Below, in pieces: positions 1 to 32,613 of a stretch of 32,613 nt of DNA; position 1 is the stretch's first letter; the number at the start of each line of letters is the position of its first letter. Both the position numbers and the translations under genes were made by a program. This DNA comes from Leptospirales bacterium (GTDB lineage: Bacteria; Spirochaetota; Leptospiria; Leptospirales; Leptospiraceae), in contig JAAFIR010000042.1 of the NCBI GenBank assembly GCA_013297885.1, forward strand, positions 2,293-34,905. Reading direction: 5' to 3'. Below the pieces are notes generated by a model. The model was not told where the DNA came from, ran no database searches, and saw only the letters and a list, made by a program, of their open reading frames with translations.

Positions 1-149
1 CATTTTTTCCTATCATTTTTTTCTAACTGGAAGGTGGCTTTTTTAGAATGACCTTTAGTCTTGGTAGCATAGGTAATAAAGTCCATATAGTAACTGGTTG
101 CGCAATTTTCTAGACTTATTAAACAAATTAAATATACAATAATTTTCAT
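1..149 (-). CDS. Partial small lipoprotein, N-terminal part
   Basis: The gene runs off the left edge of the window, leaving 49 complete codons. It starts at ATG 149-147, preceded on the minus strand by a clear Shine-Dalgarno run (AAAAGGGG) about 4 bases upstream. The N-terminus MKIIVYLICLISLENC is a short hydrophobic signal peptide ending in a Cys at residue 16, a plausible spirochaetal lipobox, so the product is probably exported and lipidated. The visible remainder is polar and lysine-rich and matches no family I recognise. It lies downstream of the 173-residue gene on the same strand and could share its transcript. Confidence 0.6.
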   Translation of the reverse strand, partial: MKIIVYLICLISLENCATSYYMDFITYATKTKGHSKKATFQLEKNDRKK

Positions 150-287
150 GTTACCCCTTTTCCATTTTTCATACTGATTTAATGCTTTCGTTTTTCACTT
201 TTCATTCAATACCAAATTCGACTCTTCGATTTCTTGTTTCTGATTATTTCTGTAAATTTAACTGGCATCCATAATTCAAATAACATT

Positions 288-809
288 TCACCAGCTAAAT
301 TCGTATTCTGAAAACGCATCACGAGGAATGAAATCTTTATTAGTTCCAAAGTAAATTTCGTTCTCGTGGTATACTAAAATTGCCCATTGCAAATTTTCAT
401 CAAAAACGACGATATCATCATGATATAAATTGAATATCCCAAAATATTTGATAAAGATTTTCCATGTAATAATAAATGTATTTCCTTCATCTATATAAAG
501 AATAATTTTTCGATCAAACGGCAGACCACGCCTAAATAGCCATTTCGAAATTTCCTTTTCATTGCCGTCTAAAATTTTCGCTTTATCGATGATTCTAAAT
601 AGACCTTTCTTGAATGGAACATCTTCATGTAATTTTCTTTCTTCGATAAAGTTTGTAATAATTTTCGTTCCATGCAAATTAATTGGATTTATCTGACTTC
701 GGTGGATAACAGGGATTTGCTCAAAATCCTCTAGTGAAAACCTAGACTTAAGACAAAAATCTTGAATCGTTACAGTTTGGTTTTGAATCTTTGAAAAATC
801 TATTTCCAT
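288..809 (-). CDS. Hypothetical protein, 173 aa, immunity-like in style
   Basis: I do not recognise this protein. It is soluble, with no signal peptide or membrane segment, and rich in aromatic and charged residues. The C-terminal third contains DDIVVFDENLQWAILVYHEN followed by YFG. A strand, Trp, His and FG pattern like this is common in small proteins encoded beside polymorphic toxins, but that resemblance is only stylistic. The ATG at 809 lies 40 bases downstream of a 26-codon ORF that carries a repeated leader block. The gene is followed by the lipoprotein gene at the window edge. The function is unknown. Confidence 0.6.
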   Translation of the reverse strand: MEIDFSKIQNQTVTIQDFCLKSRFSLEDFEQIPVIHRSQINPINLHGTKIITNFIEERKLHEDVPFKKGLFRIIDKAKILDGNEKEISKWLFRRGLPFDRKIILYIDEGNTFIITWKIFIKYFGIFNLYHDDIVVFDENLQWAILVYHENEIYFGTNKDFIPRDAFSEYEFSW

Positions 810-849
810 TGCTATTGTCTTCTCGCTAGCACTATCAGAAATTTACATT

Positions 850-930
850 TCACTTTTTGTCCCCATTCCATTGTCTCTCAATTATATCCGCATTATTGAT
901 ACTTTTAAACAAATTTTTAGACAAGCGCAT
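850..930 (-). CDS. Short ORF, 26 aa, repeated-leader copy 1
   Basis: This 26-codon ORF begins MRLSKNLFKSINNAD and ends at TGA 852-850. Its start lies just after the stop of the 370-residue lipoprotein gene. The DNA at about 885-930 recurs at about 2321-2352, where it also encodes a short peptide (MRLFKSINNTD) and differs mainly by a 12-bp insertion. Either the peptide is real, or it is the remnant N-terminus of a larger gene family cut down by recombination. A coding role is uncertain. The repetition is what can be seen directly. Confidence 0.3.
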   Translation of the reverse strand: MRLSKNLFKSINNADIIERQWNGDKK

Positions 931-935
931 TTCTT

Positions 936-2048
936 TTAAGGGGGAAGCCGGCATTTTTTACCACAAGTAAGAACAAAGAAAAGGTATTCTATGACTTCTG
1001 GAATAATTGTTATTGCCGGAACAATCCCTTGACCAATGTCAGCAACAAGGGTAACTGGCAATAAGAGAATTAATCCTAGCCTCATTGTATTATTCACAAA
1101 ATTATAACTCTTTATTTCTCCTATATATATTGGAAATTCTATGAATTCCAAAGGTAATTTTTGGGATAAGGATGGTCTAGAAAAATAATAAAAGTTTCTT
1201 TTAAAGCACTGGTTTGTTCTTCCAATGCATGGGATTATTGCTAAGAAATGATTATCCTCAAGCTTGGTAGGAATAAGTTCGTATATTTTACGATTATAAA
1301 TTTTAACTCCTTTTTTTTCAAAATAAAGTGGACCACTTTTTATTAAATAATCACAAATGATCTCAGAGGTATCTGGAGACGACACTAAACATTCAAGCCA
1401 TTTTCCTTTTTTAGAGACTAGCCAAAAAATCATGGCCTGATTATCAAGTTCAGTTATAAAAACTTTTTCAATATCACCTATTAAATATTTAAGTAAGCAA
1501 ACATTATTAAGCCCACCATATACAAGACATTTTCTAAGAGGCTTTGGTACGTAATCTAAAGAATATTCTAAGAATTGGCATTCTTTGATGCCACTTGGAC
1601 AATAAAAACGTATATGATCTAGCGGTGATAAATCTAAATGGGAAATTTCTTTTGGAAGCCGAAATGCAAGTTTTAAGCCAGGGAGAACAACGGCACCTCG
1701 TAAGGACATATCTGGTTTTAATTCGACTTCTCGATCTGCCATTGGTCTATATCCCTCCTTAAGATTCTCTTGCACGAAAGATTGCTCTTTTTCAGGGCGT
1801 TTATTATAATCTAGAATATATCTATCTTTTGGTATTACTAAGTTCACTCTTACCAACAAACCATTTGTTGACCAGGAGGTCTTCATATTGGTTAAACTAT
1901 CTTCCACCAATTGATATTCGAATCCTATTGCCTTAATTTCATTCAAAGTTTTGTCAGTATAAGAATTAGAAGCGCATTTTATAAAAAAGGATATGATGAA
2001 GAAAAATATTAAAGCTACGATTATTTTTTTCTTTCTAGCAATTTCCAT
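936..2048 (-). CDS. Putative membrane-anchored lipoprotein, 370 aa
   Basis: Residues 1-8 are basic and residues 9-23 are strongly hydrophobic, ending in FFIKC at Cys25. This is either a loose lipobox or an uncleaved anchor. The body is mixed alpha/beta with several Cys pairs (GIKECQF, PCIGRTNQC). Near the C-terminus, residues 320-360 form a second hydrophobic stretch containing LILLLPVTLVADIGQG, recalling the C-terminal part of YceK/YidQ-type lipoproteins, although the rest does not resemble them. The gene follows a 76-codon ORF by 21 bases on the same strand. It is probably an envelope protein of unknown role. Confidence 0.6.
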   Translation of the reverse strand: MEIARKKKIIVALIFFFIISFFIKCASNSYTDKTLNEIKAIGFEYQLVEDSLTNMKTSWSTNGLLVRVNLVIPKDRYILDYNKRPEKEQSFVQENLKEGYRPMADREVELKPDMSLRGAVVLPGLKLAFRLPKEISHLDLSPLDHIRFYCPSGIKECQFLEYSLDYVPKPLRKCLVYGGLNNVCLLKYLIGDIEKVFITELDNQAMIFWLVSKKGKWLECLVSSPDTSEIICDYLIKSGPLYFEKKGVKIYNRKIYELIPTKLEDNHFLAIIPCIGRTNQCFKRNFYYFSRPSLSQKLPLEFIEFPIYIGEIKSYNFVNNTMRLGLILLLPVTLVADIGQGIVPAITIIPEVIEYLFFVLTCGKKCRLPP

Positions 2049-2069
2049 CTCACTTACCTACCATCCTGT

Positions 2070-2300
2070 TCATAAATATTTCCTTAACATAATCCTTATT
2101 GAGGCTAATAATCCGTAACTCCAAAAACTTCGTTGAATCACAGGTAAAATTTTTCCCATTTCATAAAAATTCTTTTTATCTTTTGCGCAGGCTCCAACAT
2201 ATAAACACTCGCTTCTAGTTTGGTTCAATTGAAACGTTTTTACATCGGCTAATTGGCTATAACCTATACGAGTCCTATATATCTTAGGTAATATTCTCAT
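2070..2300 (-). CDS. Small hypothetical protein, 76 aa
   Basis: The ORF starts at ATG 2300 in an ATGA overlap with the stop of a 24-codon leader ORF, and ends 21 bases before the 370-residue gene. The sequence is basic with a weakly hydrophobic C-terminus (FWSYGLLASIRIMLRKYL) and two Cys residues. No family is recognised. The coupled spacing favours translation. The lack of a signal peptide or any clear domain, and the decayed surroundings, allow that it is a fragment of a longer gene. Confidence 0.35.
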   Translation of the reverse strand: MRILPKIYRTRIGYSQLADVKTFQLNQTRSECLYVGACAKDKKNFYEMGKILPVIQRSFWSYGLLASIRIMLRKYL

Positions 2301-2371
2301 TTCATCACTCTTTTCATTACATCCGTATTATTGATACTTTTAAACAACCGCATTTCTTTTGTTTTTTCCAT
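2297..2371 (-). CDS. Short ORF, 24 aa, repeated-leader copy 2
   Basis: This 24-codon ORF (MEKTKEMRLFKSINNTD...) starts at ATG 2371 behind the GGGG of AAAAAGGGGAATAGTG. Its TGA overlaps the ATG of the 76-codon ORF, so translation could be coupled. It carries the second copy of the leader block found at 885-930. It may be a leader peptide, a recombination seam, or the truncated N-terminus of an ancestral gene. I cannot decide among these from sequence alone. Confidence 0.3.
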   Translation of the reverse strand: MEKTKEMRLFKSINNTDVMKRVMK

Positions 2372-2458
2372 CACTATTCCCCTTTTTAACCTAGGAGCTT
2401 AGCTTATTTTGCATACATTAAAATTCGGGTTTCATCTGAACTGAAACACTAATGCCTA

Positions 2459-2711
2459 TTAACCATTAAAAGAATCTAAGTCTGTAAAATCAATTCCCGT
2501 AAATCCTTTATCTTTAATTTCATTTGCCAGGTCAACTCGGATAAAAACAGCACGTTCAAGATATTTTGGACGAAATACATTCACGGAATCGCTTATCGAG
2601 CCAGGTTTAATTACTAAACCAAAAATGCTGCTGATAAGGGACGGATCAATCCGATTAAAATTTTACCCCATTTCGTTCAAAACATCTCTTTATGTGAAAG
2701 ACGCAATCCAT
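2459..2711 (-). pseudogene. Frameshifted C-terminal remnant, imm11/DUF1629-like
   Basis: Reading from ATG 2711, the first frame gives HIKRCFERNGVKF and then stops. Shifting by one base in the A4/T4 run near 2657-2664 continues directly as NRIDPSLISSIFGLVIKPGS and runs to TAA at 2459. The whole interval is 253 bases, which is 84 codons plus one extra base, as expected for a single-base insertion. The last segment (VFRPKYLERAVFIRVDLANE, then KGFTGIDFTDL) resembles the closing strand-helix-strand of imm11/DUF1629 proteins (a Leu/Phe-Arg segment, a short helix, then aGltGf.f). That family call is from memory and tentative. The N-terminal portion is missing. Confidence 0.5.
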
Positions 2712-2728
2712 TTTTGCTATTAGCCTTT

Positions 2729-2850
2729 AATTTGTGGGATAGAATCGGAGAGAATTATGGGAGAAGTTGAATGCAAATTACTAGAAAGAAATTTGTGGGA
2801 TAGAATCGGAGAGAATTATGGGAGAAGTTGAATGCAAATTACTAGAAAGA
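2729..2850. repeat. 61-bp perfect tandem repeat, two copies
   Basis: Two identical 61-bp units lie head to tail at 2729-2789 and 2790-2850, each starting AATTTGTGGGATAGAATCGG and ending ACTAGAAAGA. A short further echo (ATTACTAGAAA) follows at about 2853-2864. The repeat sits between the imm11-like remnant and the htpX remnant and contains no convincing gene. The perfect identity indicates a recent duplication or active maintenance. Confidence 0.9.
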
Positions 2851-2888
2851 AAAATTACTAGAAATAGATACGTTCAACCCCTATTTTT

Positions 2889-3216
2889 CTATCTTGCGCT
2901 TTTTAATGCGGAAATCCTATCTTCGAGAGGCGGGTGCGTTGAGAATAACGCGAACTAGCCGCCACGATGGGAAGAAATTTTTAGAGATGCCATGCTTGGC
3001 GCTCTACTCTTGGCGCTCTACTGTCCTCGACACCATCAAATTTTCAAGCGCGGCAATCATGCTTGCACGACCTGCAAGTTTTGCTCCGCCTGCGTCCGCT
3101 CTAAATTCTCTTTGCCTAGAAAAATAAGCTACTACCATAGAACCTAGAATGCTAAAAATAATATCAAGGACTAAAATGTTGATTAGAAAAAATAAACCGA
3201 TTCGTTTGAACCACAT
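2889..3216 (-). pseudogene. htpX: Decayed HtpX membrane protease
   Basis: The start [15 protein letters not shown] is a typical HtpX first membrane segment. It runs straight into the late-domain sequence [20 protein letters not shown] and [19 protein letters not shown]. Roughly 200 residues between them are gone, including the HExxH zinc site. The frame then stops at VSRTVERQE. The normal C-terminus reappears in another frame as SMASLKISSHRGG, an in-frame TAG, then FALFSTHPPLEDRISAL, ending at TAG 2889-2891. A 14-bp tandem duplication (2995-3008 and 3009-3022) lies at the frame break. The large deletion, frame break and nonsense codon mean no active protease can be made here. Confidence 0.9.
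2995..3022. repeat. 14-bp tandem duplication inside the htpX remnant
   Basis: CTTGGCGCTCTACT occurs twice in immediate succession at 2995-3008 and 3009-3022. It lies exactly where the HtpX reading frame is lost, so it is probably one of the inactivating mutations, although a further one-base change is also needed to connect the two frames. Confidence 0.85.
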
Positions 3217-3243
3217 ATTTTGTAGACTCTTAATAATTAGACT

Positions 3244-4089
3244 TCATGATTTCGCATTATAATAATATTCTTGGATTGCTTTGTTTTCCTTTGCACTTAA
3301 CCAGCCTTTTTCTGTAAAGACTTCGAGAGAGACTTTCAAACAATCTTGCGGGATATGCCCAGCAATTTGTAAAATTTGTAGATACGGTAATTTCTGTCCT
3401 TGGTTTTTTTTAATTTCCATTTCAATTTCATCGACGAAGGAAGAAACAAGTCTCAGCTGAACAAATACGACCGTGTATTCGTCTAGAAAGGCAAGGAAAT
3501 TATCATCAGAATTTGCAACGGCAAGATCGAACGCATAATCATAAATATTCAAATCTTGCGCTGCAAATTTTTGAATGTCGGGACCCAACTGTTTGAAGAA
3601 ATTTAGAACTCGTTCCGATTTAAGGCTGCCCGAAGATGTCATCATTCTTAAATACACTAAATCCACTTTCGATAAAATTGTTTTTGTAACCTGAATGCTA
3701 CTTGTTCTCGAAATTAAATTTTTAAAAAGAATCGCGTATTCAGCTTTAGAGAGAATCGTCCAGTAAGAGCTAACCATTTCAGGCAATGGTTTTTTTTGAA
3801 GGATTGCTTTATGGTACGCGGTTACTTGGCAATAAAAAAGTTCAACTAACGCATCATGGCTAAACATTGGATTTTGTAGAATCTTCCGAACAATTTGTAA
3901 ATCCATATGCCTTAGATAGTAATCAACTAAATAAGTAAAGCCAACGTCTTCCATGATAGCCATTGATAAAATTGCTGGTGGTATATCACTAATAGCCGCT
4001 TCGATTGTCCGAAAATTCGGTATTGGACGCATTAATTCTTTGTCGAGTAATTTATAATGCGGGTTGTCCCGTACTAAATCAGTTCTCAT
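3244..4089 (-). CDS. Hypothetical helical protein, about 281 aa
   Basis: This soluble, mostly alpha-helical protein has regularly spaced hydrophobic residues, suggesting a helical-repeat fold. There is no signal peptide and no catalytic motif that I recognise. I chose ATG 4089 (MRTDLVRDNPHYKLLD), which overlaps the upstream permease stop by 11 bases. A TTG eight codons earlier at 4113 would also keep the frame. The overlap suggests both genes were once co-transcribed, and the partner permease is truncated. The function is unknown. It is intact over its whole length, unlike its htpX and permease neighbours. Confidence 0.65.
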   Translation of the reverse strand: MRTDLVRDNPHYKLLDKELMRPIPNFRTIEAAISDIPPAILSMAIMEDVGFTYLVDYYLRHMDLQIVRKILQNPMFSHDALVELFYCQVTAYHKAILQKKPLPEMVSSYWTILSKAEYAILFKNLISRTSSIQVTKTILSKVDLVYLRMMTSSGSLKSERVLNFFKQLGPDIQKFAAQDLNIYDYAFDLAVANSDDNFLAFLDEYTVVFVQLRLVSSFVDEIEMEIKKNQGQKLPYLQILQIAGHIPQDCLKVSLEVFTEKGWLSAKENKAIQEYYYNAKS

Positions 4090-4876
4090 TTTGCTTAACC
4101 AACGATGCTCCAAATAAAAGTATGGCTAATAATAAGTATGCGATAATGAACGGAACATTAGTAGGGAAACTGTACTCGTTTAGGATTGCGTTGCCTGCTA
4201 ATTTATACGCATGAATAATCCCTACTGAGGAGAGGATACTTCCGGTTAGACACCAGTAAGAAGCTGTTCTGAAATTTCGGTCAATGATGAAAGCGCATAT
4301 AGAAGCCCAAATCATTGATACAAGTAAAAAGCCTTGTGATAATGCTAAAATGCCTGACAGAGAATAAGGCAAAAATTCCAGATCCGGTGGGACATTTTCC
4401 ATCGTTATGGAATACGCTGTAGTTATATTTTCTTTTGCTAAAACTTTTCCGAGTTCTCCATTTGCAAAATTGAAAACACTTTGAACTAGTAGCATACCCC
4501 ATCCCGCAAGGGCAGGAAATAATCCAAGGATAATAGCTGGCGCATGACGCATGGGTGAGGTTTCAAAGCACTGCGCTCCAATGATAATTCCGATCCAGAG
4601 GATAATAGCCATTCCAGCTTCAATTGGAACTAACGCTTGTACAACGCTCATAAGTCCAAAGAGACAAAGGATTGTCATAAAAATACCGTTTAATACGGAG
4701 TAACCGGTGCGAGCACCCAGTGCCTTCCAGCCCGGGTGTCCGATATAAATTGTAGTAGGGAAGGGTGAACCAAAAAAAGAGCCGAGTATTGTTCCTGCTC
4801 CGTTTACAAGGAGAGAACTTCTTGTATCTATGAAGAATTTAAGATTACAGAAATTGAATTTATTGAAATTACTCAT
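4079..4876 (-). pseudogene. NCS2/AzgA-like permease, N-terminal half missing
   Basis: The product is a polytopic membrane protein. Its first recognisable segment, DTRSSLLVNGAGTILGSFFG followed by SPFPTTIYIGHPGWKALGAR, matches the middle of xanthine/uracil-type (NCS2, AzgA-like) permeases, where the substrate-site loop follows about half of the chain. Only the C-terminal half is present (265 residues against roughly 450-550 expected). It is led by an unrelated-looking stretch, MSNFNKFNFCNLKFFI. Upstream DNA shows no trace of the missing half. It is open to its own stop, so it may be transcribed, but a functional transporter is unlikely. The substrate cannot be stated. Confidence 0.7.
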
Positions 4877-5120
4877 TTGAGATTAAAAAAGAAAATTATA
4901 TTTACAAGTGATAATTTTTATGATTTAAGACATTTTTTCATAGTAGATACTATTTATATCAAAGAGAGTATGTTTAGATAATTTTGCTGAACCTTTACCA
5001 ACCCAAAACCTTATGAGCTTTGAAAGAATGCTTTTTGTCGTAGGTTTTTGTTTTTTAGAGGCGAGTATATTACCAATGGATGACTTTAAATATTTAATAA
5101 AAAATGATAAAGGGGATAAA

Positions 5121-5720
5121 ATGTTTATCAAAATTTTATTAATGTTATTTTTACTACTTAGTTGTAAAAATGGTGAAGTTATTTCAGAAAGGAATGATGC
5201 TCCCAAAGAGGAACCTAAAAAAGAATTTCCATTATTGTTTGTAAGCCCTCCAAAGTATTATAAAATTTCAGAAGACAAAAAAATAGAATTCGAGAAATCT
5301 GAATGTTATAAAGCAAATTTTGATTTAAGACAAAATGTGTATTCAATTCTTGAAGGTGGGGGTAATATTTTTGATATCAAAGAATACTTAGATACTAAGT
5401 ATTTTAACTATGCTGAAGAAGAGGTTGTGTATTATAAAGGTAGTGATGAAAATCTAAAAATTATTCAAAAGAAATGGGATAAATCTAGAATAAAGAGAGC
5501 TTTAAGCATAGCATATATTTTTTATATTAATCTAGGTACTTATGATGGGATTTGTACAGTAATTTTTTCAGAATCTACTATTGGAATGGATTCTGAAATT
5601 GTTGCTAGACAGCCTATTCAAATACATACAACATTTGAAAAAGGTAAAATTGTAATTTCTAAAATAAGTAAGCAACGCCCATATAATTCTATTTATAAGG
5701 ATTTAAATAATGATAGGTAA
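5121..5720 (+). CDS. Lipoprotein, 199 aa, unknown function
   Basis: I set the start at ATG 5121, which has AAAGGGG just upstream and gives the signal peptide MFIKILLMLFLLLSCKNG with a good lipobox (LLSC, Cys15). A longer in-frame reading from 5013 lacks these signs. The mature part begins with a charged linker (EVISERNDAPKEEPKKE) and then a mixed alpha/beta domain containing YDGICTVIFSES. No family is recognised. It is an envelope lipoprotein by inference. It lies about 90 bases before the 262-residue gene on the same strand. Confidence 0.7.
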   Translation: MFIKILLMLFLLLSCKNGEVISERNDAPKEEPKKEFPLLFVSPPKYYKISEDKKIEFEKSECYKANFDLRQNVYSILEGGGNIFDIKEYLDTKYFNYAEEEVVYYKGSDENLKIIQKKWDKSRIKRALSIAYIFYINLGTYDGICTVIFSESTIGMDSEIVARQPIQIHTTFEKGKIVISKISKQRPYNSIYKDLNNDR

Positions 5721-5812
5721 AGTTTTTTTAGAAGAAGATCATCTAAAACTGTATAGATTGGTATATTAAAAAAGAGTTCACATATTTAACCAAAAAGAAA
5801 ATTTAATTTAGA

Positions 5813-6601
5813 ATGTCCGTTAATAAACCTATAAAAAATAAAGAAGTACCCGAATGGTTAGAAAGAACTAAGCAGTCACTAAAAGAGAAATACGAATATT
5901 TAAAAAATCCAAAACTTCTTCGTGAAGAAGTTTTATATAAAATTTATGCTGAAGAAATTGAAATCTCAATCACCGAGTATGACCTATATGGAGACCTAAC
6001 AAAATATCGTGAAGGTTTCCAAAGAGGATTGAATGCAGCGAAGGAAATTTATGAAATGTTTTATATGGAAAAAAAGGATATTATTAAAAAGATTGATGTT
6101 GTAAATTTGGGAATACTTCAATATGCCGTTAATTTTTTTGATAAAAAAATGGCTTTGTATTTTGCAGAATTTTTTAACAAAGGAGAAGAATTTACAAAAT
6201 CATTAAACAAAGACCCAGTTTTTAGGATTGGACTTCTATTCAAACGAGTTCTTCTTGAAGACAAAAAAAATCTTAACATGGAAGTAGAAGAGTGTCTTCA
6301 TTTTATCAGTTCAATCAAAAGATGGAAAGATTACGAAGGTTATGTTAGGCTATTTCAGTTGTTAGCCACAGATGGCAATGATAAAGAATCTATTCATCTT
6401 GCACTGGAAGTCTCTAAAATCAATTTTAAAAAAAATAGTCGAGCAACTGGGAGTAAAATTTTTGGCACACCACCAAAATCCTATTATGATCAATGGACTA
6501 TCGCCATTTTGAATTTATTTAAAAGCAAGGGAATAGATGTCGATGTCAGTGGCTTTGAGAAGTTACCCAAGGAGTTAATACGAGGATTCGAAGGAAAATA
6601 G
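5813..6601 (+). CDS. Hypothetical helical protein, 262 aa, possible immunity protein
   Basis: This soluble protein is mostly helical and has no signal peptide. Notable segments are EGFQRGLNAAKEIYEMFY, a central YAVNFFDKKMALYFAEFF and a C-terminal KSYYDQWTIAILNLFKSKG. The layout (two helical layers and a conserved-looking aromatic tail) recalls large helical immunity proteins of polymorphic-toxin loci, but I cannot assign it to a named Imm family. One base separates its stop from the ATG of the leucine-rich-repeat gene, so the two are almost certainly one operon. The Shine-Dalgarno site is weak. Confidence 0.6.
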   Translation: MSVNKPIKNKEVPEWLERTKQSLKEKYEYLKNPKLLREEVLYKIYAEEIEISITEYDLYGDLTKYREGFQRGLNAAKEIYEMFYMEKKDIIKKIDVVNLGILQYAVNFFDKKMALYFAEFFNKGEEFTKSLNKDPVFRIGLLFKRVLLEDKKNLNMEVEECLHFISSIKRWKDYEGYVRLFQLLATDGNDKESIHLALEVSKINFKKNSRATGSKIFGTPPKSYYDQWTIAILNLFKSKGIDVDVSGFEKLPKELIRGFEGK

Positions 6602-6602
6602 A

Positions 6603-7481
6603 ATGGGAGTGATTTTCAAAAAACATGGATTACAGTTTTTTCCAAAATCAAAATATTCAGAAGATGCTTTAGCAATTGATTCTAATGATTTAGATAAGTA
6701 TATAAAATATATTAGAGAAAATGAATATTATTATATTGCATTGAATGACAGTTGGGGGCTTAGAGAAAAGTCATTAGAGTTTTTAGATGGGTTAGAATTA
6801 AAAATCAAAGGCTTATCTTTTAATACTTTAGACTGTAGAAAATTTAATCTTTCACATGTAAATAAATTTAAGAATCTTAAGTATCTAAGTTTACCTGATG
6901 AACTAAATTTTGAGCTTGATTTATTATCTTTTCCAAAACTAGAAGAATTAACCTTTACTTATTCAAAGCAAATTGTTAATCATAATCGTTTACAAAGTCT
7001 AAAAGTACTTGGAATTTGGAGCTATAAACCCCAAAGCAATGATCTAACATCCTTATCGAATTCAAATGAACTTAATGAAATCATACTCATACAACCTTCT
7101 ATTGATTCGTTAGCTGGCTTAGAAAAATTTAAAGAACTAAAAGTATTGAATTTGTATGGAATAAAAAAATTGGAAAAATTGGATAGCTTGGGGAAAATAA
7201 ATATCAAAGAACTCGAAATTGAAAACTTAAAAAAAATTCAAGATTATACATACTTACAAAAATTAAAATACCTTGAAAAGTTAATCATTATAAATTCGGC
7301 ACCGATAAAGACTTTATCATTTTTAAGTAAAATGAATTTAAAGCACTTTAGCTTCATAAATACAGATATAATTGATGGAGATTTAAGTTATTGTTTTGGA
7401 ATTAATTTTGTGGGTTTTATTGATAAAAGACATTATTCTCATAAAAATTCTGATTTTATTGCAGTTAAAAAGGACGCATGA
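6603..7481 (+). CDS. Leucine-rich-repeat protein, 292 aa
   Basis: Residues from about 75 to 265 hold repeating LxxLxxLxL units (FKNLKYLSL, FPKLEELTF, LQSLKVLGI, FKELKVLNLY, LKYLEKLIII, MNLKHFSFI) with about 20-22 residues per turn, as in the SDS22/internalin type. There is no signal peptide, so it should act in the cytoplasm by protein-protein contact. The C-terminus ends in CFGINFVGFIDKRHYSH, a non-LRR cap. It follows the 262-residue gene by one base and is preceded by AAGGAAAA as ribosome site. Such cytoplasmic LRR proteins occur near toxin/immunity gene clusters, so an immunity role is possible but unproven. Confidence 0.75.
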   Translation: MGVIFKKHGLQFFPKSKYSEDALAIDSNDLDKYIKYIRENEYYYIALNDSWGLREKSLEFLDGLELKIKGLSFNTLDCRKFNLSHVNKFKNLKYLSLPDELNFELDLLSFPKLEELTFTYSKQIVNHNRLQSLKVLGIWSYKPQSNDLTSLSNSNELNEIILIQPSIDSLAGLEKFKELKVLNLYGIKKLEKLDSLGKINIKELEIENLKKIQDYTYLQKLKYLEKLIIINSAPIKTLSFLSKMNLKHFSFINTDIIDGDLSYCFGINFVGFIDKRHYSHKNSDFIAVKKDA

Positions 7482-7625
7482 TTAAGCAGTATGATTCAAA
7501 GAAAACTTTGGAGCTTCGTTTACCTCCATCAAATCGGTTGCATGCACTTTAAAATGTTCTTGAATCTTAAATTTAGAATCTTTTTTTAAAGACTCTATCC
7601 AGAATGATGTATCAATTAAATACAT
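7482..7625 (-). pseudogene. vapC: Truncated VapC toxin, decayed vapBC copy
   Basis: From ATG 7625 the first 28 residues (MYLIDTSFWIESLKKDSKF and IQEHFKVH) match the intact VapC at 12929-13330 almost residue for residue, including the first acidic PIN residue, Asp5. The match then stops and 19 unrelated codons lead to TAA at 7482, abutting the stop of the leucine-rich-repeat gene on the other strand. The later PIN-domain acids (Glu39, Asp94 and Asp112 in the intact copy) are absent, so the fragment cannot be a nuclease. Confidence 0.9.
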
Positions 7626-7743
7626 TTACACAGATAAATTCCTTCATCGCAATCATTACAGCTTCAGAATAAGTCTTCTTTTGAGAAAGACGGAGGGTTT
7701 GTTCCAAAATTTTCTCATCTAACACAAGATTTGTACGTTTCAT
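7612..7743 (-). pseudogene. vapB: Truncated VapB antitoxin, decayed vapBC copy
   Basis: The first 38 codons (MKRTNLVLDEKILEQTLRLS to MIAMKEFI) equal those of the intact VapB at 13331-13561. The remaining C-terminal part, which binds toxin in this family, is missing. The frame passes into the start of the VapC remnant and stops at TGA 7614. Compared with the intact copy, about 110 bp have been lost between two CATTTA-type microhomologies. The DNA-binding N-terminus is retained, so it could still act on the shared operator if translated. That last point is inference. Confidence 0.88.
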
Positions 7744-7778
7744 ACACATTGTATAAATTCCTGCATATTCTATGTCAA
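7743..7778 (-). promoter_or_regulatory. Promoter of the decayed vapBC copy
   Basis: On the minus strand TTGACA (7778-7773), a 17-base spacer and TATACA (7755-7750) precede ATGTGTATGAAA. Both hexamers, the spacer length and the ATACA-3-TGTAT inverted repeat are identical to those of the intact vapBC locus, while the spacer bases differ. Confidence 0.7.
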
Positions 7779-7793
7779 GGAAGAAAACGATTC

Positions 7794-8114
7794 TTGGTTT
7801 ACTTATCCATTTACGAAATCAAAGATGTCAAATCTGGGCTTTTAATATTCAAGTTACAAAAAATAAATTCAGATTTAAAATTTTTACATGACGGTTTTGG
7901 TGAGTTCCCAGAAAATATAATTTTTAAAGCTATTCCAATTAAAAAAGAAGATGATAGAAATTATTATTATTTTTGTTCAGACTGTGTAAAAATCGAAATC
8001 GACTACTATAATGGTTTTGAGCATGAAAAAATAATTCTATTTGATAATCAAAAAGATTTTCAGAAATTGAATCAGAACTTAATTGAATTCGAGAAGATTT
8101 TAGGTATTAAATAG
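7794..8114 (+). CDS. Small hypothetical protein, YNGFEH family copy 1, probably truncated
   Basis: The last 50 or so residues (SDCVKIEIDYYNGFEHEKII to LIEFEKILGIK) are nearly identical to the remnant at 13656-14069. The N-terminal half is diverged but still alignable at YLSIYE. The original start has been lost at a junction near 7800, where the sequence switches from vapB upstream DNA into this gene. Translation might start at TTG 7794, which has AGGAAG about ten bases upstream by chance of the junction. An earlier in-frame TTG at 7731 lies inside vapB antisense sequence and is unlikely. The function is unknown. The linkage to vapBC in both copies is the main clue. Confidence 0.45.
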   Translation: MVYLSIYEIKDVKSGLLIFKLQKINSDLKFLHDGFGEFPENIIFKAIPIKKEDDRNYYYFCSDCVKIEIDYYNGFEHEKIILFDNQKDFQKLNQNLIEFEKILGIK

Positions 8115-8218
8115 AAATAGAAAATAATATTAATTATTGGAAAATAATTTGGAGATATTCAAGCGGATGCAACTTGACCTACAATGAAAATTTTAATCTT
8201 TAAGGAAATACACTAATT

Positions 8219-8614
8219 ATGATAGCGAAACGGTATGATATAATTATTGATAACAGAAAAATTGGGACAACGGAACTTGAAAATGCTGACCCACCGATGG
8301 GAGTTGTATTCGGCAATATAATCTTCGATAGTATCGTTTCGGGTTATGATTTTTTGAAAACTTATTCTTTGAATAATAATATGGAAATCATTGCTGACTA
8401 TCCGGACGAAAAATTTATTACTACATCGATCATTCCATCGTTAAAGGTAATTGATCAGAATGGAATGGAAATTATAGGACAAGGTACGAATATTGAGGGA
8501 ATGGACGGTGATGTTTTTCAATTGACTATATATGGGATTGCTTATCCGTTTTTTGAAGAAGAGTTTCCGCATCATCGGCAAGCTTACGATAATCAATTTA
8601 ACGACCGAGATTAA
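8219..8614 (+). CDS. Hypothetical protein, 131 aa
   Basis: This small soluble protein is rich in beta-strand. It starts MIAKRYDIIIDNRKIGTTEL, has a middle segment ENADPPMGVVFGNI, and ends FFEEEFPHHRQAYDNQF. The ATG at 8219 is the first in frame. I cannot name a family, but compact single-domain proteins of this size with a PPMGVVFG-like core are typical of accessory gene clusters with toxin/immunity content. It stands alone between two intergenic stretches of about 100 and 140 bases. Confidence 0.6.
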   Translation: MIAKRYDIIIDNRKIGTTELENADPPMGVVFGNIIFDSIVSGYDFLKTYSLNNNMEIIADYPDEKFITTSIIPSLKVIDQNGMEIIGQGTNIEGMDGDVFQLTIYGIAYPFFEEEFPHHRQAYDNQFNDRD

Positions 8615-8751
8615 ACGCTGCTTCTCACTATGAAATTGTGAATCTGTCAGTCGCAATGAACGCATGTTAAATTTTCAGATCAGCTTGGTGAAAAAGTTTG
8701 GATTTAAACCTAGCCTGAATAATTGTATGTTTAAAAACCTGTAAACTAAAA

Positions 8752-9405
8752 ATGGGGTGTTTGCAAATGATTAAGCAATTTAGTAAAAATATGGAAGTAC
8801 TGATTTTTGGAAATGATTCTTTGATTTATTTTAAGTTATCGGATATTGAAAATCCTGCGATTAAGAATTACCCTTACATTGACAACTTAAAAGAAATTCC
8901 ATCTACAAATTACAAATGGTCTATTTCTAGTTTTGATGAATTGGGAACTTTTATTAAATCGGTTCGTACTGAAAGAAAGAGTTTTTTTGATTATTTTGTT
9001 AAACCCGTAGTAATTTGTATATTCCCTGAAGATATATTTGAATCAGAAAGAGTCTTTCTACGAAATATATTAGAAGAGTTTGCAAGAGAAATATATTTGC
9101 TGGAAACTTTTCATGTATGCCAATTAAATTTTTTTACTGTCTCAAATATAGTTGGAAAAAAAATATTGTGCATAGGTGAAAGAATGAATCAAAGCTTTAC
9201 GCAAATTGAAAATTCAAAATATTTAGAAAGCAAGATGTTTGATATTTCAAATGAAGAAATTTATGACTCTGAATATGATCTAATTATAATTCATAAGTCC
9301 ATCGATAAAACGAAACTCAAAAGTAAATTAATTTTAGATGGAGAAGAATTAAGAGATAATTTAATTCAAGGTAGCAAAAAGTATATAGAGTTTCTTCGAA
9401 TTTAA
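8752..9405 (+). CDS. Hypothetical protein, 217 aa, possible degenerate MreB/actin-like fold
   Basis: The central segment KPVVICIFPEDIFESERVFL followed by EFAREIYLLE parallels the MreB motif in which a 'vvicvP' strand is followed by an 'ErravreaaeqaGArevyliE' helix-strand. The N-terminal NMEVLIFGNDSLIYFK also fits a first phosphate-loop hairpin. However, the DLGT-type nucleotide loop is missing and the chain is about 130 residues shorter than MreB. It may be a remote, non-ATPase actin-fold protein. That is inference only. The start may instead be ATG 8767, which has GGGG nine bases upstream. Confidence 0.55.
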   Translation: MGCLQMIKQFSKNMEVLIFGNDSLIYFKLSDIENPAIKNYPYIDNLKEIPSTNYKWSISSFDELGTFIKSVRTERKSFFDYFVKPVVICIFPEDIFESERVFLRNILEEFAREIYLLETFHVCQLNFFTVSNIVGKKILCIGERMNQSFTQIENSKYLESKMFDISNEEIYDSEYDLIIIHKSIDKTKLKSKLILDGEELRDNLIQGSKKYIEFLRI

Positions 9406-9449
9406 TTTTTACAGAACATAGTGAAATGACCAAAATGGAAATAATATAG

Positions 9450-10142
9450 GTGGACATTCTGAATGCTAATAAGAAAAAATATTTTAAATTAAGGAATATA
9501 TTAACCTCATCGTTAATTATTTTAGCATTTGCTAATTGTATTTTCACACATTTTACTTATCATAATAGCTTTCCGGTACCAAAAAGAATAAATATTTCGA
9601 TTAGCGAGATTGAAAAAATTTACCTCGATAACAATGATTCTATAAAAGTGCATATAAAGGATCAATCGGATTGTTTAAAAATAGAAGACGGGTCATACCA
9701 TATTCATTTTAGTCCTGATTTTATTGATTACAATTGTAAAGCTTTCCGAGCGAAAAATTCAATAGTCGGAATTCCAACATTAAGAGAGATTTCCAATTCC
9801 GGTCTGTTAAGGGATGATAAAGTGATTTTTGACTTTTCTAATTTCCCAAAAGATAAATTTGCTTTAACCAATCCATATATAGTTTGGGGATCTAATAAAA
9901 TTTTTAATAACTATGGATATGATCCTACGATTGATAATGAGTTCAAAGATGCTTTTATCTCGAATGATTATCGATATTTATTCATTCAGAAAAAAGGAAA
10001 GATGTTTGTATTTGATGCAAATAATGAAAGAACTGTAATTCGCAGAGTGGTCATTGAAAATTCAGCAAATAAAATAATTTCAGTTTATAAAAACAAATTA
10101 TTACCAATTCAGTTTAAAAGAATTGATAAGAATGGAATATGA
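9450..10142 (+). CDS. Lipoprotein, 230 aa, unknown function
   Basis: The ORF is open from GTG 9450, with a GGAAAT run upstream. No in-frame ATG precedes the signal region. Residues 16-29 are hydrophobic and end in LAFANC, giving Cys30 as the probable lipidated residue. The mature domain of about 200 residues is mixed alpha/beta (RINISISEIEKIYLDNND, later YRYLFIQKKGKMFVFDANN) and is not recognised. It is one of several unrelated small lipoproteins in this region and lies about 80 bases before the next one. Confidence 0.6.
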   Translation: MDILNANKKKYFKLRNILTSSLIILAFANCIFTHFTYHNSFPVPKRINISISEIEKIYLDNNDSIKVHIKDQSDCLKIEDGSYHIHFSPDFIDYNCKAFRAKNSIVGIPTLREISNSGLLRDDKVIFDFSNFPKDKFALTNPYIVWGSNKIFNNYGYDPTIDNEFKDAFISNDYRYLFIQKKGKMFVFDANNERTVIRRVVIENSANKIISVYKNKLLPIQFKRIDKNGI

Positions 10143-10220
10143 ACTGTTATACAACTAAATACCAATATAAATGGGTTAAGGCAGGTTCAGCATGTCAATA
10201 ATTAAAGAAGGAAGGAAAAA

Positions 10221-10856
10221 ATGTTAAGCAAGATTTGCCTTGGACTAATTATTTTAATTTTTAATTTTTCTGATTGTAAGAAAATAAACAAAGAAGAACA
10301 AAAGAAGGATAGTATTGTAACTTTGGAAAGTCTTACGGAAGAGGAAAATGAAAGTCTAAGAATATTTCATGATGATTTTAAAAAGTATATATTCCCATTT
10401 ATAAAGTATAATATACCGTTTCCTGATCCTGAACAATACGGAAAGATTAGTGAAGAAGATTTAAAAATCATAAAAAAATTCTATTATGCAGGAACAGAGT
10501 TCATTACACCTAATCCACATGTAAATGTATTTAGCGGTGAATTAAAATCTGTAACGGAATTTGATTCAAAGCTTGGATTTGAAATCGCTATCTATTATAA
10601 CTCTGTAGGAGAATATGATTCTCTAGGTAAAATATTTATTGATAAAAGTAAATCCAAAAAAACATCTTTTTTCTTAAAAAAAGTCGAAAGTGAGTGGAAA
10701 TTGGATTTAATACCTTTTTATCAAGGTCTACAACCTTTTCCAATTTTTCTTGAGAATATAAGAAATGATAATCCAAATCTCTACAATGAATTATTGAAGA
10801 AATATAATGTAAAGAAGTTGTACCCTGTACCCACCAAAAACCTCGTAAACCCTTGA
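10221..10856 (+). CDS. Lipoprotein, 211 aa, unknown function
   Basis: The ATG at 10221 has a strong ribosome site (AAGGAAGGAAAAA). The signal peptide MLSKICLGLIILIFNFSDC gives Cys19 as the lipidation site. A charged linker follows (KKINKEEQKKDS), then a domain with the motif FYYAGTEFITPNPHVNVFSG and a strand FEIAIYYNS. No family is recognised. A DNA segment of clearly higher GC content begins just past its stop, so the right end of this gene lies near a junction. Confidence 0.65.
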   Translation: MLSKICLGLIILIFNFSDCKKINKEEQKKDSIVTLESLTEEENESLRIFHDDFKKYIFPFIKYNIPFPDPEQYGKISEEDLKIIKKFYYAGTEFITPNPHVNVFSGELKSVTEFDSKLGFEIAIYYNSVGEYDSLGKIFIDKSKSKKTSFFLKKVESEWKLDLIPFYQGLQPFPIFLENIRNDNPNLYNELLKKYNVKKLYPVPTKNLVNP

Positions 10857-10892
10857 CATACTATTATGACTCACTCACACACTAAACACCTG

Positions 10893-11048
10893 TCAAGCAA
10901 CCTTTTTTACGCCATGAGCTACCCAATGGTATTTGTGATGAAGACCGCTGACTTTAGGAATGAAGACGACTTCTTTGATTGCAACAGACCCAGAAGAAAT
11001 TTCACGATTGATGGGAGCATCTCTACCAAGAAAAAAGCTTTTATTCAT
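10893..11048 (-). CDS. Short ORF, 51 aa, in a GC-richer patch
   Basis: From ATG 11048 to TGA 10893 this frame is clean (MNKSFFLGRDAPINREI ... PKVSGLHHKYHWVAHG). The opposite strand is also open over the same interval, so the coding strand is uncertain. The segment has roughly 40-45% GC against about 30% in neighbouring genes. It looks like a fragment of a repeated or transferred element rather than a native gene. I recall similar short ORFs in leptospiral genomes but cannot verify this here. Confidence 0.3.
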   Translation of the reverse strand: MNKSFFLGRDAPINREISSGSVAIKEVVFIPKVSGLHHKYHWVAHGVKKVA

Positions 11049-11096
11049 TTAGATTTAATTTTGGCTAAATGAAAAACCTTACTTCACTTAATCAGT

Positions 11097-11124
11097 CTTG
11101 TAAAGAAAATTATTTCTTTACAAG
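11097..11124. repeat. Perfect 12-bp inverted repeat, 4-base loop
   Basis: CTTGTAAAGAAA (11097-11108) and TTTCTTTACAAG (11113-11124) are exact reverse complements around ATTA. The element lies just before the 36-bp palindrome upstream of the hydrolase gene. It may be part of the same control region, or may end leftward transcription. No T-run follows on the plus strand. Confidence 0.7.
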
Positions 11125-11130
11125 AATATT

Positions 11131-11166
11131 CAAATAATAATATTCAAATTTGAATATTATTATTTG
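11131..11166. promoter_or_regulatory. Perfect 36-bp palindrome, candidate PadR operator
   Basis: CAAATAATAATATTCAAA (11131-11148) is followed without a gap by its exact reverse complement, ending at 11166. Its right edge overlaps the ribosome site GAGGT of the hydrolase gene, whose ATG is at 11176. A bound dimer would therefore block expression. The PadR-type regulator encoded downstream is the natural candidate to bind here, since PadR proteins commonly repress their own operon through AT-rich dyads. The palindrome is seen directly. The protein assignment is inferred. Confidence 0.65.
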
Positions 11167-11175
11167 AGGTAAAAA

Positions 11176-12252
11176 ATGAAAATTTTTAAGAGAATCAGCT
11201 TAATCTTTTTTTGTAGCATCGTTTTATTAGTGGCCTTTGCTCTAGGATATAGAGAAATTCAAAAAGGTAAAAGAGAAAGACAAATGTTAATCTCGAAAGA
11301 TGGGGTTGATGAAACTCATTATCTAAACATCGGAGGTGTAAAGCAGTGGATAAATATTAGAGGGCAAGATAAAACGAAACCAATTGTACTTTTTATAGAC
11401 GGAGGTCCTGGAAAACCATCGACATCATATTTACATTTATTTCAATTAGAGTTAGAAAAAGATGTTATAGTTGTGCATTGGGAACAAAGAGGATCAGCTA
11501 AATCATTTAATGAAACCATACCGATAGAATCTATGAACGTGTCGCAGTTTATTTCGGATGGGATTGAAGTCTCAGATTTTTTAAGAAATCGATTGAATAA
11601 AAATAAAATTTTCTTATTAGGGCATTCTTGGGGAAGTATGCTTGGAGCGTTGATCGCAAATAGAGCACCGGAAAAATATTACGCCTTCATTGGTTTTGGA
11701 CAGGTTGTTTCCATTGAAAGAGGCTGGGCTCATACTTGGGAAAAATTTAATAAACTTGCAGAGGTGGAAAATAATCTAGTAATGAAGAAAAGCTTATCAG
11801 AAATATCCCCTCCACCTTGGAACACCAAAGAACAATGGCAAAAATTTTTCTGGTTACAAGTTGAAAGAGGCTGTGAAATCTATGGAAAGAAGAACTATAC
11901 TGAGATCATGATAGAGATGATTTATTCTCCGTTGTATTCGATAGCAGATCATGTTGATTGGGTTAAAGGACAAGCTTTTTCGCAAAAGTATTTAGAAAAA
12001 GAAATTCGAAACATTGATCTTGCAGAAACCGTTTTAGAATATAATCTGCCTGTTTATTTTCTCGTAGGAAAACATGATTGCAATACACCCTTCGAATTGA
12101 CCGAGGAATATTTTAACAAGCTTAAATCTCCAAGAAAAAAAATATTTTGGTTCGAAAATTCTTCCCATTCTTTATCCTTCGAAGAGCCAATTTTATTTCA
12201 AAAGACTATTATTGAGATCATAATGCTAGAAAAAAGTATGCAACTAGAATAA
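11176..12252 (+). CDS. Membrane-anchored alpha/beta hydrolase, proline iminopeptidase-like
   Basis: Residues 5-24 form an N-terminal membrane anchor. The hydrolase fold follows, with an oxyanion loop IDGGPG (74-79), the WEQRGSAKS segment (102-110), and the nucleophile elbow GHSWGS with Ser151. The probable catalytic Asp is Asp301 (VGKHDCNTP) and the His is His331 (NSSHS). The HGGPG-like loop and the (D/E)QRG motif are typical of S33-type peptidases such as proline iminopeptidase, so a small-peptide or ester substrate is likely, but the exact one is unknown. The gene has a good ribosome site inside the right arm of a palindrome and lies 46 bases before a PadR regulator gene, with which it probably forms an operon. 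Confidence 0.85.
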   Translation: MKIFKRISLIFFCSIVLLVAFALGYREIQKGKRERQMLISKDGVDETHYLNIGGVKQWINIRGQDKTKPIVLFIDGGPGKPSTSYLHLFQLELEKDVIVVHWEQRGSAKSFNETIPIESMNVSQFISDGIEVSDFLRNRLNKNKIFLLGHSWGSMLGALIANRAPEKYYAFIGFGQVVSIERGWAHTWEKFNKLAEVENNLVMKKSLSEISPPPWNTKEQWQKFFWLQVERGCEIYGKKNYTEIMIEMIYSPLYSIADHVDWVKGQAFSQKYLEKEIRNIDLAETVLEYNLPVYFLVGKHDCNTPFELTEEYFNKLKSPRKKIFWFENSSHSLSFEEPILFQKTIIEIIMLEKSMQLE

Positions 12253-12298
12253 AAGTAAAATAACTATACAACTAATTGAATAAAGAAAAAATTGACCA

Positions 12299-12826
12299 AT
12301 GGATATTACTGTCTTAATTTTAGCGTCGTTAAACAAGTTTGGCGACATGCATGGATACGATTTAAAAAAAATGTTTGAGCAGAGTCATGTATCAGAGTGG
12401 GGTTCTATTTTAGTGGGGTCAATTTATCATTCATTAAAACAATTAGAAAAATCTAAATTGATCGAAGTTAAGAAAATTGAAAGTACGGGTTTAAAATCAA
12501 AGGCAGTTTATGGAATCACAAAAAAAGGAAAGCATGATTTAAAATTAAAAATATTGGAGTCACTTGAAAATTTGAATACAAGTCTTCCGGCTAGCATTTA
12601 TCTTAATTTGATATTTTTAGGTGAAGTAGATTTTGTATCAGCCAAAGAAAAATTATTTCATTCAATTAAAATTCTAGAGCAAAGACATAAGCTTTGGAAA
12701 GAATCTGAAAGTAAAAAAACGGGAGACTTTCCAAATAAAGCCATTCTCAAATTAATTTTCGAAAATGGTTTAAAACATATAGAAGAAGACATAAAACTAC
12801 TAAAGAAAATTCAAACTAGTAAATGA
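12299..12826 (+). CDS. PadR family transcriptional regulator
   Basis: The N-terminal 75 residues are a winged helix of the PadR type (ILASLNKFGDMHGYDLKKMF, then ILVGSIYHSLKQLEKSKLIE). The wing follows (AVYGITKKGKHDLKLKI). The C-terminal half is helical (about 90-175) and should form the dimer interface, as in PadR group proteins of about 175 residues. It sits just after the hydrolase gene in the same direction. The perfect palindrome ahead of that gene is its most likely operator, which would give autorepression. The ligand is unknown. Confidence 0.85.
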   Translation: MDITVLILASLNKFGDMHGYDLKKMFEQSHVSEWGSILVGSIYHSLKQLEKSKLIEVKKIESTGLKSKAVYGITKKGKHDLKLKILESLENLNTSLPASIYLNLIFLGEVDFVSAKEKLFHSIKILEQRHKLWKESESKKTGDFPNKAILKLIFENGLKHIEEDIKLLKKIQTSK

Positions 12827-12928
12827 TTCCTTTTGTCTCAGAGCTTCCTCAGAACATTATGATTTTGTTTATGAGCCGTTTGAGCAAATACCAAAATAAC
12901 AATAGCAAAAATTCCTCTGAACAATAAC

Positions 12929-13330
12929 TTAACGGATTGTAGAAATTCTTTTTTCTTTTAAAATTGTAAATTTAGAAATTTGAGAATAATCTCTATCTTT
13001 ATGAACAATTGTTGCATTGTTTCTGATAGCAATTGAAGCAATTAAACAATCGACTGAAGAACGGATTGTAATTCCTTTTTTTCTACCTTGACGATAAATT
13101 AAAATTGCTTCTTCAATTGTTTCTTTAGTTACTGTTTCTTCCAAAAATTTTGAATTGTCTAATGCTTTTTTTACAGCCCAATGTGCAGAATCGTCTTTAA
13201 TTCCTTGTAAAATTTCTTGGTAAACAGGGAGACAGAGATAGATTTCATGCACTTTAAAATGTTCTTGAATCTTGAATTTAGAATTTTTTTTTAAAGACTC
13301 TATCCAGATTGATGTATCAATTAAATACAT
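12929..13330 (-). CDS. vapC: VapC-type PIN-domain toxin (RNase)
   Basis: This complete 133-residue PIN domain has the expected acidic residues: Asp5 (LIDTSIWIE), Glu39 (PVYQEILQG), Asp94 (SSVDCLIASIAI) and Asp112 or Asp114 (HKDRDYS). VapC toxins are Mg-dependent endoribonucleases held inactive by VapB. The ATG at 13330 directly follows the VapB stop with no bases between, so the pair is one operon with antitoxin first. A truncated copy lies at 7482-7625. All catalytic positions are intact, so this locus is probably functional. The RNA target cannot be told from sequence. Confidence 0.92.
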   Translation of the reverse strand: MYLIDTSIWIESLKKNSKFKIQEHFKVHEIYLCLPVYQEILQGIKDDSAHWAVKKALDNSKFLEETVTKETIEEAILIYRQGRKKGITIRSSVDCLIASIAIRNNATIVHKDRDYSQISKFTILKEKRISTIR

Positions 13331-13561
13331 TTATTTATTCTTCTTAGTTTTACTTTTTATTGTTTTTGTATCTTTTCTCATTTCAGAAATATCACCTGAC
13401 CAAATTCCAGAACCTTGGAATTCAAATATTTTAGAAAATTCATTTACACGAATAAATTCCTTCATCGCAATCATTACAGCTTCAGAATAAGTTTTCTTTT
13501 GAGAAAGACGGAGGGTTTGTTCCAGTATTTTCTCATCTAACACAAGATTTGTACGTTTCAT
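13331..13561 (-). CDS. vapB: VapB-type antitoxin
   Basis: The protein begins MKRTNLVLDEKILEQTLRLS, a ribbon-helix-helix/AHH-type DNA-binding start. It continues through KTYSEAVMIAMKEFI and ends in a lysine-rich tail after FQGSGIWSGDISEMR, which should contact VapC. I chose ATG 13561 rather than the ATG two codons earlier at 13567. The strong promoter places transcription start at 13561, and no ribosome site precedes either codon, so the mRNA is probably leaderless. The start region also carries an ATACA-3-TGTAT inverted repeat, suitable for autorepression by VapBC. Confidence 0.88.
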   Translation of the reverse strand: MKRTNLVLDEKILEQTLRLSQKKTYSEAVMIAMKEFIRVNEFSKIFEFQGSGIWSGDISEMRKDTKTIKSKTKKNK

Positions 13562-13596
13562 ACACATTGTATAATCTACTACACACTCTATGTCAA
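13561..13596 (-). promoter_or_regulatory. vapBC promoter with overlapping inverted repeat, leaderless start
   Basis: On the minus strand TTGACA (13596-13591), exactly 17 bases, then TATACA (13573-13568). Six bases after the -10 box comes the A of ATGAAACGT at 13561. The sequence ATACA ATG TGTAT is an inverted repeat spanning the -10 box and the start. Identical boxes are kept in the decayed copy at 7743-7778 despite spacer divergence. Confidence 0.75.
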
Positions 13597-13655
13597 GGAA
13601 GAAAACGATTTTTGGTTTACTCTCTCAATACAAATTTAATTTTGAAACAGGAGAA

Positions 13656-14069
13656 TTGATTGAGTATTAAAAACATAGTATACCGAGAAACGTAGAAGGG
13701 ATTTAAAAATGTTAAAAAGTAAATTATTGGGCAGATAAATCTTATCAAATCACAATTTATGAGAATGGAAAAGTTTATTTATTAAATGGACATTTTTTTA
13801 AAAGAGATCAAAAAAAAAATTTCCAAATAAACGAAAATACAATTAAAAAAATTCAGAATTCAATTCAAGAAATTATTCTATCCAAAAAAAACAAAAAAAA
13901 AGATGATGAGCCTCTTACTTATTATTCTTGTAGTGATTGTATTAAAATAAAAATCGACTACTACAATGGTTTTGAGCATGAAAATATAATTCTATTTGAT
14001 AATCAAAAAGATTTTCAGAAATTAAATCAGGACTTAATTGAATTCGAGAGGATTTTAGGTATTAAATAG
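13656..14069 (+). pseudogene. YNGFEH family remnant, copy 2
   Basis: From 13722 an open frame of 115 codons (NYWADKSYQITIYENGKVYL to FERILGIK) ends at TAG 14067-14069. It has no start codon: an in-frame TAA lies six bases upstream of 13722. The original start seems to be TTG 13656 behind AGGAGAA. That start is followed almost at once by TAA, and then about 40 foreign bases and a frame change separate it from the body. Comparison with copy 3 at 14185, which reads IEYSKNLKKN before its own break, supports this reconstruction. It lies divergently from vapB. The function is unknown. Confidence 0.7.
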
Positions 14070-14184
14070 AAATAGAAAATAATTTTTGTTATTGGAAAAG
14101 AATTTGGAGATATCAAGTTGATTTGAGAAGATTTAGTTTAAGTAAATTGGCTTACCTACTGAATTTAATTTTTGTATAGGAGAA

Positions 14185-14229
14185 TTGATTGAATATTCAA
14201 AAAATCTTAAAAAGAATTTTGGTAGATAA
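14185..14229 (+). pseudogene. YNGFEH family remnant, copy 3 (5' end only)
   Basis: TATAGGAGAATTGATTGAAT repeats the start region of copy 2 (13647-13666). It gives a 14-codon peptide LIEYSKNLKKNFGR before TAA. The sequence then switches to the 3' end of the opposing lipoprotein remnant. Only the ribosome site and first codons survive, evidence of a tandem duplication followed by deletion. Confidence 0.6.
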
Positions 14230-14238
14230 CTGCTCTTT

Positions 14239-14611
14239 TCAATTATTATTTTCTTTATCAACAGTTTTTTTAAATTCAAAAGAAAAAGAATTTTTTTCAT
14301 TAACTAATAATTTATTTAACTTCACTTTCCAGTAAATTATCCTTCCGAAGGTATATCCTTTATCTATCCCATATTTTGAAACTTGGAACATAGTATCATA
14401 TAAAAATAGGATTATTTTTGGCTCGTTCATTGAATATTCTTTATCAATATCAAATCCTTTATCTACAATTCAGTGAGCTTTCTGCAATCGGTTCGCAAGC
14501 AATATCATAAGAAAGATAATTTATGTTAATATTTTTTTTTGAGAACCCTGTTGAAGTACATTCAATTATAGTCAGAAAAAAAATTGGGATAATTTTAATC
14601 AAAGCTTTCAT
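14239..14611 (-). pseudogene. Frameshifted small lipoprotein
   Basis: The start at 14611 (or ATG 14629) gives the signal peptide MKALIKIIPIFFLTIIEC, with Cys18 in the lipobox. The frame stops at ESSLNCR. One base over, near 14462-14475, it continues as VDKGFDIDKEYSMNEPKIIL and runs to TAA at 14239. The interval is 373 bases, 124 codons plus one, so a single added base explains the break. The protein would have been about 123 residues long and exported. No family is recognised. A sequencing error in the region is the alternative explanation. Confidence 0.65.
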
Positions 14612-14770
14612 TTTTTTTATTACTCTCATTCTGTTATCCAATCTTATTTTTATAATTGAGATGGTAAACAAAATAATGATCTCAAAACTGAAGCTCAAAT
14701 CAATAAAGTTGAAAATTCCTAAATAAGTATTCAAGTTGACAAAAAAACTAATTAGGATTTAATTTCAGGG

Positions 14771-15331
14771 ATGACACCTGTATTAGATAATCCAAATATA
14801 CGTAACCGAGCCCATCTTTTATCTATTCAAGAATACCATGCACTTGGAGAACTTGGTTTTTTATCTAAACGCACTGAACTAATCGAAGGAGTTGTAATCG
14901 AAAAAATGCCTAAATCTCCAATTCATGTTACATTTGTAAAAGCTATATTTGAGGCTTTATCATTTGTCATTCCAAAAGGTTTTCATGTTGCTTCTGAACA
15001 GCCAATTACATTAAAAAAATCAGAACCTGAACCAGATGTATCTATTATTAAAGGCTCTATTAGGGATTATAAAAATTCACATCCAACTGAAGCTGAACTA
15101 GTTGTTGAAGTTTCACTTACAACTTTATCTGAAGATAGAGCAATGTCTCAAATTTATGCAGAATCAAATATTCCAGAATATTGGTTATTTAATTTAAACA
15201 ATAATACAGTTGAAGTGTACACAAAACCACTTCAAGGAAGATATTCTGAAATGAAAACATACTCAAGCAATGATTCCATTTTTTTATCTTCAAAGCCAGA
15301 AATTAAAATTGAACTCAGCAAAATTTTTTAG
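14771..15331 (+). CDS. Uma2 family protein (DUF820, putative endonuclease), copy 1
   Basis: The 186 residues cover the whole Uma2/DUF820 fold: LLSIQEYHALGELG, the TELIEG segment (35-40), EPEPDVS with Asp89, LVVEVSLTT with Glu113, and YAESNIPEYWLFNLNN. This PD-(D/E)xK-like core suggests a nuclease, but cellular roles are generally unknown for this family. Asp89 and Glu113 are the probable metal ligands. The region after 'EDR' lacks the Lys often seen there (EDRAMSQIYAE). It is about 50% identical by eye to the second copy at 16424. It ends before a strong AT-rich hairpin. Confidence 0.88.
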   Translation: MTPVLDNPNIRNRAHLLSIQEYHALGELGFLSKRTELIEGVVIEKMPKSPIHVTFVKAIFEALSFVIPKGFHVASEQPITLKKSEPEPDVSIIKGSIRDYKNSHPTEAELVVEVSLTTLSEDRAMSQIYAESNIPEYWLFNLNNNTVEVYTKPLQGRYSEMKTYSSNDSIFLSSKPEIKIELSKIF

Positions 15332-15382
15332 TTATTATTTAGGGCGAATTTTTGCTTCGCAAAAAACCTGCTTTCCACTTTT

Positions 15383-15412
15383 ATCAAAAAATTTCATACG
15401 AAATTTTTTGAT
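15383..15412. terminator. Perfect 13-bp hairpin after Uma2 copy 1
   Basis: ATCAAAAAATTTC (15383-15395) and GAAATTTTTTGAT (15400-15412) pair exactly around ATAC. It lies about 50 bases after the Uma2 stop and 60 before the next start. It is AT-rich without a trailing T-run, so termination is plausible but not certain. Confidence 0.5.
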
Positions 15413-15471
15413 ACCGTTTCAATCAGTTTCGCTAGTATTGACAAATCAATCAATTCATTAAAATTATAAAA

Positions 15472-16335
15472 ATGGATTCTAGTTTAAAGTTTGAAATTTT
15501 TAGTAAGATGGATTTTAGCGATCCGCAAATTGTATCCTTGAGAGATGCGAATCCAAGCCCTAAAGACTATTCAGAATCTTCGGGAAAAATGAAAATCATT
15601 TCTGCATTTGGGGAAAAAATATATAAATTTTTATTCCACTCTGAATTAAAACCTGATAAATGGGACACTTCTGAATCTTATAGAGAAAATTTTGATGAAT
15701 CAAAAAAAGATTTATTATTCAAATGCTTTGGTCAGCCAGGTACTGGAATTTATTTAAGAAAGAATAAAGTTTATAAAGCTCTAATTGAAAATTGTAGAAT
15801 TCCGATTATGTGGGAAGGCAAAAAAAAAGTTATGGAAAGAAGACCTGATCCAATCATTAAAAGTAATTTTTACTTTTGGTTTAATGAAAATTATTGTAAA
15901 AAAAATCAAATTCAAATTCAAAATTTCTTTTTGGAATTATTTGAAGAGACAATTGCTGAATATGGTTTTTTATGTGAATACGAAGAATACAAAAGATCAA
16001 ATCATTATTTTGAAAAACTTCCAAATGGTAGTCTTCAAAGATATGAAGGTCAGGATCTTCATATTTCTCTACCTGGTGTTTATTGGATGAATGTTTTTGG
16101 AAAAACGTATACTGATTTTTTTGGTGAAAGTAAATTGAATAAAATTAAAATTTATGAAAAAAGGAAACTAAATGATAAAAGTTATCTTTTAAAATTAGCA
16201 CCTGATTCTGACTATTATTTAAATAATAAAAATGAATTTGCCATACATGCAGAGTCTATCAAAAAGATTTTAGGCGAATCAAGTTTTTACCAAAAAAATA
16301 AAAAGTCCGAAATATACATTAGTCCTTGGAGATAA
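15472..16335 (+). CDS. Hypothetical protein, 287 aa, possible immunity protein
   Basis: This soluble protein has no signal peptide. Its clearest segment is the C-terminal half: LHISLPGVYWMNVFGKTYTD followed by FFGESKLNKI. This recalls the 'lPGvyWl..fg..Y..fFG...L' signature that I associate with large immunity proteins of the DUF3396/Imm52 type. The N-terminal half (FGQPGTGIYLRKNKVYKALI) fits such a protein less clearly. The family call is tentative. It is placed between the two Uma2 genes on the same strand, about 140 bases after the first and 90 before the second. Confidence 0.6.
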   Translation: MDSSLKFEIFSKMDFSDPQIVSLRDANPSPKDYSESSGKMKIISAFGEKIYKFLFHSELKPDKWDTSESYRENFDESKKDLLFKCFGQPGTGIYLRKNKVYKALIENCRIPIMWEGKKKVMERRPDPIIKSNFYFWFNENYCKKNQIQIQNFFLELFEETIAEYGFLCEYEEYKRSNHYFEKLPNGSLQRYEGQDLHISLPGVYWMNVFGKTYTDFFGESKLNKIKIYEKRKLNDKSYLLKLAPDSDYYLNNKNEFAIHAESIKKILGESSFYQKNKKSEIYISPWR

Positions 16336-16423
16336 ATTCATTTTAACGGAAAGCTAGAAATAAAGAAATTTCCCTTGCAATTTATATTCGTTTAGATAAA
16401 TTTAATTTAGAGAAGAAAAAAAT

Positions 16424-16987
16424 ATGAATTTGATACTAGAAAAAAAATCTTTTCGTGAACGTTCGATTCCAATTACTGTGGAAATGTACAATTTGCTAGG
16501 TGAGCAAAATTTGATTCCTGAAAAAACCGAACTCATTGAAGGAGTGATCATAGAAAAAATGCCGAAATCACCTAAACATGCATCTTTTGTAGAGAAACTA
16601 TCTGAATTCTTAAAGTCCAAAATGATAAAAAAATTTTTTATAAGACAAGAAAATCCCATCTCAACTAAACATTCTGAACCGGAACCTGATATTTCTGTTC
16701 TCGATTTTAGAGAGGATTATTATGAAAGCGAGCATCCAAAGTTTGCACATTTAGTAATTGAAGTTTCAATCTCCACTTTGGAATTTGATAGAGATAAAGC
16801 AGACGTTTATGCTTCAGCAGAAATTCCAGAATATTGGTTATTTGATTTGGTGAATCAAAATTTAGAAGTATATCGAAGTCCAAAAAATGGAGAATACAAA
16901 TCCAGAACGATTTTAAAAAATACCGAAAAAATTTCTCCTCTTTTTCAACCAAACATTGAAATAGAATTAAAAAATTTCTTAAACTAA
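16424..16987 (+). CDS. Uma2 family protein (DUF820, putative endonuclease), copy 2
   Basis: This is a full-length (187 aa) paralogue of the gene at 14771. The same landmarks fall at the same residue numbers: TELIEG 35-40, EKMPKSP 44-50, EPEPDIS with Asp89, LVIEVS with Glu113 and IPEYWLFDL 134-142. In this copy DRDKADVYA keeps a Lys near the position missing in copy 1, so it fits a metal nuclease better. The two genes probably arose by duplication, with the 287-residue gene now between them. The ATG at 16424 follows GAGAAGAAA. Confidence 0.88.
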   Translation: MNLILEKKSFRERSIPITVEMYNLLGEQNLIPEKTELIEGVIIEKMPKSPKHASFVEKLSEFLKSKMIKKFFIRQENPISTKHSEPEPDISVLDFREDYYESEHPKFAHLVIEVSISTLEFDRDKADVYASAEIPEYWLFDLVNQNLEVYRSPKNGEYKSRTILKNTEKISPLFQPNIEIELKNFLN

Positions 16988-17197
16988 TTATTTTTACAAA
17001 AGAAAAAATTTCCTCTTTAAGGAAAAATAATTTAGTGTAATTCAAATTAGCCACTAGAAATAAACCATTTAAGTAGAATTTTTGGGAGCGAGGAGTAAGA
17101 AGTTTGATATCGAATAACGATAGCAAACTGCTCTGGTGCGAGAAGGAGAAGAAAATGGTATTCAAGAATGAAATTGTCTAATATGAAGATGTGACAC

Positions 17198-17302
17198 ATG
17201 AAAAAAAAGTTAAAAGTGAATATTGGAGATATTTTTCAGATACCATTAGGGAATGATAAATATGCATATGGTCAGGTTATTGAAAAAAAAAAGTTTTTGT
17301 GA
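17198..17302 (+). pseudogene. Imm26 immunity protein, N-terminal stub
   Basis: From ATG 17198 the 34-codon frame reads MKKKLKVNIGDIFQIPLGND, then KYAYGQVIEKKKFL, and stops at TGA 17300-17302. The pattern 'vGDifaiplddgkyayGrvi' is the opening of Imm26 immunity proteins, which run to over 100 residues. The stop comes directly after a run of ten or more A, so slippage there may have broken the gene. Downstream frames do not clearly restore the rest, and the opposing gene ends 30 bases on. Confidence 0.7.
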
Positions 17303-17332
17303 AGTTATACTACATCATTTTGGTTTAAAATT

Positions 17333-17989
17333 TTATATAATAGAAAATTCCCAGTTTATTTTTTTTCCATATTTATACTTATCTTCTAAAAGAACAGTTT
17401 GATTATCCAACCATTTCCATTTTACATAGTATATAAATTCTCCCCAATGAGGTTCTTTTTCTATAAGTAGTTTTCGTTTTATTTCTTTTTTGGTTTTATC
17501 GAACAAAACCCAAAATACTTCAAACTTATCAATATCCCAATTACAAAAAAAACCGATCTTATATTTTCTATCTGGTGAGCTCATAAATTTATTTTTTACA
17601 AAAAATTTATTTTCTAGATTATTTTCCATACAATAATTATAGGCTTTTGTTAGTGTATCTGTTTCCCAACTTTCCTTATTTGCAATTTCGAGCATTCCTT
17701 GATGTAAAACATCTAACTGCATTTTCTTTTTAGTAAGTTTATCTAGCTGAAAATACTTTTTAAAATTAAAATTTAGTTTAAAATCTTTGATAACTGTTGT
17801 ATCAATCACTTTTAAATCATCTTTCCAGTCCTCAGACAACTCAATGCAACATTGTCTTATTTTTCCAGTTTCATATTGATGATTCCATATGAAATACCTA
17901 TATAATTCAGCAACACACCATGACTCGCCGTTAAATTTTTTTTGGTATTCCGTGCCATGTTCTAATCTTAAATCAATTCGAATCAACAT
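17333..17989 (-). CDS. Hypothetical protein, 218 aa
   Basis: This soluble protein of mixed alpha/beta content has no signal. The N-terminus MLIRIDLRLEHGTEYQKKFN is followed by a Trp/Cys-containing helix (ESWCVAELYRYFIW). The C-terminal half is strand-rich (DRKYKIGFFCNWDIDKFEVF, KEPHWGEFIYYVKWKWLDNQ). No family is recognised. Its ATG lies 6 bases after the stop of a severed upstream gene whose tail supplies the ribosome site (AAAGAG). That spacing is typical of a toxin-immunity or other coupled gene pair, so an immunity role is possible. Confidence 0.6.
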   Translation of the reverse strand: MLIRIDLRLEHGTEYQKKFNGESWCVAELYRYFIWNHQYETGKIRQCCIELSEDWKDDLKVIDTTVIKDFKLNFNFKKYFQLDKLTKKKMQLDVLHQGMLEIANKESWETDTLTKAYNYCMENNLENKFFVKNKFMSSPDRKYKIGFFCNWDIDKFEVFWVLFDKTKKEIKRKLLIEKEPHWGEFIYYVKWKWLDNQTVLLEDKYKYGKKINWEFSII

Positions 17990-17995
17990 GAATGG

Positions 17996-18151
17996 TTACT
18001 CTTTTGAAGGTAGGGGTTTCTGTTGTCTTTTAGGTCGTTTTTCAAAAACTTTAAAGTTATCATCAACCTTACTTTGTTCCGAGTTAATATCTTCTTGTCT
18101 ATTTGGAAAATTTTTTTCTTTACTAGCGATAGAGATTGAAGCGTTTCTGAA
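17996..18151 (-). pseudogene. Severed 3' tail of an unknown gene
   Basis: This open stretch of 51 codons ends at TAA 17998-17996, six bases before the 218-residue gene. It has no start codon and is closed upstream by TAA. The encoded tail is charged (NSEQSKVDDNFKVFEKRPKR, QQKPLPSKE). The open frame begins within the left arm of a 14-bp inverted repeat, which may mark the breakpoint. It might be the C-terminus of the original partner of the downstream gene, but the family is not recognisable. Confidence 0.4.
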
Positions 18152-18177
18152 TTAACTGCAAATCAGTTAATTCAGAA
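18145..18177. repeat. Perfect 14-bp inverted repeat, 5-base loop
   Basis: TTCTGAATTAACTG (18145-18158) and CAGTTAATTCAGAA (18164-18177) are exact reverse complements around CAAAT. A second small hairpin (CGCTC-GAA-GAGCG) follows at about 18195-18207. No T-run flanks either element, so a junction or recombination remnant is as likely as a terminator. Confidence 0.7.
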
Positions 18178-18214
18178 GTAGCGAAAAGCTCGGTCGCTCG
18201 AAGAGCGAATCGCC

Positions 18215-18337
18215 CTAAAATAAATTCTTAAGTTTTTTTTTAACAATTTCATTTGTTAATAAAATTGATTTTAAATTACTCGGTAACTCTTGCTTATTTA
18301 TTTCTTTATTTATATCATCAGATCAATAATAAGACAT
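18215..18337 (-). pseudogene. Mini-gene interrupted by an in-frame TGA
   Basis: ATG 18337 has a strong ribosome site (AAAGGAG, 12 bases upstream) and reads MSYY, then TGA. It continues in the same frame as SDDINKEINKQELPSNLKSI and LLTNEIVKKKLKNLF to TAG at 18215-18217. A single TGG-to-TGA change would explain the stop. The continuing part has coding-like amphipathic helix character. No family is recognised. It lies just downstream of the LamG/FN3 gene on the same strand. Confidence 0.45.
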
Positions 18338-18369
18338 GAAAAATAAATCTCCTTTAAAATTTTGTTGAA

Positions 18370-19962
18370 TTACTCCGATTTAAAATTCACTGAAATTGGA
18401 TCTGATAATTTACTTTTTTGATCTGCTGCTGAAGTAGGATTATAATTTGCATTACAAGCAGAAATTTTAAAAAAATAAGTTAATCCTTCTTTGAGAAGAA
18501 GTAAATTTTTATCTTTTCGATTTAATGCATTTACTGAAATCAAATCATTATCAATACAAATAGATAAATTACGATAATTTTTATCAAGACTTTGCCCATC
18601 AGTTAGACCTGTAATTGGTTTTCCATCTTTATCAACTGTTAATGTTCCAACCATTCTATCAGGACTCACACCGTAATGAATAAAATATTTTCCACCTTCT
18701 CTGACATTTTCTTCATGATTAGAAGTCCATTTTAAACAAGCTGAATTTTCTGTTTGAGACGCTAATTTTAATCCACTTGGTTTATTTGGTGGAATTGAAT
18801 CTGAATAAGTAAATTTTATTTTTTCTAGACTAGGAGTTTTTGTTCCGTCAAAATTTGATTTTAAAACCATTTTCCATTGTAAAAATTTAAAACCTTTTTC
18901 TAAAACTTCTTCTAATTTATCTGAATGAATCCAAGTAATTGAATTATCTTTTGTATCAAAATATAAATCTGAAAATCTAAAATAAACTTCTAAAGAAGTC
19001 CCTAGAGGAATATTTTTAATAATATCCAAATTTAATAATTTTGAATTTGAATATTTTGTTTCTAAAATTTTTGAAAACGATACACCTTTCTTATGAAATG
19101 CAAATTTTATATTATCATCATATTCTACAGTATCAAATGGAACTGAAATTGACTCAATATCTGGTTCACCTTTAGCGATTAAAAAATCATCTAATTGACC
19201 AAAAAAATTCTTTCCAATAATTATTGGCGAGGTATCATTTTTATGAAAACCAATTGGTAAAAAAGTTGGATTATGAATTGAAGTAATTGCTTCAAATTCT
19301 GATTTTAATTTTGCATTTTCGTATAACTTGTATTTGCCTGTATTAGGTTCGACTACAATTACAATATGAGTCCAATTTTCAATTGATAATCGATCATCAG
19401 AAGAAAGAGAGTAGGAAGTAGTTTCAAAATTTGAACTTCTAAACATATTGGAAAACTGAACTTGTATTTTATTGTTGATGATTTTACATTCAAGTCCAAT
19501 TTTTCTACCTTCAGTAAAATATGTTTTTGAAAATACAATTGAGTTTTCTTCTGACTCTCCCGGTTTTAAAAAAAAGGAAATATAAAAAGATTCTTTTAAA
19601 TGGTCAGTATCAAAAAGTCTTCCATTATTTGTCGCAACTGATAGGTAAGAATTGTTGGCAGCAAAAGATGCATGTTTTTTTCCAAGTAAATTTTTTGCAG
19701 AGATTGCATCATAGTTTGAATAATTAACTGTATAGTTTCCAGTTTTATCTTTTAGTTCAATTGGATTTTTATTTTCAAAATCAAAAAATAATTCTTTCTG
19801 GGATATATTTTTTTTTCTAGAAAGTTCTAATTTATATTTTTTAGCTGATTCACGAGTTGTCTTAATTCCAGACTTTTCTAATTTAGAAAAATCAGATTTG
19901 TTTTCAAATACAAATTCACCTGAAAATAAATTGAGTATAAATAAAAATAAAATAATTTTCAT
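18370..19962 (-). CDS. Secreted LamG-like and fibronectin-III-like protein, 530 aa
   Basis: A signal peptide (MKIILFLFILNLFSG) leads to a protein with a concanavalin/LamG-like jelly roll at about residues 55-255 (KESFYISFFLKPGESEEN, ENWTHIVIVVEPNTGKYKLY, GKNFFGQLDDFLIAKG). A middle strand-rich region follows. A fibronectin-III-like module occupies about 389-528 (IPPNKPSGLKLASQTENSAC, LKWTSN, TYFFKISACN). LamG folds bind carbohydrates or proteins, so a surface or periplasmic binding role is likely. The ATG overlaps the rpiB stop by four bases (ATGA), an odd pairing of an envelope protein with a sugar isomerase. Confidence 0.75.
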   Translation of the reverse strand: MKIILFLFILNLFSGEFVFENKSDFSKLEKSGIKTTRESAKKYKLELSRKKNISQKELFFDFENKNPIELKDKTGNYTVNYSNYDAISAKNLLGKKHASFAANNSYLSVATNNGRLFDTDHLKESFYISFFLKPGESEENSIVFSKTYFTEGRKIGLECKIINNKIQVQFSNMFRSSNFETTSYSLSSDDRLSIENWTHIVIVVEPNTGKYKLYENAKLKSEFEAITSIHNPTFLPIGFHKNDTSPIIIGKNFFGQLDDFLIAKGEPDIESISVPFDTVEYDDNIKFAFHKKGVSFSKILETKYSNSKLLNLDIIKNIPLGTSLEVYFRFSDLYFDTKDNSITWIHSDKLEEVLEKGFKFLQWKMVLKSNFDGTKTPSLEKIKFTYSDSIPPNKPSGLKLASQTENSACLKWTSNHEENVREGGKYFIHYGVSPDRMVGTLTVDKDGKPITGLTDGQSLDKNYRNLSICIDNDLISVNALNRKDKNLLLLKEGLTYFFKISACNANYNPTSAADQKSKLSDPISVNFKSE

Positions 19963-20387
19963 AAGCTATCTAAAAGTTGAATCCTTTTTTCATGTCTGCC
20001 AGCTTCAAATTCTGTGTTTAACCATTTATCAACAATTCTTAAAGTTAAATCTTTTCCAAGCAACCGACCACCAAGTACTAGAACATTTGCATTATTATGA
20101 CGTTTTGACATTTCTGCTGTAAACTCATCATGACAAAGTGCAGCTCTAATTCCTTTCATACGATTTGCAGAAATTGAAGCACCAATCCCAGTTCCACATA
20201 GTGCAATCATTCTTGGAAATTCTTCAGAAATTAATTTTTTACAAGCGGGATTTATGATATTTGGATAGTCTACAGAAGCTTCTGAATCAACTCCACAATC
20301 AATAATTTCAAATTTTTCTTTTAGAGAATTTTTTATAAATTCTTTTAATTCAAACCCACCATGATCGGACACTATACCAAGCTTCAT
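19959..20387 (-). CDS. rpiB: Ribose-5-phosphate isomerase B
   Basis: This 142-residue RpiB/LacA-type enzyme interconverts ribose-5-phosphate and ribulose-5-phosphate in the non-oxidative pentose phosphate pathway. The family landmarks are present: GIVSDHGGFELK with Asp8 and His9 in the phosphate/ring-opening site, IALCGTGIGASISANR with catalytic Cys64, and RHNNANVLVLGGR with His97. The length is typical. Its stop overlaps the start of the LamG/FN3 gene by ATGA, so the two are translationally coupled. Upstream lies about 360 bp without a recognised gene, probably holding its promoter. Confidence 0.95.
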   Translation of the reverse strand: MKLGIVSDHGGFELKEFIKNSLKEKFEIIDCGVDSEASVDYPNIINPACKKLISEEFPRMIALCGTGIGASISANRMKGIRAALCHDEFTAEMSKRHNNANVLVLGGRLLGKDLTLRIVDKWLNTEFEAGRHEKRIQLLDSL

Positions 20388-20746
20388 AGTATAATAATCG
20401 GTATTTTTTTTATATTTCCAAAGACTCTTATATAAATTAGTTTATTTTGAATAAAATTTGATATCAAAAAAAATCTATTTTTAAGATTCATTTGGGCAAA
20501 TTTTTTGTGGACGTTTTGATAAAAATTAATTGCTTTCACCATAAATTCACTCAGTGAGCAACCCACAAAAAAAATACTTTCCACTACAATCTTTTGGAAT
20601 TTACTTAAATTCTATATTTAATAATATTAACAAAAGGATTTTCGTTGAAATTACTTTTGCAGCTTAGCTTGGTATTTAAATATTTTTTTTATTTACAAGT
20701 TTTGTTTTTACAAATTAAATTAAAATATTAAATAAATCGAGATAAA
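20388..20746. other. Intergenic stretch, no gene supported
   Basis: This 359-bp AT-rich gap lies between the divergent rpiB and lipoprotein genes and should hold both promoters. A 66-codon minus-strand frame inside it (20384-20584) has a coding-poor, AT-driven composition and I do not support it. No tRNA, riboswitch or clear hairpin was seen. Confidence 0.6.
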
Positions 20747-21433
20747 ATGAAAAAAATAATCTTATTTGTATTTCTAATTTTTTATTGTAAAGAAAAAGAA
20801 AACATCATCAAAGAGTATACAAATCCAAATTCTAAAATTGGTTTTCTAAAAATCAAAATAATAAACTCTCCTTACGAATTTGGTTTAGCTAATAGTAGGA
20901 TGAGCCTAAGAGGATTAAGGGAGCTACCGGAAAAGATAACTGACTCATATATTTTTGAAAAAAACCCCAGCTTTATTATTCAAGGAGAAATGAAAGATAA
21001 TTTGGAAAAAACAATTTCACTCGAAGAAGGAAATTATTTTGCTGAACTATCTGTAAATGATAGTTTTATTTTACCTTTATTAATTTCAGATCTATCTGGA
21101 ACAAAAGTTGTTTATGGTTTTGATTCTAAGTTACTAAAAAAAGATTCGGAATTTTTTTCATTCAAATCGGAAAGGGTTTATTCGAAAAACGATTTAAAGG
21201 TTTGTGAAATAAAAGAAAAATATATTTTGGATCCAGAAAATAATTGTCCAGTGATACATATAGAAGAAGGTAAAATTACCGAAATTAAAATTTCTTTTGA
21301 TGATAATTATTTTAACTACAAAACTACTGGTGCTTTTTGGCTTAGTACTCTTGGACGACAATTTCCAGCGATTCTGCTTGGAACAATTATTATTAGTCGA
21401 GATGTAAAACATGAGATTGAGACAAAAAAATAA
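20747..21433 (+). CDS. Lipoprotein, 228 aa, unknown function
   Basis: The N-terminus MKKIILFVFLIFYCKEKE is a short signal peptide with Cys14 as the likely lipidated residue (loose lipobox IFYC). The mature domain is strand-rich (SKIGFLKIKIINSPYEFGLA, LEKTISLEEGNYFAELSVND), with the form of an immunoglobulin-like or PEGA-like beta sandwich. The C-terminal hydrophobic segment (PAILLGTIIISRDVKHE) is short. It stands alone between rpiB and the YheT-type gene. The function is unknown. Confidence 0.7.
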   Translation: MKKIILFVFLIFYCKEKENIIKEYTNPNSKIGFLKIKIINSPYEFGLANSRMSLRGLRELPEKITDSYIFEKNPSFIIQGEMKDNLEKTISLEEGNYFAELSVNDSFILPLLISDLSGTKVVYGFDSKLLKKDSEFFSFKSERVYSKNDLKVCEIKEKYILDPENNCPVIHIEEGKITEIKISFDDNYFNYKTTGAFWLSTLGRQFPAILLGTIIISRDVKHEIETKK

Positions 21434-21484
21434 ATTTTATCAACTAATTAAAGTTATGTGGAAAAAATTTACCCAAACTAATTA

Positions 21485-22489
21485 CTAATTTTTCTTGGAT
21501 TGATTCAATTTGTAAAAACTTGTTAAAACAAAATCCAACCATTTTCCATTTGGAATCTGTTCAGTTTTTTTGGTGATAAATCCAACATGTCCACCTTGAT
21601 CTGTCAGAATAGGTTTTATGTGTGGAAGTTTTTTCCAATTTATAGAATTAAAAACATCTGGTTTGATCAATGGATCATCTTTAGCATGAATCATAATTCC
21701 TGGAGTTTTAACTTTGTAAATGGAGTAAATTGAAGAAGAAGCACGATAATAATCCAATGCACCTCTAAAACCAAAATTTGGTCCAGTATAAATATCATCA
21801 AAATCAAACATGGAATCAACATCTAAAATTTTTTCTTTTAATTTTTCATCACAAGTATAAACACCTCGTTCAATTTTATCCTGAAAAGAATTTAAAAATA
21901 CTTTTCTATAAAAAATTCCCGTTCTTGAATCTATAAACTCACATGCTTTTTTTAAATCTAAAGGTGGTGAAACTGCAGAAAATAATTTTATTTTAGAATT
22001 TTTTTCAGCAAGATATTTTAAAAGTGTATTTGCAGAAAGTGAAAATCCAGCGAATATAATATTTTTGGAAAAATTTTTGTACACATAATCTTCCACTAAT
22101 TTAAAATCGATAGTGAGACCAGCGTTATAGCCTTTTTTGGAAAGACCTTCCCCTCTTCCACAACCTCTTAGGTTTACACGCATCACTCCAAAACCAGCAA
22201 GTAAAGCAGTTTCAGCTAAACTAACAATATAGTGTGAATCGGATGAGCCTTCCATTCCGTGGAATAAAACAAGGTAGTATCCATTGTATTTTATTTTTTG
22301 AGATCTAATTGGTGGTGAATGATCTAGCCACAAATAGTCACCTGATTTATCAGAAGTTTTTAAAATGCAAACTTCATTTTCATAAATTGTTCTGAGTGAA
22401 TTTTTTGGAGGAAAAATTGTTGTGAAAATTGTTTGAACATGTTTATTGTTTAAAAAACGAGGAGGTTCTAAAGGAATATCTCTTTCCAT
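21485..22489 (-). CDS. YheT-family alpha/beta hydrolase
   Basis: The 334-residue protein belongs to the AB-hydrolase-4 (YheT/EMB8) group. It has PPRFLNNKHVQTIF near the start, an oxyanion region LFHGMEGSSDSHY (75-87), NLRGCGRGEG (106-115), and the nucleophile elbow AGFSLSANTLLKYL with Ser150. The acidic residue is in HAKDDPLIKP (Asp271/272) and the catalytic His301 is in QGGHVGFI. Members hydrolyse esters of uncertain physiological identity. The gene is last in the eno-ftsB-like-clpP run and overlaps the preceding small gene by 22 bases. Confidence 0.88.
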   Translation of the reverse strand: MERDIPLEPPRFLNNKHVQTIFTTIFPPKNSLRTIYENEVCILKTSDKSGDYLWLDHSPPIRSQKIKYNGYYLVLFHGMEGSSDSHYIVSLAETALLAGFGVMRVNLRGCGRGEGLSKKGYNAGLTIDFKLVEDYVYKNFSKNIIFAGFSLSANTLLKYLAEKNSKIKLFSAVSPPLDLKKACEFIDSRTGIFYRKVFLNSFQDKIERGVYTCDEKLKEKILDVDSMFDFDDIYTGPNFGFRGALDYYRASSSIYSIYKVKTPGIMIHAKDDPLIKPDVFNSINWKKLPHIKPILTDQGGHVGFITKKTEQIPNGKWLDFVLTSFYKLNQSKKN

Positions 22490-22785
22490 TCTTTTTCTTC
22501 CTCTTTATCAATTAATTTTTTTGAAATCATATACTTAAATAAATTTTTCAAAGCTGCTTTAGATTTTTTTAGGACATTTTTATCATCTGGAAACTGATCT
22601 TCAAGATAAAAATTCAAAAAATCATCTGCTTCATAACTACCAAAATCATCTAGGGTAACTTCCTCATCTTCTTCTACAAGATGAGAAAGATAATTTAGCA
22701 AAAGAACAAAAAATTCTCCCTCTTCTTGCTTTTGGGAAAAATCTAAATATTCACGAATTATTAATTCAACTGATTTAGGAGACAT
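22468..22785 (-). CDS. Small acidic hypothetical protein, 105 aa
   Basis: This small helical protein is very rich in Glu and Asp ([39 protein letters not shown]) and has no membrane segment. It is not a recognised family. It overlaps clpP upstream by 11 bases and the YheT-type gene downstream by 22, so it is clearly co-translated in this operon. The tight packing suggests a real, conserved gene rather than a chance frame. Confidence 0.7.
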
Positions 22786-23381
22786 GAATGGAAGTTGATA
22801 AATTGTCCACTATTCCATATTCAATTGCTTCTTCTGCAGTCATATAATAATCTCGATCTGAATCCTGAACAATTTTTTCATATGGTTGATTACAAGCTTC
22901 TGCCATAAAACGATTTAGTTTCTCTTTCGTTTTTTTTATTTCAATTGCATGAATTCTAATATCAGATGCTGGTCCTTGAATTTGCCCACCAATACTTGGT
23001 TGATGAATCATTACTTTTGCAGATGGATAAATAAATCTTCTGCCTTTTTCTCCAGCACATAAAAGATGTGAACCCATTGAAGCTGCCATACCCATACAAA
23101 CTGTCGCAACTGGGGAAGAAATCATTCTCATAGTATCAAAAATTGTCATTCCAGCTGTTACTGATCCACCTGGTGAATTTATATAAAAAGTAATTTCTTT
23201 TCCAGGATCATTCATTTCTAGATACATGAGTTTTGCGACAATCTCTTTTGCAGAATCATCCATTACTGGTCCCCAAAGAAAAATTTTTCTTGAATCTAAA
23301 AATTTTTTTTGGATAGGACTACCGTTTTTTAATTCCTCAAGAGCTGAGTCTTTTTTGTCCTCTTTCTCTTCTTTCTCGTCG

Positions 23382-23407
<26 letters not shown>
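22775..23407 (-). CDS. clpP: ATP-dependent Clp protease proteolytic subunit
   Basis: The 210-residue serine peptidase forms the tetradecameric Clp chamber with a ClpX/ClpA-type unfoldase encoded elsewhere. The catalytic triad is complete: Ser110 in [11 protein letters not shown], His135 in VMIHQPS and Asp186 in [20 protein letters not shown] (75-87) is the substrate-binding strand. The N-terminus carries an unusual acidic extension, about residues 8-28 ([20 protein letters not shown]), before the usual handle, possibly processed off. AAAGGAG precedes ATG 23407. The start overlaps the FtsB-like gene by 26 bases. Confidence 0.96.
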
Positions 23408-25149
<1,742 letters not shown>

Positions 25150-25292
25150 TTACCTCTAAAATGAATGATAAGTACAACTTAGTAATTTCTGACTTTTTTG
25201 AAAAGTATTAAAAAAGAATCTATATAATTAACGGAATTAGTTTCATTTAACAAAATTAATATTTTATTGGATTTTAGATATTATTTAGAACT

Positions 25293-26354
25293 TTGGAAAT
25301 ATTGAAAGAAAGAATATATTATTTAGATAACCTGAGAAGTTTTGCTTTGGTGCTTGGTCCAATTTTTCATGTTTCTATTATTTATGCAAATGAAATCGGT
25401 TATGTGGTAAAATCGGATATTCTGTCCGATTTATTTTTTTTTATTTGTCATTTAATTCATTCCTTCAGGATGCCATTGTTTTTTTTTCTTTCTGGTTATT
25501 TTTCAGAATTAGTTTTAAAAAAAAAAGGTTCTTCAAAATTTCTAAAAACTAGATTTGAAAAACTAGTCATTCCTACAATTTTTGGAATTTTTTGTTTAGC
25601 ATCAGTTGAGGCATATTTTCTTTATATCCAAAAAAATTCTTATTTAAATTTTATAGAATTTTATCCAAAATTTTTTACAAAAGAATTTTTTACTTATTCT
25701 CATATTTGGTTTTTAGTAAATTTGATTTTATATTCCACTCTTTTTTTTGGTCTAAGAAAAATAAATTTATTCTTGTTTAAGCCTATTCAAGTTATTTTTT
25801 TAAGTTTTATAATTTTACTTAGCAATATTTTTATAAACAAAAATTTTACTTTGTTAGAAATAAAAATTTTAGATTTTATGTATTATTTGAGTTTTTATTT
25901 TTTTGGTATTATTTCTTTTAAAGAAGATAAATTTTATTCATATAAATTTTTAAACTCTAAATTTTATTCTTTATTTTTATTCATTTTGCTAATCAATTAT
26001 TTTTACATAAACAAAATAGATCCTTATTGGATTGATTTTAAATATATTTATGAATATAGAATTTTTCATTTATTTTTGGAATCAAGTCTCTCTTGGAGCA
26101 TCATTTTATTTTTACTTTTCCAATTTCAAAACAAACTAAATTTTGATTCTAAAAAATTAAACTACTTCAGAAATTCTGGAATTACAGTGTATTTAGTACA
26201 TCACCCAATTTCAATTTCTCTGGGATATTTTTTTAAAAATATAGACTTAAGTATATATTTAAAATTTCTAAGTCAACTAATTTTAGTTTATTTAATTAGT
26301 TTTTTTATTTATGAAGTTATTAGAAGGTTGAAAAATTTATTTTCTTATTCTTAA
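25293..26354 (+). CDS. Acyltransferase-3 family membrane protein
   Basis: The 353-residue polytopic protein has about ten hydrophobic segments. The opening RIYYLDNLRSFALVLGPIFH contains the R-x10-H catalytic motif of acyltransferase-3 proteins (Arg15 and His26), and RMPLFFFLSGYFS matches the conserved third helix. The end has SGITVYLVHHPISI. Such proteins acylate cell-surface sugars (O-antigen, glucans) or other envelope molecules, and the substrate here is unknown. Initiation is at TTG 25293. It is extremely Phe/Leu/Lys-rich, matching the AT bias. It is divergent from eno with a 149-bp shared gap. Confidence 0.85.
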   Translation: MEILKERIYYLDNLRSFALVLGPIFHVSIIYANEIGYVVKSDILSDLFFFICHLIHSFRMPLFFFLSGYFSELVLKKKGSSKFLKTRFEKLVIPTIFGIFCLASVEAYFLYIQKNSYLNFIEFYPKFFTKEFFTYSHIWFLVNLILYSTLFFGLRKINLFLFKPIQVIFLSFIILLSNIFINKNFTLLEIKILDFMYYLSFYFFGIISFKEDKFYSYKFLNSKFYSLFLFILLINYFYINKIDPYWIDFKYIYEYRIFHLFLESSLSWSIILFLLFQFQNKLNFDSKKLNYFRNSGITVYLVHHPISISLGYFFKNIDLSIYLKFLSQLILVYLISFFIYEVIRRLKNLFSYS

Positions 26355-26536
26355 AAAGACTTTAAATATCACATAATAAATTTTTGACATCTGCTACAAT
26401 GCCTTTCGCATGTTGGTGAGAAAAATCAACTTAATTCTAAATAAAAGAAATCCCTTGCTAAATTCTTAAATTCTAGAATCTTGAAATCAATATGAGTTAG
26501 AACCAAAAAATTTATATTTTTTTTAGGAACAATCTA

Positions 26537-27205
26537 ATGGCAATTTTTATAACAGCAACCGGAACAAATGTTGGCAAAACAATGTTATCCGCTATGATAA
26601 TGACAAAATATGCAAAAAAACATGAACTTAAATATTTTAAACCAATTCAAACTGGTTCAGTGCAAGAATCTGATCTATTAAAAGTTGTAACCTTGTCTAA
26701 ATTGCCTGATAAATTTTTTTTAGAACATGAATATCATTTTTTAAAACCCTCTTCTCCACATTACGCGGCTGATTTAGAATTTAAATCAATTGACACAATG
26801 AAGTTAGCTGATAAATTTAGAACTCTTTATTCTGAAAAAATGATTATTGAAGGAGCAGGTGGACTTCATGTTCCACTTAATTCAGGCAGTCTTTTTATTG
26901 ATGTTTTAAAAAAAACAAAACTTCCAACAATTTTAGTTTGTGACACAAAACTTGGAACAATTAATCATTCTCTTTTATCGATTGAATCTATTTTATCTAA
27001 AGATATACCACTAATTGGTTTTTATATGTATGGTGAAAAAAATGAGTTATTAAAAAATAATATTCACACAATTCAAAGTTTTTCTAAAGCAAAATTTCTT
27101 GGGGATATTTTTGTTCCTGATAAAATCAATGATTCAGTGGGTTTTTTACCATTTGTTGATCAATACTTTGATACAAATAAACAAATTGAATCTTTATTTA
27201 TATGA
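26537..27205 (+). CDS. bioD: Dethiobiotin synthetase
   Basis: This enzyme carboxylates 7,8-diaminopelargonate to dethiobiotin with ATP and CO2. The P-loop ATGTNVGKTMLSAM (7-20) and the substrate loop KYFKPIQTGS (32-41, Lys35) are intact. EGAGGLHVPLN carries the nucleotide/metal acidic residue, and VCDTKLGTINHSL follows. At 222 residues it is of normal length. Its TGA overlaps the ATG of bioA by four bases, so the two adjacent steps of biotin synthesis are co-translated. bioB and bioF are not in this window. No BirA-type operator was recognised upstream. Confidence 0.95.
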   Translation: MAIFITATGTNVGKTMLSAMIMTKYAKKHELKYFKPIQTGSVQESDLLKVVTLSKLPDKFFLEHEYHFLKPSSPHYAADLEFKSIDTMKLADKFRTLYSEKMIIEGAGGLHVPLNSGSLFIDVLKKTKLPTILVCDTKLGTINHSLLSIESILSKDIPLIGFYMYGEKNELLKNNIHTIQSFSKAKFLGDIFVPDKINDSVGFLPFVDQYFDTNKQIESLFI

Positions 27206-28488
27206 TATGGCATCCTTACACAATAGGGAAACAAAATTTTGAACCTTTAAAAATCAAATCTGCAAAAGGAGAATTTTTAATTTCAGAAGATGATAAAGAA
27301 TATGTCGACTTAGTTTCTAGCTGGTGGGTAAGTATCCATGGACACAACCATCCTTTTATTAAAGAAAAGATACTTTCTAGTTTAGAAAAATTAGACTTTA
27401 CAATTTTAGCAGGACATACTCACGAAGCAATAATTCAACTTACAAAAAAACTTTTAGAATTTACTGAAAATAAATTTCACAAAATATTTTATTCTGATAA
27501 CGGCTCAAATGCCGTAGAAATTGCATTAAAAATGTCTATCCAATATTTTGAAAATCTAGAAATTCCAAATAAAAAAGAAATTTTACATTTTTCAAGTTCT
27601 TATCATGGAGATTCAATTGGTGCTATGTCTGTAAGTGGCAAATCAAAGTTAAATGATATATTTAAATCTATTTTTTTTGAATCAACAGAATTTATTTCAC
27701 CAGATTGTTATAATTGTCCAGTAAACAAAAATCCAAACAATTGTAATTTAGAATGTATAGACAAATTAGAAGTTTATTTAGAAAAAAATCATAAAACTGT
27801 TGCAAGTGTTATTATTGAACCAATTATTCAAGCTGCACTAGGTATGAAATTTTACAAAAAAGAAGTATTGCAAAAAATGGAAATGCTTTGTAATAAATAC
27901 AATGTCTTATTCATTTTAGATGAAGTGTTTACAGGTTTTGGTAGACTAGGAAAAAAATTTGCTTTTCTTTATGCAGAAATTTCACCAGATATAATTTGCC
28001 TAGCAAAGGGATTAACTGCAGGTTTTTTACCAATGGCTGCGACTTTAGTAAACAAAAAAGTTTATGAAGGATTTTATTTTTCAGAACCAGAAAAAGCATT
28101 TTATCATGGACACACTATGACAGGAAATCCAGCTTCAGCTTCTGCTGCTTGTGCTAGCATTGAATTATTTGAAATGGAAAATCGTCTTGATGATATAAAA
28201 AATTTAGAAAATTTTTTTCAAAATAAAATAATTTTTTGGAAAGAAAAATTTGACAAAAAAATTTTTAATCCACGAAATATTGGTGCAGTATTTACTTTTG
28301 AAATGGGAAATGAAAATTCAAATTATTTTGACATACACTCAAAAAAACTTAAAGAGCATTGTTTCAAAAACCAAATTTTAATTAGACCACTTGGTAACAC
28401 TGTTTATATTACTCCACCATATACTATTGATTTAGAAAATTTGGAAAATTGTTTTAGAATCATTGAAAGTTTTTTGAAGAATGAATAA
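27202..28488 (+). CDS. bioA: Adenosylmethionine-8-amino-7-oxononanoate aminotransferase
   Basis: This PLP enzyme transfers the amino group of S-adenosylmethionine to 7-keto-8-aminopelargonate, giving diaminopelargonate, the substrate of BioD. It has WHPYT at the start, SSWWVSIHGHNHP (39-51), SDNGSNAVEIALKM (98-111), ILDEVFTGFGRLG with Asp240, and the PLP Lys269 in ICLAKGLTAGFLP. A Cys-rich insert (CYNCPVNKNPNNCNLEC, 169-185) has two Cys pairs and could hold a metal or a disulfide. I believe similar inserts occur in some BioA homologues. Confidence 0.95.
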   Translation: MIWHPYTIGKQNFEPLKIKSAKGEFLISEDDKEYVDLVSSWWVSIHGHNHPFIKEKILSSLEKLDFTILAGHTHEAIIQLTKKLLEFTENKFHKIFYSDNGSNAVEIALKMSIQYFENLEIPNKKEILHFSSSYHGDSIGAMSVSGKSKLNDIFKSIFFESTEFISPDCYNCPVNKNPNNCNLECIDKLEVYLEKNHKTVASVIIEPIIQAALGMKFYKKEVLQKMEMLCNKYNVLFILDEVFTGFGRLGKKFAFLYAEISPDIICLAKGLTAGFLPMAATLVNKKVYEGFYFSEPEKAFYHGHTMTGNPASASAACASIELFEMENRLDDIKNLENFFQNKIIFWKEKFDKKIFNPRNIGAVFTFEMGNENSNYFDIHSKKLKEHCFKNQILIRPLGNTVYITPPYTIDLENLENCFRIIESFLKNE

Positions 28489-28860
28489 TTTATCTTTTTA
28501 AATTTGAAAGAAAATTTGTAATATAATAACTCTTCTGTTCTAAAATTTCTCTATATTAGGCTAAATCATTTAAGTTTTAATAATTAAAATTACAGCTATT
28601 TCATATAAAGGAGTTTTTTATCAATTTGTTAAGAAGATTGTGATTTTGAAGTTGTATTTAAGGAAAAAATAATACTAATCTTTAAAAATAGTATCAAAAA
28701 AAAGACAAATACTATCGTTAAACAATAGTATTGATACATAAGAGCATCTTGCTTTTAATGATTTTTTTCTCTAAATGAAATATCTGATTTGTCACAACTC
28801 AGAATATTTTACTTGAAACGTGGAATTTTCTTAAAAACTTAGATTCTAGAGAAAATATTT
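28489..28860. other. Intergenic stretch between bioA and pntA with an inverted repeat
   Basis: The 372-bp gap contains no supported gene. A frame-poor AAAGGAG run at about 28606-28614 is not followed by a usable start. The most distinct element is the AATACTAT inverted repeat at 28708-28732. The pntA promoter should lie in the right half, but no convincing -35/-10 pair was found. Confidence 0.55.
28708..28732. repeat. Inverted repeat AATACTAT / ATAGTATT upstream of pntA
   Basis: AATACTAT (28708-28715) and ATAGTATT (28725-28732) pair around CGTTAAACA. A further half-site ATAGTATC lies about 20 bases to the left. The same core, ATACTATCG, forms a hairpin inside the PilZ gene at 31866-31888. 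A dispersed repeat or a shared binding site are the candidate explanations. Confidence 0.6.
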
Positions 28861-29991
28861 ATGATTTTTGGATTATTAAAAGAAACTGGTGATGAAAAGA
28901 GAGTAGCTCTTCTTCCTGAATCAGTGGATACAATTATTAAAATGGGAAATCCGGTACTTGTTGAATCTGGTGCTGGTTTAAATGCTTTTGTTTCTGATGA
29001 AGATTATAAAAAAGTTGGTGCAACAATTTCTTCTAAAAAAGAAATTTTTGAAAAATCAGAAGTGGTTGTGAAAATCGGGCTTCCTGATAACGATGAAGTG
29101 AATTCTTTAAAATCTGGAACATGGTTTTTTGCAGTTCTTCAACCTCTTTTTAACTTTAAACTAGTTAAAACTCTTTCAGATAAAAAAGTTTCTGTATTAA
29201 GTTTAGATATGATTCCAAGAATCACAAGAGCCCAATCTATGGATGTGCTTTCCTCGATGGCAACTGTTGCTGGTTACAAAGCGGTTCTCACTGCTGCTTC
29301 AAACTTACCCCATTTTTTTCCAATGCTTACAACAGCAGCGGGAACAATTCCTCCAACTAAAATGTTAATTATGGGTGCAGGTGTTGCTGGACTTCAAGCT
29401 ACTGCAACTGCAAGAAGACTTGGAGCAGTTGTTGAAGTATTTGATACAAGACCTGAGGTAAAAGAACAAGTAATGTCTCTAGGTGGAAAATTTGTCGATG
29501 TGGAAGGAGCTGCAGATGCTTCCAAAGCTGGTGGTTATGCAGTTGAACAAACTGAAGAATACAAAAGCAGGCAAAGAGAAGCAATTCATAAAGCAGCCGT
29601 TAAAGCAGATGTGATAATTTGCACTGCACAAATTCCAGGAAGAAAAGCTCCTGTTTTAATAACTGAAGCAATGTTAAAAGAAATGAAAGCTGGTTCAGTT
29701 GTTGTTGATATGGCTGCATCAAGTGGTGGAAATTGTGAAGGAACTGAAAACAATAAAACAGTTTCTAAAAATGGTGTAACAATTATAGGTGATTCAAATC
29801 TTCAAAGCACTATTCCATTTGATGCAAGTAAAATGTTTGGAAAAAATATTATCAACTTTTTAAAGAACATGCAAAATAAAGAAGGTAAACTAGAACTCAA
29901 TTTTAACGATGAAATTATTTCTGGAACTTGTATTGCTCATGATGGTGTAATTCGTCATAAAACTGTAGCTGATTTACTGGCTTCAAATTAG
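28861..29991 (+). CDS. pntA: NAD(P) transhydrogenase subunit alpha part 1
   Basis: This is the soluble NAD(H)-binding domain (dI) of the proton-translocating transhydrogenase, 376 residues. This length marks the three-gene, Rhodospirillum-type split form rather than the fused E. coli PntA. Landmarks are LLKETGDEKRVALLPES at the start, SMATVAGYKAV, and the NAD-binding GAGVAGLQA (172-180) with Asp195 and Arg197 in VFDTRPEV. GGNCEGT follows near residue 290. It acts at the membrane with the next two products to couple NADH-to-NADP hydride transfer to the proton gradient. The spacing to the next gene is 9 bases. Confidence 0.95.
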   Translation: MIFGLLKETGDEKRVALLPESVDTIIKMGNPVLVESGAGLNAFVSDEDYKKVGATISSKKEIFEKSEVVVKIGLPDNDEVNSLKSGTWFFAVLQPLFNFKLVKTLSDKKVSVLSLDMIPRITRAQSMDVLSSMATVAGYKAVLTAASNLPHFFPMLTTAAGTIPPTKMLIMGAGVAGLQATATARRLGAVVEVFDTRPEVKEQVMSLGGKFVDVEGAADASKAGGYAVEQTEEYKSRQREAIHKAAVKADVIICTAQIPGRKAPVLITEAMLKEMKAGSVVVDMAASSGGNCEGTENNKTVSKNGVTIIGDSNLQSTIPFDASKMFGKNIINFLKNMQNKEGKLELNFNDEIISGTCIAHDGVIRHKTVADLLASN

Positions 29992-30000
29992 GAGAGAAAA

Positions 30001-30324
30001 TTGGAATCTATTTTAAATTTTTTTATAATGAACAAAGCTATGATTTATATGCTTGTGCTTTCTATTTTTGTGGGAATTGAAATTATTTCAAAAGTTCCTG
30101 CTGTTCTTCACACACCTTTAATGTCTGGAGCAAATGCAATTCATGGTGTTGTGATTGTGGGTGCAATTATTGTTATGGGTGAAGCAAATCCAGATGATAT
30201 ACTTTCCATTATACTTGGATTTATTGCTGTTGTTTTGGGAACACTAAATGTTGTGGGTGGTTTTGTTGTAACTGATAGAATGCTTGAAATGTTTAAGAAA
30301 AAAGTTCCAGCTAAAAAGGGGTAA
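30001..30324 (+). CDS. pntAB: NAD(P) transhydrogenase subunit alpha part 2
   Basis: This 107-residue membrane protein has three hydrophobic helices, as expected for the small dII component of a split transhydrogenase. VLHTPLMSGANAIHGVVIVG is the conserved helix-loop of this subunit, and the end GTLNVVGGFVVTDRMLEMFK is also typical. Translation starts at TTG 30001, with GGAGAGA five to eight bases upstream. It is three bases from pntB, so all three subunits are made from one transcript. Confidence 0.94.
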   Translation: MESILNFFIMNKAMIYMLVLSIFVGIEIISKVPAVLHTPLMSGANAIHGVVIVGAIIVMGEANPDDILSIILGFIAVVLGTLNVVGGFVVTDRMLEMFKKKVPAKKG

Positions 30325-30327
30325 TAC

Positions 30328-31731
30328 ATGATTGGATTTATTGAAATAGCTTATTTTTTAGCGTCTTTATCTTTTGTAATTGGTTTAAAAATGCTCAGTC
30401 ATCCTGACTCTGCACGTAAAGGAAATCTTCTAGCTGCAATTGGAATGGGACTTGCTATAATTCTAACCATAGCTGGTGAAAAAATTCACAACTTAGGTTG
30501 GATATTTGCAGCATTATTTGTTGGAACTTTGCTTGGTGCTGTTTCTGCACGCAAAGTAAAAATGACTGCAATGCCTCAAATGGTTTCATTGTTTAATGGA
30601 ATGGGTGGAGCTTGTGCAGCTGTGATTTCACTTGTGGAATTTGCTCATCATCCAGAACTTCAAGTTAGTTTAGCAAATAGCACAACAGCAATTATTTTAC
30701 TTGGAATGTTAATTGGCTCTGTGTCTTTTTCTGGATCTATGATTGCATTTGGAAAACTACAAGGTTATAAAGCAATTGAAAAACCAGTTACATTTCCATT
30801 CCAAAAAATGTTCAACACAATTTTATTAATTATCACTTTTGGAATTGGTGTACACATTTTATTCAACTTATCTAATCCTCACCAAGCATCTGGGTTATTT
30901 TACACAATGTTCGCATTATCACTGTTATACGGTATTTTATTTGTTCTTCCAATTGGCGGAGCGGATATGCCAGTTGTGATTTCTCTCTTGAACTCATTCA
31001 CTGGAGTTGCTGCTGCATGTGCTGGATTTTTATATAGCAATATGGTAATGTTAATTGGTGGAATTTTAGTTGGTTCTGCTGGAACAATTTTAACCGTTGT
31101 AATGTGTAACGCTATGAATCGTTCTTTAGTAAGTGTAATTTTTGGAACTTTTGGCGGTGGTGGAACTGCTGCTGCAGGAGGTGGGGCATCAGGAGATCAA
31201 ATAGTTCGTGAAATTTCTTTAACTGATGCAGCAATTTTAATGAGTTATGCAAAAAAAGTTGTAATTGTTCCGGGTTATGGTTTAGCAGTTGCTCAAGCTC
31301 AACATACTTGTCATGAATTAGATAATCTATTAGAAGAAAAAGGTGTGGATGTAAAATATGCAATTCATCCTGTTGCAGGTAGAATGCCGGGTCATATGAA
31401 CGTTCTTCTTGCAGAAGCTGATGTTCCATACGATAAACTTTTTGATATGGAAGATATTAACTCCGATTTTGCATCAACTGATGTAGTGCTAGTAATTGGT
31501 GCAAATGACGTAGTAAATCCCGCAGCAAGAAAAGACCCCGCAAGTCCAATTTATGGAATGCCAATTTTGGATGTTGACAATGCAGCGAATATCATTGTTT
31601 TAAAACGTGGGATGAATGCTGGATATGCTGGCATAGAAAATGAACTTTTCTTTGATCCAAAAACAAAAATGTTATTTGGAGATGCAAAATCTTCTTTACT
31701 TAAATTAGTAGCTGAAGTAAAACAAAACTAA
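30328..31731 (+). CDS. pntB: NAD(P) transhydrogenase subunit beta
   Basis: The 467-residue protein has about eight or nine membrane helices (residues 1-260), with FNGMGGACAAVISLVEFA and LPIGGADMPVVISLLNSFTG in the proton channel. The C-terminal NADP(H)-binding domain dIII has VPGYGLAVAQAQH, HPVAGRMPGHMNVLLAEADV, VIGANDVVNPAA and KRGMNAGYAG, all intact. It completes the transhydrogenase, which in most bacteria supplies NADPH at the cost of the proton gradient. Its TAA shares one base with the ATG of the following PilZ gene. Confidence 0.95.
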   Translation: MIGFIEIAYFLASLSFVIGLKMLSHPDSARKGNLLAAIGMGLAIILTIAGEKIHNLGWIFAALFVGTLLGAVSARKVKMTAMPQMVSLFNGMGGACAAVISLVEFAHHPELQVSLANSTTAIILLGMLIGSVSFSGSMIAFGKLQGYKAIEKPVTFPFQKMFNTILLIITFGIGVHILFNLSNPHQASGLFYTMFALSLLYGILFVLPIGGADMPVVISLLNSFTGVAAACAGFLYSNMVMLIGGILVGSAGTILTVVMCNAMNRSLVSVIFGTFGGGGTAAAGGGASGDQIVREISLTDAAILMSYAKKVVIVPGYGLAVAQAQHTCHELDNLLEEKGVDVKYAIHPVAGRMPGHMNVLLAEADVPYDKLFDMEDINSDFASTDVVLVIGANDVVNPAARKDPASPIYGMPILDVDNAANIIVLKRGMNAGYAGIENELFFDPKTKMLFGDAKSSLLKLVAEVKQN

Positions 31732-32432
31732 TGTCTGATAGAAGAAAAAGAATTTCAAGACCCTTACCTATTTTAGTGTTTGGGTCTGTGTTTCTACTTT
31801 TACCAATTGTAAACTATATAAACTTTGCTTACCAATTGGAAGTATCCCCAAAAGATTTTTTGCTGATACTATCGCGTATCGATAGTATTGCCTTGATCTT
31901 AGCTATATTTCCTATTGTTATAGGAATAGGAATTTTACTCGTAAAAAAATGGGGCTGGTGGAGTTTTTTAGGATATTCAATAATTGTTTTATTTTACAAT
32001 TTAATTGTTCTCATTTCAGAACCAAATCAATTAATTCCTAATTTAGTTAATTTAATACAAAGTTTAATAGGTTTTTCTGCAATATTCTATTTTTTAAAAC
32101 CAGATATTTCTGCACCTTATATGAATGTTGATAAAAGAGGTTGGAGATTCCAAAAACGTAAACCAGTAGAAATCCCTGTTAAATTAAATTCAATTTTAAC
32201 TAAATCAATAGATCTTTCTGCTACTGGTCTTTATGTAGAGTGGAAGGGAATTGATTTTGAACTTGGTCAAGAAGTGAACATTGAATTTGAATTTGCATTA
32301 AAAAAATTTTCGACTAAAGCTGGAGTTGTTAGAATTGATGCTGTTGGTCTTGGGCTAGCTTATAGAAATTTAGAAAAACAAACTATTGAAGAACTTTCTA
32401 AATGGGTTGGTTCAAAAGAAGTGGAATATTAG
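31731..32432 (+). CDS. Membrane-anchored PilZ domain protein
   Basis: The N-terminal 125 residues contain about four membrane helices (12-30, 52-71, 78-97 and 105-123). The C-terminal 95 residues are a PilZ domain with the c-di-GMP-binding motifs RFQKR (RxxxR, 139-143) and DLSATG ((D/N)xSxxG, 161-166). The protein should therefore bind c-di-GMP at the inner membrane face. Its start overlaps the pntB stop (TAATG), so it is translated with the transhydrogenase, an uncommon link between a redox enzyme and a second-messenger sensor. A perfect hairpin falls within codons 46-53. Confidence 0.85.
   Translation: MSDRRKRISRPLPILVFGSVFLLLPIVNYINFAYQLEVSPKDFLLILSRIDSIALILAIFPIVIGIGILLVKKWGWWSFLGYSIIVLFYNLIVLISEPNQLIPNLVNLIQSLIGFSAIFYFLKPDISAPYMNVDKRGWRFQKRKPVEIPVKLNSILTKSIDLSATGLYVEWKGIDFELGQEVNIEFEFALKKFSTKAGVVRIDAVGLGLAYRNLEKQTIEELSKWVGSKEVEY
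31866..31888. repeat. Perfect 9-bp hairpin inside the PilZ gene
   Basis: ATACTATCG (31866-31874) and CGATAGTAT (31880-31888) pair exactly around CGTAT. The left arm equals the core of the inverted repeat upstream of pntA (28709-28717). It is in frame and encodes part of LSRIDSIA, between membrane helices 1 and 2. Confidence 0.65.
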
Positions 32433-32534
32433 TTTTTTTTAAATGAGATTTTTTCATTAAACCTCCATTATCCTCAAACTTTATTTAAATAAAAGTGAAC
32501 AAAACCCAGCTTGAATATTTTTTACTTTAAAGTT

Positions 32535-32563
32535 TTGACACAAAAAAAAATTTAATATATTCT
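32535..32563 (+). promoter_or_regulatory. Candidate sigma-70-type promoter at the right edge
   Basis: TTGACA (32535-32540), a 17-base AT-rich spacer and TATTCT (32558-32563) point out of the window. The fit is good for the -35 box, weaker for the -10, and the surrounding base bias makes chance matches likely. Confidence 0.35.
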
Positions 32564-32613
32564 TTACAGTTTTTTTTTTTAATAGTTATTAAAAAGTTAA
32601 CTTTTTTAATTAA

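Follow-up and report, generated by a model that had tools for sequence, protein, structure and literature searches.

The vapBC locus on the minus strand of the window (the whole stretch of 32,613 nucleotides from a Leptospirales bacterium that was analysed) raises the question of whether a toxin-antitoxin mRNA can begin on the start codon of its antitoxin gene and, if so, where the operator lies. The vapB gene (13331-13561) encodes a protein of 76 aa that matches the Pfam family VapB_antitoxin (PF09957) with 29.3 bits (cut-off 23.4), and the vapC gene (12929-13330), which encodes 133 aa with a PIN domain (PF01850, 50.5 bits), abuts the vapB stop codon, the junction reading TAA-ATG with no gap. 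VapC scored 110.6 bits against NF047959 TA_toxin_VapC, above the cut-off of 80, and 28.1 bits against NF047863, the equivalog for the tRNA(fMet)-specific leptospiral VapC, below the cut-off of 140. With a VapB antitoxin domain and a PIN-domain VapC directly downstream, both sequence features of type II VapBC were found, and the pair is an intact predicted type II VapBC toxin-antitoxin system. In about ten orthologues, the vapC start lies 11-14 bases before the vapB stop codon. Because the vapC start abuts or overlaps the vapB end, coupled translation is expected, and VapC is probably made in this way. The suggestion of the sequence-only reading that VapB and VapC synthesis would respond differently to ribosome state found no support in these junctions.

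Read on the minus strand, the sequence upstream of vapB consists of the −35 box TTGACA (13596-13591), a 17-base spacer (13590-13574), the −10 box TATACA (13573-13568) and the six bases ATGTGT (13567-13562), followed by ATGAAACGT with the vapB start codon ATG (13561-13559); the predicted transcription start (+1) is at 13561. This arrangement is the one that the sequence-only reading had described. Because the TATACA of the window lacks the usual final T, a generic promoter scan did not list this promoter. The pattern TTGAC-N18-TANNNT-N5-8-ATG, applied to the window's own genome, gave 23 matches as against 16 in a reversed control and was rejected as too unspecific.

Orthologues of the VapB clade marked by MKRTNLVLDE were searched for in the family, order, class, phylum and further orders, which gave 17 usable members including the window (a locus obtained from a VapB scan of genome contigs belongs to the same genome as G005 and was counted once). 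The clade members span Spirochaetota, from 85% identity in close relatives down to 42-50% in other orders. GC content at third codon positions of these loci ranges from 19% to 79%, and many hosts have about 60% GC. The closest relative genome among those searched is that of Leptospiraceae bacterium UBA2033. No relative was found in the viral contigs searched. Among plasmids, a single Leptospira borgpetersenii copy was found, frameshifted and of the same layout, and the other hits were more distant VapBs. This copy (L046:1160-1420, plasmid lbp2), annotated only as a hypothetical protein with an upstream start, retains TGGACT-N17-CATACT-TTGTGT-ATG.

In an ungapped alignment of the 17 sequences on the ATG, the layout TTGnnn-N17-(T/C)AnnnT-N6-ATG was retained, with small departures in a few. 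The TTG begins exactly at −35 in 13 of the 17 and is shifted by one base in another three, and the −10 hexamer, as TATACT, CATACT, CATATT, TACACT and similar, lies at −12..−7, exactly six bases before the ATG, in nearly all. The mean promoter score at the leaderless offset was 8.4, compared with −5.5 (sd 1.8) at other offsets, and this offset was the top one of 101 in 14/17, the exceptions being L022, L025 and L049. Mean pairwise identity was 0.75 for the TTG, 0.56 for the −10 box and 0.66 for −6..−1, against 0.26 in both the spacer and the flanks; in the coding region it was 0.95 over codons 4-7 and 0.51 over codons 10-20. The 17 sequences are related and hence do not represent 17 independent events. 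However, the spacer and upstream flanks are at background identity, which argues that selection, and not shared recent ancestry alone, has maintained the boxes. The sequence-only reading had proposed aligning the upstream regions of vapBC homologues and had staked its case on conservation of the boxes, and conserved boxes are what the alignment gave. We find it scarcely credible that AT-rich DNA produced the boxes by chance: promoter-like sites are not in excess here by a generic scan, but the same geometry recurs in genomes of about 60% GC, just one gene in a sample of 291 from the window's genome scored as high as vapB at the leaderless offset, and conservation already contradicts such a reading.

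The window also contains a decayed vapB copy (7612-7778, minus strand), in which the promoter, a half-site and the opening codons of vapB remain, the reading frame being cut to 43 aa. When the two copies were compared (7741-7778 against 13559-13596), six of the 17 spacer bases differed, while both boxes, the spacer length and an inverted repeat were kept at 7743-7778. This retention, which had been taken as support for function, is real. It is weak evidence taken alone, however, because the adjoining sequence (the first codons and some 25-30 upstream bases) is nearly identical between the copies. A coding segment (IDYYNGFEHE...) is duplicated on the opposite strand near both vapB copies, at 7990-8120 and 13950-14080, and together with them it seems to be part of one larger duplication.

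The bases directly before the ATG belong to a second conserved element. We trained a half-site matrix solely on the operators of a sister VapB clade of Spirochaetota (MRTNI type), whose genes have ordinary leaders and GGAGG-type ribosome sites. In 15 of 18 genes of that clade, ATGTGTAT is paired upstream of the start with ATACACAT or with a direct copy of itself, at a spacing of exactly 22 bp. Scanned over the leaderless clade, this matrix had its best position at −6..+2 in 17/17, and the hexamer alone, with the start-codon A and T excluded, ranked first or second of 121 positions in 16/17. The hexamer occurs in almost no other sampled gene of the genome. In the window, the predicted VapB operator half-site at this position (13560-13567, minus strand), which overlaps the start codon, is ATGTGTAT; many orthologues have ATACACAT, its exact reverse complement and hence the same double-stranded octamer. 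By these comparisons, the element that is conserved, in either orientation and together with the first codons, is the octamer at −6..+2. In this genus, the spacer carries a partial half-site, GTGTGTAG (13586-13579, minus strand), which is lost in the decayed copy.

The sequence-only reading had instead pointed to an inverted repeat, ATACA-ATG-TGTAT, which is indeed present and overlaps the −10 box and start. Its occurrence in both window copies would fit a role of this 5-3-5 repeat as the operator itself, but its arms do not match fully in the closest relative (L001, ATACT-ATG-TGTAT), most others lack it, and its right arm is conserved as the half-site while its left arm varies as the −10 box. 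We dropped the repeat as operator since it is unconserved among the orthologues, and consider such a role very improbable. It arises because the −10 box TATACA happens to precede the half-site and, as judged from the orthologues, is a by-product at genus level.

We placed the vapB start at ATG 13561 because the in-frame ATG at 13567 is not conserved: most orthologues have AAACAC, ATACAC or TTGTGT there and no ATG, and 13567 was rejected as the vapB start. No match to a Shine-Dalgarno core was found in −22..−4 of the window vapB, in agreement with the earlier remark that vapB has no ribosome site, and the match reaches four bases at most in any member of the clade. The conserved geometry that would place +1 on the A of the AUG, as had been proposed, and the missing Shine-Dalgarno site are the features expected of a leaderless gene, and they argue strongly that the vapB mRNA is leaderless, with the antitoxin first. 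Alternatively, a short-leader or more distant start could be the main one, with Shine-Dalgarno-independent translation. The start chosen at a promoter can shift by one or two bases, and L025 and L007 are one base off in their geometry; however, no conserved promoter was seen at the other upstream offsets tested and the flanks are unconserved, so that we regard such a main start as improbable. In Mycobacterium tuberculosis under stress, a leaderless reporter held up better than one with a Shine-Dalgarno site (PMC8485053). By this analogy, which is not evidence, the leaderless start of vapB might help sustain operon expression under impaired initiation.

VapB gave a borderline match to VapB11 (E = 0.017), whose residues 1-40 form a ribbon-helix-helix motif (PMC6265470). 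The predicted VapB monomer, a low-confidence model (mean pLDDT 67), has helices at residues 10-20 and 25-50 and an unresolved N-terminus before them, which is consistent with a ribbon-helix-helix fold but not proof of it. Considering the Pfam family together with the borderline VapB11 match and this low-confidence model, we infer that VapB reads DNA with its N-terminal segment, as the strand of a ribbon-helix-helix.

Synonymous sites are constrained in codons 2-9 of vapB (13535-13558, minus strand), which follow AAA CGY ACR AAT CTT GTG nTn GAT. Codons 5-7 are AAT CTT GTG in 17/17. In the 12 GC-rich hosts, Leu6 is CTT in 12/12 despite a local usage of 0.15, and AAT (0.28) and GTG (0.33) are likewise used in 12/12; for same-residue pairs among these hosts, codon identity was 0.83 over codons 2-9 versus 0.40 beyond (p = 2e-5). 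In the sister MRTNI clade, where the operator is upstream, codons 5-7 vary by inspection. If there is no 5' UTR, any operator sequence downstream of the start must fall within the coding region, in the codons of the antitoxin N-terminal strand, and we propose that codons 2-9 are constrained because an operator part sits there. A candidate second half-site, TTGTGTTA (13538-13545, minus strand; +17..+24, codons 6-8), lies 22 bp from the first; the TTGTGYTT at this position shares the TGTG core with the half-site, the match being partial and weak (z = 2.6). Codons 3-8 also form a dyad (+8..+22), and we take it, together with this partial match, for the downstream portion of the operator. We therefore infer an autoregulatory operator that would run from the start codon into the codons of VapB's own DNA-reading strand. 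That it extends from the start codon as far as codon 8 or 9, with the antitoxin strand motif and its DNA site evolving as one sequence, we put at an even chance. A diverged MKHTNLFLDE copy (L056, from G395) keeps TTGACG and a −10-like box and has lost both the −6..+2 half-site and the CTT GTG codons, a joint loss as expected if both belong to one operator.

The main rival to a coding-region operator holds that the mRNA is leaderless but that the constrained codons act in RNA, through a small hairpin at +8..+22 or another translation-level signal, perhaps one recognised by VapC. The dyad G(C/T)ACAA-ATC-TTGTG(C/T) in codons 3-8 (13540-13554, minus strand) could also form such a hairpin, G[C/U]ACAA-AUC-UUGUG[C/U], and in 112/114 pair cells the variants at CGY, ACR and codon 8 still allow a G-C, A-U or G-U pair. 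However, in the Leptospirales members this hairpin has very little stability (about −0.4 kcal/mol) and does not appear in the 40-nt minimum-energy fold. It also leaves unexplained the conservation of the untranscribed −6..−1, of AAA at codon 2 and of GAT at codon 9. We consider an RNA-level role of these codons unlikely.

The model that we favour as likely is a leaderless vapBC operon with a sigma-70-type promoter, autorepressed via −6..+2 and codons 2-9, with vapC coupled to vapB. RNA polymerase at the −35 and −10 boxes, which have canonical spacing, would begin vapBC transcription on the A of the vapB AUG. A VapB dimer, probably as the VapBC complex, would bind the half-site overlapping the start codon and would also contact sequence inside codons 2-9, the simplest case being the second half-site at a distance of 22 bp, or two helical turns. 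VapB or VapBC bound over −6..+24 would block promoter opening or escape and so repress the operon, and vapC would be translated by coupling to vapB.

Several parts of this model are known from other systems. M. tuberculosis has leaderless toxin-antitoxin operons whose mRNA starts at the start codon (PMC3898074). These are leaderless like the window vapBC but belong to another phylum and were mapped experimentally, whereas the start in the window is predicted; for them, we found no report of an operator reaching into antitoxin codons. The repressors AcuR (PMC3017554), NreA (PMC12724321) and cI of lambda and PY54 (PMC4488713) are made from their own leaderless mRNAs, and as predicted for vapB the promoter is immediately 5' of the repressor ATG with +1 on its A. 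The operators of acuR and nreA overlap the −35 and −10 boxes or sit between them, whereas the conserved site of vapB begins at −6 and extends into the gene. Leptospira interrogans, of the same order as the source (NCBI taxonomy), has leaderless mRNAs, with about 440 genes carrying a 5' UTR under 10 nt, and the main text of that study does not mention toxins (PMC5243855). Unlike L. interrogans, the source genome showed no bulk leaderless (−12) signature in a crude scan of 286 sampled genes, start calls being crude. Thus leaderless toxin-antitoxin operons, self-regulating leaderless regulators and leaderless Leptospira genes are known, and the coding-sequence operator is the newer part; neither phylum-wide conservation in this VapB clade nor an operator entering the antitoxin's own codons was found described in the literature searched.

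The sequence comparison by itself indicates that an antitoxin gene of predicted leaderless layout can persist throughout a phylum, whether the hosts are AT-rich or GC-rich. The locus also offers a proposed operator, open to test, that lies within the codons specifying the DNA-binding strand of the repressor it serves; by implication, silent substitutions early in antitoxin genes of this kind would not be neutral. The sister MRTNI clade shares the half-site ATGTGTAT/ATACACAT with the window clade but has its 22-bp operator pair in front of a start codon served by a Shine-Dalgarno site, whereas the window clade has the site at the start codon and is predicted to be leaderless; the two form a clean pair for asking why toxin-antitoxin operons often lose their leader.

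Related elements were observed in other vapB genes. The MATNL-type VapBs of Leptospirales (L010, L008, L012 and L015) have ACACA...TGTGT dyads in the −35/−10 spacer or in the leader, and L010 also seems leaderless, with TTGACG-N17-TAAGAT-N6-ATG. Between its TTGACA box and its ATG, which has a Shine-Dalgarno site, another vapB of the window's own genome (L004:1411-1484, on contig C22 of G000) carries a 12-bp tandem array, AGTTCACTGTGT in 6.2 copies, and this array looks like reiterated antitoxin half-sites.
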